Positions 1-64,000 of a DNA stretch of 64,000 bases are shown here, piece after piece (position 1 is the first letter of the stretch; the number at the start of each line of letters is the position of its first letter). Made by a program: the position numbers and the translations under genes. The notes under the pieces were generated by a model, which ran no database searches, was not told the DNA's origin, and saw only the letters and a program-made list of their open reading frames with translations. This DNA is from Anaeromyxobacter dehalogenans 2CP-C. GTDB lineage: Bacteria; Myxococcota; Myxococcia; Myxococcales; Anaeromyxobacteraceae. The stretch covers positions 806,001 through 870,000 of the forward strand of contig NC_007760.1 in the NCBI RefSeq assembly GCF_000013385.1. Direction: 5' to 3'.

Positions 1-1746
<1,746 letters not shown>

Positions 1747-1749
1747 GCC

Positions 1750-2031
1750 ATGGCCGATCGGGTGCGCGCGCGCATCGTGGTGTCCGGCCGCGTCCAGGGC
1801 GTGGCCTTCCGCCAGTCCGCGGCGGACGAGGGGCGCCGCCTGGGCGTGAAGGGCTGGGTCCGCAACCTGCCCGACGGACGCGTGGAGGCGGAGGTCGAGG
1901 GCGAGCGCGCCGCGGTGGGCGCGCTCGTCCGGTGGTGCCACGCGGGCCCGCCCGCCGCGCGGGTGGACGGGGTCGAGGTGGAGTGGGTGGATCCCGCCGG
2001 CGACCTGGGCGCGTTCGAGATCCGGTTCTGA
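1750..2031 (+). CDS. acyP: acylphosphatase
   Basis: A 93-residue enzyme that hydrolyses the carboxyl-phosphate bond of acyl phosphates in the cytoplasm. The family signature GRVQGVAFR carries the catalytic arginine, and the second motif GWVRN carries the catalytic asparagine, both correctly spaced. The length matches the family norm of about 90-100 residues. The ATG lies 3 bases after the ligA stop, with a GGAG-like sequence inside the ligA end, so the two genes are probably co-transcribed. It could alternatively be an RNA-binding homologue, but the catalytic residues are intact. Confidence 0.95.
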   Translation: MADRVRARIVVSGRVQGVAFRQSAADEGRRLGVKGWVRNLPDGRVEAEVEGERAAVGALVRWCHAGPPAARVDGVEVEWVDPAGDLGAFEIRF

Positions 2032-2202
2032 GCCGGCCGCGACCTGGCCGGGGGCTCCGCCCCGGGGGGACGCGGGTGCGGGCTCGACCCGCGCCGCGCG
2101 CCGTGCTATTCAGCCCGGCTCCGCCGGAATCTCCCGCAGATCCGGCGCCTTCCACCCCGACCGGCGGGCGACACGCGGTTCGAACCCGCGGCCCGAAGGG
2201 AC

Positions 2203-4899
2203 ATGAAGACCGACCTCGCGCTCTCCTCGTCCGCGCTCGACGAGCTCGTCCTCCAGGCGCAGAAGCCCTCCCGCTACGTCGGCGCCGAGTTCGGCGCGGT
2301 GGTGAAGGACCTCTCCGCCGCCCGCGTCCGCTTCGCCCTGGCGTTCCCCGACACGTACGAGGTCGGGATGTCCAACCTGGGCTTCCGGCTGCTGTACCAC
2401 CTGCTCAACGACCGGCCGGAGATCGCGTGCGAGCGCGTGTTCCTGCCGTGGCCGGACATGGAGGGCATGCTCCGCGCGCGCGGCCTCCCGCTGTTCACGC
2501 TCGAGTCGCGGGCGGCGGTGCGCGGGTTCGACGTGCTCGGCATCACGCTCCAGTTCGAGCTCGCCTACACGAGCGCGCTCGCCATGCTGGACCTCTCCGG
2601 CATCCCGCTGCTCGCGCGCGAGCGCGGCGACGAGGACCCGCTGGTGCTGGCCGGCGGCCCGTGCGCGTTCAACCCGGAGCCGGTGGCGGACTTCTTCGAC
2701 GCGTTCGCGGTGGGGGAGGGCGAGGAGGTCGCGCTGGAGATCGCCGACGCGGTCGCGGAGAGCGGCTTCCGCCGCGGCGGCGCGACGCGCCCGGAGCTGC
2801 TCCGGCGCCTGGCGCGCATCCCCGGCGTCTACGTGCCCTCGCTGTTCGCGCCGCGCTACGACCCGAGCTCGCGGACGCTCGCCGCGATCGAGCCGCTCCT
2901 GCCCGGCTACGAGAAGGTCGAGCGCCGGGTGATGCCGGACCTGAACGCGCTCCCGACCAGCGCGTACACCCGCCCGCTCGTCCCGTTCATGCAGACCGTG
3001 CACGACCGGCTCCCCATCGAGCTGCAGCGCGGCTGCACCCGCGGCTGCCGCTTCTGCCAGGTCGGCATGATCACGCGCCCGACCCGCCAGCGCGATCCGA
3101 AGCAGGTGCTGGCGCTGGCCGAGACCGGCCTGCGCGCCTCCGGCTACGAGGAGGTGGGGCTGCTCTCGCTGTCGTCGGGCGACTACGGCGCGCTGAACGG
3201 GCTCCTCGACGACTTCCTGGCGCGCTGGGAGGGCGAGCGGATCGCGATGAGCCTGCCCTCGCTCCGCACCGAGACGATGAACGAGGCGCTCGCCCAGAAG
3301 ATCGCCCGCATCCGCAAGACCGGCTTCACGCTCGCGCCGGAGGCCGCCACCGAGCGCATGCGCGCGGTGATCAACAAGGGCAACCGCGAGGAGGACCTGC
3401 TCCGCGCGGTCGAGTCGATCTTCGGGAACGGCTGGTCGCTCCTGAAGCTCTACTTCATGATCGGGCTCCCGGAGGAGCGCGACGAGGACGTGGTCGCCAT
3501 CGCCGAGCTGGCGAAGCGCTGCCTCGCGGCCGCGCGGCGCGTGCTGCCCAAGGGCGAGGGCTCGCCGGCGATCCACCTCGGCGCGTCCACCTTCGTGCCG
3601 AAGCCGTTCACGCCGTTCCAGTGGGAGCCGATGATCCCGCCCGAGGAGACGCGCCGCCGGCAGGCGCTCGTCACCGCGGCGCTGGGCGGCCGGAACGGCG
3701 CGATCCAGTTCAAGCCGCACGACTCGCGGCAGTCGTCCATCGAGGGCGCGCTCGCGCTCGGCGATCGCCGCGTCGGCACCGCGGTGCTCGCCGCGTACCG
3801 CCGCGGCCAGCGCCTCGACGGCTGGAGCGAGTGGTTCGACGAGCGGAACTGGCTCGCCGCCTTCGAGGAGTGCGAGCGCGAGCACGGCGTCGGGCTGGAC
3901 TGGTTCGCGCACCGCCGCCGGCGGCTCGACGAGGTGCTGCCCTGGGACCGCATCGACTGCGGCGTCACCAAGGCCTACCTCCAGAAGCAGCTCGCGGCCG
4001 CCCGCAACCTCGCCGAGGTGGCGGACTGCGTGCTCGAGCCGTGCACGGTGTGCGGCGCCTGCGACTACGAGGTCGTGAAGAACCGCACCTACGAGGCGAA
4101 GGACTACGTCCCGGAGCCCCCGCGCCCGTCGCGCCCGGCGGACCCGCCGGTCCGCACGCTGGTGCGCGTCCGCTACGCCAAGCTCGGGCGGCTGGTGGCG
4201 CTCTCGCACCTCGAGACCATGCACGCCCTGCTGCGCGCCGTCCGGCGCGCCGGGCTGCCGGTGGCGTACTCGCAGGGCTACCACCCGAAGCCGCGCGTCT
4301 CGTTCGGTCCGGCGCTCCCGGTCGGCCTCGAGAGCCTCTGCGAGCACCTGGATCTGGATCTCCTCGGCGCGGTTGACCCGCAGGAGGTCCTGGCGCGGCT
4401 CGCGCCCGAGCTCCCGGAAGGGCTGAAGGTGCAGGAGGCCCACGTCCTCGACCCGCACGCACCGTCCATCTCCGAGGCGCAGCGGGCCGTCCATTACCGC
4501 GCCGAGTTTCCTCGGGAAACCTGGGACGAGCCGGCCCTCGAGGCTCGGGTCGCCGCGTTCCGCGACGCGGACCAGTCGGTCGTGACCCGCGCGGCGCCGC
4601 CCAGGCCCCGCGGAAAGGGTCGGGGCCAGAAGGTCGCGGCACGGAAGCAAAGAGAGATAGACTTGAAGGACATCGTGACCCACCTCGCGGTCGAAGGCCC
4701 GGGGGCGGTCGCGTTCAGCTTGCGGGCGGATCCGTCCGGGAGCGCCAAGCCAGCCGAGGTGCTGGCGGCGATCTTCGGAGAGGACGGCACGCCGCCCCGG
4801 GGAGTGAAGGTTTTGAAGGAAGGCGTGAGCTTCGCGAGGAGCGGGCATGGACGGCCGGAGCCGAGCCAGCCCCGCGCGCCTCGCTACCTCGACGCCTGA
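2203..4899 (+). CDS. radical SAM protein (TIGR03960 type) fused to a DUF2344/TIGR03936 domain
   Basis: A protein of 898 residues. The N-terminal half looks like a B12-binding-like fold (FPDTYEVGMSNLGF near residue 50). It is followed by a radical SAM domain with the cluster motif CTRGCRFC near residue 278 (bases 3034-3057) and the downstream GLPEERDEDV segment. After a cysteine-rich stretch (CTVCGACDYE near residue 615) comes a C-terminal domain starting near residue 648 (VRVRYAKLGRLVALSHLETM). It resembles DUF2344, a radical-SAM-linked domain often encoded next to RNase E/G; an RNase E/G gene does follow, after 186 bases. The chemistry of this family is unknown, and the link to RNA metabolism is inferred from context. 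Many lineages encode the two parts separately. Confidence 0.88.
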   Translation: MKTDLALSSSALDELVLQAQKPSRYVGAEFGAVVKDLSAARVRFALAFPDTYEVGMSNLGFRLLYHLLNDRPEIACERVFLPWPDMEGMLRARGLPLFTLESRAAVRGFDVLGITLQFELAYTSALAMLDLSGIPLLARERGDEDPLVLAGGPCAFNPEPVADFFDAFAVGEGEEVALEIADAVAESGFRRGGATRPELLRRLARIPGVYVPSLFAPRYDPSSRTLAAIEPLLPGYEKVERRVMPDLNALPTSAYTRPLVPFMQTVHDRLPIELQRGCTRGCRFCQVGMITRPTRQRDPKQVLALAETGLRASGYEEVGLLSLSSGDYGALNGLLDDFLARWEGERIAMSLPSLRTETMNEALAQKIARIRKTGFTLAPEAATERMRAVINKGNREEDLLRAVESIFGNGWSLLKLYFMIGLPEERDEDVVAIAELAKRCLAAARRVLPKGEGSPAIHLGASTFVPKPFTPFQWEPMIPPEETRRRQALVTAALGGRNGAIQFKPHDSRQSSIEGALALGDRRVGTAVLAAYRRGQRLDGWSEWFDERNWLAAFEECEREHGVGLDWFAHRRRRLDEVLPWDRIDCGVTKAYLQKQLAAARNLAEVADCVLEPCTVCGACDYEVVKNRTYEAKDYVPEPPRPSRPADPPVRTLVRVRYAKLGRLVALSHLETMHALLRAVRRAGLPVAYSQGYHPKPRVSFGPALPVGLESLCEHLDLDLLGAVDPQEVLARLAPELPEGLKVQEAHVLDPHAPSISEAQRAVHYRAEFPRETWDEPALEARVAAFRDADQSVVTRAAPPRPRGKGRGQKVAARKQREIDLKDIVTHLAVEGPGAVAFSLRADPSGSAKPAEVLAAIFGEDGTPPRGVKVLKEGVSFARSGHGRPEPSQPRAPRYLDA

Positions 4900-5085
4900 A
4901 CGTACGACGCGCCCCGCCGGTGCCGCGCACGAAACGCGGCCGCCGGGCGCGAGGAGACGCGAAGCTTTGAGCGCCAGCTCGACAGCAGATCCGACCCTCC
5001 CGGCTCCACCGGGACGTTCGCGATCGTGGCCCGCCGGATGGGGCCTCGCTCTCCCCGCGCCTGAACGGGGCGAGAGAGGACCATC

Positions 5086-7692
5086 ATGGCGGGCAACAGC
5101 ATCCTCGTGATCAACGCGGCAGGCGCCGAGACGCGCGTCGCGCTGGTCGAGAACGGGACGATCCACGAGTACTACCTCGAGCGGAAGCGCGAGAAGGGGA
5201 TCGTCGGGAACATCTACAAGGGCAGGGTGGTCCGCGTGCTCCCCGGCATGCAGGCCGCCTTCGTGGACATCGGCCTGGAGAAGGCGGCGTTCCTGTACGT
5301 CGGCGACGTGTACGGGGATCCGGACTTCTCCGAGGAGTTCGAGCTCACCGAGGGCGAGCACCGCGCCGAGGTGACCGACGTGCCGAGCGAGCAGGAGGCC
5401 GAGGAGGCCGAGCTGCGCGCACGGACCGCTCCGGCCGAGCCCGCCGCCGCGCCCGCGGGGGTCGAGGGTTCACCGACCGTGGATGTCTCGCCTGCGGCCG
5501 TGCCCGCCGAGGCCGCGCAGGGCGAGGCTTCGCCGGCCGAGCCGACGCCGGTGGAGGCGGCTGCGGCCGAGCCCGCTCCGGCCGAGGCGCTGCAGGGCGA
5601 GCCGGCCGCCGCGGAGCCGCCGCCCGCGCCGCTCACGCCCATCGCGCTCACGCAGGAGATCGGCATGGCGCCGGTGCCGGCGATCCCGGGCCTGCCGGTG
5701 CCGCCGCTCGCCGACGCGCCCGCGGCCGAGGCCGAGCCCTCGATCGCGCCGGCGGAGGCGGTCGCCCCCGTCGCCGAGCCCGCCGAGCCCAGCGAGGCCG
5801 CGACGCCGGCCGCCGAGACCGCTCCCGCGGCCGAGGCTGCCGCGGCGACCGAGGCCGCGCCGGCCCAGCCCGCCCAGCCGGAGAAGGATCGGATCCAGGC
5901 TCCCGCGCGCGACGCCGCGCGCGAGGCCCGCGGCGACCGCGAGCGCGATCGCGGCGACCGCCGGCGCGACGAGCGGGGCCGGCGCGACGGCCGCGAGGGC
6001 CGCGATGGTCGCGAGGGCCGCGAGGGCCGCGAGGGTCGCGAGGGCCGCGAGGGCCGCGACCGCAACGGCCGGAACGGGCGCGAGGAGAAGCGCACCAAGG
6101 AGGCGAAGAACATCCAGGATCTCCTGAAGGAGGGCCAGGAGGTCATCGTCCAGGTCGCGAAGGATCCCATCGGGACCAAGGGCGCCCGCATCACCAGCCA
6201 CATCTCGCTGCCCGGCCGGCACCTCGTGTTCATGCCGACGGTGGACCACATCGGCATCTCGCGGCGGATCGAGAAGGACGGCGAGCGTCGCCGGCTCCGC
6301 GAGATCGTGGACCGCATGCGCCCGGAGGGCACCGGGTTCATCGTGCGGACCGTGGCCGAGAACGTCGAGGCGGCCAAGCTCGAGGCGGACATCCGCTTCC
6401 TCATCCAGGTGTGGAACGACATCATCCGCACCAAGGACAAGGTCTCGGCGCCCGCCCTGCTGCACGGCGACCTGGACCTCATCCTGCGCGCCACCCGCGA
6501 CCTGTTCACCGCGGAGGTGGGCAAGCTCGTCATCGACGACCGCGACGAGTACGAGCGCATCCTGCGCTTCGTGCACGACCAGGCGCCGCACCTCGAGTCG
6601 CAGATCGAGTCCTACCTGGGCGAGGAGCCGATCTTCGACGCGTACGGCATCGAGCAGGAGCTGAAGCGCGCCGCGCAGCGCAAGGTGTGGCTCAAGTCCG
6701 GCGGCTACATCATCATGGACCAGGCCGAGGCGCTCACGGCCATCGACGTCAACTCGGGCCGCTACGTCGGCAAGAAGAACCTCGAGGAGACGATCACCAA
6801 GATCAACGTCGAGGCCGCCAAGGAGATCGTCTACCAGCTCCGGCTGCGCAACATCGGCGGCATCATCATCATCGACTTCATCGACATGGACAAACCCCAG
6901 AACCGCGACAAGGTCTTCAAGGCCTTGCAGGACGCGCTGGGGCGGGACAAGGCCAAGACCAACGTCCTCAAGATCTCCGAGCTCGGCCTCGTCGAGATGA
7001 CGCGCAAGCGCGTGCGCGAGTCGGTGACGCGGGTGATGAACGAGCCGTGCCCGTACTGCGACGGCCGCGGGCACGTGAAGTCGAAGATCACCATCGCGTA
7101 TGAGATCTTCCGCGAGATCCGGCGCGAGGCGCCGCACTTCCCCGAGCCGGTGCTGGTGGTGAACTCCCACCCGGAGGTCGCGCGCATCCTGCAGGGCGCG
7201 GAGCGCGAGGAGCTCCGCTACCTGATGGACCGCTTCAACAAGACCATCCAGGTGAAGCCGCAGTCCGGGTACCACCAGGAGCAGTTCGACATCTACGGCC
7301 GGCAGGAGCGCGCCGAGCAGGGCGGCGGCGCGGGCGGCGGTGGCGGTGGTGGCGGCTCCGGAGGCGGCGGTGGAGGTGGCGGCTCCGGCTCCGGCGGCGG
7401 TGGCGGCGGTCGGGATCGGGATCGCGGCCGCGGGCGCGACCGCCGCGGCGGCCGGGGCGAGCGGAACGACCGCGGCGAGCGCAGCGATCGGAACGAGCGG
7501 AACGACCGCGGCGAGCGCAGCGATCGGAACGAGAAGAACGACCGCGGCGATCGCACCGAGCGCGGCGAACGCAATGAGCGCACCGAGCGCGGCCAGCGCG
7601 AGGATCGCGGCGAGCGCGGGGGCGAGCGTGCCGAGGGCGGCGAGCCGCGCACCGCGCCCGAGGCCCCGGCGCAGGGCGGCGAGAAGGCCTGA
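5086..7692 (+). CDS. rng: Rne/Rng family ribonuclease E/G with large low-complexity insertions
   Basis: Endoribonuclease for mRNA decay and rRNA/tRNA maturation. The ATG follows GAGAGGA at a good distance. Residues 1-85 hold the first half of the S1 region (GIVGNIYKGRVVRVLPGMQA). About 250 residues rich in Ala, Pro and Glu then intervene, ending in Arg/Asp-rich and GRE-repeat sequence (near bases 5990-6060). The S1 and catalytic core resumes at about residue 345 (VQVAKDPIGTKGARI). The DNase I-like catalytic aspartates are present in TAIDVNSG and IIIIDFIDMD, and the zinc-link cysteines in CPYCDGRG. The C-terminus has a polyglycine tract and RG/RN/RD-rich repeats that could bind RNA. It is 868 residues against about 490 for RNase G, all of the excess being low-complexity sequence. 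Whether it works as RNase E or RNase G cannot be told. Confidence 0.95.
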   Translation: MAGNSILVINAAGAETRVALVENGTIHEYYLERKREKGIVGNIYKGRVVRVLPGMQAAFVDIGLEKAAFLYVGDVYGDPDFSEEFELTEGEHRAEVTDVPSEQEAEEAELRARTAPAEPAAAPAGVEGSPTVDVSPAAVPAEAAQGEASPAEPTPVEAAAAEPAPAEALQGEPAAAEPPPAPLTPIALTQEIGMAPVPAIPGLPVPPLADAPAAEAEPSIAPAEAVAPVAEPAEPSEAATPAAETAPAAEAAAATEAAPAQPAQPEKDRIQAPARDAAREARGDRERDRGDRRRDERGRRDGREGRDGREGREGREGREGREGRDRNGRNGREEKRTKEAKNIQDLLKEGQEVIVQVAKDPIGTKGARITSHISLPGRHLVFMPTVDHIGISRRIEKDGERRRLREIVDRMRPEGTGFIVRTVAENVEAAKLEADIRFLIQVWNDIIRTKDKVSAPALLHGDLDLILRATRDLFTAEVGKLVIDDRDEYERILRFVHDQAPHLESQIESYLGEEPIFDAYGIEQELKRAAQRKVWLKSGGYIIMDQAEALTAIDVNSGRYVGKKNLEETITKINVEAAKEIVYQLRLRNIGGIIIIDFIDMDKPQNRDKVFKALQDALGRDKAKTNVLKISELGLVEMTRKRVRESVTRVMNEPCPYCDGRGHVKSKITIAYEIFREIRREAPHFPEPVLVVNSHPEVARILQGAEREELRYLMDRFNKTIQVKPQSGYHQEQFDIYGRQERAEQGGGAGGGGGGGGSGGGGGGGGSGSGGGGGGRDRDRGRGRDRRGGRGERNDRGERSDRNERNDRGERSDRNEKNDRGDRTERGERNERTERGQREDRGERGGERAEGGEPRTAPEAPAQGGEKA
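7461..7532 (+). repeat. 36-bp perfect tandem duplication inside the RNase E/G tail
   Basis: Bases 7461-7496 are repeated exactly at 7497-7532. They encode a 12-residue Arg/Asn/Asp/Glu-rich unit in the disordered C-terminal tail. Degenerate copies continue downstream to about 7600. The period is a multiple of three, so the reading frame is kept. The identity at the DNA level suggests a recent slippage duplication. Confidence 0.85.
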
Positions 7693-7700
7693 GGCGGGCC

Positions 7701-9020
7701 GTGCCGGCGCGCCTCGACCAGGGCTCCGGGGTGGCGAGGGTGGAGCGCGAGCTCCGCTTCGCCAGCACCGCGCTCCGGCTGGCGCTGCGGGTGGTGGAGG
7801 GCGAGACCGTGCGCCTGCGCGCGATGGCCCTCACCTACATCTCGCTGTTCGCGCTGGTGCCGGCGCTGGTGGTGGCGTTCTCGGTGGTGCAGGCGTTCAC
7901 CGGGATGGACGCCATCTCCAGCCGCGTCCACGACTTCCTCATCCAGAACCTGGCCGTGGGCGCCCGCTCGTCCATCGAGCCGTACCTGGATCGCTTCATC
8001 CGGAACGCCCACGCCACCAGCGCGGGCGTGGTGGGCGGGGCGCTGCTGGTCTGGTCGGCGGTGACGCTGTTCACGAACGTCGATCACGCGGTGAACGACG
8101 TCTGGGGGATCCGGCGCCGCCGCAGCGTCACCCAGCAGGCCGTCACCTACTGGGTGGGCCTCACCCTCGGCCCCATCCTGCTCGCGGCGTCCACCACGCT
8201 CGGCGCGTACACGCAGACGCTGCTCGCGAACACCGGCGTGCGCGCCCTGGTGGTGCTGAGCGGCACGCTGCTCAACTGCGCGTTCTTCGCGACGCTCTAC
8301 CAGATCGTCCCGAACACGCGCGTGAAGCTCCGCGCGGCCGTGGTGGGCGGGGTCGCGGCGGGCGTGGCCTGGGACGTCGCGAAGTGGGGCTACGCGTTCG
8401 TGGTCGCGCGCATCTTCAAGTACCACGCGATCTACGGCTCGGTGGCGGCGGTCCCGATCTTCCTGTTCTGGCTGTTCGTCTCCTGGACCATCGTGCTGTT
8501 CGGGGCCCGGCTCGCGTACGTGGTGCAGTACGCGCGCACGCTCATGTCCCCGGCCCCGCGCGCCGACTCGGCCATCGCCCGCGAGATCCTGGCGGGGCGG
8601 ACGCTCTTGCTGGTCGCGCAGGCGTTCGACCGCGGCGAGGACGCGCCGGACCCTGGGGACGTGGCCGCGCGGCTCGGAGCGACCCCCGAGGAGGCGAGCG
8701 AGGCCCTGGCCGTGCTCCGGCTGAGGGGCATCGTGGTGTCGCTGGCCGACGGGGGGCTCGTCCCGGCCCGCCCGCTGGAGAAGATCACGCTCCTCGACGT
8801 CCGGCGGGCGGTGTCCGGACGGGAGGCGCGTCCGGACGAGCGCGGCATCCTATCGGAAATACTGATGGATCTCGAAGCGAAGGCCGCCGGGCAGCTCGAC
8901 GCGGTCACGTTCCGGGAGCTGTGCGACCGGGAGCGCGCCCGCGAGGCCGGCCATCCTGCCCCGGGAACGGGTGCCTCCGAAGAGGCGGATCCAACGGCCG
9001 CAGGCCACGCGCGCGTGTGA
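7701..9020 (+). CDS. YihY/virulence factor BrkB family inner-membrane protein
   Basis: 439 residues, GTG start 9 bases after the RNase E/G stop, so the two are probably co-transcribed. The first 290 residues show the YihY/BrkB pattern: an early amphipathic region (RLRAMALTYISLFALVPALVV) and about six membrane helices. The family was once called ribonuclease BN, but that activity belongs to another gene, so no nuclease function should be inferred from the old name. Residues from about 300 on form a soluble extension with a helix-turn-helix-like pattern (DVAARLGATPEEASEALAVLRLRGIV) and a short second segment (LEKITLLDVRRAV). This extension resembles a winged-helix fold but is not identified. 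Confidence 0.88.
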   Translation: MPARLDQGSGVARVERELRFASTALRLALRVVEGETVRLRAMALTYISLFALVPALVVAFSVVQAFTGMDAISSRVHDFLIQNLAVGARSSIEPYLDRFIRNAHATSAGVVGGALLVWSAVTLFTNVDHAVNDVWGIRRRRSVTQQAVTYWVGLTLGPILLAASTTLGAYTQTLLANTGVRALVVLSGTLLNCAFFATLYQIVPNTRVKLRAAVVGGVAAGVAWDVAKWGYAFVVARIFKYHAIYGSVAAVPIFLFWLFVSWTIVLFGARLAYVVQYARTLMSPAPRADSAIAREILAGRTLLLVAQAFDRGEDAPDPGDVAARLGATPEEASEALAVLRLRGIVVSLADGGLVPARPLEKITLLDVRRAVSGREARPDERGILSEILMDLEAKAAGQLDAVTFRELCDRERAREAGHPAPGTGASEEADPTAAGHARV

Positions 9021-9080
9021 CCGGGAGCGGATCCCCAGGTCGGGGTCCCGCCCACCCAGACGCGCATGCCCGTGGAACCC

Positions 9081-9109
9081 TTGCTGATTTCGGAGCCTTC
9101 GGCTAGGCT
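9081..9109 (+). promoter_or_regulatory. candidate sigma70-type promoter of the HU/IHF gene
   Basis: TTGCTG (9081-9086), a 17-base spacer and TAGGCT (9104-9109) lie in an unusually AT-rich patch between genes. The predicted transcription start near 9116 gives a leader of about 50 bases before the ATG at 9166. The spacing is ideal, but the -10 matches the consensus at only three of six positions. Confidence 0.4.
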
Positions 9110-9165
9110 CTCCCCATCCCGAGCGGCTTTCCAAGGGTGGGGGCCGTCAGCGAGCCGGAGTCCCG

Positions 9166-9516
9166 ATGCTGAAGTCGGATCTCATCAACATTCTCGTCGT
9201 GAAGCGCGGTGTGACCCAGAAGCAGGCCGAGGCCACCATCGAGACGATCTTCGACTCGATGAAGGACGCGCTCTGCAAGGGAGAGAACATCGAGATCCGC
9301 GGGCTTGGCGCGTTCCACGTCAAGCACTACGACGGCTACCAGGGGCGCAACCCCAAGACCGGAGAGGTGATTCCGGTGAAGCCGAAGCGCGGGATCCTGT
9401 TCCGCACCGGCAAGGAGCTGCGCGACCGCGTGAACCGGCCGGAGCTGGGCGGCGCGAAGCCGTCCCAGTCGGAAGGCGAGGGCCAGGGCACGCCCCCGGT
9501 CGCCGCCGGCGCGTAA
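9166..9516 (+). CDS. HU/IHF family DNA-binding protein (IHF alpha-like)
   Basis: A small nucleoid protein of 116 residues that bends DNA as a dimer. The N-terminal helices (MLKSDLINILVVKRGVTQKQ) and the beta-arm sequence with the conserved GRNPKTGEVIPV segment are unmistakable for the HU/IHF family. The IEIRGLGAFHVK strand is closer to IHF than to classical HU. It extends about 20 residues beyond the usual 95-residue core with a Ser/Gln/Gly-rich tail. It is monocistronic, with its own candidate promoter upstream, and converges on the type III secretion operon. Confidence 0.93.
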   Translation: MLKSDLINILVVKRGVTQKQAEATIETIFDSMKDALCKGENIEIRGLGAFHVKHYDGYQGRNPKTGEVIPVKPKRGILFRTGKELRDRVNRPELGGAKPSQSEGEGQGTPPVAAGA

Positions 9517-9539
9517 CCGCGCGGCTTTGCTCGGTGGTG

Positions 9540-9570
9540 GCGGGGTCGGGCCGCGAGGCCGCGACCCCGC
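9540..9570. terminator. bidirectional hairpin between HU/IHF gene and sctV
   Basis: A nine-base perfect stem (9540-9548 with 9562-9570) continues into a four-base GGCC stem with a GCGA loop and one bulged G at 9561. It sits in the 69-base gap between two convergent genes. There is no T-run on either side, so it may terminate weakly or act with Rho. Confidence 0.55.
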
Positions 9571-9585
9571 GCTGCGTTCCGGGCC

Positions 9586-11619
9586 TCAGGCGGCCAGCGC
9601 GACGCGCCCGAGCGGCCGGACCGTGAGCTCGGGCGGGAGCTCGTCGTAGGCCAGCACCGCCACGGCCGGCAGGCGGGGCGCGAGCAGCGTTCGGAGCGCC
9701 CGGCGGACGTCGGCGCTGGTCAGCACCACCGGCGGCGCCGCCTGTGCCTCCGCCTCGGCGCCGATGCGTTCCACCAGCTCCGCCGCGATGCGCGGATCGA
9801 TCGCGAGCACATCGCCTGCGAGCCCCTCGCGGAGCACCTGCTCCGCGGCCGGATCGAGCAGCAGCGCGGCGAGCGGGCCCTCGCCCGCGTGGGCGTGCGC
9901 GAGGTGGCGGCGGAGCGCGCGCCGGGCGGCCTCCGCCAGCGCCGCCGGCCCGCGCCCCGCGCCGCCCGCCTCGAGCAGCGCCTCCAGGATCGTGCGCAGC
10001 GGTCGGATCGAGACGCCCTCCTCGACGAGCCGCCGCAGCACCTCCGCGAGCAGCGCGGGCGGGAGCTGGCGGCTCGCCTCGCGGACCAGCGCCGGCGCGC
10101 CCGGCTCGAGCGCGTCGAGCAGCGCCTGCACCTCCTGCACGCCGACGAGCTGCGGCGCGTTGCGGACGAGCGCCGCCGCGGCGGCCGCGAGCGCGCGATC
10201 GAGCGGGCCACGCACCGCGCCCAGCGCGCGGGCGCGGGGCGCGTCCGCCTCGGCGATCACCGACACCGCCCGCCCGGAGAGCGGATCGCGCTCGGCCGCG
10301 GCCTCGATGCCGACGAGCGCGAGCTCGTCCGGCGCGGCGAGGACCACCACCTGCCCGGCGGGCGCGGTGCCGCCGCCGGCGGGGACCTCGTCGATGAGCA
10401 GGCGGTGGCCACCCGCGGGGAGCGGGGCGGGCCGGAGCGCGACGGGCGGCGTGCGGACGCCGAGCGTGCGCCACACCGTCTCGCGCAGCGCCGCGAGCCC
10501 TTCCTGGCCGGCCGGGGTGGCGGCCGCGGCGAGCAGATCGTCCGCCAGCTCGAGCGCGAGCGGCGCCGCGCCGTCCGCGTCCACGCCGGAGGGGCCGGAC
10601 GCGCTCGCGGTCCCGGGCGCGGAGCGGGTCGCCGCGGCCGGCGCGCGCGCCCGGCGCGCGATCCACCAGGCGGCGGCGCCGCCCGCGCCGGCGAGCGCCA
10701 GGAACGGCGCGGCCGGCAGCCCCGGCGCGAGCGCGAGCGCGCCGAGCAGCGCGGCCACCGCCGCGATCGGCGCGGGCTCGGCGAGGAGCTGGCGCCCGAT
10801 CTCGCCTCCGAGCGTCGCGCCCTCCTCCTCGCCCGCCACCCGCGTCACGGCGATGCCCGCCGCGACGGCGACGAGCAGCGACGGGATCTGCGACGACAGC
10901 CCGTCGCCGATGGCGAGCAGCGCGTACCGGCGCGCGGCGTCGCCGGCCGTCATCCCGCGCAGCACGCCGGCCACGAGCCCGCCCGCCACGTTGACGAGCA
11001 CGATGGCGACGCCGGCGATCGCGTCGCCCTTCACGAACTTGAGCGCGCCGTCCATCGCGCCGTAGAGCTGGCTCTCGCGCTCCAGCGCGCGCCGCCGCCG
11101 CCGCGCGTCGGCGGCGTCCAGCGTCCCCGCCCGCACGTCGGCGTCGATGGCCATCTGCTTGCCCGGGAGCGCGTCCAGCGTGAAGCGCGCCGCCACCTCC
11201 GCGACGCGCTCGGCGCCCTTCGCCACCACCAGGAGCTGCACCAGCGTCAGGATCGCGAACACCACCGCGCCCACGACGTGGTTGCCCTGGACGACCACGC
11301 GGCCGAACGCCTCGATGACCCGGCCGGCCTCGCCGCGCGAGAGCACGAGGCGCGTCGAGCTCACGTTGAGCGCGAGGCGGAAGAGCGTGGTGAGCAGGAG
11401 GAGCGTGGGGAAGCTCGCGAACCGGAGCGCGTCGCGGGCGAACAGCGTGACCACCAGCACCGTGGCGGCCGCGGCCAGGTTCGCCGCGAGCAGCAGGTCG
11501 AGGACGCCCGGCGCGAGCGGTGTCACGAGCAGCAGCACGAGGCCCAGCACCGCGAGCGCGAACAGCGCCTCGCCGGAGGAGCGGAGGCGGGAGAGCAGGG
11601 CGTGGACGGGGATCGTCAT
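9586..11619 (-). CDS. sctV: type III secretion export gate protein SctV (FlhA/FHIPEP family)
   Basis: 677 residues, last gene of the type III operon. It has about eight N-terminal membrane helices and the FHIPEP-family segment from TLFRLALNVSSTRLVLS through RFTLDALPGKQMAIDADVRAG to GDAIAGVAIVLVNVAGG. The C-terminal cytoplasmic domain forms the nonameric ring that docks chaperone-substrate complexes. The ATG overlaps the sctU stop by 4 bases (ATGA at 11616-11619). By sequence alone it could be flagellar FlhA. The lipoprotein SctJ and SctI-like rod protein in the same operon, and the absence of any hook, ring or flagellin gene, favour a non-flagellar system. An Ala/Pro-rich linker separates membrane and cytoplasmic parts. 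Confidence 0.93.
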   Translation of the reverse strand: MTIPVHALLSRLRSSGEALFALAVLGLVLLLVTPLAPGVLDLLLAANLAAAATVLVVTLFARDALRFASFPTLLLLTTLFRLALNVSSTRLVLSRGEAGRVIEAFGRVVVQGNHVVGAVVFAILTLVQLLVVAKGAERVAEVAARFTLDALPGKQMAIDADVRAGTLDAADARRRRRALERESQLYGAMDGALKFVKGDAIAGVAIVLVNVAGGLVAGVLRGMTAGDAARRYALLAIGDGLSSQIPSLLVAVAAGIAVTRVAGEEEGATLGGEIGRQLLAEPAPIAAVAALLGALALAPGLPAAPFLALAGAGGAAAWWIARRARAPAAATRSAPGTASASGPSGVDADGAAPLALELADDLLAAAATPAGQEGLAALRETVWRTLGVRTPPVALRPAPLPAGGHRLLIDEVPAGGGTAPAGQVVVLAAPDELALVGIEAAAERDPLSGRAVSVIAEADAPRARALGAVRGPLDRALAAAAAALVRNAPQLVGVQEVQALLDALEPGAPALVREASRQLPPALLAEVLRRLVEEGVSIRPLRTILEALLEAGGAGRGPAALAEAARRALRRHLAHAHAGEGPLAALLLDPAAEQVLREGLAGDVLAIDPRIAAELVERIGAEAEAQAAPPVVLTSADVRRALRTLLAPRLPAVAVLAYDELPPELTVRPLGRVALAA

Positions 11620-12647
11620 GGCTTGGCCTCCAGGCCGTACAGGTGCGCGAGGACAGCGGCGGCGGCCTCGTAGAGCGCCTCGGGGATCTCGTCGCCGACC
11701 TCGGCGAGGCGGTGCAGCGCGCGGGCGAGCGCGACGTCGCGGACCACCGGCACGCCGGCCCGTCGCGCGGCGGAGCGGATGCGCGCCGCCGCGTCGCCCG
11801 CGCCCTTCGCGACGACGCGCGGCGCGCCGCCGTCCCGGCGGTCGTGGTGCAGCGCCACCGCCAGGTGCGTCGGGTTCACCACCACCACGGTGGCGCGCGC
11901 CACCGCCGGCGCCTCGAGCAGGGCGCGGTGGCGCCGCTGCCGCTCGGCGCGGTGGAGCGGATCGCCCTCGTCCTCCCGGTGCTCGCGGCGAACCTCGTCG
12001 CGCGTCATCATGAGGGCGCGCCGGTGGCGGCGGCGCACCAGCGCGAGGTCGAGCGCGCCGAGCACCGCGAACGCGGCGGCGAGGCGCCAGGTGAGCCCGC
12101 CGAGGACCGCAGGGGATCGCCAGAGCGCGGCCGGGCCGAGCCGCGGGAGCGCGGCGAGCGACGGCGCCGCGCCGGCGAGCCAGCCGCAGGCCAGCGCGGC
12201 CAGCACGGCGGCCTTGACGAGCCCCAGGGCGGCGGCGGCGAGCTGCGAGGTGGACAGGAGGCGCCGCAGGCCGCGCGCCGGGTCGAGCCGCTCGAGCCGG
12301 GGCGCGAGCGCGGCGAGGGAGAGGCCCGGGCCGGCCTGCAGCGCGGCCGCAGCGGCGCCGGCGAGGAGGGCGCCGCCGCAGGCGGGCAGCGAGAGCCGCA
12401 GGACCGCCGAGGCCGCGCCCTGGAGCGCGGCCGCCGGGCTCCCCGGCGCGCCGCCCGCCGCGGCGAGCGCCGCGCGGAGCATCGCGCCCAGCTCGGCGGC
12501 CGCGCCCGGCGCGGAGGCGGCCAGGGCCGCCAGCCCGCCGGCCAGCGCGGCCGCGCCGGTGAGCTCGCGGCTGACCGCCACCTCGCCGCGCCGGCGGGCC
12601 TCGCGCAGCCGCCGCGGGGTGGGCTGCTCGGTCCGGTTCCCGGTCAC
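11616..12647 (-). CDS. sctU: type III secretion substrate-switch protein SctU (FlhB family)
   Basis: 343 residues from a GTG start that overlaps the sctT stop as GTGA (12644-12647). The start is fixed by the family N-terminus TEQPTPRRLREARRRGEVAVS. Four hydrophobic segments follow, then the cytoplasmic linker (MTRDEVRREHREDEGDP) and the autocleavage motif NPTH within VVVNPTHLAVAL (near bases 11860-11890). Self-cleavage between Asn and Pro switches the secreted substrate class from early to late components. All key residues are intact. A much longer reading frame extends upstream, but it would run through sctT and lacks family similarity. Confidence 0.94.
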   Translation of the reverse strand: MTGNRTEQPTPRRLREARRRGEVAVSRELTGAAALAGGLAALAASAPGAAAELGAMLRAALAAAGGAPGSPAAALQGAASAVLRLSLPACGGALLAGAAAAALQAGPGLSLAALAPRLERLDPARGLRRLLSTSQLAAAALGLVKAAVLAALACGWLAGAAPSLAALPRLGPAALWRSPAVLGGLTWRLAAAFAVLGALDLALVRRRHRRALMMTRDEVRREHREDEGDPLHRAERQRRHRALLEAPAVARATVVVVNPTHLAVALHHDRRDGGAPRVVAKGAGDAAARIRSAARRAGVPVVRDVALARALHRLAEVGDEIPEALYEAAAAVLAHLYGLEAKP

Positions 12648-13420
12648 GGCCGTCCTCCGGAGAGCACGGTCACCAGCTGGCCGGGGAGCGCGGCCAGCGA
12701 GACCAGCCGCCCGGCGCCCGCGCTCGCGGCCGCCGCGAGCAGCGCCAGGCCCAGGGCCGCGCGCGCCGGCTGGGCCACGTTCACCGGGCCGAGCTGCGGC
12801 GCGACCCGCGCCGCCAGCGACAGGGCGAGATCGGCGGCCAGCACCCCCGCCGCGGCGGGCGCCGCCACCGCCACCGCGGCCGCGAGCAGCTCCGCCGACG
12901 CGTGCAGGACCACCTCGCGGGCCGCGCCGGCGGGAAACGGCGCCCCGGCGGGCAGCGTCGCGAAGCTCGCGAGCAGCCCGCGGAGCACCAGGCGATCTCC
13001 GCCGCCCCACGCGGCCAGCACCACCACCCAGTGGGCGAGCAGGTCGCCGGAGGCGCTCTCGCGCTGGCGGACCGGGGCCACGTGGAGCTCGGCCAGGGTG
13101 GCGCCGCGGAAGGTGTCGGCGAGGCGCCCGGCGGCGCGGGCCGCCTCCACCGGCGCCGCCGCGAGCAGGCCGAGCGCGAGGCCGAGCGCCGCCTCGCGGG
13201 CCGCCGCGACCGCGAAGGCGATCGCCTCCGCCGGCCCGGCCGGCGCCCCCGCCGCGAGCGCCGCGGCGCCGCCGAGGCCGAGCGCGAGGCCCAACCGCGC
13301 CACCGGCGGCGCCATCGGGCCGCCGAGCAGCGGCGAGAGCATCACCACCGGCGCGAGCCGCAGCGCGTGCAGGAGCGCGCCGGCGAGCCGCGGCAGGAGG
13401 TCCGGGGCGAGCTCGCTCAC
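12644..13420 (-). CDS. sctT: type III secretion export apparatus protein SctT (FliR family)
   Basis: 258 residues, almost all hydrophobic, with about six membrane segments. With SctR and SctS it builds the helical export gate in the inner membrane. The N-terminal LRLAPVVMLSPLLGG pattern and the position directly after sctS and before sctU match the universal R-S-T-U order. It overlaps both neighbours by four bases (GTGA at each junction), which implies translational coupling. It is very Ala-rich even for this genome. Confidence 0.9.
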   Translation of the reverse strand: MSELAPDLLPRLAGALLHALRLAPVVMLSPLLGGPMAPPVARLGLALGLGGAAALAAGAPAGPAEAIAFAVAAAREAALGLALGLLAAAPVEAARAAGRLADTFRGATLAELHVAPVRQRESASGDLLAHWVVVLAAWGGGDRLVLRGLLASFATLPAGAPFPAGAAREVVLHASAELLAAAVAVAAPAAAGVLAADLALSLAARVAPQLGPVNVAQPARAALGLALLAAAASAGAGRLVSLAALPGQLVTVLSGGRP

Positions 13421-13683
13421 GGCGCGATCCGGGGCACGAGGGCGAGGCAGTCGGCGGCGAAGCGCACCGCGCGCGCGCCGATCCAGGGCGCGGCGATCGC
13501 GAGCGCGACCACCACCGCGACGAGGCGCGGGACCACGGCGAGGGTCTGCTCCTGGACCTGGGTGGCGGCCTGGAGCACGCCGGTGACGAGGCCGACCAGG
13601 AGCGCGGCGCCGAGCGGCGGGGCCGAGAGGACGAGCACGAGGAGGAGCGCCTCGCGGCCGAGGTGGAGGAGCGCGGGATCCAT
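13417..13683 (-). CDS. sctS: type III secretion export apparatus protein SctS (FliQ family)
   Basis: 88 residues with the two-helix hairpin expected of FliQ/SctS: LGREALLLVLVLSAPPLGAA, then LVTGVLQAATQVQEQTLAVV with the conserved TQVQEQTL segment. The ATG at 13683 gives the family length; an upstream in-frame start would add a non-conserved arginine-rich 16-residue leader reaching into sctR. It begins 2 bases after sctR and overlaps sctT by 4 bases. Confidence 0.93.
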   Translation of the reverse strand: MDPALLHLGREALLLVLVLSAPPLGAALLVGLVTGVLQAATQVQEQTLAVVPRLVAVVVALAIAAPWIGARAVRFAADCLALVPRIAP

Positions 13684-13685
13684 GG

Positions 13686-14363
13686 TCACCCTGCGTACGA
13701 GAGCGCCAGCGCGCGGGCGAGGAGCTTCCACCCGTCCACGGCGACGAAGAGGAGCAGCTTGAACGGGAGCGCGACCGAGGTGGGCGAGAGCTGGGTGAGG
13801 CCGAGCGCGAGCAGCACGTTCGAGATCACCAGGTCCACCACCAGGAACGGCACGAACACCAGGAAGCCGATGGTGAAGGCCCGGCGCAGCTCCGACACCA
13901 CGAACGCGGGCGCGAGCACCGCCAGGTCGTCGTCGGCGGGGGCGGCGGCGTCCGGCGCGCGGAGCCGCCGCGCGACGTCGAGGAACGCCGCCCGGTCGTC
14001 GGGGCGCGCGAAGCGGGCGAGGAACGCCTTCACCGGCCCGGCGCCGCGCTGCAGGGCGGCCAGCGTGGCCGGGAGCCCGCGCTCGCCGGGCGCGGGCCGC
14101 GCCAGGGCGGCGGCCCGCTCCGCCACCGGCGCCATCACCAGCAGCGTCAGCACCAGCGCGAGGCCCGTGACGACCGTGTTGGGCGGCACCTGCGGCGCGC
14201 CCAGGGCGGAGCGCGCGATCGACAGGACCACCGAGATCTTGAGGAACGAGGTCAGCATCACCAGCGCCGCGGGCACGAGCGCGAGCAGCGCGAGCAGCAC
14301 CAGCATCTCGGCGGGCCGGTCGGCCACCGGGCCCGCGGACGGGACGAGGGCGAAGGCGATCAC
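13686..14363 (-). CDS. sctR: type III secretion export apparatus protein SctR (FliP family)
   Basis: 225 residues, GTG start overlapping the upstream FliO-like gene as GTGA. Family landmarks are the N-terminal LVMLTSFLKISVVLSIARSALG, the segment PPNTVVTGLALVLTLLVMAP, and the C-terminal FLVFVPFLVVDLVISNVLLALG and TSVALPFKLLLFVAVDGW. Five SctR subunits form the base of the export gate pore with SctS and SctT. The sequence is well conserved and complete. Confidence 0.95.
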   Translation of the reverse strand: MIAFALVPSAGPVADRPAEMLVLLALLALVPAALVMLTSFLKISVVLSIARSALGAPQVPPNTVVTGLALVLTLLVMAPVAERAAALARPAPGERGLPATLAALQRGAGPVKAFLARFARPDDRAAFLDVARRLRAPDAAAPADDDLAVLAPAFVVSELRRAFTIGFLVFVPFLVVDLVISNVLLALGLTQLSPTSVALPFKLLLFVAVDGWKLLARALALSYAG

Positions 14364-14719
14364 GGCCGGCCTCCCGGGGCGGCCGGCGCGGGCGCGCCGT
14401 CGAGCAGCGCGACGCGGTCGGCGCCGAACCCGACCAGCAGCCGGCGCCCGTCCACCTCCACCAGCGCCAGGCCGGCGTCGCGCGAGAGCGGCGCGCGGGC
14501 CACCACCACCAGCGCCGATGCGGGGCGCGCCGCGGCGCCGCGGCGGCGCGCCAGGACCGCGAGCGCGCCCACCGCGCAGGCGGCGAGCCCGCCCCGGGCG
14601 GCGGCGGGGGCCAGGTCGCCGGGGGCGCGGGAGAGGAGCAGGAGCACGCCGGCGGCGGCGAGCCCGGCCGCGGCGCGCGCGCCCGGCCGGGCGGGGAGCC
14701 CGCGGAGCCGGGCGATCAC
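14360..14719 (-). CDS. FliO-like small membrane protein in type III operon
   Basis: 119 residues from a GTG start that overlaps the sctQ stop as GTGA (14716-14719). Two hydrophobic segments near residues 17-30 and 41-56 are followed by a soluble domain with the FliO pattern LSRDAGLALVEVDGRRLLVG. In flagellar systems FliO helps FliP (the SctR homologue) assemble. It lies between the sctQ/FliN-type gene and sctR, the same place as fliO in flagellar operons. To my knowledge classical non-flagellar type III systems lack FliO, so this is an unusual retention. The call rests on the short C-terminal motif, topology and position. Confidence 0.7.
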   Translation of the reverse strand: MIARLRGLPARPGARAAAGLAAAGVLLLLSRAPGDLAPAAARGGLAACAVGALAVLARRRGAAARPASALVVVARAPLSRDAGLALVEVDGRRLLVGFGADRVALLDGAPAPAAPGGRP

Positions 14720-15690
14720 GGCGCCACCTCCAGCGAGAGGATGCGGACGCCCACCGCGCCCTCCACGTCCACCAGCTCGCCCCGCGCCACCGCGCGCTCG
14801 CCCAGCCGCAGGGTCACCAGCCCGCGCCGGTCGAGGTTCAGCGCGAGCACCGAGCCCGGCTCGAGCCGCGCCACCTCGGCGAGCGGGACGTCCACCCGGG
14901 CCAGCTCGACCTCGAGCGTCACCGGGAGCTGCGCATGCCGTTCGATCATCTCCGTCTCCTCCACGTGGAAGCCCTCCCCGTCGATCCGCCCGAGCGCCCG
15001 GAGCCCGCCGGGCAGGGCCAGCGCGTCGCGCCCGTCCGCGGGCGGGTCCACCACCAGCACGTCGCCGGGCTCGAGCGCGTCCAGCTCGGCCGCGGTGAGC
15101 GCGGCGGTCCCGCGGCGCAGCGAGCCCGGCACCGGGACGCGGCGGTCGAGGTCCGCCGGCCCGCGCAGCGCCCGGACCGCCGCGGGCGGCACCAGCAGGC
15201 GCGCGTGGCCACGGGCCTGCCCGGCCGCGATCTCCAGCTCGAGGGCGAGCGCGCCCGCGGGCTCGGCGGTGGCGCGGGCGAGGCGCGGCGCGAGCCGCTC
15301 CTCCACCTCGGCGACGCCGCAGGCGCCGTCGAGCGCGGCGAGGGCGAGCAGCTCGAGCGCGGTCGCCTCCACCGGCGTGAGCGCCGCGGCCGGCGCGGGT
15401 CCGCCGTCGCCGCCCGCCATCCGGTCCACCAGGCGCACCACCAGCGCCGGCTCCACCTCGAGGATCGCGGTCCCGGGGAGCGCCGGCAGGTCGATCGCGA
15501 TGCGCGCGGCGGCCGGGCGGGGAAGCGCGCGGCCCGGCACCGGCCGGCCCGTCACGGACACCTCGGCGCCGACGAGGTCCGAGAGCGCTCGCGCCGCCGC
15601 CACGGCGACCGCGGCCCCGAGCCGGCGGGGTGCGGCCGCCAGCTCGGCGTGGCCGCGCGAGACGGCGGGGAGATCGAACGGAAGCGCCAT
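14716..15690 (-). CDS. sctQ: type III secretion cytoplasmic ring protein SctQ (SpoA/FliM-FliN family)
   Basis: 324 residues. The last 85 residues are a SpoA domain (LPVTLEVELARVDVPLAEVARLEPGSVL ending GVRILSLE), as in SctQ, FliN and the end of FliM. The middle contains a degenerate second SpoA-like region (ELDALEPGDVLVVDPP). SctQ forms the sorting-platform pods that connect to the export ATPase through SctL. The ATG at 15690 (MALPFDLP) is chosen; a TTG 18 bases upstream is an alternative. About 120 non-coding bases separate it from the preceding small gene. Confidence 0.85.
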   Translation of the reverse strand: MALPFDLPAVSRGHAELAAAPRRLGAAVAVAAARALSDLVGAEVSVTGRPVPGRALPRPAAARIAIDLPALPGTAILEVEPALVVRLVDRMAGGDGGPAPAAALTPVEATALELLALAALDGACGVAEVEERLAPRLARATAEPAGALALELEIAAGQARGHARLLVPPAAVRALRGPADLDRRVPVPGSLRRGTAALTAAELDALEPGDVLVVDPPADGRDALALPGGLRALGRIDGEGFHVEETEMIERHAQLPVTLEVELARVDVPLAEVARLEPGSVLALNLDRRGLVTLRLGERAVARGELVDVEGAVGVRILSLEVAP

Positions 15691-15813
15691 GCGCGTCCGG
15701 ATTTCCAACCCGCGTGCCAGGGCCCGATCGCTCGGGACGACGCGGGGTTGTGGCGCGACGATGCGTCCGCCCGCGTCCGCCCCCGAGGCGGCCGGTCCGC
15801 GGCGCGGCCGCCC

Positions 15814-16140
15814 TCAGCCGGACACCCGCTCCCGGCACAGGCGCACCAGGGCCCCGGCCACGTCCGCCGGCGGAGCCCCGCCCAGGGCGAGTTCGGCCAG
15901 CAGCCGGGCCACCCGCGGGCGCTCGGCGGCGGCCGCCGCCTCGGCCCGGGCGCGCCGCTCCGCCGGCGCGGGCTCGACGGCCGCCGCGAGCGCCTCCAGC
16001 CGCGCGCGGCCCGGGAGCCGGGCGAGGCGGGCGGCCTCCTCCGCGGCGGCGGGAGACGGGCCCCGGGCGAGGAGGGCCTGCGCGCGCCCGGACGCGAGCG
16101 CGGCCGCGGCGGCGGCGAGGCGCCGGTCCGCGGCGGTCAC
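15814..16140 (-). CDS. small Ala/Arg-rich protein of unknown function between sctJ and sctQ
   Basis: 108 residues from a GTG start that overlaps the sctJ stop as GTGA (16137-16140). It is strongly helical by composition, with no membrane segment and no signal peptide. The gene is certainly part of the type III operon by spacing and codon use. By position it could be an SctK- or SctL-like sorting-platform adaptor, but I see no diagnostic motif and do not assign it. The frame remains open upstream into sctJ, but that part is the shadow of sctJ. Confidence 0.6.
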   Translation of the reverse strand: MTAADRRLAAAAAALASGRAQALLARGPSPAAAEEAARLARLPGRARLEALAAAVEPAPAERRARAEAAAAAERPRVARLLAELALGGAPPADVAGALVRLCRERVSG

Positions 16141-16856
16141 GACGGCTTCCCCCGGCGCCAGCGCACGCCCGCGCCGCCGCCCACCGCGATCGCCGCGGCG
16201 CCGGCGGCGGCCGCGAGCGCGAGCAGCACCGGCGAGCGGCCGCGGCGCGCGGCCGGGGGCGGCGCGCTCGCCTGCGGCGCCTCCGCGAACACCACCGACA
16301 CCGCGCCGGCGTCGAGCCCGTCGGCCGCCCCGGCCACCAGGGCCCGGAGCCCGGGCTCGAGCGCCCGCACCGCGGCGCACGCCGCCGCGCGGCACCGCAC
16401 CAGCACCGCGGCGCGCGGCGCGGGCCGCTCGCCGGGCCGGAACGGATCCGCCTGCGGCAGGCCGAGGTGCACGCGCGCGCCGACCACCCCGTCGATGGCC
16501 TCGATGCTGCGCGCGAGCTCGCCGGAGAGCGCGTGGAGGTACATCGCGTGCTCCTCGGTGGCGGTCGGGACCATCGAGCCCTTCGCGAGCACCGCGTCGA
16601 AGCCGGCCGGGCGCTGCCGCGGGAGGTCGCGCTCGGCCAGCACGCGCCGGGCGCGTGCGGCGTCGGCCGGGGCGACGCGGACCTCCCAGCCGCCGTCGGC
16701 GCCGTCCTCGCGCGCCTTCTCCGCGGCGATGCCGCCCTCGTCGAGCGCGACGAGGACGTCGTTCGCCTGCGGCTCGTCGAGACCGTGCAGGAGCGCCTCG
16801 CCGGAGCAGCCGGCGAGCGCGAGGGCGAGCGGGAGCGCGAGGGATGCGAGGCGCAT
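16137..16856 (-). CDS. sctJ: type III secretion inner-membrane ring lipoprotein SctJ
   Basis: 239 residues. The signal peptide ends in a lipobox (LALAGC, Cys17), so it is a lipoprotein anchored to the inner membrane facing the periplasm. The EscJ/YscJ/PrgK ring-building domains follow, including the loop GSMVPTATEEHAMYLHALSGELARSIE and VVGARVHLGLPQADPF. A C-terminal membrane helix (SPVLLALAAAAGAAAIAVGG) completes the family layout. The lipobox and short length separate it from flagellar FliF, which is larger and not a lipoprotein, so this gene identifies the operon as non-flagellar. It begins 10 bases after sctI. Confidence 0.94.
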   Translation of the reverse strand: MRLASLALPLALALAGCSGEALLHGLDEPQANDVLVALDEGGIAAEKAREDGADGGWEVRVAPADAARARRVLAERDLPRQRPAGFDAVLAKGSMVPTATEEHAMYLHALSGELARSIEAIDGVVGARVHLGLPQADPFRPGERPAPRAAVLVRCRAAACAAVRALEPGLRALVAGAADGLDAGAVSVVFAEAPQASAPPPAARRGRSPVLLALAAAAGAAAIAVGGGAGVRWRRGKPS

Positions 16857-16866
16857 GGCGGGTCCT

Positions 16867-17223
16867 CTAGAGCTGCGTGTTGAGCGCCTGCTTCACGGCC
16901 TGGGCGCCCTGCTCGACCAGCTTGGCGGCGAGGTCCACGGTCTGGACGGTCCGGTAGGCCTCCGCCTGCAGCCCGAGCAGCTCCTGGGCGGTGAAGGTGC
17001 GCCCGGAGCGGGCGGCGGTGAGCACCGCGTCGAGCCGGGCCTGGGCGCGCTCGACCGCGGCGAGCGCGGCGGCGCCGGCGGTCGGGCGCGCCGGCTCGCG
17101 CGCGGGCGGCGCGGCCGGGGCCGGGCCGGCGCGCGCCTCGAGCGTCTTCGCGAAGCTCTGCTGCGGCGCGACCGCGGCGGCCGGAAGGGCCGGGGCGGCC
17201 GCGCCCACCGGGGCGACGGGCAT
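16867..17223 (-). CDS. sctI: type III secretion inner rod protein SctI-like
   Basis: 118 residues. The N-terminal half is Ala/Pro-rich. The C-terminal 45 residues have the YscI/HrpB/PrgJ pattern: QELLGLQAEAYRTVQTVDLAAKLVEQGAQAVKQALNTQL, cut here into EAYRTVQTVDLAAKLVEQ and VKQALNTQL, ending in the family's typical NTQL. SctI joins the needle base to the SctRST gate. The order SctF-like, SctI, SctJ matches prgI-prgJ-prgK of Salmonella SPI-1. It lies 10 bases from each neighbour. Confidence 0.8.
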   Translation of the reverse strand: MPVAPVGAAAPALPAAAVAPQQSFAKTLEARAGPAPAAPPAREPARPTAGAAALAAVERAQARLDAVLTAARSGRTFTAQELLGLQAEAYRTVQTVDLAAKLVEQGAQAVKQALNTQL

Positions 17224-17233
17224 GGCGCGCTCG

Positions 17234-17671
17234 CTAGTGGATGTTCTGGATGGCGGCCCGGGCGCTGTCGTGCCGGACCTTCATCACGTTGGACACCGCG
17301 GTGAACTCGCGGCTCTCCCGCTGCATGTGCTCCTGCAGCTGGAGGTACTGGAGGTTGAAGGTCTGGGCCTCGCGCTGCAGCGCGCGCGTGGCGTCGAGGA
17401 CGTCGCCGCCCGCGCCGCCGCCCGGCGCCCCGGTGAGCGCGCCGGCCAGCGGGGAGCCGGCGAGCGGCGACCCGCCGGCGGCCGCGGCGCCGGAGCGGAT
17501 GGCGGCGGACAGGATGGTGCCGCCCGGGATGATGGGCGCGGCGAGCTCGACGGTGGCGGCCACCCCGCGGACCAGCCCCTCGGCGGCGCCGCGCAGGGCG
17601 CTGTCGAAGCGCCCGGGCAGCGCGCGCTGGGTGCTGGCGGGGGCGACGTGGATCGACTCGATTCGGTTCAT
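17234..17671 (-). CDS. candidate type III needle protein (SctF-like) with long N-terminal extension
   Basis: 145 residues, first gene of the operon. Residues 1-90 are Ala/Gly-rich with a hydrophobic stretch near 39-60. Residues 94-145 form one or two helices, and the last 20 ([20 protein letters not shown]) match the end of the PrgI-type needle subunit position by position in the pattern SN-V-KV-D-AAI-QN. Position in front of sctI and sctJ is where sctF sits in SPI-1-type operons. Known needle subunits are only about 80 residues, so this would be a long variant. An alternative is an operon-specific secreted protein or chaperone. The ATG at 17671 is the last Met before the conserved part; longer frames run into the divergent neighbour. 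Confidence 0.55.
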
Positions 17672-17810
17672 GGCGTGCGTCCTCCTCGGCGCGACCGTCA
17701 GCAACGCCCGTGCCGCGGTGAAAGCGCCCGCCGGCGCGGGCGGCGGGCGAGGGGCACCGGCCGGCGCGCGACCGGGGCGGGCGGGCGGCGGACCGTGGTA
17801 ACGTCCGCGC

Positions 17811-19127
17811 GTGCCGCCCGACGTGTTCCGCCGCGTCAGCGATGAGATCCTGCGCGCGCAGCGGCCCATCCGCGTGCTGCGGTCCATCAACTGGGACCCC
17901 GCGGTGCACGAGCGCTTCTTCCGGGGCGGCGCGCGCGAGCTGCCGAAGCCGGAGTACCCGCCGCTCGGCTTCGAGCCGGAGAGGAAGATCAAGGAGCTGC
18001 GCGCCATCCGGCGGCAGGTGCGCGGGAAGAACCCGGTGGAGGACCTGCTCCGCCGCAAGTGCGACGAGTTCATCGCGCTGTCCCAGCTCCTCGCCGCGCG
18101 CGGGACGAAGCGCTTCTACGAGCTCTCCCGCCGCATCTACGGCGACCCGCGCGACCGCTTCCCCGACCACAACGTGGACAACCTCGCCATCGCGCGCATG
18201 TGGGCCTCGCGCCCGCGCGCGCGCGACGAGGAGCTGGTCTACGACGCCGAGGACGCTGCGGCCCGCGTGGCGGACATCTGCAACCCGCTGCTGGGCGGGC
18301 ACGTGAAGGTCGCGGTCCGCACGCGGCTCACCGCGAACGCCGCCGCGGGGGGCACCAGCATCACGCTCCGCAAGGGCGCCCGCTTCTCCGATCGCCAGGT
18401 CCGGGCGCTCGCCCACCACGAGGGGCTGTGGCACGTGCTCACGTCCCTGAACGGCTACCGGCAGCCGCACCTGCCGGTGCTGGGCGTGGGCCTGCCCCGC
18501 CACACCGAGTCGCAGGAGGGCGGCGGCATCGTGGCCGAGTTCCTCACCGGCCACATCACCGACGAGCGCTACATCGAGCTCGGCGAGCGGACGATCGCCA
18601 TCGACATGGCGGCGCGCGGCGCCGACTTCCTCGAGGTGTACCGGTACCTGCTCGCGCGCTTCCCGCCGGAGAAGGCGGCGCTCATGAGCGAGCGCGTCTT
18701 CCGCGGCGGGCTGCTGGAGGGCGGCGCGCCGTTCACGAAGGACGCGGCCTACCAGCGCGGCTACTGCCGCACGTTCAACTTCCTGCGCGCGGCGCTGGAG
18801 CAGCGCGACGTGGAGCTGGTGCGGGCGTTCCTCGCCGGGAAGATGAGCGTGGACGACGCCGAGCTGGTGCGGGACCTCGTGGAGGAGGGGATCTGCGTCG
18901 GCCCGGTCTACCTGCCCGAGTGGTTCATCGACATCGACCGGCTGAACGCCATGGCCACGCACAGCGTGACGATGAACCGCTTCTCGCTGCCGTCGGTGAC
19001 CCGCTACTACGCGCGCCGCCGGGGCACGCGCCCGCCGGCCGAGGCGCCCGGGCGCGCGCGCGAGGCGGACACCGAGGAGGCGCCGGCGCGCCTCGCCGGC
19101 GCCGACGAGGGCGACCTGGGCGAGTGA
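17811..19127 (+). CDS. DUF1704/TIGR02421 tyrosine-carboxypeptidase-like metalloprotein
   Basis: 438 residues, GTG start, divergent from the type III operon across 139 bases. It belongs to the family annotated as flavohemoglobin expression-modulating QEGLA motif protein, related to eukaryotic MATCAP (KIAA0895) tubulin detyrosinases. The zinc site HExxxH is present as HEGLWH (near bases 18418-18435). Downstream the family QEGLA motif reads QEGGG followed by IVAE, so the metal-binding glutamate of QEG is kept but LA is replaced. A conserved NVDNLAIARMWASRP-type segment is in the N-terminal half. The bacterial substrate is unknown. The C-terminal 50 residues are a charged, disordered tail. Confidence 0.82.
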   Translation: MPPDVFRRVSDEILRAQRPIRVLRSINWDPAVHERFFRGGARELPKPEYPPLGFEPERKIKELRAIRRQVRGKNPVEDLLRRKCDEFIALSQLLAARGTKRFYELSRRIYGDPRDRFPDHNVDNLAIARMWASRPRARDEELVYDAEDAAARVADICNPLLGGHVKVAVRTRLTANAAAGGTSITLRKGARFSDRQVRALAHHEGLWHVLTSLNGYRQPHLPVLGVGLPRHTESQEGGGIVAEFLTGHITDERYIELGERTIAIDMAARGADFLEVYRYLLARFPPEKAALMSERVFRGGLLEGGAPFTKDAAYQRGYCRTFNFLRAALEQRDVELVRAFLAGKMSVDDAELVRDLVEEGICVGPVYLPEWFIDIDRLNAMATHSVTMNRFSLPSVTRYYARRRGTRPPAEAPGRAREADTEEAPARLAGADEGDLGE

Positions 19128-19146
19128 GAGCGGGGCGCGGCCGAGC

Positions 19147-20265
19147 TCAGTTGATGCTCGCCCCGAACAGCCGCCCGACCGCGTACGTGACCCCGGCGGC
19201 GAGCGCGGCGAGCCCGGCCATGCGCAGCGCGGAGCGCCACACGCTCGTGCCGGAGAGGAACCCGACCGCGCCGCCCACGCCGGCCAGGATCCCGCCGGCC
19301 AGGATCGCGCTCGAGATCACCGCCGGCGTGCCGGTGGTGACGAGGAACGGCACGATGGGCACGAGCGCGCCCACCGAGAACATCGCGAACGACGACAGCG
19401 CCGCGCCCATGGGCGAGCCGAGGTCCTCCGGGTCGAGCCCCAGCTCCTCGCGCACCAGCGTGTCCAGCGCGCTCTCCGGGTTCTTGAGGATCTCGGCGGC
19501 GGTGCGGCTGGCCTGCTCGGTGGAGAGCCCCTTCTGCTTGAAGATGAGCGCGAGCTCTGCGGCCTCCTCCTCCGGCGCCTCCTCGATCTCGCGCTTCTCG
19601 AGCGCGATCTGCCGCGCGAGCAGGTCGCGCTGGCTCGCCACGGAGGTGTACTCGCCGGCCGCCATGGAGAACGCGCCCGCGAGCAGCCCGGCGAAGCCGG
19701 TGACGAGCACGGTCCCCGGCGCCACGCCCGCGCCCGCCACGCCCAGGATGAGCGAGAGGTTCGAGACCAGCCCGTCGTTCATCCCGAAGATGGCCGCGCG
19801 GATCGACCCGGCCCGCCCGCCGCCGCGGTGCCACCGCTCGCGATCCCCGATGAGCGCCCGCGCGCCCTCGGGCGCGTCCGGCCCGTGCATGCCGGCCAGC
19901 ACCTGCCGGTGCGCGCGCTCCTCCGCGGCGATCTCCGTCGCCTCGCCGCCCTGCCGGTCGTACTTGTCGGCGTCGCCGGCCTCGGTCTCGAGGACCATGG
20001 GCAGGACCGCGGCGCTGCCGAGCCGCCGCGCCAGCCACACCAGCGCGCGGATGCGCGAGCTGGGCCGGTCCGGCGGGACCGCCACGCCTTCCTTGAGGAG
20101 CTTGCGCTCCCAGACCTGCGCGTGGCGCCGCTCCGCCGCGGCCAGCTCGCGGAAGCTCGCCGCGCGGGCGGGGTCCTTCTCGTGCCGGGCGAGCCCCTCG
20201 TACAGGGCGGCGCCGTCGCGCTCGTCGAGCAGGTTCTGCAGCCACAGGTCGGTGCGCACGTTCAT
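19147..20265 (-). CDS. mbfA: membrane-bound ferritin MbfA-type iron exporter (ferritin-like + VIT1 fusion)
   Basis: 372 residues. Residues 1-140 are a ferritin/erythrin-like four-helix domain with two ExxH di-iron motifs (AERRHAQ and EERAHRQ). Residues 155-372 are a VIT1/CCC1 transporter domain beginning GMNDGLVSNLSLILGVAGAG, with about five membrane helices and a charged cytoplasmic insert (ASQRDLLARQIALEKREIEE). MbfA proteins export Fe(II) and protect against iron and peroxide stress. It converges on the DUF1704 gene with only 19 bases between stops. No Irr/Fur box was identified. The start is the first Met, matching the family. Confidence 0.9.
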   Translation of the reverse strand: MNVRTDLWLQNLLDERDGAALYEGLARHEKDPARAASFRELAAAERRHAQVWERKLLKEGVAVPPDRPSSRIRALVWLARRLGSAAVLPMVLETEAGDADKYDRQGGEATEIAAEERAHRQVLAGMHGPDAPEGARALIGDRERWHRGGGRAGSIRAAIFGMNDGLVSNLSLILGVAGAGVAPGTVLVTGFAGLLAGAFSMAAGEYTSVASQRDLLARQIALEKREIEEAPEEEAAELALIFKQKGLSTEQASRTAAEILKNPESALDTLVREELGLDPEDLGSPMGAALSSFAMFSVGALVPIVPFLVTTGTPAVISSAILAGGILAGVGGAVGFLSGTSVWRSALRMAGLAALAAGVTYAVGRLFGASIN

Positions 20266-20314
20266 GCGCGGCGGACTGTAGCAGGCCCGGCGTCGGGCCG
20301 GCGCGCCCTCGGCG

Positions 20315-20905
20315 TCAGCGCAGCGCGGCCGCGGCCCGCGCCGCGTCGCAGGGGTCGGTCCAGAACGTCGCCACCAGGTGCGAGCGGCTGGTGCACCGGG
20401 TCTTCGCGAGCAGCGCCGACACGTGCAGCTCGATGGTCTTCTCCGAGCAGCCGAGGCGCGAGGCCACCGTGCGGTTCGTGTCGCCCTGCGCCACGCGCGC
20501 CAGCACCGCGGCCTGCCGCGGGGTGAGCCCCCAGCGGCGCGAGATCACCTGCACGCGGTGGCGCGCGTCGCCGTCGAGGTCCGGCAGCACCACCAGCGCG
20601 TGGCCGGGGTGGCCCTCGACCGCGAAGCGGGCCGGCGTGCGCGCGTCGGCGGCGGGCGGCGCGCGGAGCACCTCCATGACGCGCTCGCGGTCGGCGGCGA
20701 GGAGCGTCCGCGCGCGCGCGTTCGCGAGCAGGATCGAGGCGGGCGCGCGGACCACCACCGCGGGCGCGGGGATGGCCTCCAGCGCCGCGTCGAGCGCGGC
20801 GGCCGCGAGGGCGGAGATCTCCGGCCGCTCGGGCGGCGGAGGCACGGCACCGGGTGGAGCGACTTCACGGGGAGAGAGCTCTCCCGCGTGCACGGGCTTC
20901 ATCAT
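20315..20905 (-). CDS. LuxR-type helix-turn-helix transcriptional regulator
   Basis: 196 residues. The C-terminal 65 residues are a LuxR/GerE helix-turn-helix (WGLTPRQAAVLARVAQGDTNRTVASRLGCSEKTIELHVSALLAKT). The N-terminal part (AIPAPAVVVRAPASILLANARARTLL) resembles a PAS-like sensory domain, with no visible phospho-acceptor receiver. It is therefore an orphan sensor-regulator rather than a classical response regulator. Two adjacent Met codons at 20905 and 20902 are possible starts. Its target genes are unknown; it is divergent from hisD across about 210 bases. Confidence 0.85.
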   Translation of the reverse strand: MMKPVHAGELSPREVAPPGAVPPPPERPEISALAAAALDAALEAIPAPAVVVRAPASILLANARARTLLAADRERVMEVLRAPPAADARTPARFAVEGHPGHALVVLPDLDGDARHRVQVISRRWGLTPRQAAVLARVAQGDTNRTVASRLGCSEKTIELHVSALLAKTRCTSRSHLVATFWTDPCDAARAAAALR

Positions 20906-21064
20906 TCGCGGCCCCCCAAGGCTTCGCGCGAATTGCGAGCCCGGAGCCTATTCCATCCGCCGATCTTCGCTATCCGGGGAATCCCGTACACGGCGTGCGC
21001 GATGCGGACGCAGCGTCCGTCGCGGTGCGCCGCAGGTCGCGGCCGACCGGGGCAGGCGCGACCC

Positions 21065-21093
21065 TCGCCATCCCGCGGCTTTTCGTCTATACC
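21065..21093 (+). promoter_or_regulatory. candidate promoter of the his operon
   Basis: TCGCCA (21065-21070), a 17-base spacer and TATACC (21088-21093) each match four of six sigma70 consensus bases. The predicted start near 21100 leaves a leader of about 20 bases that contains a GAGGAG Shine-Dalgarno ahead of the GTG at 21119. No histidine leader peptide or attenuator fits in so short a leader. Confidence 0.4.
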
Positions 21094-21118
21094 AACGGGT
21101 TCCCCGAGGAGTTCCGCC

Positions 21119-22513
21119 GTGCTGAAGCTCGATTCCCGCGATCCTGGCTTCCCCGAAGCATGGGCCCGCGTCTGCGCCCGCGGGTCGGACGAGGACGAGG
21201 CGCCGGTGCGCGAGGCCGCCGCCGCCATCGTCGCGGACGTCCGCGCCCGCGGCGACCTGGCGCTGCTCGAGCACACCCGCCGTCACGACGCCTGGGAGCC
21301 GGGCTCGGCCGCCGGCCTGGCGCTCGGCCCCGCCGACTTCGCCGCCGCCTACCGCGGCCTCCCCGCCGCGGCGCGGCGCGCGCTCTCGCTCGCCGCCCGG
21401 CGCATCGCCGACTTCCACCGGCGCGAGTCCGACGCCCGGGTGCCGGCGCGCCGCGACGCGCTGGGCGCGACGCTGTCTCAGGTGGTCCGGCCGCTGGAGC
21501 GCGTCGGCCTCTACGTTCCGGGGGGGACCGCCCGCTATCCCTCCTCCGTGCTGATGACCGCCGTGCCGGCCCGCGTCGCCGGCGTGCGCGAGATCGTCGT
21601 CACGTCACCAGGCGTGAAGGGTACCGGCGAGATGGACCGCTGGACGCTCGCCGCCTGCCACGTGGCCGGGGTGGCGCGGCTGTTCAAGGTCGGCGGCGCG
21701 CAGGCGGTGGCGGCGCTCGCCTACGGCACCGCCACGGTGCCTGCGGTGGACAAGATCTGCGGGCCGGGCAACGCGTACGTGGCCGCCGCGAAGCGGCTGG
21801 TGTTCGGGCGCGTGGACATCGACATGATCGCCGGGCCGAGCGAGATCCTGGTGCTCGCCGACGCCGCGGCGGATCCGGCCGAGGTCGCGAGCGACCTGCT
21901 CGCGCAGGCCGAGCACGACGTGCGCGCGGTCTCGGTGCTGGTGACGCCGTCGGCCGCGCTGGCGCGGGCGGCGCTGGCCGAGGTCGAGCGGCAGCTCGCC
22001 GGCTTGCCGCGGCGCGAGATCGCCGGGCGGTCGATCGAGGAGCGCGGCGCGGTGGTGGTGACGCGCGGCCTCTCCGAGGCGGTGCGGCTCGCCGACGCGT
22101 TCGCGCCCGAGCACCTGGCGCTGCACGCGCGCGGCGCCGCGGCCCTCGTGAAGCGGATCTCGCGCGCCGGCGCGGTGTTCGTGGGCAGCTCCACGCCGGA
22201 GGCGGTGGGCGACTACCTGGCCGGCCCGAGCCACGTGCTCCCGACCGCCGGCACCGCCCGGTTCGCCTCGCCGCTCTCGGTGGCGACGTTCCGCCGCCGC
22301 ATGAGCGTGCTCGACCTGACGCCCGCGGCGCTCGCCGCGCTGGCGCCGTCGGTCGAGGCGCTGGCGCGGGCGGAGGGGCTGGAGGGGCACTGGCGCGCGG
22401 TGGAGGTGCGGGTCGCGAAGCGCGCGCCGGCGCGGCGCGGCCGGGCGGCGCGGACCGCGAAGGCCGCGCGGGCCTCGAGGGCGCGCCCCGCGCGCAGCGG
22501 GGCGCGGCGATGA
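21119..22513 (+). CDS. hisD: histidinol dehydrogenase HisD
   Basis: 464 residues, oxidises histidinol to histidine in the last two steps of histidine synthesis. The GTG at 21119 follows a GAGGAG site and gives the family length. Landmarks are RPLERVGLYVPGGTARYPSSVLM, the NAD/zinc region VDKICGPGNAYVAAAKR, MIAGPSEILVLAD, and AEHDVRA; the catalytic histidine region is AFAPEHLALHARG. The C-terminus has a Lys/Arg/Ala-rich tail of about 35 residues beyond the usual end. The stop overlaps hisB as ATGA. hisG and hisC, often nearby, are not in the window. Confidence 0.97.
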   Translation: MLKLDSRDPGFPEAWARVCARGSDEDEAPVREAAAAIVADVRARGDLALLEHTRRHDAWEPGSAAGLALGPADFAAAYRGLPAAARRALSLAARRIADFHRRESDARVPARRDALGATLSQVVRPLERVGLYVPGGTARYPSSVLMTAVPARVAGVREIVVTSPGVKGTGEMDRWTLAACHVAGVARLFKVGGAQAVAALAYGTATVPAVDKICGPGNAYVAAAKRLVFGRVDIDMIAGPSEILVLADAAADPAEVASDLLAQAEHDVRAVSVLVTPSAALARAALAEVERQLAGLPRREIAGRSIEERGAVVVTRGLSEAVRLADAFAPEHLALHARGAAALVKRISRAGAVFVGSSTPEAVGDYLAGPSHVLPTAGTARFASPLSVATFRRRMSVLDLTPAALAALAPSVEALARAEGLEGHWRAVEVRVAKRAPARRGRAARTAKAARASRARPARSGARR

Positions 22514-23136
22514 CCCGGCGGGCGGCGGTGAAGGCCCCGCGGGCGGGCGCGGCGGCGCGGCGCGGGTCGGTGGCGCGGCGGACCAAGGAGACCGACGTCG
22601 CGGTGGACCTGCGGCTCGAGCCGGGCGAGGCGTCGATCTCGACCGGGCTCCCGTTCTTCGACCACATGCTCGACCAGATCTCCCGCCACGGCGGCATGGC
22701 GCTCACGGTCCGGGCCGAGGGCGACCTGCAGGTGGACGCGCACCACACCGTCGAGGACGTGGGCATCGGGCTGGGCGAGGCGCTCCGGCAGGCGCTCGAG
22801 GACAAGGCCGGGCTGGCGCGCTACGGCCACGCGGTGGTGCCGCTCGACGAGGCGCTGGTCGAGGCGGTGGTGGACCTCTCCGGCCGCCCGCACCTCACGT
22901 TCAACGCGAAGCTGCCGAGCGGCAAGAAGTTCATCGGCGGCTACGACGTGGACCTGACGCAGGACTTCCTGCAGGCGCTCGTGAACCACGCGCGCATCTG
23001 CGTGCACGTGAACGTGCGCTACGGCCGCAACCTGCACCACGTGGTGGAGGCGATCTTCAAGGCGACCGCGCGCGCGCTCCGCGCCGCGACCGCGCGCGAG
23101 GGGACCGCGCTCCCCAGCACCAAGGGCACCCTGTGA
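22510..23136 (+). CDS. hisB: imidazoleglycerol-phosphate dehydratase HisB
   Basis: 208 residues. It carries the paired manganese-binding motifs of the family, [14 protein letters not shown] with [10 protein letters not shown], and the second half-repeat [17 protein letters not shown]. This is the monofunctional dehydratase; there is no histidinol-phosphatase domain. The ATG overlaps the hisD stop by 4 bases. The first 28 residues are a basic extension ([18 protein letters not shown]) before the conserved [12 protein letters not shown]; a later start would remove it, but no better start codon is obvious. The stop overlaps hisH as GTGA. Confidence 0.97.
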
Positions 23137-23747
23137 CCCGCCCGCCCGGCACCGTCGCGCTGGTGGACTACGGCGCCGGCAACCTGCGCTCGGTGGAGAA
23201 CGCGCTGCGCGAGGTGGGCGCCGCGGTGGTGGTCACGCGCGATCCCGACGCGGTCCGCCGCGCCGACCGGGTGGTGGTGCCGGGGCAGGGCTCCATGCCG
23301 GCCTGCGCCGAGGCGATGCGCCGGAGCGGCGTGGCGGGCGCGCTGCTCGAGGCGGTCGATCGAGGCACGCCGGTGCTGGGCATCTGCGTCGGCCTGCAGA
23401 TCCTGTTCGCCGAGGGCGAGGAGGCCGGCGGGGCGCGCGGGCTCGGCCTGGTGGACGGGCGCATCGCGCGCCTGCCCGGGGGCGTGAAGCTGCCGCACAT
23501 CGGCTGGTCGAGGGTGCGGCTGGTGGCGCCCGGGTCGGCGCTGTTCGCGCCCATGGACGGCGCCTACGTCTACTACGCGCACTCCTACGCCGCGCCCGCC
23601 GACGCGCCCGGCGCGGCCCTGCTCACGCACCACGGCCGCGACTTCTGCGCGGCGCTGGAGCGCGGCAACCTGTTCGCGGTGCAGTTCCACCCGGAGAAGA
23701 GCCAGCGCGTGGGGCTGGCCCTGCTCGAGCGGTTCGTCTCCATCTAG
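23133..23747 (+). CDS. hisH: imidazole glycerol phosphate synthase glutamine amidotransferase HisH
   Basis: 204 residues. A class I glutamine amidotransferase that hydrolyses glutamine and passes ammonia to HisF. The start is [18 protein letters not shown]; the nucleophile cysteine lies in [10 protein letters not shown], and the His-Glu pair of the catalytic triad in FHPEKSQ. The catalytic triad is complete. The GTG start overlaps hisB by 4 bases, and hisA begins 9 bases after the stop. Confidence 0.97.
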
Positions 23748-23756
23748 GCGGGGGCC

Positions 23757-24473
23757 ATGCTCGTCATCCCAGCGATCGATCTCATCGGCGGCGAGGTGGT
23801 CCGGCTGGAGAAGGGCGACTTCGCGAAGAAGACCGTGTACGCGCGCGACCCGGCGGAGAAGGCGGCCGAGCTGGTGCGGGACGGCGCGACGCTGATCCAC
23901 GTGGTGGACCTCGACGGCGCGAAGGCCGGCTGGCCGGTGAACCTCGACGCGGTCCGCGCCATCTGCGCGGTGCCCGGGGCGGAGGTGGAGCTGGGCGGCG
24001 GGCTGCGGTCCTTGCCGGACATCGAGAAGGTGCTCGAGCTGGGCGTGCGGTACGTGGTGCTCGGCACCGCCGCAGTGGAGCGGCTCGACCTGGTCCGCCA
24101 GGCCTGCGCGCGCTTCCCCGGGCGCGTGCGCAGCGGCATCGACGCGCGCAACGGCGAGGTGAAGATCGCCGGCTGGCTGGAGGGCACCGGGCTCGGCGCC
24201 GCCGAGGTGGCGCGCCGGGTGAAGGAGGCCGGGGTCGGGCTGGTGGAGTACACCGACGTCGGCCGGGACGGCATGTTCACCGGGGTGGACGCCGACGGCG
24301 CGGCGCGGCTGCAGGCCGAGGCCGGCGTTCAGGTGGTCGCCTCCGGCGGCGTGGCCAGCCTGGACGACGTGCGCGCCTGCCGCGCGGCCGGGCTGGCCGG
24401 CGTCATCGTGGGCAAGGCGCTGTACGAGGGCCGGATCGCGCTCGCCGACGCGGTGCGCACCGCGGCGGAGTAG
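23757..24473 (+). CDS. hisA: ProFAR isomerase HisA
   Basis: 238 residues, a (beta/alpha)8 barrel that isomerises the aminoaldose ProFAR to the aminoketose PRFAR. The N-terminal catalytic aspartate is in [15 protein letters not shown], the second catalytic aspartate in [10 protein letters not shown], and the phosphate sites in ELGGGLRS and ASGGVAS. It shares the half-barrel duplication with HisF, encoded just downstream. It lies 9 bases after hisH. Confidence 0.96.
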
Positions 24474-24491
24474 GAGAGGGAAGGGCACCGC

Positions 24492-25252
<761 letters not shown>

Positions 25253-25256
<4 letters not shown>

Positions 25257-25741
25257 GCCTCACCCGCTCGTTCGCCCGCCTGCTCGACCGGGTCGCGTTC
25301 GACGACCGCGGGCTGGTCCCGGTGATCGCCCAGGAGGAGGACGGCACGGTCCTGATGCTGGCCTGGGCGAACCGCGAGGCGCTCGTCGCCAGCGCCGAGG
25401 GCGGCCGCGCCACCTACTGGTCCCGCAGCCGGCGCTCGCTCTGGCGCAAGGGCGACACGAGCGGCCACGTGCAGGAGATCCGCGCGATCGCGCTGGACTG
25501 CGACGGAGACGCCGTGCTCTACGTCGTGCGCCAGACCGGCCCGGCGTGTCACACCGGGACGCGCAGCTGCTTCTCGGAGAGAGAGGAGATCCCATGGCAG
25601 ACGAACGCTTCCTCGCGAAGCTCTGGGCCACCATCGAGTCGCGCCGCGCGGACGCCGCGCCGGCCGAGAGCTACACCAAGAAGCTCCTCGCCGCGCCGGC
25701 CAGGATCCGCAGGAAGATCATCGAGGAAGCCTACGAGGTGA
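25253..25741 (+). CDS. hisI: phosphoribosyl-AMP cyclohydrolase HisI with tail overlapping hisE
   Basis: Opens the adenine ring of PR-AMP. The conserved body spans about 112 residues: [52 protein letters not shown] and CHTGTRSCF, with the metal-binding aspartates and cysteines intact. The frame then has no stop and continues 148 bases into hisE in another phase, to 25741. That tail of about 48 residues uses codons rare here (AGA, AGG, CGA, ACA) and looks like a by-product of the hisE sequence, not a selected domain. HisI and HisE are fused in many bacteria; here they are out of phase. The GTG start overlaps hisF by 4 bases. Confidence 0.93.
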
Positions 25742-25926
25742 ACGAGGCGCACCAGGCGCTCCTCGACGGCAAGGACACGAAGGACCACCTGGCGCACGAG
25801 GCGGCCGATCTGCTGTACCACCTGTACGTGCTGCTCGCGTCGGCCGACGTGACCCCGACCGAGGTCTACGGCGTGCTGGAGCGGCGGCACCTGCAGCCGC
25901 CGGCCCCCAAGACCGGAAACCCTTGA
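25594..25926 (+). CDS. hisE: phosphoribosyl-ATP pyrophosphatase HisE
   Basis: 110 residues, hydrolyses PR-ATP to PR-AMP in the second step of histidine synthesis. It is an all-helical MazG-like fold with the motif [10 protein letters not shown] and the metal-binding [13 protein letters not shown]. The ATG at 25594 has an excellent Shine-Dalgarno (GAGAGGAG, 5 bases upstream) and starts at MADERF; an earlier in-frame ATG at 25546 falls inside the conserved hisI end. The stop codon is embedded in the -35 box of the next promoter. Confidence 0.96.
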
Positions 25927-25951
25927 CAGTCGCGGGGTTTTCCACTATTAG
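25923..25951 (+). promoter_or_regulatory. strong sigma70-type promoter of rpsU-yqeY-dnaG-rpoD
   Basis: TTGACA (25923-25928), a 17-base spacer and TATTAG (25946-25951): a perfect -35, ideal spacing and a -10 matching four of six. The -35 contains the hisE stop TGA (25924-25926). The predicted start near 25958 gives a leader of about 95 bases before rpsU, in locally AT-richer sequence. It is the best housekeeping promoter in the window. Confidence 0.75.
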
Positions 25952-26053
25952 CCGCGATTCAGCCGCGTGGAGAGCCGGGCATCCGCGATGTCCGGCTCCT
26001 CATGTTTCAGGGCGAGCAAAAGCTCCTACCTCATCAGCGAGACCGAGGAACGA

Positions 26054-26248
26054 ATGACCGGAGTGCGTGTCAAGGATGGCGAGTCCTTCGAGAACGCCAT
26101 GAAGCGCTTCAAGAAGCAGTGCGAGAAGGCGGGCATCCTCTCGGAGATCCGCAAGCGCGAGCACTACGAGAAGCCCAGCGTGAAGCGCAAGAAGAAGGCC
26201 CTCGCCGCGAAGAAGCGCGCGCTCAAGAAGATGCGCAAGGGCTTCTAG
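26054..26248 (+). CDS. rpsU: 30S ribosomal protein S21
   Basis: 64 residues, small-subunit protein near the anti-Shine-Dalgarno site. The sequence is typical: [32 protein letters not shown] and a Lys/Arg-rich tail ending MRKGF. The ATG at 26054 follows GAGGAACGA. Longer frames from 25967 would add a non-conserved leader. It opens the classical macromolecular-synthesis cluster with dnaG and rpoD. Confidence 0.97.
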
Positions 26249-26259
26249 GCGGGCCGGCC

Positions 26260-26709
26260 ATGGCGCTCAAGGAACGGCTCGACGCGGACCTCAAGACCGC
26301 GATGCGCGAGAAGGACACGCTCAAGCTGAGCGTGGTCCGCATGCTGAAGAGCGCCGTGAAGTACCGCGAGATCGAGCTGATGAAGCCGCTCGACGACGCG
26401 GGCGTGCAGGGCGTGATCGCCTCCGAGATCAAGCGCCGGCGCGACTCGGTCGAGCAGTACCGGGCCGGGAACCGCCAGGACCTGGTCGACAAGGAGGAGG
26501 CGGAGATCCGGATCCTCCAGGCCTGGCTCCCCGCCCAGCTCACCGAGGACGAGCTCCGCGCGAAGGTGGACGCGGCCGTCCAGGCGACCGGGGCGCAGGG
26601 GCCGAAGGACATGGGCGCGGTCATGAAGGCGCTCCTGCCCGAGGTGCAGGGCCGGGCCGAGGGGAAGGCCGTCAGCGACATGGTGAAGGCGCGCCTCGCC
26701 GGAAAGTAG
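26260..26709 (+). CDS. yqeY: GatB/YqeY domain protein
   Basis: 149 residues. Contains the YqeY domain, also found at the C-terminus of GatB/GatE tRNA amidotransferase subunits, here stand-alone: [35 protein letters not shown] and the C-terminal [20 protein letters not shown]. The precise role is unknown, with tRNA binding inferred from the GatB relation. It sits 11 bases after rpsU, where many proteobacteria also place it. Confidence 0.93.
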
Positions 26710-26710
26710 G

Positions 26711-26740
26711 CCGGGCGGTGAGGCGGCCGCGGCCGCCCGG
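26711..26740 (+). terminator. GC hairpin between yqeY and dnaG (possible attenuator)
   Basis: An outer eight-base stem CCGGGCGG (26711-26718) with CCGCCCGG (26733-26740) encloses an alternative inner stem GGCGGCC/GGCCGCC. There is no T-run. It begins right after the yqeY stop and ends 2 bases before the first GTG of the dnaG frame. E. coli has a terminator at the equivalent place before dnaG; the function here is inferred by analogy. Confidence 0.5.
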
Positions 26741-26742
26741 CG

Positions 26743-28686
26743 GTGGCCGGGCGCCGTGCGTGCCGCGAGCGGCAGCGGAGGCGCAACCTGATCCCCGACG
26801 CGGTCATCGACCAGATCCGCGAGCGCGTCGACGTGGTGGCCGTGATCGGCCGCCACATGGAGCTGAAGCGATCGGGCAGGACGTGGAAGGGCAACTGCAT
26901 CTTCCACGGGGAGCGGACGCCGAGCTTTCACGTCTACCCCGAGGACAAGCACTTCAAGTGCTACGGCTGCGGGGCGTACGGCGACGTCTTCACGTTCCTG
27001 CAGCGGCTCGAGGGGAAGGAGTTTCCCGAGGTGGTGAGGGCGCTCGCGCAGGAGGTCGGCGTCGAGATCCCCGAGGCGGCCGAGGAGGACTCGGCCGAGG
27101 CGAGGGCGAAGCGCAAGGAGCGCAACGAGGTCCTCGCCGCGAGCGACGCCGCCGCGCGCTACTGGGCGGCGCGGCTCGCCAGCCGCTTCGGCGCGCCGGC
27201 GCGGGCGTACCTCGAGCGGCGCGGCGTCACCGAGGAGTCGGTCCGGCGCTTCCGGCTGGGCGTGGCCGCCGACGCGTGGAACGACCTGGCGCCGCGGCTG
27301 AAGGAGAAGGGCATCGGGGTCGCGGCGCTGCAGCGCGCCGGGCTGGTCATCGAGAGGGAGAAGGACGGCGGCGGCACCTACGACCGCTTCCGCAACCGCC
27401 TGATGTTTCCCATCGCCGGCATGGACGGGCAGGTGATCGGCTTCGGCGGGCGCGCGCTCGGCGACGAGCAGGGCGCGAAGTACATCAACACGCCCGAGAC
27501 CCCGCTCTACAAGAAGTCGAAGGTGCTCTACGGCCTCGACCTCGCCCGCGAGACCATCCGCAAGACGCGCAGCGCCGTGCTGGTCGAGGGCTACTTCGAC
27601 GTGATCGGGCTGCACCAGGTGGGCGTGACGGGCGCGGTGGCGGTGTGCGGCACCGCGCTCACCCCCGAGCACGTGGAGCTGCTCTCCCGCTGCGACTGCC
27701 GCGAGGTCACCGTGCTGTTCGACGGCGACGTGGCGGGCCTGGCCGCGCCGGGCAAGGCCGCGCAGGCGCTGTTCCCGGCCGGGATGGCCGGCAAGGTGGC
27801 GGTGCTCCCGTCCGCCGCGGGCAAGAGCGATCCCGACGAGTACGCCCGCGCCAACGGCCGCGCCGGGGTGGACGCGCTGCTCGCGGCCGCCGTCCCCCTG
27901 TCGGAGTTCCTGGTGGACCGGGCGGTCGAGCGGGCGTGCGGCGACCGGCCGCGCGAGGCCGCGCTCGAGCGGAAGCTCGCCGCCGTCCGGGAGCTCGAGG
28001 CGTTCGTGCGGATGATGCCGGAGGGGCTCGCGCGTTCTGTCTTCGAGGACATGATCGCGCGCCGGCTCGACCTCGACCCGGGCGCGCTCAGGACCGAGCT
28101 GTCCGCCGAGCGCCGGCGGCCGGGCGTCCCGGCCCCCGCCCCGGCGGGTCACCCGGAGCGGCCCGCCGGCGCCCCATCCCGCCCCACCCCGCCCGCGGGG
28201 CCGGCGCGCGGTGGGCCGGCCGGCCACGGGCGCGTGCGGGTGCTGCTCCCGGGGCCGGCCGCGGACGCGCTGGCCCTCCTGGCGGCCTTCCCCGATCTGG
28301 GGGCCGTGGCGGACGAGGAGCGCCTGCCCCAGCTGTTGCCGCCCGGTCCGCTGGCCGACCTGGCCCGCGACCTGGTGCGCGGACCGGTGGCGCTCGAGGA
28401 CGCGCTGGCGCGGATGTCGGCGGGGGCCGACGAGGCGACCCTCCGGCGCTTCCGCACGCTGGTCGGGCCCGGCCGGCCGAGGCCGGAGGAGGCGGAGCGC
28501 GAGCTCCGGAAGGCGGCGGTCAAGGCGACGCTGGAGCGCCTCGACCAGGAGTACGGGGAGGCGCTGCGGCGGGTCACCAAGGCGGGCAGCGCCGCGGCGG
28601 ACGGGCTCGACGTGACGGCCCAGCGCCTCATCAACCAGCGCCGCGACCTGCAGAGACGCTTGCGTTCCCTGGAACGTCCCGGATGA
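26743..28686 (+). CDS. dnaG: DNA primase DnaG
   Basis: Makes RNA primers for replication. The CHC2 zinc-binding domain reads [11 protein letters not shown] and [11 protein letters not shown]. Then come the TOPRIM core ([22 protein letters not shown]) and a C-terminal DnaB-binding region after a Pro/Ala-rich linker near residues 460-490. The frame is 647 residues from a GTG at 26743. That GTG lacks a Shine-Dalgarno, sits directly behind a hairpin and gives an arginine-rich leader ([11 protein letters not shown]) not expected in DnaG. A good GGAGG (26777-26781) lies 6 bases before a CTG at 26788, which would start the protein at the expected [15 protein letters not shown]. The true start may be that CTG. 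Confidence 0.95.
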
Positions 28687-28717
28687 AAGGCAAGCTCCGA
28701 AGCATTCTGGATACATT

Positions 28718-28735
28718 GGCCGGGCTCACCCGGCC
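28718..28735 (+). promoter_or_regulatory. hairpin in the dnaG-rpoD intercistronic segment
   Basis: A perfect seven-base stem GGCCGGG (28718-28724) and CCCGGCC (28729-28735) with a CTCA loop, followed by GAAAAAC. It lies in about 107 bases of AT-richer sequence between the dnaG stop and the rpoD ATG at 28794. It may be a processing or stability element that uncouples the two genes, as RNase E cleavage does between dnaG and rpoD in E. coli (analogy only). Confidence 0.45.
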
Positions 28736-28793
28736 GAAAAACGTTACGAAAGAGCACCACCGGGCCGCCGAGCCGTCGAAGGAGCCGAAGCCG

Positions 28794-31100
<2,307 letters not shown>

Positions 31101-31125
31101 TCGACCCCGTCTCGGGCGACGCGAA

Positions 31126-31131
31126 TATGAT
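31126..31131 (+). promoter_or_regulatory. candidate -10 element of the tRNA gene
   Basis: TATGAT, five of six matches to consensus, in an AT-rich patch 23 bases before the tRNA. A weak -35 (TCGACC at 31101-31106) would require a 19-base spacer. It could alternatively belong to a processed transcript from rpoD. Confidence 0.35.
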
Positions 31132-31153
31132 AGAGGGTGCCTGCCGGGGCCTC

Positions 31154-31226
31154 GGGCCCATAGCTCAACGGTCAGAGCGCTCGGCTCATAACCGATGCGA
31201 TCCAGGTTCGAATCCTGGTGGGCCCA
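31154..31226 (+). tRNA. tRNA with CAU anticodon, probably tRNA-Ile2 (lysidine-modified)
   Basis: 73 bases fold as a cloverleaf: acceptor stem GGGCCCA with TGGGCCC, D-stem GCTC/GAGC, anticodon loop CTCATAA (anticodon CAT), T-stem CCAGG/CCTGG with TTCGAAT, and discriminator A. The anticodon stem has one outer C-T mismatch. No CCA is encoded. CAU can be elongator Met, initiator or Ile2. It lacks the three G-C pairs of the initiator. The acceptor pairs C4-G69 and C5-G68 are those reported as determinants for TilS, which makes lysidine at C34, so tRNA-Ile2 reading AUA is favoured over elongator Met. Confidence 0.85.
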
Positions 31227-31262
31227 CTCGTCGCAACCAGCAGGGAGAACGGGAGAACGGCA

Positions 31263-32006
31263 TTGTCGTCGCTGCGTGAGAAGCTGAAGACGCTGGAGGA
31301 GTTGCAGCAGATCGACCTCGACTCGAACGAGGTCCGGGCTGAGCTGGAGACCCTCCCGGCGAAGCGCGCCGAGATCGACCAGCGGGTGGCCGAGGCCCGG
31401 CGGGCCTACGACGAGGAGAAGGCCAGGGTCGAGGGGAACGAGCGCGAGCGCCGCCAGCTCGAGTCGCTCCTCGCCATGGAGCGCGACAAGGTCAAGAAGT
31501 GGGAGGGCCGCCTCGGCGAGATCCGGACGCCCCGCGAGTACGCCGCGCTCTCCCGCGAGATCGACATCGCGAAGAAGACGAACGACGGCCAGTCCGAGCA
31601 GATCAAGGCGCTGGTCGCGAGCGCCGGCGAGCTCCAGAAGACGCTCGAGGCCCGGGCCGACGCGCTGGCCGAGCGCGAGGAGGCGAACGAGGCCGAGCTG
31701 AAGGCGCTCGAGGAGCGGCAGGCCGCCGCCCAGCAGCGCCTGGCGGAGCTCGAGGCGCGCCGCGCCGAGGCGGTGAAGAGCGTGGACCCCGGGCTGCTCT
31801 CGAAGTACGAGAACATCAAGCGGCGCCGGGCCGGCGTGGCGGTCGCGCAGGTGATCGGCATGACCTGCGACGGGTGCCACCGGCACATCCCGCCCCAGCT
31901 CGCCATCACCCTGCAGCGGGCGAACTCGATCGAGACCTGCCCGAACTGCCACCGCATCATCTACGCGGCCGAGGCGGTCAACCCGCCGGCGCCGCCGCCG
32001 GCCTAG
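31263..32006 (+). CDS. coiled-coil zinc-ribbon protein (CT398/DUF164-like)
   Basis: 247 residues from a TTG start with GGGAG about 10 bases upstream; the next candidate upstream would overlap the tRNA. Residues 1-175 are a long charged coiled coil ([29 protein letters not shown] cut into [18 protein letters not shown] and [10 protein letters not shown]). The C-terminus is a C4 zinc ribbon with cysteine pairs CDGCH and CPNCH. CT398-like proteins are implicated in contacts with flagellar/type III export or sigma54 in Chlamydia; the role here is unknown. It lies 2 bases before the RNase HI gene, a pairing common in deltaproteobacteria. Confidence 0.8.
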
Positions 32007-32008
32007 CC

Positions 32009-32770
32009 GTGGCGAAGGCCGTCCTCGCGGAGCTGCTCCGCTTCATCGCCGCGAACGAGGAGCTCCCGCGGACGCGCGCCCGGTACCCGGGCTACGACCG
32101 CGACGCGCTCGGGCGGCTCATCGCCGCCGCCGCCGACCGCGTGGAGGAGGCGGAGAAGGCGCGCGAGCCGGCCCCGGGCGCGGGGTCGAAGGGCATCAAG
32201 GTCCGCAAGGTGTCCGACGTGGAGAAGGCGGCGCAGCGCGCGGCCGCCGAGCTCGACGAGGCGATGGACCTCTCCAAGGCGGAGCGCGACCGGCGCAAGA
32301 AGGAGCGCGCCGAGCGCGAGGCGGCCGAGCGCGCCGCCGCCGACGCCGCGGCCGCCGCCGAGGCGGCCCGGTGCACCCGCCTGTTCACCGACGGCGCGGC
32401 GCGCGGCAACCCCGGCCCGGCCGGCGCCGGCGCGGTCATCGTGAACGCCGACGGCCACATCGTGGCGAAGATCGGCAAGTTCCTGGGCGACTCCACCAAC
32501 AACGTCGCCGAGTACATGGGGCTCATCCTCGGGCTGAAGCGCGCGAAGGCCATGGGCATCAAGGAGCTGGAGGTGCTGTCCGACTCCGAGCTCATGGTGA
32601 AGCAGCTCGCCGGCGACTACGCCGTGAAGGCGGATCACCTCCGCCCGCTGCACGACGAGGCGCAGGCGCTCATCGCCGGCTTCGACCGGATCCAGGTCCG
32701 GCACGTGCCGCGCGAGGAGAACGCGCTCGCCGACGCGATGTCGAACCGGGCCATCGACGAGCGGCTGTAG
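32009..32770 (+). CDS. ribonuclease HI family protein with N-terminal helical extension
   Basis: 253 residues, GTG start 2 bases after the zinc-ribbon stop. Residues 125-253 are an RNase HI fold that cleaves RNA in RNA-DNA hybrids, with catalytic carboxylates in [29 protein letters not shown] and [12 protein letters not shown], and the last aspartate in [12 protein letters not shown]. Residues 1-120 are a charged Ala/Glu/Lys-rich helical region without a hybrid-binding domain motif. It resembles RnhA-like/YpdQ-type proteins more than the 155-residue E. coli RNase HI. Confidence 0.9.
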
Positions 32771-33099
32771 CGCCGCCGATCCCTCGCCCGCCGCCCGCGG
32801 GCGCCCTCCCCACTTCACCGTTCGTTCACGTCCCCGCCCCGCGGCGCCGCCCGCGGGGCGCGGCCGCGCGCGCACCCCATCGCGCCCGCGGCGCACCGGC
32901 TGCGCGAAAGCCGCGCCGCGCCCCGGCCGATCCGCAGCCCGTGCGCGCATCCGGTGCGCTGCGGCGGAACGTCGACCGAAGGCTTCCATTTCATTTGACG
33001 CCGGTCACGCGGATTGCGCAGAAAAGTGCGTCCACCGTTCAAACCATTGCGCAATACATGCTATGGGCTCCGGACCCACCCGATCCCGGAGGCGACGGA
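32771..33099. other. 329-base intergenic region upstream of the acetate permease
   Basis: No gene is seen. The first 200 bases are very GC-rich and repetitive (GCG/CCG runs); bases 32980-33060 are clearly AT-richer and carry the repeated ATTGCGCA motif listed separately and a TTGACG (32995-33000) that lacks a matching -10. The long leader and local composition suggest regulated transcription of the permease. Confidence 0.6.
33013..33055. promoter_or_regulatory. duplicated ATTGCGCA operator-like motif before the acetate permease
   Basis: ATTGCGCA occurs at 33013-33020 and again at 33046-33053, where it extends to the perfect palindrome ATTGCGCAAT (33046-33055). The copies are 33 bases apart, about three helical turns, so a dimeric regulator could bind both on one DNA face. 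The second copy ends 44 bases before the ATG. The cognate regulator is not known. Confidence 0.45.
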
Positions 33100-33744
33100 A
33101 TGAAGGACGTGCAGACGGCGAAGGCGATCCCGCAGATCCCCAGCATCGATCTCGGCCAGGCGGCGGCGCTCGCCGAGACGGTCATCAAGGACACCACCGC
33201 GAACCCGGCGCCGCTCGGGCTGATGGGCTTCGGGCTCACCACCGTGCTGCTCAACCTGCACAACGCCGGCATCATCGGCATCGGCAGCATGATCCTGGCG
33301 ATGGGCCTGTTCTACGGCGGCCTGGCCCAGATCATCGCGGGCGTCATGGAGTGGAAGAAGAAGAACACCTTCGGGATGGTGGCGTTCACCTCCTACGGCT
33401 TCTTCTGGATCTCGCTGGTGGCGCTCATCGTCATGCCGCGCTTCGGCATCGCCGACGCCTCGGACAAGAACGCCATGGCCGCCTACCTGTTCATCTGGGG
33501 CCTGTTCTCGATCGTGCTCTTCATCGCGACGCTCCGGATGAACCGCACCATCATGCTGGTCTTCTTCGCGCTGGTGGTGCTGTTCATCCTGCTCGGCCTC
33601 GGCGACGCGACCGGCAACACCACCATCACCCGCATCGCCGGCTACGAGGGCATCCTCTGCGGCCTCGGCGCCATCTACCTGGGCGCGGCGCAGATCCTGA
33701 ACGAGGTCTACGGGCGCAAGGTGCTGCCGATCGGCGAGCTGTAG
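33100..33744 (+). CDS. acetate uptake transporter, GPR1/FUN34/YaaH (SatP) family
   Basis: 214 residues, inner-membrane acetate/succinate-proton symporter. The family signature [11 protein letters not shown] precedes six membrane helices, with LLNLHNAG in helix 1 and the [17 protein letters not shown] segment that forms the selectivity region. The ATG at 33100 follows GGAGG at 7 bases. Acetate is the preferred electron donor of Anaeromyxobacter-type metal and nitrate reducers, so the transporter fits the inferred lifestyle. It ends at a strong hairpin shared with the convergent def gene. Confidence 0.95.
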
Positions 33745-33767
33745 GCCCGGCCGCCCCCGAGACGCGA

Positions 33768-33799
33768 AACGGCAGGTCCCGCGCGCGGGGCCTGCCGTT
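33768..33799. terminator. bidirectional hairpin between satP-like gene and def
   Basis: A 13-base stem (33768-33780 with 33787-33799, one G-T pair) closed by a GCGCGC loop. On the plus strand it is followed by CTCGTT, on the minus strand by TCGCG. It lies midway between two convergent stops, consistent with terminating both transcripts. Confidence 0.75.
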
Positions 33800-33825
33800 C
33801 TCGTTCCGGCGCGGGGCGCCGGTCG

Positions 33826-34383
33826 CTACAGCGCCGACTCGTGCCGGGCCGCGCCCTTCACCTCGTCCGCGGTCTCGGACGCGCGCTGGGCCTTCAGCTT
33901 CTTCATCCGCTTGCGGATGAGCTCGCGCTTCAGGCTCGAGAGGTGGTCCACGAACATGGTGCCGTTCAGGTGGTCGGTCTCGTGCTGCAGCGCCACGGCG
34001 AGCAGCCCGTCCGCCTCCAGCTCGAACGGCTTGCCCTGGCGGTCGAGCGCCCGCACCCACACGCGCGCGAAGCGGTCCACGTCCTCCGCCTCGCCGGGGA
34101 TCGACAGGCAGCCCTCGGTGTAGGTGAGCTCGCCCTCGCCGCGGACGATCTCCGGGTTCACCAGGTGGAGGAGCGTCTGCCCCTCCTGGCGGGGGGACGT
34201 GTCGATCACGATGACGCGCTTCTTCACCGCGATCTGGGGGGCGGCGAGGCCGACGCCGTCCGCGGCGTACATGGTCTCGGCCATGTCGTCGAGCAGGCGG
34301 CGGATGCCGTCGTCCACCCGGTCCACGGGCTGGGCGACTTCCTTCAGGATGGGATCGGGCCAGATGACGATTTCACGAACCAT
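33826..34383 (-). CDS. def: peptide deformylase
   Basis: 185 residues, a metallohydrolase that removes the formyl group from nascent proteins. All three motifs are present: GVGLAAPQI, EGCLSIPG with the metal cysteine, and QHETDHLNG with HExxH. The C-terminal 30 residues are basic and disordered. The ATG at 34383 starts the conserved MVREIVIWPDPIL; a Met 27 bases upstream would add 9 non-conserved residues. It is the last gene of a likely priA-receiver protein-def transcript; fmt, the usual partner, is absent. Confidence 0.96.
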   Translation of the reverse strand: MVREIVIWPDPILKEVAQPVDRVDDGIRRLLDDMAETMYAADGVGLAAPQIAVKKRVIVIDTSPRQEGQTLLHLVNPEIVRGEGELTYTEGCLSIPGEAEDVDRFARVWVRALDRQGKPFELEADGLLAVALQHETDHLNGTMFVDHLSSLKRELIRKRMKKLKAQRASETADEVKGAARHESAL

Positions 34384-34477
34384 TCGAGCACCTTCTACCG
34401 GATCCCACATCTAACGGGGAAGGGGCCGCCGCGCATCCCCGCGGAATCGGGCCCCCGGAGGCGCTCTCCCGCCCGCC

Positions 34478-37252
34478 TCAGCGCGCGTCGCCGAGCCCGC
34501 GCAGGTACTCCTGGCGCAGCCGGTCGTCCGCCAGCACGTCCCGGGCGTCGAGCACCACCTGCTGGATCTCCTGCAGCGCCTCGGTGAGGGCGGGGTCGCG
34601 CAGCGCCGCGAAGCGCTCCGGGTGCAGCTCGGCGGCGAGCCGGTCCGCCGCCTCCCGCACCTCGTGCGGCGTGCAGAGCCGGCCCACGCCGAGGACCGTG
34701 AAGTAGTCGGCGCGCCGGACCTGATCGAGCTTCTCCCGGACTCGGGCCAGGTCGATGGCGTCGGAGGCCGGCACCGGCCGGCCGGACTGGAGCAGGCGCA
34801 CCGAGAGCGCGCCCACCGCCACCAGGGCCGCGAGCGCCTGCCGGGTGGAGAGGCCGTCGAGCGGGCTCGCCTGGACGATCTCGTCGAGCGTGCGCAGCCC
34901 GTCGGCGAGCGCCACCACCCGCCGCTCCTCGGGCGAGAGCCCGAGCTCCGCCTCGTCCGGCGCGCCCTCGGCCGGCGCGAGCAGCGTGCCCGGCCCGCCC
35001 AGGAGCGCCTCCACCTCGGCGGCGCGCCAGCGGCGGCGCACGCCCTCCACCGCGAGCGCCAGCGGCCCGCGCTCCAGCGCGGTGCGCTCGTCCGCCGGGA
35101 CGGCCTGCGCCACCCAGCGGAAGCGGGCGGCGCCGTCGGCGAACACGCCCGAGACCACCTCCTCGGTGCGGCGCCGGGCGAGGCCGGTGAGCTCGGTCGG
35201 CTTCAGGAAGCCGCGCTCGAGCAGCAGCAGCGCGGCGCGGCGGGTGGGCAGCGCCGCGGCCGCGCCCGCCACCTGCCGGTGCTGGTCGCGGGTGACGAGG
35301 CCGAAGCGGAGCGCCAGCTCCTCCACGCGCTCCGCCGGATCGGCGCTGGACGCGCCCACCACGCGGCCGTCCTCGAACCAGAGCGAGCGCGCCAGCTCGC
35401 CCTGGAAGTCGAGCCGGCCGGCGAGCCGGGCGCGGGCGGCGAGCGCGAGGAGGCGCGGCGCGGGGAGGTCGGCGAGCGTGCCGGCGCGCAGCTCCGCCGG
35501 CGGCGGCGCGAGGGCCTCGCCGTCGCCGGCGGGCGCGGCGGCGGGCCGGGGCGGCGGGGGCGCGGGGGCGGCGCCGCGCAGCGCGGCCACGCGCCGGCGG
35601 GCCGCGTCCTCCGCCGGGTCGGCGGGCGCGGGGACGGCGGCCGCGGGCGGCTCGAAGCTCGGCAGGAACGGCTCCTCCGGCGGGGCCACCGGCGGCGCCG
35701 GCGGGAACGGGAACCCCGCGGGCGGCCGCGGCGGCACGGCGGCCGGCGGGGGGGACCGCTCGGAGAGGCGGCGCAGCTCGGCCTCCGCCTCGGCGCGGCG
35801 GCGCGCCTCCTCCTCGCCGCGGCGGCGCAGCGCCTCCATCTCGGCGCGCGCGCTCGCGATGGCGGCCCGGAGCTTCTCCTCCTCCTCCTCGGCCCGGCGC
35901 CGCGCGTCCTCCTCCGCGGCGCGGCGCAGCTCCTCCGCCGCGGACTCCTCGGCGGCGGCGCGCTCCATCACGGTGGCGATGCGCTGCTCGGCGCTGCGCC
36001 GCTCGGTCTCGAGCTGCGCGCGCACGCGCTGCAGCTCCTCCTCGGCGCGGCGGCGGGCCTCGGCCTCGGCGGCCGCCTTCTCCTCCGCCCCGCGGGCGCG
36101 GAGCGCCTCCTGCTCGGTCTCGGCCCGGGCCCGGGCGTCGGCCTCGGCCGCGCGGGTGGCCGTGGCCGCGTCCGGTGGCGCGCGGAGCTCGGCGCGCGGC
36201 CGGGCGGCGGGCTCGGCGCGCGCCGCGCCGGAGGACGCGGGGGCCGTGGCCGGGGTGCGCGCGGGCGCGGGGGCGGCGCGGGCGGGCGCGGGGGCGGCGC
36301 GGGCGGGCGCGGAGGCGGCGGAGGCGGGACGCGGCGGGGCCGCGGGCCGGCGCGGCTCGGCGGGACGGGCCGCGGCGGGACCGGGCGAGGCGGCCGGACG
36401 CGGTGGCGACGCGGTGCGGGCTGGCGCGGCGGCCGGCACCGCCGGCGCGGGCAGCGGGGCGTCGTCGAACAGCTCGGCCAGCGCCTGCACGGCGCGGTCG
36501 GCCGCGTCCGGCGCGGAGGCGTCCTCGGCGGCGGGCCCGTCGTCGCCGGCCTCGAGCCGGCGCAGCAGCGCGTCGAGCCCGTCCTCGTCGGCGAGGCCGA
36601 GATCGCCGCCGGTCGCCGGGCCCGCGGCGAGCGCGCTCGCCAGCGCGTCGGCCGGGGCGAGCGCGTCGAGCCCGCCCGCCGCGCCGGGCGCCGAAGGCTT
36701 GGATCCGGCGGGGGCCGGCGCGGCCCGGGGCGGCGGGGCGGGGACGGCCGGTCCGCCGCCGCTCCGGCGCAGCTCCTCGGCGCGCGCCCGCAGCGCCTCG
36801 GCGGCGGCGCGCCGGGCGGCGCCGGGATCCGCGCCCGCCGCGGTCGGCGAGGCGGGCCGGGCAGGGCGCGCGGGGGTCGTGTTGCCCGGCCGCGGCGCGG
36901 GCGCCGAGGTGGGGGGGCCGAGCCGGGCCGCGACCTCCTCCTGCAGCTGGGCCGGGTCCACGGGGCGCGGCAGCCGCCGGGCGCCGCGCGGCAGCGGGTC
37001 GGCGTCGCCGATGACGATCATCGGGACGTGCGCCGTGGCCGGGTCCTCCGCCACGCGGCGGGCCAGCGCCAGCGCCTCGCCGCCGTCGCAGGCGGCCGCG
37101 AGCACGACGAGGTCGGGCGCGGCGCCCTCCAGCGCGGCGAGCGCGTCGGCGGCGCTGGTGGCGAGCGCCGGCGCGTGACCCGCGCGCAGCAGCACGCGCT
37201 TCACGGCCGATATCTCGGCGATGTCGTCGTCGACCAGGAGGATCCGGGGCAA
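34478..37252 (-). CDS. pseudo-receiver - DUF4388 (PATAN) - J-domain-like protein
   Basis: 924 residues. Residues 1-120 are a receiver fold with the acidic pocket (LLVDDD, residues 5-10), but the phospho-acceptor position is Ala52 (PDLVVLA) and the conserved lysine is Arg (LPRPVD), so it is probably not phosphorylated. Residues 130-560 are Ala/Pro-rich and then Glu/Arg-rich coiled coil. A DUF4388/PATAN-type domain begins near residue 595 ([23 protein letters not shown]). The last 75 residues look like a J-domain ([20 protein letters not shown]) with HPE in place of HPD. DUF4388 proteins are abundant in myxobacteria, several with gliding or polarity roles. The function here is unknown. It lies 74 bases downstream of priA. 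Confidence 0.78.
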
Positions 37253-37326
37253 GCGCGGGGATTATGGATCGGGCCCGCCGGGCGACCAAGCCGCCGCCGC
37301 GCCGCCGCCGTGCGTGCGTGCCGGAC

Positions 37327-39537
37327 CTACAACATCGAGTACGGATCCATGTCGAAGCGGATCGCGGCGCCGCCGGGCGGCCGCTGCGCCACCCGCGCCA
37401 GCGCGGCGTGGACCCGGAACAGCGACGGCGGCGAGGGCGCGCGGAACAGCAGGTGCCAGCGGCTCTTCCCGCGGATCCGCTCGATGGCGGCGGGCGCCGG
37501 GCCGAGCATGGCCACCTCGCCGGCCAGGGCCGGCCGGGCCGCCCGCGCCAGCGCCTCGGCCGTCCGGCGCGCGCCGTCCTCGGTCCCCTCGACCCGCGCC
37601 GCCATCATCCGCCCGAACGGCGGGTAGCCGAAGGCGCGGCGCCGCTCCAGCTCACCCTCGGCGAACGCGGCGTAGTCGTGGGTGGCGGCGAGCGCGACCG
37701 CCGGGGTGGCCGGGTTGAACGTCTGCACGATCACCCGCCCGGCCTCGGCCCCGCGTCCGGCGCGCCCGGCCACCTGGGTGAGGAGCTGGAAGGTGCGCTC
37801 GGCGGCGCGGAAGTCCGGCAGCGCGAGCGCGGTGTCGGCGAGCACCACGCCGACCAGGGTGACGCCCGGGAAGTCGTGCCCCTTCGTCACCATCTGCGTG
37901 CCCACCAGCACGTCGGCGTCTCGGCGCGCGAACCGCGCCAGCACCGCCGCGGTGTCGTCGGCGCTCGAGACCACGTCGCGGTCGAGCCGGGCCACCCGCG
38001 CCCGCGGCAGGAGCGCGCGCACCGCCTCCTCCACCTGCTCGGTGCCGACGCCCACGCCGAAGCGCACCCCGCCGCACGCCGCGCAGCGCCCGCTCATGGG
38101 CTCGGTCCGTCCGCAGTAGTGGCACATGAGCACGCCGCGGCGCGCGTGGTGGGTGAGCGACACCGAGCAGTCCGGGCAGCCGGCCTCGGCGCCGCACACC
38201 TCGCACACCACCAGCGTCTCGTAGCCGCGGCGGTTGAGGAACAGGATGGCCTGCTGGCCGGCGGCGAGGGTGTCCTCGAGCGCGGCGGCGAGCCGCGGCG
38301 AGAGCAGGCCGGGCAGCCCGGACACGCCGGCGCGCCGCAGCTTCGACAGGTCCACCAGCTCCACCTCGGGCATGGGCCGGTCGTCCACGCGGGCGGGGAG
38401 GTCGAGCTTGCGGTAGCGGCCGCGCCGCGCGTTCTCGAGCGTCTCCAGCGACGGGGTGGCCGAGCCCAGGATCAGCACCGCGTCCTCGCGCTTGGCGCGC
38501 ACCACCGCGAGATCGCGCGCGTGGTACGGCGGGCCGTCCTCCTGCTTGAAGCTGCCGTCGTGCTCCTCGTCCACCACCAGCACCGCCAGGTCCTGCACCG
38601 GCGCGAAGATGGCGCTCCGGACGCCCACGCAGATCCGCGCCTCGCCGCGGCGCAGGCGGAGCCACTCGGCGTGGCGCTCGGCGTCCGACAGCCCGGAGTG
38701 CAGCAGCGCCACGTCGTCGCCGAAGCGCGCGCGGAACCGGCCGGAGAGCTGCGGGGTGAGCGCGATCTCGGGGACCAGCACCAGCGCGCCGCGGCCCGCG
38801 GCGCGCGCCCGGGCGATGGCCTGCAGGTACACCTCGGTCTTGCCCGAGCCGGTGACGCCGTGGAGCAGGAACGCCTGGAACGTCCCGGCGGCCGCGTCGA
38901 TCTCCGCCAGCGCCGCGGCCTGCGCCGGGGTGAGCGCCGCGGGCGCGGCCGCGCTCGCCGGGAGCACGCCCGCGGTCGCGACGGGCGTCTCGGTCTCGAG
39001 CGTCACCAGCCCGCGCTTCGCGAGCGCGGAGAGGGCGGGGCGGCCGCGGGGGAACGCGGCGCGCAGCTCCTCCACCGGGATGCGGCCGCGCGCGAGCAGG
39101 TACTCGAGGACGGCGCGCTGCGCGGCGGCCCGGCCCAGGGCGCCGAGCGACGCGGCCGCGTCGGGCGCGGGGGCGGCGTACTCCACCCCGCGCCGGGCCG
39201 GGGCCGGCGCCCCGCGACGCGCGTTCAGGCCGGGCGGCAGCGCGGCCCGCAGCAGCTCGCCGGGCGGCACGAGGTAGTACTCCTCGGCCCAGCGCAGCAG
39301 CTCCACCAGCTTGGGCGTGAACGGCGGGAACGGGTCGAGCACCTCGACCACGTCGCGCAGCTCGAAGCCCTCCGGCGGCGCGGCCGGGAAGCCGACCACG
39401 TAGCCCGTCGCACGCCGGCTCCTCCCGAACGGCACCGCCACGCGCTGGCCCAGCGCCACCTCGGACGCGAGCGAGGAGGGCACGCGGTAGGTGAAGGTGC
39501 CGCGGACCGCGGCGGCGACGGCGACCTCGACGAGCAC
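37327..39537 (-). CDS. priA: primosomal replication-restart helicase PriA
   Basis: 736 residues, GTG start. A 3'-5' superfamily 2 helicase that reloads the replisome at collapsed forks. Visible are Walker A in HGVTGSGKTEVYLQ, the DEEH box in LVVDEEHDGSFKQ, the motif ILGSATPSLETL, and the eight-cysteine zinc region (CEVCGAEAGCPDC, CHYCG, CAACGG). The C-terminal helicase motif is QVAGRAGRG. The N-terminal DNA-binding domain (VEVAVAAAVRGTFTYRVP) is complete. All key motifs are intact. Confidence 0.96.
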   Translation of the reverse strand: MLVEVAVAAAVRGTFTYRVPSSLASEVALGQRVAVPFGRSRRATGYVVGFPAAPPEGFELRDVVEVLDPFPPFTPKLVELLRWAEEYYLVPPGELLRAALPPGLNARRGAPAPARRGVEYAAPAPDAAASLGALGRAAAQRAVLEYLLARGRIPVEELRAAFPRGRPALSALAKRGLVTLETETPVATAGVLPASAAAPAALTPAQAAALAEIDAAAGTFQAFLLHGVTGSGKTEVYLQAIARARAAGRGALVLVPEIALTPQLSGRFRARFGDDVALLHSGLSDAERHAEWLRLRRGEARICVGVRSAIFAPVQDLAVLVVDEEHDGSFKQEDGPPYHARDLAVVRAKREDAVLILGSATPSLETLENARRGRYRKLDLPARVDDRPMPEVELVDLSKLRRAGVSGLPGLLSPRLAAALEDTLAAGQQAILFLNRRGYETLVVCEVCGAEAGCPDCSVSLTHHARRGVLMCHYCGRTEPMSGRCAACGGVRFGVGVGTEQVEEAVRALLPRARVARLDRDVVSSADDTAAVLARFARRDADVLVGTQMVTKGHDFPGVTLVGVVLADTALALPDFRAAERTFQLLTQVAGRAGRGAEAGRVIVQTFNPATPAVALAATHDYAAFAEGELERRRAFGYPPFGRMMAARVEGTEDGARRTAEALARAARPALAGEVAMLGPAPAAIERIRGKSRWHLLFRAPSPPSLFRVHAALARVAQRPPGGAAIRFDMDPYSML

Positions 39538-39609
39538 GCGCGGAGTCTAGCAGCCGGGCCCCCCTCGCCGCCGTTCATCGGCTACACTCCCGCGCTCACG
39601 GAGGAACAC

Positions 39610-40251
39610 ATGGCCCGCATCGATCTGCGCATCGCCGTCGCGGTGATGGGCGTCCTCACCGTCATCGCCTGCTCGGAGAAGAAGGAGCCGCCCGCGCCCG
39701 CGTACCCGAGCGCGCCCGGCGCCGAGGCCCCGGCCCGCCCGGCGCCCGAGGTGACCCCGCCGGCGCCGGCCCCGGCCGAGCAGGCGGCGCCGCAGGCGCA
39801 GCCCGCCCCCGCGCCGCGCCCCGCCGAGCCGCCCACCGCGGCGCCGGCGCCCCGGCCCGCCCCGCGCCCGGCCGAGACCGCCAAGCCGGCCGAGACCGCG
39901 AAGCCCGCGCCCGCCCCCGCGCCGGCCAAGCCCGCCGAGCCGGTGCAGGCCGCGCCCGCCCCCGCGCCCGCCCCCGCGGCGGCCGCGCACGCCAAGGTCG
40001 GGCCGCAGAAGTGCAAGATGTGCCACCGCGTGCAGTTCGAGTCGTGGTCCGCCTCGCCGCACGCGGCCAAGGGGCTCGACTGCGAGGGCTGCCACGGCAA
40101 CGGCGGCGACTACTGGACCGCGAGCGTGATGCGCGACCGCGCCAAGGCGGTGGCGGCCGGGCTCGTGCTCCCGGATCTCGCGTCCTGCCGGAAGTGCCAT
40201 GCGACCGACGAGGCCCGCTTCGCGCGCGTGCACGCGCATAAGGCGAAGTAG
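39610..40251 (+). CDS. lipoprotein trihaem c-type cytochrome
   Basis: 213 residues. The signal peptide ends at a lipobox-like TVIAC (Cys21), predicting a lipid-anchored periplasmic or outer-membrane protein. Residues 25-130 are a flexible Ala/Pro linker. The C-terminal 80 residues hold three CxxCH haem-binding motifs (CKMCH near base 40015, CEGCH near 40081, CRKCH near 40186) and extra histidines (SPHAAKG, RVHAHKAK) as possible sixth ligands. It resembles cytochrome c554-type domains. A role in respiratory electron transfer is inferred. The ATG follows GGAGGAACAC; a TACACT -10-like element lies at 39583-39588. Confidence 0.88.
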   Translation: MARIDLRIAVAVMGVLTVIACSEKKEPPAPAYPSAPGAEAPARPAPEVTPPAPAPAEQAAPQAQPAPAPRPAEPPTAAPAPRPAPRPAETAKPAETAKPAPAPAPAKPAEPVQAAPAPAPAPAAAAHAKVGPQKCKMCHRVQFESWSASPHAAKGLDCEGCHGNGGDYWTASVMRDRAKAVAAGLVLPDLASCRKCHATDEARFARVHAHKAK

Positions 40252-40260
40252 GCCGGCGGC

Positions 40261-40289
40261 CGGCGCGCCGCTCCGATCCCGGCGCGCCG
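40261..40289. terminator. bidirectional hairpin between cytochrome and hydrolase genes
   Basis: CGGCGCGCCG at 40261-40270 and again at 40280-40289 forms a ten-base stem with a nine-base loop, filling most of the 38 bases between two convergent stops. There is no T-run. Confidence 0.55.
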
Positions 40290-40931
40290 CTACCGCCCGG
40301 TCACCGGCCGCAGGAACGCCCGCGCCTCCTCGAAGATGAGGTCGAGCGAGCTCGTCAGCTCGTGCCCGTCGTCCACCTCGACGAGGCGCGCGCCCGGGGT
40401 GCGCGCGACGAACGCGGCCACGTCCTCGAGCGGGATGGTCTCGTCGCGGCGGCCGGCGATGCAGAGCGTGGGCACCCGCACCTCGGGGAACGCCGGCCAG
40501 CCCTGCGCGTCCTCGAAGAACTGCCACCCGAGGCGCCGCTTCCGGCCGGAGGCGAAGTGGTCCACCTCCAGCCCCCGCGCGCGCCAGCCCTCGAGCTCGG
40601 CCGGCCCGAGCCGGCGCGACCAGCGCTCGAACAGCCGGAACGCCGGGGCCATCAGCACCAGCCGCTCGATGGACGGATCGCGCGAGGCCGCCACCGCCGC
40701 GAGGTAGCCGCCCAGCGAGCTGCCGATGACCGCGTGCGGCGGCGCCGCCTCCGCGAGCCGCCGCTCCGCCACCGCCAGCATGGAGGACGGCGAGGAGCGC
40801 TCGAAGCCGTCCTCGCCCGGCGTGAGATCCGGCACGTCCACCGGGACGCCGATCCCGGCGAAGCGGGCGGCGAGCGTGGTCGCCTTCGTGGACGACGGGC
40901 CCGAGGCGAAGCCGTGCAGGTAGAGGAGCAT
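40290..40931 (-). CDS. YqiA/YcfP-like alpha/beta hydrolase
   Basis: 213 residues. The oxyanion-side motif LLYLHGFASGPSSTK begins the protein, the nucleophile elbow is GSSLGG, and the distal acid and histidine are in AGRRDETIPLED and VDDGHELTSS. The catalytic triad of a serine esterase appears complete. The family includes YqiA with esterase activity on short acyl esters; the natural substrate is unknown. It follows rarA after 34 bases on the same strand and may be co-transcribed. Confidence 0.85.
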   Translation of the reverse strand: MLLYLHGFASGPSSTKATTLAARFAGIGVPVDVPDLTPGEDGFERSSPSSMLAVAERRLAEAAPPHAVIGSSLGGYLAAVAASRDPSIERLVLMAPAFRLFERWSRRLGPAELEGWRARGLEVDHFASGRKRRLGWQFFEDAQGWPAFPEVRVPTLCIAGRRDETIPLEDVAAFVARTPGARLVEVDDGHELTSSLDLIFEEARAFLRPVTGR

Positions 40932-40965
40932 CGCGGCAGCCTAGCCGAGGAAGGCCGGCGCCGCC

Positions 40966-42279
40966 CTACTTCCCGGCCTTCTCGCGCAGCGCCCGGAGCC
41001 GCTCGCCCAGCACCTTCTCCAGGCCGCTCTCGGAGAGCTGCACCACCTGCTCGCCGCGGAGCGCGTCCGGCAGGTACTCCTCGGCCACGTAGTGCCCCTC
41101 GAAGTTGTGCGGGTAGCGGTACCCGCCGCCGTACCCGAGGCCCTCCATCAGCTTGGTGGGCGCGTTGCGGAGCTTGAGCGGCACCGGCAGCGGCCCGCGC
41201 TCGCGCACCAGCCGCCGCGCGTTGCCGTACGCGGCGATGGCGGCGTTCGACTTGGGCGCGAGCGCGAGGTAGATGGCGGCCTGGCTCATCGGCAGCACGC
41301 CCTCGGGCAGCCCCACCAGCTCGACCGCCTGCAGCGCCGCCACCGCCACCTGGAGCGCCTGCGGGTCCGCGTTCCCCACGTCCTCGGACGCGAAGATCAC
41401 CATGCGCCGGAGCACGAACCGCGGGTCCTCGCCGGCCTCCAGCATCCGCACCATGTAGTAGACGGCGGCGTCCGGGTCCGAGCCGCGCAGCGACTTGATG
41501 AACGCGGAGACGACGTTGTAGTGCTCCTCGCCCTGCTTGTCGTAGTTGACGGTGCGCGCCTGCAGCGCCTCCTCCGCGTCCGCCTTCTCCACCGCCGGCC
41601 GGCCGGCGAGCCGCACCGCCGCGGCCGACACCTCCAGCGCGTTCAGCGCCTTGCGCGCGTCGCCGTAGCTCAGGCGGGCGATGGTGTCGCGCGCCTCCGG
41701 CGCGAGCGCGACGGCGCCCGCCAGCCCCTCCGGCGCCGCCGTGGCGCGGTCGAGCAGCGCCGCCACCTCGTCCTCGGTGAGCGCCCGCAGCGTCGCCACC
41801 CGGCAGCGCGACAGGAGCGCCGCGTTCACCTCGAACGACGGGTTCTCGGTGGTGGCGCCGATGAGCGTGATGGTCCCGTCCTCCACGTGCGGCAGGAACG
41901 CGTCCTGCTGCGCGCGGGTGAAGCGGTGGATCTCGTCCACGAACAGGATGGTGCGCTTGCGGTGCATGCGGCGCCGGTCGCGCGCCGCCGCCACGATCTC
42001 GCGGATCTCCTTCACCCCGCCCAGCACCGCGCTGAACGGCACGAAGTCCGCGCCGGTGCGCTGCGCCACGATCCGCGCCAGCGTGGTCTTCCCGGTGCCC
42101 GGCGGGCCCCACAGGATGAGCGACGGCACCTGGTCCGCCTCGATGGAGCGACGCAGCGCGGTGCCGGGGCCCAGGACGTGCTCCTGGCCGGCGAAATCCT
42201 CCAGGCGGCGGGGGCGCATCCGCTCGGCGAGCGGCTTGCCGCTCGGGTCGTCCGCCACGGCGCGATCGAAGAGGTCCAT
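40966..42279 (-). CDS. rarA: replication-associated recombination protein RarA (MgsA)
   Basis: 437 residues, AAA+ ATPase that acts at stalled forks; bacterial counterpart of Mgs1/WRNIP1. Walker A is LWGPPGTGKTTLA, Walker B ILFVDEIHRF, sensor 1 GATTENPSFEVN. The C-terminal MgsA tetramerisation domain is recognisable from DAAVYYMVRMLEAGEDPRFVLR and GYRYPHNFEGHYV. The ATG at 42279 starts the conserved MDLFDRAV; it lies 24 bases from the divergent nadK start, leaving almost no room for a leader. Confidence 0.95.
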   Translation of the reverse strand: MDLFDRAVADDPSGKPLAERMRPRRLEDFAGQEHVLGPGTALRRSIEADQVPSLILWGPPGTGKTTLARIVAQRTGADFVPFSAVLGGVKEIREIVAAARDRRRMHRKRTILFVDEIHRFTRAQQDAFLPHVEDGTITLIGATTENPSFEVNAALLSRCRVATLRALTEDEVAALLDRATAAPEGLAGAVALAPEARDTIARLSYGDARKALNALEVSAAAVRLAGRPAVEKADAEEALQARTVNYDKQGEEHYNVVSAFIKSLRGSDPDAAVYYMVRMLEAGEDPRFVLRRMVIFASEDVGNADPQALQVAVAALQAVELVGLPEGVLPMSQAAIYLALAPKSNAAIAAYGNARRLVRERGPLPVPLKLRNAPTKLMEGLGYGGGYRYPHNFEGHYVAEEYLPDALRGEQVVQLSESGLEKVLGERLRALREKAGK

Positions 42280-42285
42280 GAAACC

Positions 42286-42296
42286 GCTTATATAAT
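42286..42296. promoter_or_regulatory. palindromic -10 element shared by divergent rarA and nadK
   Basis: TTATATAA (42288-42295) is a perfect palindrome. On the plus strand it gives TATAAT (42291-42296), a full consensus -10 ending 7 bases before the nadK ATG. On the minus strand it gives TATAAG (42291 down to 42286), five of six, ending 6 bases before the rarA ATG at 42279. Both predicted starts fall on or within 1-2 bases of the start codons. No good -35 is seen on either side. Confidence 0.6.
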
Positions 42297-42303
42297 GCTC
42301 CGC

Positions 42304-43143
42304 ATGGACGGCCATCCGTGTCCCGTGCCGAAGCGCGTGGGGATCGTGCACAAGGTCTCGAGCGCCGAGGCGTCGGAGACGGCGGTGTACGTGGGGCAGT
42401 TCCTCGAGGGGAAGGGCGTCGAGGTGCTCCGCGACGAGCAGGAGGTGGCGCGCTCCGCCGACCTCGTGGTGGTGCTCGGCGGCGACGGCACGCTCATCCA
42501 CGCCGCCGGCCTGCTCGACGGCCGCCCGGTGCCCATCCTCGGCGTGAACATGGGGAGCCTCGGCTTCATGACCGAGGTCCCGCAGAGCGGCATGTACGCG
42601 GCGCTCGAGGACGTGCTGGCCGGCCGCGCCGCGCTGTCCGAGCGCATGAAGCTGCGCGTCCACCTGCACCGCGGCGGCAGCTCCGAGCGCGCGCTCGACG
42701 CCGAGGTGCTGAACGACGTGGTGATCGCGAAGGGCGCGCTGTCGCGCATGGTCGAGCTCGACACCCGCTGCTCCGGCGAGTACGTCACGACCTACAAGGC
42801 GGACGGCATCATCGTCGCGACGCCCACCGGCTCCACCGCCTACGCGCTCGCGGCGAACGGGCCCATCATGTACCCCACCATGCGCGGCGTGATCATCGCG
42901 CCGATCTGCCCGCACATGCTCACGCAGCGGCCGCTGGTGGTGCCGGACGACGAGAAGATCGAGATCCTGCTCGTGAACGACAGCGAGGTGTACCTGACGC
43001 TGGACGGGCAGAGCGGGCTGAAGCTCGAGCGCGGCGACCGCGTGCAGGTGAAGCAGTCCTACAACCGCGTGCTGCTGGTGCGGAACAAGTCGCTCGACTT
43101 CTTCGGGATCCTGCGGGCGAAGCTGCGCTGGGGCGAGCGCTGA
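42304..43143 (+). CDS. nadK: NAD kinase
   Basis: 279 residues, phosphorylates NAD+ to NADP+. The catalytic GGDGT motif lies in VVVLGGDGTLIHAAG, followed by GVNMGSLGFMTEV, LNDVVIAKG (the usual NE pair is ND), and the glycine-rich TPTGSTAYALAANGPI. All family landmarks are present. There is no Shine-Dalgarno before the ATG at 42304; a consensus TATAAT ends 7 bases upstream, so the mRNA may be leaderless. Confidence 0.96.
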   Translation: MDGHPCPVPKRVGIVHKVSSAEASETAVYVGQFLEGKGVEVLRDEQEVARSADLVVVLGGDGTLIHAAGLLDGRPVPILGVNMGSLGFMTEVPQSGMYAALEDVLAGRAALSERMKLRVHLHRGGSSERALDAEVLNDVVIAKGALSRMVELDTRCSGEYVTTYKADGIIVATPTGSTAYALAANGPIMYPTMRGVIIAPICPHMLTQRPLVVPDDEKIEILLVNDSEVYLTLDGQSGLKLERGDRVQVKQSYNRVLLVRNKSLDFFGILRAKLRWGER

Positions 43144-43204
43144 CCCTGAACGGGACGACCACTGAAAATTTGCGCAGTGTCAGGGGGCCGTGGATCATGG
43201 CCGC

Positions 43205-45025
<1,821 letters not shown>

Positions 45026-45122
45026 GCCGCGGCGGTGGCCGAACGGGGAATCCTGGGACGCTGCGTGGTCGCAGCCGGCCGTCGAGGGGTCACGAACGCA
45101 GGGGGCGGCGTTCGGCGAGACG

Positions 45123-45965
45123 ATGGCATCCGCGTTGACCCCCCAGTCTGCGGAAAGGTACGCTCCGCGCGTGGCGGCCACGCCTGTCCTGACGATCGCT
45201 GCCCACGGCGTCACGGACGTCGGCCGGCGGCGCGATCACAACGAGGACGCGTTCCTGGTCGATCCTGCGCTGGGGCTCTACGTGGTCGCCGACGGCATGG
45301 GCGGCCACGCGGGCGGCGGCACGGCGTCGCGCCTCGCGGTCGAGACCATCCAGGAGTCCGTCCGCGCCGCGCGCGACGGCTCGCCGGAGGTGTTCGAGGG
45401 GGCGAACGGGGTCGAGGACAGCCGGCTCCCGGACCTGCTGCGCGAGGCGGTCGAGGCGGCCTGCGCGCGGATCTTCCAGACGGCCCAGGGCGATCCCGGG
45501 CTCGCGGGGATGGGCACCACCGTCACCGCGGCGCTCATCGACGGCCGGGTGGCGTTCGTCGCGCACGTGGGCGACAGCCGCTGCTACCTGCTGCGCGAGG
45601 GGCGCATCTACCAGGTCTCCGAGGACCACTCGCTCGTCAACGAGCAGCTCAAGGCCGGCACCATCAGCGCCGACGAGGCGAAGCACAGCCGGTTCAAGAA
45701 CATCATCACCCGTTCGGTGGGGTTCGAGGCGCAGGTCCAGGTCGATCTCATGGGCATCGAGCTCGAGGGCGGCGACGCGCTGGTGATCTGCTGCGACGGC
45801 CTCTCCAACCTGGTGGACGACGACGAGATCCTCCAGATCGTGGACGAATGCCCCATCGACGAGGCGCCGGCGCGCCTGGTCGCGCTCGCGAACGATCGAG
45901 GCGGCGACGACAACATCACCGTGATCGTGATCCGGGCCGGCCTCGCGCCGGTCATGGTCGGCTGA
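45123..45965 (+). CDS. PP2C-family serine/threonine protein phosphatase
   Basis: 280 residues, bacterial Stp1/PrpC type. Metal-binding motifs are in order: DHNEDAFLVD, VADGMGGHAGG, GMGTTVTAAL, HVGDSRCYLLR, EDHSLVNEQL, CCDGLSNLVDDDE and GGDDNITVIVI, so the enzyme should be active. It would reverse Hanks-type kinase phosphorylation; no kinase gene is adjacent. The first 20 residues are not conserved; a GTG at 45171 would start nearer the domain (VAATPVLTIAAHG), so the start is uncertain. Confidence 0.93.
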   Translation: MASALTPQSAERYAPRVAATPVLTIAAHGVTDVGRRRDHNEDAFLVDPALGLYVVADGMGGHAGGGTASRLAVETIQESVRAARDGSPEVFEGANGVEDSRLPDLLREAVEAACARIFQTAQGDPGLAGMGTTVTAALIDGRVAFVAHVGDSRCYLLREGRIYQVSEDHSLVNEQLKAGTISADEAKHSRFKNIITRSVGFEAQVQVDLMGIELEGGDALVICCDGLSNLVDDDEILQIVDECPIDEAPARLVALANDRGGDDNITVIVIRAGLAPVMVG

Positions 45966-46026
45966 CGCCTGCCCGCCCGCTCGCGGAGTGCGGGCCGGGC
46001 GGGGGCAAGGTGGGCAAAACCCTTTC

Positions 46027-46056
46027 TTGACAGGCAACTTCGGGCTCTGTTACCGC
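46027..46056 (+). promoter_or_regulatory. candidate promoter of the M23 endopeptidase gene
   Basis: A perfect TTGACA at 46027-46032, followed after 18 bases by TACCGC (46051-46056) preceded by TG, an extended -10 arrangement. The -10 itself is poor. The stretch is AT-richer than its surroundings and lies 73 bases before the gene. Confidence 0.4.
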
Positions 46057-46128
46057 TCTGCCCTCGGGTCCCGTACCTCCGGGACTGGCGTTCATCCTGC
46101 GGCGTCGCGTCGCTAGCTTCTCGGGCGC

Positions 46129-47076
46129 ATGCCTGGGGACCAACGGAGCGTGGATCGGATGGCGGTACCGCCCAAGACCCAGGTGTTCACGGTCATCGTG
46201 GTCTCCGACCACTCGCAGGCGATCCGCAAGTTCCGCGTCCCCCAGAAGTGGCTGAAGAAGGCGGCCTACGGCGGCGGCGCCGTCGCGCTGGTCGGGCTGC
46301 TCGCTCTCGGGCACTACCTGTCCCTCATCGGGTCATCCTCCGAGAACGCCGTCCTCAAGGAGGAGAACGCCCAGCTCCGCTCGCAGATCCTCCTGGTCCA
46401 GGAGAAGGTCGCCCACATCTCGGCCACGCTCGACCGGGTCGAGCGGTTCGACGCGAAGCTCCGCACCGCGGTGACGCAGCTCCAGGACCCCGAGCGGAAC
46501 CTCGCCATCGGCCCGGTGGGCAGCGCCGAGGGCGAGCCTTCGATCCCGGGCCCCGCCCCCGCCGCCGAGGCGAGCATCGCCGCGCTGCCCGGGAAGCTGG
46601 GCTCGCTCGAGACCGAGGCCTCGCGCCAGGAGCAGAGCCTGCGCGAGCTGCAGGAGTACTTCGACGACCAGCGCTCGCTGCTCGCCTCCACGCCGTCGAT
46701 CTGGCCGGCGCGCGGCTGGGTGACCTCCGACTTCGGCACCCGCATCGACCCGTACACGGCCGAGCGGAAGATGCACCAGGGCCTCGACATCGCCACCCCG
46801 CACGGCCAGCCCATCTACACGCCGTCGGACGGGACGGTGGTGTTCTCCGGGACCGAGGGCGCGTACGGCAAGGTGCTGGTCCTCGATCACGGCTACGGCG
46901 TGAAGACCCGCTACGCCCACCTCTCCGAGATCTTCGTCCGCCTGGGCGACCGCGTGAAGCGCGGCGACAAGGTGGCCGCCGTCGGCAACACCGGCCGCTC
47001 GACCGGCCCGCACCTGCACTACGAGGTGCGCGTGAACGGCATCCCGGAGAACCCGAGGAAGTTCATCCTCGAGTGA
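46129..47076 (+). CDS. membrane-anchored M23 (LytM) family metallopeptidase
   Basis: 315 residues. An N-terminal cytoplasmic segment (TVIVVSDHSQAIRKFRVPQKW) precedes one membrane helix near residues 49-66. A periplasmic coiled coil follows, and the C-terminal 125 residues are an M23 domain. Zinc ligands are intact: H-x3-D in MHQGLDIATPHG and HxH in GPHLHYEVRVNG, so it should cut peptidoglycan cross-links. It may also be an MepM-like or DipM-like division factor. A Met at residue 11 is an alternative start with GGAG ahead of it. Confidence 0.93.
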   Translation: MPGDQRSVDRMAVPPKTQVFTVIVVSDHSQAIRKFRVPQKWLKKAAYGGGAVALVGLLALGHYLSLIGSSSENAVLKEENAQLRSQILLVQEKVAHISATLDRVERFDAKLRTAVTQLQDPERNLAIGPVGSAEGEPSIPGPAPAAEASIAALPGKLGSLETEASRQEQSLRELQEYFDDQRSLLASTPSIWPARGWVTSDFGTRIDPYTAERKMHQGLDIATPHGQPIYTPSDGTVVFSGTEGAYGKVLVLDHGYGVKTRYAHLSEIFVRLGDRVKRGDKVAAVGNTGRSTGPHLHYEVRVNGIPENPRKFILE

Positions 47077-47090
47077 TCCTGGCCCGGAGT

Positions 47091-47123
47091 CCGCTCGTGG
47101 TGAGCCCGTCGAACCACGAGCGG
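47091..47123. terminator. 11-base-pair hairpin between convergent M23 and NlpC/P60 genes
   Basis: CCGCTCGTGGT (47091-47101) pairs perfectly with ACCACGAGCGG (47113-47123) around the loop GAGCCCGTCGA. The loop and stem resemble the dispersed GTCGAACCACGA-type palindromes found between genes of many proteobacteria. It sits between two convergent stops and could terminate both. Confidence 0.6.
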
Positions 47124-47138
47124 GCCGGCGCCCCGGGA

Positions 47139-47822
47139 TCAGCGCGCCGCGCCGTGCGCGATCTCCCGCGGCACGCGCGCCGGGTCGATGCGCCCGTACC
47201 CGGCGAAGAGCTGCCCGGTCAGCGTCGCGCCGTCGCGCAGCGGCGGACGCCGATCGCGGATCGGGCTGTTGAGGCGCGTGCCGTCGGGCGCGAGCGCGAC
47301 GTCCGGCCGGCCCGGGGTGAGCGCGGCCCGCACCACCGCGCGCCCGCCGCGGTGGAGGAACACCACCGTGCCGCCGCGCACGCGCTCCACCACGCCGACG
47401 TGCGTGAACCGGTCGTCGGCGCGGCCGTCGCGATCGCGATCGTAGGTGTCGTGGAAGAAGACGAGGTCGCCGGGCACCGGCCACTGGCCGCCGCCGCCGA
47501 AGGCGATCCCGTACGCGCGGACGGCCCGGTACGCGGCCGCGGCCCCGGAGGTCTCGCGCGGCGAGGCGAGCGCCATGAGCCGGCGCAGCGGGATCCCCTC
47601 GGCCTGGTAGACGGCCTGCACGAACCCGGAGCAGTCCGGGTTGAAGCGCTCCCCGCCCGCCCGGAACGCGCCGCGCTCGCCGGCGAGCGACGCCGCCCGC
47701 GCGGCCAGGCGCTCGCCGAGCTCGCCCTCGCCGCCGGAGGTCTCCGGCCGGCCGAGCCGGGCCGGGCCGGCGCACGCGGCGAGCGCGAGCGCCGCGAGCG
47801 CGAGCGGAGCGAGGCGGGCCAC
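47139..47822 (-). CDS. NlpC/P60-type lipoprotein hydrolase with DxDxDG calcium-loop insert
   Basis: 227 residues. The signal peptide ends in ALAAC (Cys17), so it is a lipoprotein. The catalytic cysteine is Cys64 in NPDCSGFVQAVY, the catalytic histidine is His141 in FTHVGVVE, and a third polar residue may be His157 (VFLHRGG). Between Cys and His, residues 128-133 read DRDRDG, a calcium-binding EF-hand- or dockerin-like loop. It probably cleaves cell-wall peptides or another amide in the envelope. It is convergent with the M23 gene and divergent from secA. Confidence 0.8.
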   Translation of the reverse strand: MARLAPLALAALALAACAGPARLGRPETSGGEGELGERLAARAASLAGERGAFRAGGERFNPDCSGFVQAVYQAEGIPLRRLMALASPRETSGAAAAYRAVRAYGIAFGGGGQWPVPGDLVFFHDTYDRDRDGRADDRFTHVGVVERVRGGTVVFLHRGGRAVVRAALTPGRPDVALAPDGTRLNSPIRDRRPPLRDGATLTGQLFAGYGRIDPARVPREIAHGAAR

Positions 47823-47975
47823 GCTGCCACTGTAGAGGGCCCCCTCCGGCTGTCAAAACGACGGCCAACCATGCGTGGGGCCTCCCATTTGATTTCGTCT
47901 GGCGCGGCGTTACCTAAGCAGGTAGCCTCGGCGGCCCCTGGAGCCCGGGTCCGGCGTGACCTCGCGCCAGGGAAG

Positions 47976-48013
47976 AGGCGCCCGCTCGACGGAACGCGTC
48001 GGAGCGGGCGCCT
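47976..48013 (+). promoter_or_regulatory. strong hairpin in the secA leader
   Basis: AGGCGCCCGCTC (47976-47987) pairs perfectly with GAGCGGGCGCCT (48002-48013); inside, GACG pairs with CGTC with one bulged G. The 16-pair stem is followed by GTTTCGTC and ends 69 bases before the secA ATG. It could be a terminator of an upstream transcript or an attenuator in the secA leader. Confidence 0.6.
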
Positions 48014-48082
48014 GTTTCGTCAGGGGGACAGGTGCGCGCCCCCGCACGCGGGGACCGGGCCAACCGGAGATTCGAGCAGATC

Positions 48083-50920
<2,838 letters not shown>

Positions 50921-50988
50921 GGGCGGGCCCTTCGACTCCGGCCGGGCCGCCGGCCCGGCCTACGCTCAGGGTGAGCGCAGGCGACCTC

Positions 50989-51181
50989 CGCTCACCCTGA
51001 GCATGGGCCCGCTCACCCTGAGCGTAGGCGATTGCCCGCTCACCCTGACCCTAGACGATTCCGCCCGCTCACCCTGAGCGTAGGCGACCCCGGCCGCTCA
51101 CCCTGGGCGTAGGCGATCCCGGCCGCTCACCCTGAGCGTAGGCGATCCCGGCCGCTCACCCTGAGCGTAGGCGAGCCGCAG
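50989..51181. repeat. seven-copy direct repeat, 29-bp period
   Basis: Copies of CGCTCACCCTGAGCGTAGGC start at 50989, 51010, 51037, 51066, 51095, 51124 and 51153. The first gaps are 21 and 27 bases, then four gaps of exactly 29 bases. Copy 3 (TGACCCTAGACG) and copy 5 (TGGGCG) carry substitutions, so the array is old enough to have diverged slightly. Confidence 0.85.
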
Positions 51182-51190
51182 GCTCGCCGA

Positions 51191-51262
51191 AGTCGAAGGG
51201 CGGAGTCGAAGGGCGAAGTCGAAGGGCGAAGTCCAAGGGCGGAGTCGAAGGGCGGAGTCGAG
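51191..51262. repeat. 13-bp tandem repeat
   Basis: AGTCGAAGGGCGG-type units start at 51191, 51204, 51217, 51230 and 51243, with a partial sixth at 51256. Variants are final A for G and one C for G (AGTCCAAGG). The array runs to within 6 bases of the stop of the convergent gene. Confidence 0.85.
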
Positions 51263-51267
51263 CGTTC

Positions 51268-52497
51268 CTAGAACGCCTCCAGCACGAGCACGTACAGCTC
51301 GACGCCCAGCCGGCTCGCCGCGACGTCCACCCGGATGTTCGCGCCGTCCTCGGTGAGCCGCCACCGCAGGCCGGCGCCGCCGGAGGCCTTCACCGACTGC
51401 AGCGTGAGCGCGCGCAGCGAGGGCGCCACGTCGCCCACCGCCGCGAACGCGGCCGCGCCGAGGCGGCCCACCACCGGCGTGCGGAGCTCCGCCTGCGTGA
51501 CCCAGTCCACGCGGTCGCGGTAGCGCCCCTCGCGGATCCCGCGCAGGAACCGGGTGCTGCCGAGCTTCGGCAGCAGGGTGAAGGGCGGATCGCCGTGCGC
51601 GCCCTCGGCGTAGGCGTGCAGGCCGAGCACGCGGCGGTGGCCGAGCGGCACGAAGTGGCGCGCCTCCGCCACGCCGCGGCCGAAGGTGGCGTGCCGCCGC
51701 CCCAGCGCCGCCGGCGCGTACACGTACCAGGCCTGCAGCACCGTCCCGCGCATCGGCCAGAACGTGCTGTCGCGCGTGTCGTAGGTGGCGCTCGCGCCGG
51801 CCGAGGCGGCGGTGTAGCCGTCCCAGCCCGCCACCGTGCCGCGCGCCAGCAGGCCGCCCGGCTCGCGGTCCTGGATCTCCTCGGCGCGCAGGTCCACCCG
51901 CGGTCCGATGCGGAGGTTCGGCAGCACCGGCAGCTCGGCGGTGACGACCGCCTCGGCGCCGCGGCGGGTGAACTTCTCGCGGTCCTCGGCGGTGGTGTGG
52001 GGCCCGATCCCGTAGAAGACGTCCGGGAAGTGGACCACGCGCGTGCGGCCGCTCAGCAGCATGCCGTTCGGCAGGTAGATCTCGCCGGCGACGTCCACCG
52101 AGCCCTGCCGCTCCAGCGTGTAGACCGCGCCCACGAACACGCTCGACGGCCGCGGCGCGCCGCGGAGGTCGAGGTGCAGGCCGCCGGTGGCGCCGAAGCC
52201 GAGCCGCGTCTCCGGCAGCCAGAACAGGACCGGCAGCGCGAACCAGCGGTTGCCGTGGCGCTCCGCCTCCGCGGCGGCCACGTGGCCCTCCGGGTGCGCG
52301 GCGGTCTCGGCGGTGCGCTCCCCCGGCTCGGCGGCGGGCGGCGGGGTGTCGGACGCGCTCGCGGCGGCGGCCCCCGCCGTCACAGCGGCGGCGGCCGGGG
52401 CGGGGCCGGGCGCAGGGGCGGGAGGCGGGGCCGCGGCGGCGTGGACGGCGGCGGAGAGCAGCAGCAGGACGGTCGCGGGGCGGGCGGCGAGGCGCAT
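51268..52497 (-). CDS. BamA/TamA-like outer-membrane surface antigen protein
   Basis: 409 residues. A signal peptide (RPATVLLLLSAAVHAAAA) is followed by an Ala/Pro-rich linker to about residue 75. Then comes a beta-barrel with alternating hydrophobic strands and the D15/bacterial surface antigen pattern: TYDTRDSTFWPMRGTVLQAW, and the L6-like loop GSTRFLRGIREGRYRDR containing the RGxxxGRY-type motif. There are no POTRA repeats, so it is not BamA itself but a small Omp85-like barrel. The end VYVLVLEAF-type C-terminus (ELYVLVLEAF) finishes with the aromatic residue typical of barrels. The function is unknown. It is monocistronic, convergent with secA across the repeat array. Confidence 0.85.
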   Translation of the reverse strand: MRLAARPATVLLLLSAAVHAAAAPPPAPAPGPAPAAAAVTAGAAAASASDTPPPAAEPGERTAETAAHPEGHVAAAEAERHGNRWFALPVLFWLPETRLGFGATGGLHLDLRGAPRPSSVFVGAVYTLERQGSVDVAGEIYLPNGMLLSGRTRVVHFPDVFYGIGPHTTAEDREKFTRRGAEAVVTAELPVLPNLRIGPRVDLRAEEIQDREPGGLLARGTVAGWDGYTAASAGASATYDTRDSTFWPMRGTVLQAWYVYAPAALGRRHATFGRGVAEARHFVPLGHRRVLGLHAYAEGAHGDPPFTLLPKLGSTRFLRGIREGRYRDRVDWVTQAELRTPVVGRLGAAAFAAVGDVAPSLRALTLQSVKASGGAGLRWRLTEDGANIRVDVAASRLGVELYVLVLEAF

Positions 52498-52656
52498 CGG
52501 CCGCGAGAGGCTACCACCGGCGCCGCCCGGGCGCCGCGTTCTCCGGCGCGGATGTGTCACCTTCGCCGTGGCACCTCGGCGGTCCCTCCGATGGTAGAAG
52601 CTGCACCGGTGGTCGGTTCCTCGATGCGGCCCCGCAGGGGCCCCGCAGGGTGAGCG

Positions 52657-53586
52657 ATGCAAGTGCCCGAGCCGTTCGACCTCGTCCTCACCGTCCGGAG
52701 CCACGGCTGGTACGACCTGCCGCCGTGGCGCTGGGACGAGGCGCGCCGCGTGCTCGGGCGCCCCCTGCGGCTGTCCAGCGCACGCGTCGCGTACACCGAG
52801 GTGGCCGAGGGGGAGCCCGGCCGGCTGGCGTTCCGCGCGTTCGCGCAGGGAAGGCTCGGCGCCGCCGAGGCGCGCGAGGCGCGCGCGCTGCTCGGCGCCT
52901 GCCTCGCGCTCGACGAGGACCTCGGGCCCTTCCAGTCGCTCGCGGCGGAGCTCGAGCGCCGGCGCGCCGCCGGGAAGGGCCGGGACCTGCCCGACCTCCG
53001 CTGGGCGCTCGCGCGCGGCGCGGGCCGGCTGCTCCGGTCACCGACCGTGTACGAGGACGCGGTGAAGACGCTGTGCACGACGAACTGCTCGTGGGCGCTC
53101 ACCCGCTCCATGGTGACGCGGCTCTGCGAGGCGCTCGGCGAGCCCGGGCCGCTCGGCACCCGCACGTTCCCCACGCCCGAGGCGATGGCCGCGCGCACCG
53201 AGCGCTTCTACCGGGACGAGATCCGCGCCGGCTACCGCGCGTCGTACCTGCTGGCCCTCGCCCGCGGCGCGGCGGACGGGACGCTCGACCTCGAGGGCCT
53301 GCGGCGCTCCCCGCTCGACACCGACGCGCTCGGCCGCCGGATCTCGGAGCTGAAGGGGTTCGGCCCGTACGCGACCGAGCACCTGCTCCGCCTGCTCGGC
53401 CGCCACGACCACCTCGCGCTCGACTCGTGGACGCGCCCCAAGCTCGCACGCCTCCGGGGGAAACGCCGGCCCCCCGCCGATCGCACGCTGCGCCGCTGGT
53501 TCGCGCCCTACGGGCGGTGGGCCGGGCTGGCCATGTGGCTGGAGGTGACCGCCGACTGGCACGGGGACGCGCCGGGCTGGCCCTGA
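52657..53586 (+). CDS. HhH-GPD family DNA glycosylase (AlkA/Ogg-like)
   Basis: 309 residues. A base-excision repair fold: SPTVYEDAVKTLCTTNCSW resembles the start of the HhH-GPD core, LKGFGPYATEHLLRLLG is the helix-hairpin-helix, and LALDSWTRPKL contains the catalytic aspartate. No lysine of bifunctional glycosylases is evident in the hairpin region, so it is probably monofunctional. No iron-sulfur cysteine cluster is present. The first 110 residues are a family-specific N-terminal domain. Substrate (alkylated or oxidised purines) cannot be told. Confidence 0.82.
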   Translation: MQVPEPFDLVLTVRSHGWYDLPPWRWDEARRVLGRPLRLSSARVAYTEVAEGEPGRLAFRAFAQGRLGAAEAREARALLGACLALDEDLGPFQSLAAELERRRAAGKGRDLPDLRWALARGAGRLLRSPTVYEDAVKTLCTTNCSWALTRSMVTRLCEALGEPGPLGTRTFPTPEAMAARTERFYRDEIRAGYRASYLLALARGAADGTLDLEGLRRSPLDTDALGRRISELKGFGPYATEHLLRLLGRHDHLALDSWTRPKLARLRGKRRPPADRTLRRWFAPYGRWAGLAMWLEVTADWHGDAPGWP

Positions 53587-53667
53587 CCCGCGCCCGCGCG
53601 GGATGCCGCCGGCGCGGCACGGCCCGGCCGGGGAAATGGTAGAAGATCGGACTCGACCGGAGGCGAC

Positions 53668-53916
53668 ATGAAGGCAGCGTTCGTGCTGGTGAAGTGCGAG
53701 CTGGGCCGCATCGAGGAGGTGGCGAACGCGCTCATGGAGATCGAGGGCGTGTCCGAGGTCCACTCCGTCACCGGCACCTGGGACCTGCTGGTGAAGCTGT
53801 ACGCCCCCGAGTACGACGCCTTCGGAGATCTCATCCCCGACCAGGTCCAGAAGGTGGCCGGCGTCCGCGACACCGAGACGCTGCTCGCCTTCCGCGCGTT
53901 CAAGCCGCTCGCCTGA
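53668..53916 (+). CDS. stand-alone Lrp/AsnC ligand-binding (RAM) domain protein
   Basis: 82 residues consisting only of the Lrp/AsnC effector domain: AFVLVKCELGRIEEVANAL, a central VTGTWDLLVKLYAPEYDAF and a C-terminal TLLAFRAFKPL. The DNA-binding helix-turn-helix is missing, as in SraA-type stand-alone modules, so it may bind an amino acid and modulate a partner or another Lrp protein. A GGAGG sequence precedes the ATG. It is followed after 47 bases by a thioesterase gene. Confidence 0.9.
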   Translation: MKAAFVLVKCELGRIEEVANALMEIEGVSEVHSVTGTWDLLVKLYAPEYDAFGDLIPDQVQKVAGVRDTETLLAFRAFKPLA

Positions 53917-53963
53917 CGCGCACGCGCACCGCCTGCATCGCCGACACGAGGAGACGAGCAGCC

Positions 53964-54377
53964 ATGGCCTTCCGCATCCGCCAGCCGGTCCGCCACCCCG
54001 ACGTCGATCGCGCCGGGATCGTGTACTTCCCGCGCTTCTACGACTTCTTCCACCGCGCGCTGGAGGACTTCTTCACCGCCGAGGTCGGCATCCCGTTCTG
54101 GGATCTCGGCGACCAGCTCAAGGTCGCGCTGCCGGTGGTGCGCATCGAGACCGACTTCGAGAAGCCGCTGCAGCACGGCGACGCGGTGACGATCCAGCTC
54201 ACCACGCTGCACATCGGCGCGCACTCGATCTCGATCCGCTACGACGTCTTCCGGCCGAACGAGGCCGACGCCGCCGCCAGCTCGACGATCGTGCTCTGCT
54301 GCATCGAGGTGCCCGCCTGGAAGAAGGCGCCCATCCCGCCGGAGATCCGCGCGGCGTTCGAGAAGCACCGGGTGTAG
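53964..54377 (+). CDS. hot-dog fold acyl-CoA thioesterase (4-hydroxybenzoyl-CoA thioesterase-like)
   Basis: 137 residues. The N-terminal VRHPDVDRAGIVYFPRFYDF pattern is that of the 4HBT/YbgC family, with the catalytic aspartate in the VDRAGIVYF motif. The single hot-dog domain is complete. It would hydrolyse an acyl- or aroyl-CoA; the substrate is unknown. Possible co-transcription with the upstream Lrp-like gene. The ATG follows GAGGAGACGAGCAGCC. Confidence 0.88.
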   Translation: MAFRIRQPVRHPDVDRAGIVYFPRFYDFFHRALEDFFTAEVGIPFWDLGDQLKVALPVVRIETDFEKPLQHGDAVTIQLTTLHIGAHSISIRYDVFRPNEADAAASSTIVLCCIEVPAWKKAPIPPEIRAAFEKHRV

Positions 54378-54495
54378 GGGCGCCGGCGCGCGCTCGCCGC
54401 ACGGCCGAGGATCCGCCCTGTCCTGCCGTGGCGGCGCTTCCCCGAAGCCGCGGGGACGGGCGCTCGCCCGGCGCGCCCCGCGTCCCGCTCGAGCA

Positions 54496-54522
54496 TGTCA
54501 CAGGCCGTCCCCCTGATCCGTC
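54496..54522 (+). promoter_or_regulatory. ECF41-type promoter
   Basis: TGTCACA (54496-54502), exactly 16 bases, then CGTC (54519-54522). This is the target motif described for ECF41 sigma factors. It lies 34 bases before the start of the CMD-like gene, which is co-transcribed with an ECF41 sigma gene, indicating autoregulation of the pair. Confidence 0.8.
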
Positions 54523-54556
54523 TCCCAGGCAGAACGAGATCAGGAGGAGACCGCAC

Positions 54557-55111
54557 ATGCTGAAGTGGTTGATCCGGAAGCAACTGTCGGCGTTCGAGAA
54601 GCAGTACGACTACGACGCGGGCTACGTCCGCGAGCTGCTGGACACCGACTTCAAGGCGTTCCGCATGTTCATGCGTGCGGCCAAGCTCGGGTACTACAGG
54701 CGCGACGTCCCGGAGGCGGTGCACTTCTGCGTCGGGATCGTCGTCACGGCGAGCGAGGACTGCGGGCCGTGCACGCAGCTCGGCGTCACGATGGCGCTCG
54801 AGCGCGGCGTGCCGGCGGACGTGCTCCAGGCGGTGCTCTCGAACGACCTGGCGCGGATGCCGGAGGACGTGCGGCTGGGCGTTCGCTACGCGCGCGCGGT
54901 GCTCGCGCACGCGCCGGAGGCGGACGGGTTGCGCGAGGAGATCGTGGGGCGCTGGGGCCCGCGCGCGCTCATCGCGCTGGCGTTCGCGATCAACGCGGGC
55001 CGGCTCTACCCGACGCTGAAGTACGCGATGGGCCACGGCAAGGCCTGCCAGCGCGTGCACGTGGGCGACCTGCCGGTGGTGGTGGCGGTGGCGCGGGGGG
55101 CGGCGGCTTGA
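54557..55111 (+). CDS. AhpD/carboxymuconolactone decarboxylase-like protein (ECF41 partner)
   Basis: 184 residues. The redox motif is EDCGPCTQLGV: a CxxC as in AhpD, but the usual following histidine is replaced by glutamine (CGPCTQL), so peroxidase activity is uncertain. Helices before and after fit the AhpD/CMD fold. Its gene is upstream of and overlaps (TTGA at 55108-55111) an ECF41 sigma factor, the published association of this group with a carboxymuconolactone decarboxylase, oxidoreductase or epimerase. The ATG has AGGAGGAGA close upstream. The inducing signal is unknown. Confidence 0.85.
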   Translation: MLKWLIRKQLSAFEKQYDYDAGYVRELLDTDFKAFRMFMRAAKLGYYRRDVPEAVHFCVGIVVTASEDCGPCTQLGVTMALERGVPADVLQAVLSNDLARMPEDVRLGVRYARAVLAHAPEADGLREEIVGRWGPRALIALAFAINAGRLYPTLKYAMGHGKACQRVHVGDLPVVVAVARGAAA

Positions 55112-55956
55112 CCGACGCGGCCAGGGACTTCGAGCCGCACCGGGCGGACCTGGTGCAGGTGGCCTACCGGATGCTCGGCTCGGTGGCCGAGGCGGAGGAC
55201 GTGGTCCAGGACGCGTTCCTGCGCTGGAACGGCGCGGCGCGCGACGGGGTCGAGTCGCCGCGCGCGTTCCTCATCCGCACGGTCACGCGGCTCTGCCTGG
55301 ACCGCCTGAGCTCCGCGCGCGCGCGGCGGGAGGAGTACGTCGGGACGTGGCTGCCGGAGCCGCTGGTCGAGCCGGAGGGCACGGGGCTGGCGCACGATCT
55401 CTCGGTGGCGCTGCTCGTCACCTTGCAGCGCCTCTCGCCGCTCGAGCGCGCGGCGTTCCTGCTCCACGACGTGTTCGACATGGAGTTCGCGGACGTCGCG
55501 GGCGTGCTGGAGCGCTCCGAGGCCGCGGTCCGCCAGCTCGCGTCGCGCGCGCGGGGGCACGTGCGCGACGCGAGGCCGCGCTTCCGCGCGTCCGACGAGG
55601 AGGCGCGGCGGCTCGCCGACGCGTTCCAGGCGGCGCTGACCAGCGGCGACGTCGGCACGCTCTCGCGGCTGCTCGCGGAGGACGCGGTGTTCTACGCGGA
55701 CGGCGGTGGCAAGCGCGCGGCGGTGCTCCAGCCGATCGAGGGCCGGGCCGCCATCGTGCAGTTCCTCGAGAAGATCGTGAAGCACCCCGCGTTCCCGGGC
55801 GCGAAGGCCTACGAGCGCGCCTGGATCAACGGCATGCCGGGGTTCGTGGTGCACGGCCCCGAGGGCGTCGAGACGCTGGCGATCGAGATCGGCGACGGGC
55901 TGGTGGTGGGGATCTACGCCGTCCGCAACCCGGACAAGCTCCGCCACCTCTCGTAG
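55108..55956 (+). CDS. ECF41 sigma factor with C-terminal SnoaL-like domain
   Basis: 282 residues from a TTG overlapping the CMD gene. Sigma region 2 (HRADLVQVAYRMLGSVAEAEDVVQDAFLRW) and region 4 (LSPLERAAFLLHDVFDMEFADVAGVL) are followed by a SnoaL/NTF2-like domain of about 110 residues. ECF41 hallmarks are all visible: WLPEPL in the linker, DGGGK in the C-terminal domain and NPDKL near the end. In this group the C-terminal domain replaces an anti-sigma factor and controls activity from within. The matching promoter precedes the operon. Confidence 0.93.
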   Translation: MTDAARDFEPHRADLVQVAYRMLGSVAEAEDVVQDAFLRWNGAARDGVESPRAFLIRTVTRLCLDRLSSARARREEYVGTWLPEPLVEPEGTGLAHDLSVALLVTLQRLSPLERAAFLLHDVFDMEFADVAGVLERSEAAVRQLASRARGHVRDARPRFRASDEEARRLADAFQAALTSGDVGTLSRLLAEDAVFYADGGGKRAAVLQPIEGRAAIVQFLEKIVKHPAFPGAKAYERAWINGMPGFVVHGPEGVETLAIEIGDGLVVGIYAVRNPDKLRHLS

Positions 55957-56046
55957 GCGAGCCTGCGGGCTCGCACGAGTCTCACGACCTGCCCGCGTCG
56001 GCTCGGGCGGGGCGCCGCGGCGGGCCGCGCGCGACGCCCCGCCGGA

Positions 56047-56238
56047 TCACGAGACGGCGCCGGCGTCCTCGGCGTGCGTGCGCGGCGTGTCGAACAGGGC
56101 GACGCAGGACTGGCACGTCACCTGGCGCGGATGCTTGGTGGATCGGCGATCCGGACCGTGCTCCCCGCACGCGATGGCGTGCGTGCGGGTGTCGTAGAAG
56201 TGGACGAGCGAGGCTGGGGTCTGCGACTGGGCGTCCAT
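56047..56238 (-). CDS. 63-residue Cys/His-rich protein of unknown function
   Basis: A strong GGAGGGAG lies 3-4 bases before the ATG at 56238. The protein has no signal peptide. It contains ACGEHG (a Cys and a His) and VTCQSC, a set that could bind one zinc ion in a ribbon-like fold, with the basic stretch DRRSTKHPRQ in between. The reading frame stays open far upstream in a shadow frame, but the start is well defined. I do not recognise a named family. Confidence 0.65.
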   Translation of the reverse strand: MDAQSQTPASLVHFYDTRTHAIACGEHGPDRRSTKHPRQVTCQSCVALFDTPRTHAEDAGAVS

Positions 56239-56553
56239 GGGCTCCCTCCAGGGCCGGCTTGTCGGGAGCGGCGTGCTCCGGCGCAGGCTGCGGTCGCCCT
56301 TCAATCTAGACACGGGCCGGTCGGCAGGCGGGGCGGTGCCCCCGCGCGGCTCCGCGGGCGGGGGGCGACCCATGCACGGCTCGCGGGCGGCGGGCAGGCG
56401 TGAATCGCGAAAGGAGCTCGCGAGCTCGCGGCCGGCCATCCTGGCGCGGGTGGGGGGACCGGCCGGACCGGGCGCCTGCTGCGCGCCGCCACGCTCCCGC
56501 GCGCTCCTTCTGGGTTCACGGTGAGTGTCAGACGCGCGTGCGAGGGTGGACGC
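56239..56553. other. 315-base intergenic region between the Cys/His-rich and HNH genes
   Basis: Divergent spacer. It contains the Shine-Dalgarno of the minus-strand gene (near 56241-56250), an AT-richer patch with TCTAGA (56305-56310) whose minus strand reads TAGATT as a weak -10, and otherwise GC-rich sequence with C-runs. No gene or RNA is apparent. Confidence 0.5.
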
Positions 56554-58215
56554 ATGGACGCCGCTCCTCGCGCCGGCCTCGGGGCCGCCGACCTGACGGG
56601 CACCGCCGAGGCGGCGCACGCGCTCCTGCCGCTCCGCGAGCTGCCTCCGTACAGCCGGGCGGAGCTGGACCGCTGGTTCCGGGGTGGCGAGCCGGAGGCG
56701 GACGCGTGCGAGCGGATCCTGGCGTGGGCGGCGCGGGGGCGCGGCGCGATCGACGTCGCGATCGCCGAGGGGCTGGCGGCGCTCCGCCGCGGCGAGCGGC
56801 TCGCGGCGCTGGGCTTCCACCTCGACGACTACGCGCGCGAGGTCCTCGGGATCGGCAAGCGCGCGGCGGCGGGCCTGGCGCGGCTCGGGGAAGGGCTCGC
56901 CACGCGCCCGCGCCTGCGGGAGGCGATGCGTTCGGGGCGGGTGGGCCTCCGCGCGGCGGAGACGGTGCTGGACGCGGCGACCGGCGACGCGGAGGCGTTC
57001 TGGGTGGAGCGCGCGGCCGGGCAGACGGTGCGGGAGCTGGAGGACGGGGTCCGGCGGGCGGGCGGCGCCACCGGACGGGAGGACGAGGACGAGGCGTGGG
57101 TGACGCTGCGCACGCAGCTGCCGGAGGCCGAGCGGCTCGTGGTCGATGCCGCGCTCGAGGCGGCGGGCCGGAACATGCCGGGCTCGACCCGGGCCGAGCG
57201 GCTGGAGGCGCTGGCGCAGGAGTACCTGGCGGAGTTCTCGACGGACGGCGATCACGACGGGGCCCGCCCGCTGGGGCCGGAGTTCCGGCCGGCGCTGGCG
57301 GGCGAGCGCGCGCGGCGCGCGGCGCTCGAATCGGAGCCGGAACGCTGGCCGCTGCTCCCGCCGATCGAGTCCTGGCCGGCGCCGGAGGTGCGCTTCGCCG
57401 ACGGCGCGACCGCGCAGGAGATCGACCGGACGCTGCGCGAGCTCGCGGCGGCGCGCGCCACGCTGGAGGACGTCATCGGCGCCTGCGCGTACGCGATCCG
57501 CCGGAGCGGCATGCACCTGCGCCTGGGGTTCGCCACGTTCCGCCACTACGTGGAGGAGCGGCTGCGCCTGCCGCCGCGCGCGGTGGAGCAGCGGGCGGAG
57601 CACGAGGAGCGGCTGGCGCGGTCCGCGGGGCTCCGCGAGGCGCGCCGGCAGGGGGTCTCGTACGAGCGGCGGCGGATCCTGGCCCGGCTCCCGGAGGAGG
57701 AGATCGCGCCGTGGATCCCGCGGGCGAAGGCGCTGACCTGCGTGGCGCTCCGGCGTGCGGTCGAGGGCGAGCGGGAGTGGCAGCTGCGTGCGCAGCGGAA
57801 GGTCTCGGTCCCGCTGCCCCGCCGGGTGGGCGTGCTCCTCGCGGCTGCGTTCGAGACGGTCCGGAAGCGGGTGGGGCGCCTCGTGCCGGCCGGATCGTGC
57901 CTCGCCATCCTCGGCGCGCACTTCCTGGGGCAGTGGGGGGACGTGCTGAAGCGCTCGCCGAGCCGCTCGGAGCGCGCGCGCGCGCGCGACCTGGGCTGGT
58001 GCCAGGTCCCGGGCTGCAGCCACCGCGCGGCCCACGCGCACCACGTGCTGTTCCGGTCGCACGGCGGCGGGGACGAGGCGGAGAACCAGGTGGCGCTCTG
58101 CGCGTTCCACCACCTCCGCTGCGTCCACGGCGGCTACCTGACCGTCTTCGGGCGCGCGCCGGATGGCCTCACGTGGCTGCTGAACGGGGCGCCGTTCACG
58201 GGGATGGGCGCGTAG
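56554..58215 (+). CDS. HNH endonuclease domain protein
   Basis: 553 residues. The last 75 carry an HNH motif: two cysteines in WCQVPGCSHRAAHAHHVLFRSHGGG with the catalytic HH pair, ENQVALCAFHHLRCVHGG with Asn, Cys and His ligands. The long N-terminal part is helical, rich in Ala/Arg/Glu, without a known domain apart from a short repeated RERLA/ARL pattern. Similar large HNH proteins are common in multiple copies in high-GC bacteria and are not demonstrably mobile. The ATG at 56554 has GAGGG 7 bases upstream; a GTG at 56521 would add 11 residues. The role is unknown. Confidence 0.82.
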   Translation: MDAAPRAGLGAADLTGTAEAAHALLPLRELPPYSRAELDRWFRGGEPEADACERILAWAARGRGAIDVAIAEGLAALRRGERLAALGFHLDDYAREVLGIGKRAAAGLARLGEGLATRPRLREAMRSGRVGLRAAETVLDAATGDAEAFWVERAAGQTVRELEDGVRRAGGATGREDEDEAWVTLRTQLPEAERLVVDAALEAAGRNMPGSTRAERLEALAQEYLAEFSTDGDHDGARPLGPEFRPALAGERARRAALESEPERWPLLPPIESWPAPEVRFADGATAQEIDRTLRELAAARATLEDVIGACAYAIRRSGMHLRLGFATFRHYVEERLRLPPRAVEQRAEHEERLARSAGLREARRQGVSYERRRILARLPEEEIAPWIPRAKALTCVALRRAVEGEREWQLRAQRKVSVPLPRRVGVLLAAAFETVRKRVGRLVPAGSCLAILGAHFLGQWGDVLKRSPSRSERARARDLGWCQVPGCSHRAAHAHHVLFRSHGGGDEAENQVALCAFHHLRCVHGGYLTVFGRAPDGLTWLLNGAPFTGMGA

Positions 58216-58259
58216 GGGCGCGACCGCGAGCGGCGGCGCTCACGGGCGCTCGGCGCCGC

Positions 58260-58994
58260 TCACCGCCGCCAGTCGCCGTCGCGGTCGTGGCGGTCGTCGT
58301 CGCCCTCGCCGATCCGGATCTCCTTCGCGTGGATCTCCGCGGCGTCGATCCAGTCGGCGTTGACCTCCTTCGCGTAGATCACGTCGGCCTCGAGCTCGTC
58401 GGCCTCGATGCGTCCGCCGCCGTGCTTGCGCATGCCGCGCTTCCACTGGTCGTCGCGCACCATGCGGCCGATCCGACCCTCGTACGCGCGGACCTCCTTC
58501 GCGTAGATGACGCGGGCGCGGACGTACCCGGCGTTCAGCTCCTTCACGCGCACCACGTTCGCGGGGGCGTGGCGCGGCGGCGGCGGGGGCGGGGCGGGCC
58601 GGTACTCGGGCGGCGGAGGAGGCGGGGCGGGGCGGTACGGCGGGGGCGGCGGAGGGGGCGGCGCGGCGGCCTCCACGGGCTGCCAGTTCCGGTAGCGGCC
58701 CGGCGCGAGCGTCACGAGCACGCGCGGCACGATGCGCGGCTCGACCATCACGAACGCGGCGCGCGGCGACTGCGCGCGGTACCAGCCGTCCTCGCGGCGC
58801 AGCCAGTACCAGCCGCCCTGGTGGAACACCTCGTCCTGGTACTCGGGCACCACCTGGACGCCGGGCTGGATCACCACCAGGCGCGGGGAGATGGGCAGGT
58901 CGATGCGGAGCTGGGCGTGGACCTGCGCGCGGGCCGGCTGCGGGAGCAGGGGCAGCGCGAGGACGAGCGCCAGGACGAGGCGGGAGGGGGTCAT
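58260..58994 (-). CDS. secreted proline-rich protein with five-residue hydrophobic repeats
   Basis: 244 residues. A signal peptide (RLVLALVLALPLLPQPARA) is followed by a small conserved-looking domain (EVFHQGGWYWLRREDGWYRA), a polyproline linker of about 45 residues near 112-158, and a C-terminal region with a hydrophobic residue every fifth position (VIYAKEVNADWIDAAEIHAK). The last 20 residues are acidic, DDD/DR-rich. The repeats suggest a beta-helix-like stack. The middle domain (RVLVTLAPGRYRNWQ) resembles envelope proteins seen in myxobacteria. Function unknown. Confidence 0.7.
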   Translation of the reverse strand: MTPSRLVLALVLALPLLPQPARAQVHAQLRIDLPISPRLVVIQPGVQVVPEYQDEVFHQGGWYWLRREDGWYRAQSPRAAFVMVEPRIVPRVLVTLAPGRYRNWQPVEAAAPPPPPPPPYRPAPPPPPPEYRPAPPPPPPRHAPANVVRVKELNAGYVRARVIYAKEVRAYEGRIGRMVRDDQWKRGMRKHGGGRIEADELEADVIYAKEVNADWIDAAEIHAKEIRIGEGDDDRHDRDGDWRR

Positions 58995-59135
58995 GGCGGC
59001 GCACTGTAGCCGCGTCCCGCGTTCGCGGGAACGGGGCGGGCGGGGCCGTGCTTCACGGCGGGTGCCGAGAGGTGCGCGCGTGGCGGCGCGGGTGCGAGCG
59101 CGGCCGCCGTCGCGGCCTGCTCCCCGGCGCCGGGC

Positions 59136-60155
59136 CTACGCCGCGGCGCCCTCGACCACGAGCTTGCCGACGTGGTCGCCGGCCCGCAGCGCGGCGATGG
59201 CCTCGTTCGCGCGCTCGAAGGGATAGGTCCGCGCGATGGCGGGGCGGAGCCGGTGCAGCGCCACCAGCCGGTTGAGCGCCTCGAACATCTCGCGGCTGCC
59301 CACGCTGATCGCCTGGATGCGCGCGCGCCGCAGGAGGCTCGGGACCACCTCGAGCCGCGCGGTCGCCCCGCCGAGCAGGCCCACCAGGCTGACCTGCCCG
59401 CCCCAGCGCAGCGCGTTCACCGACCGGCGCAGATCTCCGCCCGCCACGTCCACCACCACGTCCGCGCCGGTCCCGCCGGTCAGCGCGAGGACCCGCTCGT
59501 CCCAGGCCGGCTCGACCCCGGTGTCGATCCCGTCGTGCGCGCCGAGCGCGCGGGCGCGCTCCAGCTTCGCGGCGCTGCGCGACGTGATGATGACCCGTGC
59601 GCCGGCGACCCGGGCGAGCTGGATCGCGAACGCCGCCACGCCCCCGGTGCCCTGCACGACCACCACGCTGCCCGGCCCCACCTGCGCCTCGGTGAACAGC
59701 GCCTGCCAGGCGGTCACGCCGGCGATGGGGAGCGTGGACGCCTCGGCGAAGGTGAGGTGCTCGGGGTAGCGCACCACGCCCTCGGCGTCGGCGAGGGCGT
59801 ACTCGGCGAGCACGCCCTCGCGCGGGCCTCCCAGCGTGGAGGCGTGCAGCGCCGCCGGGTCGGGGCGGCCGGAGATCCAGGCCTGCTGGAACGTGAGCGC
59901 CACGCGATCGCCCGGGCGCACCCGGGTGACGCCCTCGCCCACCGCCGCCACCTCGCCGGCCGCGTCCGAGCCGGGGGTGAGCGGCAGCGGCTGCGCGGGG
60001 AAGTAGAACCCCTCCACCACCCCGAGGTCGCGGGAGTTGAGCGAGGCGGCGCGCACGCGCACCAGCACCTCGCCCGCCCGCGGCCGCGGCGTCTCGCGCT
60101 CCGCCACCCGGAGCGCGTCCAGCCCGAACTTCCCGTCGATGATCCACGCCTTCAT
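59136..60155 (-). CDS. zinc-independent MDR family NAD(P)-dependent oxidoreductase
   Basis: 339 residues. GroES-like N-terminal domain (ASLNSRDLGVVEG, TPGSDAAGEVAAVGEGV) and a Rossmann domain with the cofactor loop VQGTGGVAAFAIQLARVAGARVI. The Cys and His ligands of the catalytic and structural zinc are missing, so it belongs with quinone-oxidoreductase-type MDR proteins. It probably reduces an alpha,beta-unsaturated carbonyl or quinone; no specific substrate can be given. It is divergent from a LysR gene across 118 bases, and that regulator probably controls it. The ATG at 60155 begins the conserved MKAWIIDG. Confidence 0.9.
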   Translation of the reverse strand: MKAWIIDGKFGLDALRVAERETPRPRAGEVLVRVRAASLNSRDLGVVEGFYFPAQPLPLTPGSDAAGEVAAVGEGVTRVRPGDRVALTFQQAWISGRPDPAALHASTLGGPREGVLAEYALADAEGVVRYPEHLTFAEASTLPIAGVTAWQALFTEAQVGPGSVVVVQGTGGVAAFAIQLARVAGARVIITSRSAAKLERARALGAHDGIDTGVEPAWDERVLALTGGTGADVVVDVAGGDLRRSVNALRWGGQVSLVGLLGGATARLEVVPSLLRRARIQAISVGSREMFEALNRLVALHRLRPAIARTYPFERANEAIAALRAGDHVGKLVVEGAAA

Positions 60156-60251
60156 GTCGTCTCCCGGTTCCGTCGCGGCGACCCAGCGCCGCGCGGCAGG
60201 GAGCATGCGATCCGTGCCGGCGGCGCGCGACGGCAGGCGTGGGAAGGGCAC

Positions 60252-60270
60252 TCGTGCTGGATCCGCACGA
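60252..60270. promoter_or_regulatory. LysR-type operator in the MDR/lysR divergent spacer
   Basis: TCGTGC (60252-60257) and GCACGA (60265-60270) form a perfect inverted repeat with a 7-base spacer, containing a T-N11-A core (T60255, A60267), the hallmark of LysR-family binding sites. It ends 3 bases before the ATG of the lysR gene, so binding should repress the regulator itself and could activate the divergent MDR gene. Confidence 0.55.
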
Positions 60271-60273
60271 ATC

Positions 60274-61194
60274 ATGCTCTCGCTCGCCGCGATCCAGCTC
60301 TTCGCCGCCACCGTGGAGGCGGGCAGCTTCGCCGCGGCCGCCCGCCGCCTGCGCGTCACGCCGTCGGCGGTGAGCCGCCGCGTGGCGCAGCTGGAGCGTG
60401 CGTTGGGTGCGCCGCTGCTCGCGCGCACCACCCGCGCGCTCTCGCTCACCGACGACGGGCGCGCCTTCCACGACCGCTGCCTGCGGATCCTGGAGGAGCT
60501 GCGCGAGGCGCAGGACGCCATCGCGCGGAGCGCCGGCCGGCCGTCGGGGCTGCTCCGCGTGGACGCGCCGGTGGGGCTCGGTCGCGCGCTCCTCGCGCCG
60601 ACCCTGCCGCGGCTGCTGGACCGGCACCCCGACCTGCGCATCGCGCTCACGCTCCGGAATGCGTTCATCGATCCGGTGGCGGAGGGGATCGACGTGACGG
60701 TGCGCATGGGGCGGCTGTCCGACTCGACGCTGATCGCCCGGCGGCTGGGCGAGCGCCGGATCCTGGTGTGCGCCGCGCCCGCGTACCTGCGCCGCCACGG
60801 CTCGCCGCGCACGCCGCACGAGCTCGCCCGCCACGCCTGCCTGGGCTACCTGCGCGACGGGCGGCCGGATCCGTACCGCTTCGTGGCCGGGGAGGGGACG
60901 CACGACGTGGAGGTGGACGGGCCGTTCCACTCCGACGACGCCGAGGCGCTGCGCGAGGCGGCCGTCGCCGGGAAGGGCATCGTCGCGCTGTTCGACTTCG
61001 TGGTGGCGGACGCGCTCGCGAGCGGCAAGCTGGTGCAGGTGCTGGAGGACCACCCGCTCGCGCCGTTCCCGGTGCACGCGCTGTACGCGCCGAACCGCCA
61101 CCTGCTGCCGAAGGTCCGCGTGCTCCTCGATCACCTCTCCGAGGTGCTCGAAGGCAGGCGGCCGCGCGCCGGCCGGCGCCCGGCCGCGGGCTGA
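60274..61194 (+). CDS. LysR family transcriptional regulator
   Basis: 306 residues. Winged helix-turn-helix at the N-terminus (AIQLFAATVEAGSFAAAARRLRVTPSAVSRRVAQLERALG) and a periplasmic-binding-like effector domain from about residue 90 (GLLRVDAPVGLGRALL, with the ligand cleft near VTVRMGRLSDSTLIARRLG). Its divergent neighbour is an MDR oxidoreductase, the typical arrangement for a regulator and its target. The inducer is unknown. The ATG at 60274 gives the standard length. A C-terminal Arg-rich tail follows the domain. It ends 3 bases before the convergent permease gene. Confidence 0.93.
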   Translation: MLSLAAIQLFAATVEAGSFAAAARRLRVTPSAVSRRVAQLERALGAPLLARTTRALSLTDDGRAFHDRCLRILEELREAQDAIARSAGRPSGLLRVDAPVGLGRALLAPTLPRLLDRHPDLRIALTLRNAFIDPVAEGIDVTVRMGRLSDSTLIARRLGERRILVCAAPAYLRRHGSPRTPHELARHACLGYLRDGRPDPYRFVAGEGTHDVEVDGPFHSDDAEALREAAVAGKGIVALFDFVVADALASGKLVQVLEDHPLAPFPVHALYAPNRHLLPKVRVLLDHLSEVLEGRRPRAGRRPAAG

Positions 61195-61197
61195 CGC

Positions 61198-62343
61198 TCA
61201 GCCCCGCCCGTCCGGGCGGGGCGCTGCGATCGCGTCCTCGGCGGTCCCGGGCCCGGCTCCCGGGGCCGGCGCGGGCGTCGGGGAGGCGGGCCTCTTGCCG
61301 AGCTCGCGCCGGTACATGTTCAGCACCGTCACCAGGAACGTCACCACGAGCGGCCCGAGGATGAGCCCGATGCCGCCGAACGCGGCCAGGCCGCCGAGCA
61401 GCGCGAAGAACACCACGCCGCCGTGCAGCTCCATCCCGCCCTTGAGCAGGTAGGGGCGCGCCACGTTGTCCACGAGCGACACCACCGCCGCGCCCCAGAT
61501 CGCGAGGAAGATCCCGGACACGGTGTGGCCGGTGGCGAACTGCAGCGCCGCGACCGCCAGCACCATGGCGGTCGCGCCCACCGCGGGGATGAGCGCCACC
61601 ACCAGGGTGAGGACCGCCAGGAAGATCGGGTTGGGCGCGCGCGCGATGAGGTACCCGGCGAGCGCGGTCACGGTCTGGATCCCGGCGGTCGCGGCGGTCG
61701 CGGCCACGACCGACAGCGTGGTGCGCCGGAAGTCCTCCACCAGCGTCCGGAACTGACCCGCCCGCAGCGGCACGCGCGCGTCCACCCAGGCGATGAGCCG
61801 CTGCCCGTCCGTCAGGAAGAAGAACAGCGCGATGAGCATCAACACCGTCTGCAGCACGAACGTGCCGGTGGCGGCGAGCACCCCCCCGACCGCCGCGGCG
61901 GCCTGCCCGCCCTGCTCGCCGGCGAGCTGCTGGAGCTGGCGCTGCGGATCGCCGAGCGCGGTGACGGCGCGGTGGGCGAGATCCTCGATCGGCCCGGGCA
62001 GGCGGCTCACCAGTCCCCACACCCCCTCGCTCTGGAGCGCGCTGCGCAGCCACTGGATCCCGTCCACCGCCTCGCGGATCAGCACCGCGCCGAGCGCGGC
62101 GACCGGGACGACCCCCGCGAGCAGCACGCCCACCGTGAGCAGCCCGGCCGCGAGCGAGCGCCGCCCGCGCAGCCGCCCCGAGAGCCACTCCATCCAGCGT
62201 CGCAGCGCGGCGGTGAGCACGGCCGCGAGGAAGAACGCCACCCAGAACGGCTTCACCATCCAGCCGGCGAGGAGCAGCGCCAGCACCAGCAAGGCGAGGA
62301 GCAGCCGGCGGGCGTGCAGGTCGCTGTCGGGCGTGGCGGTCAC
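61198..62343 (-). CDS. AI-2E family (PerM/TqsA-like) permease
   Basis: 381 residues with about seven to eight membrane helices. N-terminal LLLALLVLALLLAGWMVKPF leads to a large amphipathic central region (VSRLPGPIEDLAHRAVTALG) and a C-terminal helix set with the family motifs GAAVVSLVDNVARPYLLKGG and GGLAAFGGIGLILGPLVV. Members include the AI-2 exporter TqsA and ion antiporters; transport substrate is unknown. It starts 17 bases after the flavin reductase-like gene end, so the two are probably co-transcribed. Confidence 0.9.
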   Translation of the reverse strand: MTATPDSDLHARRLLLALLVLALLLAGWMVKPFWVAFFLAAVLTAALRRWMEWLSGRLRGRRSLAAGLLTVGVLLAGVVPVAALGAVLIREAVDGIQWLRSALQSEGVWGLVSRLPGPIEDLAHRAVTALGDPQRQLQQLAGEQGGQAAAAVGGVLAATGTFVLQTVLMLIALFFFLTDGQRLIAWVDARVPLRAGQFRTLVEDFRRTTLSVVAATAATAGIQTVTALAGYLIARAPNPIFLAVLTLVVALIPAVGATAMVLAVAALQFATGHTVSGIFLAIWGAAVVSLVDNVARPYLLKGGMELHGGVVFFALLGGLAAFGGIGLILGPLVVTFLVTVLNMYRRELGKRPASPTPAPAPGAGPGTAEDAIAAPRPDGRG

Positions 62344-62360
62344 CGGCTCCCCCTGGGCGC

Positions 62361-63068
62361 TCAGAAGTTCGCGAACACGTGCTGCGGGGGGATGCCGGCG
62401 CCGGCGAGGACCCGGCGCACGTCGTCCACCATGGCGGTCATCCCGCTCACGAACGCGACGGTCTCCTCCGGCGGCGTGCCGCCGAACGCGAGGGCGCGCG
62501 CCACCTCCTGCACCCGGCCGCGCACGCCGGGCCAGGCGTCGTCCTCGCCGGACGGGCAGAGCACGAGCCGCACGCCGCCGCGCTCCCAGGCGAGGTGCTC
62601 GGCGCGGTACGCGAACTCGGCGCCGTGGCGCTGGCCGTAGAACAGCGTCACCCGGCGGAACGCGTCGCGGTGCGCGAGCACGTGCTGCACCACCGCGCGG
62701 ATCGGGGCGATGCCGGAGCCGGCCGCGAACAGGAGCACGTCGCGCCCGGCGGCCTCCTCGACCGGGAACCCCTTCCCGAACGGCTCGGTGATGGCGAGCG
62801 TCGCGCCGGGCGCGGCCGCGACGATGGCGGCGTCGGCCACCTTGCCGCCGCGCTTCACCAGCAGGTCCACCACCGCGTCGGGCGACGGCGCGCTCGCCAG
62901 CGCGAAGAAGCCCTCGCCGGCGGCCGTCCGGACCTTCACCACCTGTCCGGGCGCGCGGTGGGCGCGCGCCAGCGCGGGGGGCAGCGACAGGCGGATGCCG
63001 CGGAACGGCGCCGTCTCGTCCCAGGCGGCGAGGACGGACACGTCGGTGTAGAGGGTCGGGCCGAGCAT
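62361..63068 (-). CDS. ferredoxin-NADP+ reductase-like FAD/NAD(P)H oxidoreductase
   Basis: 235 residues from the ATG at 63068; a GTG 18 bases upstream is possible. The N-terminal barrel (APFRGIRLSLPPAL, FFALASAPSP) fits the FAD-binding ferredoxin-reductase type, although the strict RxYS motif is replaced by FALASAPS. The NAD(P)-binding domain has LLFAAGSGIAPIRAVVQHVL and the C-terminal SGMTAMVDDVRRVL. Electron partner unknown; there is no iron-sulfur domain in the protein. Candidate roles are flavin reduction or sulfide/hydrogenase-type electron transfer. It follows the glycosyltransferase gene by about 28 bases. Confidence 0.85.
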   Translation of the reverse strand: MLGPTLYTDVSVLAAWDETAPFRGIRLSLPPALARAHRAPGQVVKVRTAAGEGFFALASAPSPDAVVDLLVKRGGKVADAAIVAAAPGATLAITEPFGKGFPVEEAAGRDVLLFAAGSGIAPIRAVVQHVLAHRDAFRRVTLFYGQRHGAEFAYRAEHLAWERGGVRLVLCPSGEDDAWPGVRGRVQEVARALAFGGTPPEETVAFVSGMTAMVDDVRRVLAGAGIPPQHVFANF

Positions 63069-63096
63069 TCGCGCGAAACCTATCACCGAAGCGGCG

Positions 63097-64000
63097 TCAC
63101 GGCGCGCTCCGCCGCGCCCGCTCGGCCGGGGCGTGCGGCCAGCCGGCCGCGCCCGCCGCAGGGAGGTCCGCGCGCCGCAGGCAGCCCTGCCGCAGCGCTG
63201 CGAGCGGGTAGAACGTGCCGCGCCACACCACGCCCCCGCGCCACGCGGCCGCGGCGGCGCTGGCGAGCAGCACCGCCCCGAGCAGCACGGTGCAGGGCGG
63301 CATGAGCAGCCCCTCGGCGCCGCCCCCGCCCGCCACCCGCCGGGCGGTCACGCCGAGCACCGCGGCGGACAGCGCGAGGGCGAGCGCGCCGAGCGCGCGG
63401 GCCAGGCCGGCGGGCGCGGCGAGCGCGAGGGCGAGCGGCGCCGCGCCGAGGAACATCGCCCACAGCGCCACCCCGAGCGCGCGGGCCACCCGGTACTCCG
63501 CGCCGGCGAACGCGTTCTTCACCAGCCCCAGCACGGACCGGACGAAGCCGTGCTGCCAGCGGACCGACACGAGCGCCCCGCCGTTCACGAGCCCCTGCGG
63601 CACGCCGCTGCGGCGCAGCAGCAGCCCGAGCTTCACGTCGTCCACCACCTCGAGGCGCAGCCGCGCGTGCCCGCCCACCGCGTCGTAGGCGTCGCGCCGG
63701 ACCAGGTTGAACGCGCCCACCCCGGCGAACCCGCGCGTCCCGGCGCGCGGCAGCTCCCACACCCGGAACGCCCCGGCCGCGAACGCCGCGAACGCCGCCA
63801 CGAACGCGCGCTCCAGCGTCCCGGGGGCGACGAAGCGCGGCGCGGCGGCGAGGTGGCCGAGCCCGAGCGCCTCGGCGTGGCCGACCGCGCGGCGCAGCGC
63901 CCCCGGCCCGAACACGACGTCGCCGTCGGTGAACAGCAGCCACTCGCCCCGCGCGCGCCGCGCCCCGGCGGCGCAGGCGTGGTTCTTCCCCAGCCAGCCG
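63097..64000 (-). CDS. family 2 glycosyltransferase, 5' end beyond the window
   Basis: About 300 residues are present; the frame is open at base 64000, so the start lies outside. The motif KNHACAAGARRARGEWLLFTDGDV (cut: GEWLLFTDGDV) holds the metal-binding acidic DGDV site, and the QxxRW-like element QHGFVRSVLGL and EVVDDVKLGLLLRRSG support a GT2 inverting enzyme. Four C-terminal membrane helices follow, as in HpnB-like and ceramide-glucosyltransferase-type proteins. The donor and acceptor are unknown. Confidence 0.85.
   Translation of the reverse strand, partial: GWLGKNHACAAGARRARGEWLLFTDGDVVFGPGALRRAVGHAEALGLGHLAAAPRFVAPGTLERAFVAAFAAFAAGAFRVWELPRAGTRGFAGVGAFNLVRRDAYDAVGGHARLRLEVVDDVKLGLLLRRSGVPQGLVNGGALVSVRWQHGFVRSVLGLVKNAFAGAEYRVARALGVALWAMFLGAAPLALALAAPAGLARALGALALALSAAVLGVTARRVAGGGGAEGLLMPPCTVLLGAVLLASAAAAAWRGGVVWRGTFYPLAALRQGCLRRADLPAAGAAGWPHAPAERARRSAP

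What the first reader, a model, noticed from the sequence alone, without database searches (positions are those of the whole stretch)
9586..17671. Type III secretion operon with flagellar gene order and a FliO-like gene, lacking ATPase and secretin nearby
Eleven minus-strand genes, almost all overlapping as GTGA or ATGA, run SctF-like, SctI, SctJ, unknown, SctQ, FliO-like, SctR, S, T, U, V. From SctQ on, this equals the flagellar order fliN-fliO-fliP-fliQ-fliR-flhB-flhA. Yet SctJ is a short lipoprotein (lipobox LALAGC) and SctI and a needle-like protein are present, which are non-flagellar hallmarks. SctN, SctL, SctC and SctD are missing from both flanks. Comparative work on type III evolution has argued that myxobacterial systems branch early and lack a secretin; a retained FliO-like gene would fit an intermediate between flagellum and injectisome.
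Basis: partly seen in the sequence, partly recalled or inferred. Interest (0 to 1): 0.7.

Follow-up and report, generated by a model that had tools for sequence, protein, structure and literature searches.

The report
Ancient myxobacterial secretion operon, hidden needle
This is a known, early-branching bacterial protein-export machine related to the flagellum and to the 'injection needle' of pathogens; it keeps a flagellar helper gene (FliO), its motor genes sit 1 Mb away, and, contrary to published descriptions of its family as needle-less, it appears to encode a needle-type subunit.

Summary
In detail: eleven minus-strand genes, 9586-17671, order F-I-J-X-Q-O-R-S-T-U-V, with a real FliO homologue (PF04347, 32.4 bits, cut-off 22). 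But the core idea is published: it is the 'short' Myxo NF-T3SS of Abby & Rocha 2012, and FliO in Myxococcota NF-T3SSs was reported in 2025. The genome is very probably Anaeromyxobacter dehalogenans 2CP-C. The ATPase is not missing: SctL-SctN and an SctO-like gene sit 1 Mb away, downstream of rpoBC, in nine of nine related genomes, and SctN belongs to the Myxo clade. No SctD or T3SS secretin was found; the three genomic secretins are GspD, PilQ and Tad. I did not find this in the literature held: the first gene, and paralogues in the 'needleless' predation system (T3SS*) of Myxococcus relatives, are SctF (needle) homologues. That is strong for the long-locus proteins and transitive for the window protein. 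Likely function: proton-motive-force/ATPase-driven export of rod and needle-type subunits to the periplasm, with an unknown outer-membrane exit.

The parts
17234..17671 (-). F: SctF-like (needle-type) subunit, 145 aa; conserved about 57-residue C-terminal helix, low-confidence/disordered N-terminal part
   Evidence: Conserved first gene in short loci and at the head of long loci; transitive SctF homology; AF2 helix 87-144
16867..17223 (-). I: SctI (inner rod) candidate, 118 aa
   Evidence: Position before SctJ; matches long-locus I (hhalign E 7.7e-16); not significant against two annotated SctI; SctI reported for the short locus in PMC3459982
16137..16856 (-). J: SctJ inner-ring lipoprotein, 239 aa, lipobox LALAGC
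   Evidence: PF01514 87.4 bits; TIGR02544 135.4 bits vs fliF 36.9
15814..16140 (-). X: fast-evolving 108-aa protein, position of SctK/FliG, function unknown
   Evidence: Conserved in position; no Pfam family; not FliG by profile comparison
14716..15690 (-). Q: SctQ C-ring protein, 324 aa (FliM-like N-terminal part + FliN domain)
   Evidence: TIGR02551 98.7 bits; PF01052; PF02154 E 6.9e-6
14360..14719 (-). O: FliO homologue, 119 aa
   Evidence: PF04347 32.4 bits > 22; hhalign short-locus FliO vs flagellar FliO E 3.3e-8
13686..14363 (-). R: SctR export gate, 225 aa
   Evidence: PF00813 214 bits; NF009438 248.7 > 179; TIGR01102 208.9 > 208.6
13417..13683 (-). S: SctS export gate, 88 aa
   Evidence: PF01313 91.6 bits
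12644..13420 (-). T: SctT export gate, 258 aa
   Evidence: PF01311 108.8 bits; TIGR01401 97 vs fliR 81.6
11616..12647 (-). U: SctU switch protein, 343 aa, NPTH motif
   Evidence: PF01312 295 bits; TIGR01404 262 vs flhB 242
9586..11619 (-). V: SctV export gate, 677 aa
   Evidence: TIGR01399 622 vs FlhA 523 bits; trees

Best explanation
[quoted passage not shown] It encodes an inner-membrane export gate (SctR/S/T/U/V, with FliO as the likely assembly factor for the SctR ring), a lipoprotein ring (SctJ), a C-ring (SctQ), a rod candidate (SctI) and an SctF-family subunit (F). In Anaeromyxobacteraceae the SctL-SctN ATPase and an SctO-like gene come from a mini-operon about 1 Mb away, downstream of rpoBC. 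Proposed mechanism (inferred): proton motive force plus the distant ATPase drive export of SctI and F across the inner membrane, to build a short rod or needle in the periplasm. With no SctD and no T3SS secretin, the outer-membrane step is missing or is borrowed from another channel. Shown here: homologies, genome-wide presence and absence, phylogeny, conservation. Inferred: that distant genes work together, filament formation, substrates, biological role.
For: Gene identities. V and RSTUV trees: NF vs flagella 100*, Myxo short 100*, other NF 99-100*. Distant ATPase: SctN best model III_secr_ATP 555 bits, SctL best models YscL-type; SctN is sister to long-locus SctN 96/92* and outside FliI (98/97*); rpoB-rpoC-sigma-SctL-SctN conserved in nine of nine genomes whose locus was complete, including one complete genome (G019) with a single SctN/FliI-type ATPase and a single FliO. 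Secretins are GspD, PilQ and Tad. SctD model never over its cut-off. F: long-locus paralogues pass PF09392 (30.4 and 33 bits > 29.4); their profile hits T3SS needles as the top 13 of 177,635 PDB sequences; the joint profile as the top 11; short F vs long F2 hhalign E 1.6e-12, score 60.9 vs shuffled maximum 21.5; the joint profile, built without them, finds proteins that Pfam scores as SctF at 63-71 bits in injectisome loci. Conserved downstream block IHF-YihY-868aa in Myxococcaceae shows vertical descent.
Against: No expression or functional data. Short-locus F compared directly with three bona fide SctF is only marginal (hhalign 18.5, shuffled maximum 18.0), so the link runs through the long-locus proteins. 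F is longer (145 aa) than typical needles, and AF2 gives one confident helix and otherwise low confidence. SctI is not significant against two annotated SctI. SctO is called by position and size only. In three Myxococcaceae genomes the short system has no ATPase of its own. By citation, the M. [quoted passage not shown]
Confidence: 0.8

Rival explanations
1. The locus is a decaying relic of a normal injectisome that has lost secretin, SctD, needle and linked ATPase.
For: Missing SctC/SctD; split ATPase; PMC3459982 notes that earlier annotation called the M. xanthus loci relics.
Against: All genes intact with strong coding signal; F-I-J-X-Q-O-R-S-T-U-V order kept across families; the ATPase is retained in a genome with no second ATPase of its type; phylogeny outside conventional injectisomes.
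Confidence: 0.06
2. FliO was captured secondarily from a flagellum and says nothing about ancestry.
For: FliO is too short for a reliable tree; it also occurs in one NF-T3SS nested among conventional injectisomes (L203); PMC12403147 speaks of repurposing and reports it in several Pseudomonadota NF-T3SSs.
Against: FliO sits at the same Q-FliO-R position in the short, long and f11 loci, which form the early NF branches. One retained copy is simpler than three captures into the same slot. It is present in Anaeromyxobacter genomes with no second FliO.
Confidence: 0.25
3. F is another early type III substrate (rod, tip or translocon-like helical protein) and not a needle subunit.
For: F is 145 aa rather than about 80; direct similarity to bona fide SctF is marginal; single Pfam matches also include HrpF, SrfA and HrpA.
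Against: Profile searches that include F list T3SS needles as the top 11 PDB sequences; T3SS_needle_F and HrpA_pilin are among the four families most often matched by members; SctI is a separate gene; long loci carry 71-75-aa stand-alone relatives of needle size.
Confidence: 0.2
4. The distant SctL-SctN genes serve the flagellum, and the short T3SS runs on proton motive force alone.
For: No linkage to the T3SS operon.
Against: The flagellum has its own FliI; SctN groups with NF ATPases at 98/97* and with Myxo SctN at 96/92*; complete genome G019 with a single FliO still keeps SctN beside rpoC.
Confidence: 0.07

Closest known systems
'Short' Myxo NF-T3SS locus of Cystobacterineae (Abby & Rocha 2012, PMC3459982)
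   Same: Same genes (secretion apparatus, SctJ, SctI, no secretin, no SctD), same clade, same phylogenetic position; the paper says all sequenced Cystobacterineae have it and names Anaeromyxobacter.
   Different: The paper reports no SctF and does not mention FliO in its text; here an SctF-like gene, FliO and an rpoBC-linked ATPase module are found.
M. xanthus 'needleless' T3SS* (long locus, MXAN_2434-2464; PMC12075869, PMC10433427)
   Same: Sister lineage with FliO, no secretin, and an F gene at the head of the locus.
   Different: Has SctD and its own SctL/N; acts in prey lysis with the Kil/Tad pilus; carries additional SctF-like genes.
FliO in Myxococcota NF-T3SSs (PMC12403147, PNAS 2025)
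   Same: Reports FliO homologues in both M. xanthus NF-T3SSs.
   Different: In the text read here it does not discuss Anaeromyxobacter, the needle subunit or the ATPase location.
Flagellar export apparatus (fliNOPQR-flhBA)
   Same: FliO at the same place; homologous export gate; U followed by V, like flhB-flhA.
   Different: Phylogenetically separate at 100*; the genome has its own flagellar export set 0.75 Mb away.
Secretin-bearing injectisomes (Ysc, SPI-1, Hrp, Rhizo, Chlamydiales)
   Same: SctJ lipoprotein, SctQ, SctRSTUV, SctLN, SctF family.
   Different: They have SctC and SctD; the sampled ones form a 99-100* clade that excludes this operon.

Membership tests
Myxo-type NF-T3SS, short locus | SctJ, Q, R, S, T, U, V present in conserved order | tested here: met
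Myxo-type NF-T3SS, short locus | Branches with Myxo systems, outside other NF-T3SSs and outside flagella | tested here: met
Myxo-type NF-T3SS, short locus | No T3SS secretin, no SctD | tested here: met
Myxo-type NF-T3SS, short locus | Own NF-type ATPase | tested here: met
   Unlinked SctN in the Myxo clade
Myxo-type NF-T3SS, short locus | Inner rod SctI | tested here: inconclusive
   Matches long-locus I (E 7.7e-16) but not two annotated SctI
Myxo-type NF-T3SS, short locus | Absence of SctF, as stated in PMC3459982 | tested here: not met
   The orthologous gene is also present in Myxococcaceae short and long loci, so this revises the description of the whole family and does not exclude this member; the absence was reported as a search result, not as a criterion
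Flagellum | SctV/SctN orthologues group with FlhA/FliI | tested here: not met
Flagellum | Rod, hook, FliG and Mot genes in the operon | tested here: not met
   None among the eleven genes
Secretin-bearing injectisome | SctC secretin and SctD ring protein | tested here: not met
SctF needle subunit family (F gene) | Sequence-profile match to PF09392/known needles | tested here: inconclusive
   Met for long-locus paralogues; transitive for window F; direct test marginal
SctF needle subunit family (F gene) | Polymerises into a hollow filament after export | not testable with these tools
   Needs experiment
FliO (gene O) | FliO profile over curated Pfam cut-off, placed directly before the FliP/SctR gene | tested here: met

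The most novel reading that the evidence does not exclude
The myxobacterial T3SSs described as needle-less, including the predation system T3SS*, encode SctF-family needle subunits, so the early-branching NF-T3SSs already had a needle-type filament and retained FliO before any secretin was recruited.
Probability: 0.7. Interest if true: 0.72.

Novelty: already known. Interest (0 to 1): 0.5.

Why it matters
The locus belongs to the group used to argue that injectisomes arose from flagella. If these systems carry a needle-type subunit together with FliO and no secretin, the published order of events (needle lost in Myxo systems, secretin gained later) changes to an early rod-and-needle exporter that ended in the periplasm. 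It also gives a direct experiment in the predation model M. xanthus, where a needle was thought to be absent and the Kil pilus tip was proposed to take its place.

Tried and rejected
2) X as FliG: rejected (hhalign probability 0.1; no Pfam). 3) PDB search with the first F alignments (A1, A2): no needle hit; significant only with the second set of long-locus relatives in the profile. 4) Short F directly vs three bona fide SctF: marginal. 5) Fold search with the AF2 model of a 71-aa long-locus needle-like protein: no needle, all E above 3, a helical hairpin being too simple. 6) AF2 of F: mean pLDDT 58, only the C-terminal helix modelled with confidence. 7) SctI vs FliE: nothing. 8) Careful tree for the RSTUV concatenation did not finish; the quick tree is reported. 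9) I mislabelled L173 (flagellar) and L208 (NF) in the first V tree; their placement showed it and I relabelled them.
Full report
WHAT IS THERE. The window is 806,001-870,000 of a 5,013,479-bp one-contig genome. The size fits Anaeromyxobacter dehalogenans 2CP-C (5.01 Mb, PMC2330069), and the nearest relative G008 has 5,029,329 bp, exactly the size listed for strain 2CP-1 in PMC11509652. Best profile matches: J = YscJ-type, Q = SpaO/YscQ, R = yscR, T = SctT, U = SctU, V = hrcV, each above the flagellar counterpart; S = Bac_export_3. Gene O is FliO by Pfam (32.4 bits, cut-off 22) and by comparison with flagellar FliO (hhalign E 3.3e-8). Six of ten junctions overlap by 4 nt. The Q-R-S-T-U order is shared with ordinary injectisomes, so only FliO, and U followed by V, are flagellum-like.

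WHAT IT BELONGS TO. A SctV tree of 53 proteins and a concatenated RSTUV tree of 38 separate flagella from NF-T3SS (100*). They show the short Myxo clade (100*), the long Myxo clade (100*) and all other NF-T3SSs, Chlamydiales included (99-100*). The loci sampled as 'other NF' belong to lineages known to carry secretins; I did not test each for one. Adding Myxococcota outside the class shows a further group (code f11) as the probable sister of the short clade (82); short plus f11 split first and long next (96*). In one search, without f11, short and long were sisters instead (92), so the order of the two Myxo branches is open. This reproduces Abby & Rocha 2012 (PMC3459982), who named the group, reported short and long loci, the lack of a secretin, and the presence of the short locus in all sequenced Cystobacterineae, Anaeromyxobacter being mentioned. 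FliO in Myxococcota NF-T3SSs is in PMC12403147.

THE ATPASE IS ELSEWHERE. The genome has two FliI/YscN-type ATPases over the cut-off. One lies in the flagellar cluster. The other lies at 1,830,238-1,831,545 between SctL (1,829,639-1,830,241) and an SctO-like gene (1,831,542-1,832,021), directly downstream of rpoB, rpoC and a sigma factor. SctN fits III_secr_ATP best (555 bits) and SctL the YscL-type models. The same rpoBC-sigma-SctL-SctN arrangement is kept in eight further Anaeromyxobacteraceae loci examined (a tenth, L238, is cut by my stretch). In a careful tree these SctN form one clade (100/98*), sister to long-locus SctN (96/92*), apart from FliI (98/97*). Three Myxococcaceae genomes (G012, G025, G037) have only the long-locus ATPase, so their short system must borrow it or do without. 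In f11 genome G082 the L, N and O-like genes sit inside one operon, F-I-J-X-L-N-O-Q-FliO-R-S-T, which suggests that linkage was ancestral and lost in Myxococcia.

NO SECRETIN, NO SctD. Three secretins exist: GspD (524.7 bits, in a T2SS cluster), PilQ (464.6 bits, in a type IV pilus cluster) and one inside a Tad-type cluster that passes no curated secretin cut-off. The T2SS, pilus and Tad labels of the neighbours rest on my reading of the translations, not on a family search of each. The YscD model finds nothing over its cut-off (best 28.7 of 86).

THE NEEDLE. PMC3459982, PMC10433427 and PMC12075869 state that Myxo systems or T3SS* lack a needle. Gene F heads every short locus in which the upstream region was complete, and a relative heads the long locus. 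Individual Pfam matches are weak but point mostly to T3SS filaments: T3SS_needle_F, HrpA_pilin and HrpF. A scan of 195 Myxococcota genomes found PF09392 matches in many long loci. Those in G032 (30.4-33 bits; inside a long locus) and G072 (33.5 bits) pass the 29.4-bit cut-off. Two Myxococcus-type long loci carry 71-aa stand-alone proteins (E 5-7e-5), and G012 carries two identical needle-sized proteins on the opposite strand. A profile of the long-locus proteins finds T3SS needles as its 13 best PDB sequences (E 3e-7 to 0.04). The joint profile with the window's family finds needles as the best 11. Short F against long F2 gives hhalign E 1.6e-12 (score 60.9; 200 column shuffles, maximum 21.5). 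In reverse, the joint profile, built without them, finds proteins in injectisome loci that Pfam then scores as SctF at 63-71 bits. A direct comparison of short F with three such SctF is only marginal, so for the window's own protein the case is transitive. AF2 gives helix-turn-helix for the 71-aa form (pLDDT 72) and one confident C-terminal helix for F. Fold search was uninformative.

FliO AND ANCESTRY. FliO stands between Q and R in the short, long and f11 loci and was not found in the NF loci L136-L172 taken from other phyla, apart from the myxobacterial L147. One exception nested among conventional injectisomes is L203, Granulosicoccaceae, and PMC12403147 lists further Pseudomonadota. Retention from a flagellar ancestor followed by losses is the simplest reading; capture cannot be excluded because the protein is too short for a tree.

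HOW IT PROBABLY WORKS. Shown: an inner-membrane export gate, lipoprotein ring, C-ring, rod candidate, needle-type protein, FliO and a distant NF ATPase, all conserved; a conserved IHF-YihY-868aa block beside the operon shows vertical inheritance. Inferred: FliO helps to assemble the SctR ring, as in flagella; the distant SctL-SctN-SctO-like module docks on SctQ/SctV; SctI and F are the first substrates and form a periplasmic rod or needle. What happens at the outer membrane, and the biological role, are unknown. By citation, the M. [quoted passage not shown]

VERDICT. Observation confirmed; interpretation partly right and largely published. Not found in the literature held: the SctF-like genes, the conserved rpoBC-linked ATPase module, the lack of a second SctN in Myxococcaceae, and the f11 relatives with a linked ATPase. 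The label 'already known' refers to the system; these four features are additions to it. The absence of a report was judged from six searches of the open-access library only; most subscription papers, including Thiery et al. 2022, were not readable.

Noticed in passing
L014:11639-14021 (genome 1,829,639-1,832,021): SctL-SctN-SctO-like mini-operon directly downstream of rpoB-rpoC and a sigma factor, conserved in Anaeromyxobacteraceae; a T3SS ATPase tied to the RNA polymerase locus.
   Followed up: yes
L129:3251-3475 and 5666-5890 (G012): Two identical needle-sized proteins on the strand opposite to the long T3SS locus of a Myxococcus-type genome.
   Followed up: partly
L064:14598-14882, L103:9969-10259, L114:4778-5053, L115:8874-9161, L116:13672-13962: Long loci carry a separate roughly 94-aa gene like the FlhB/SctU C-terminal domain just after full-length sctU.
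   Followed up: no
L120 (G082) and L131 (G080): Another Myxococcota group has a related operon with linked ATPase genes and FliO; its SctV (e.g. L250, L251, L256) matches the family in two separate pieces with the middle of the profile unmatched.
   Followed up: partly
L203:7614-7937: FliO homologue in a Granulosicoccaceae NF-T3SS that branches among conventional injectisomes.
   Followed up: partly
L103:7292-8901 (G032): Two identical tandem copies of a 233-aa needle-like protein in a long locus; G139 has five PF09392-like matches spread over several contigs.
   Followed up: no
G000:C1 about 786,700-799,500 (L018): A type II secretion (gsp) cluster lies about 7 kb upstream of the window start.
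   Followed up: no
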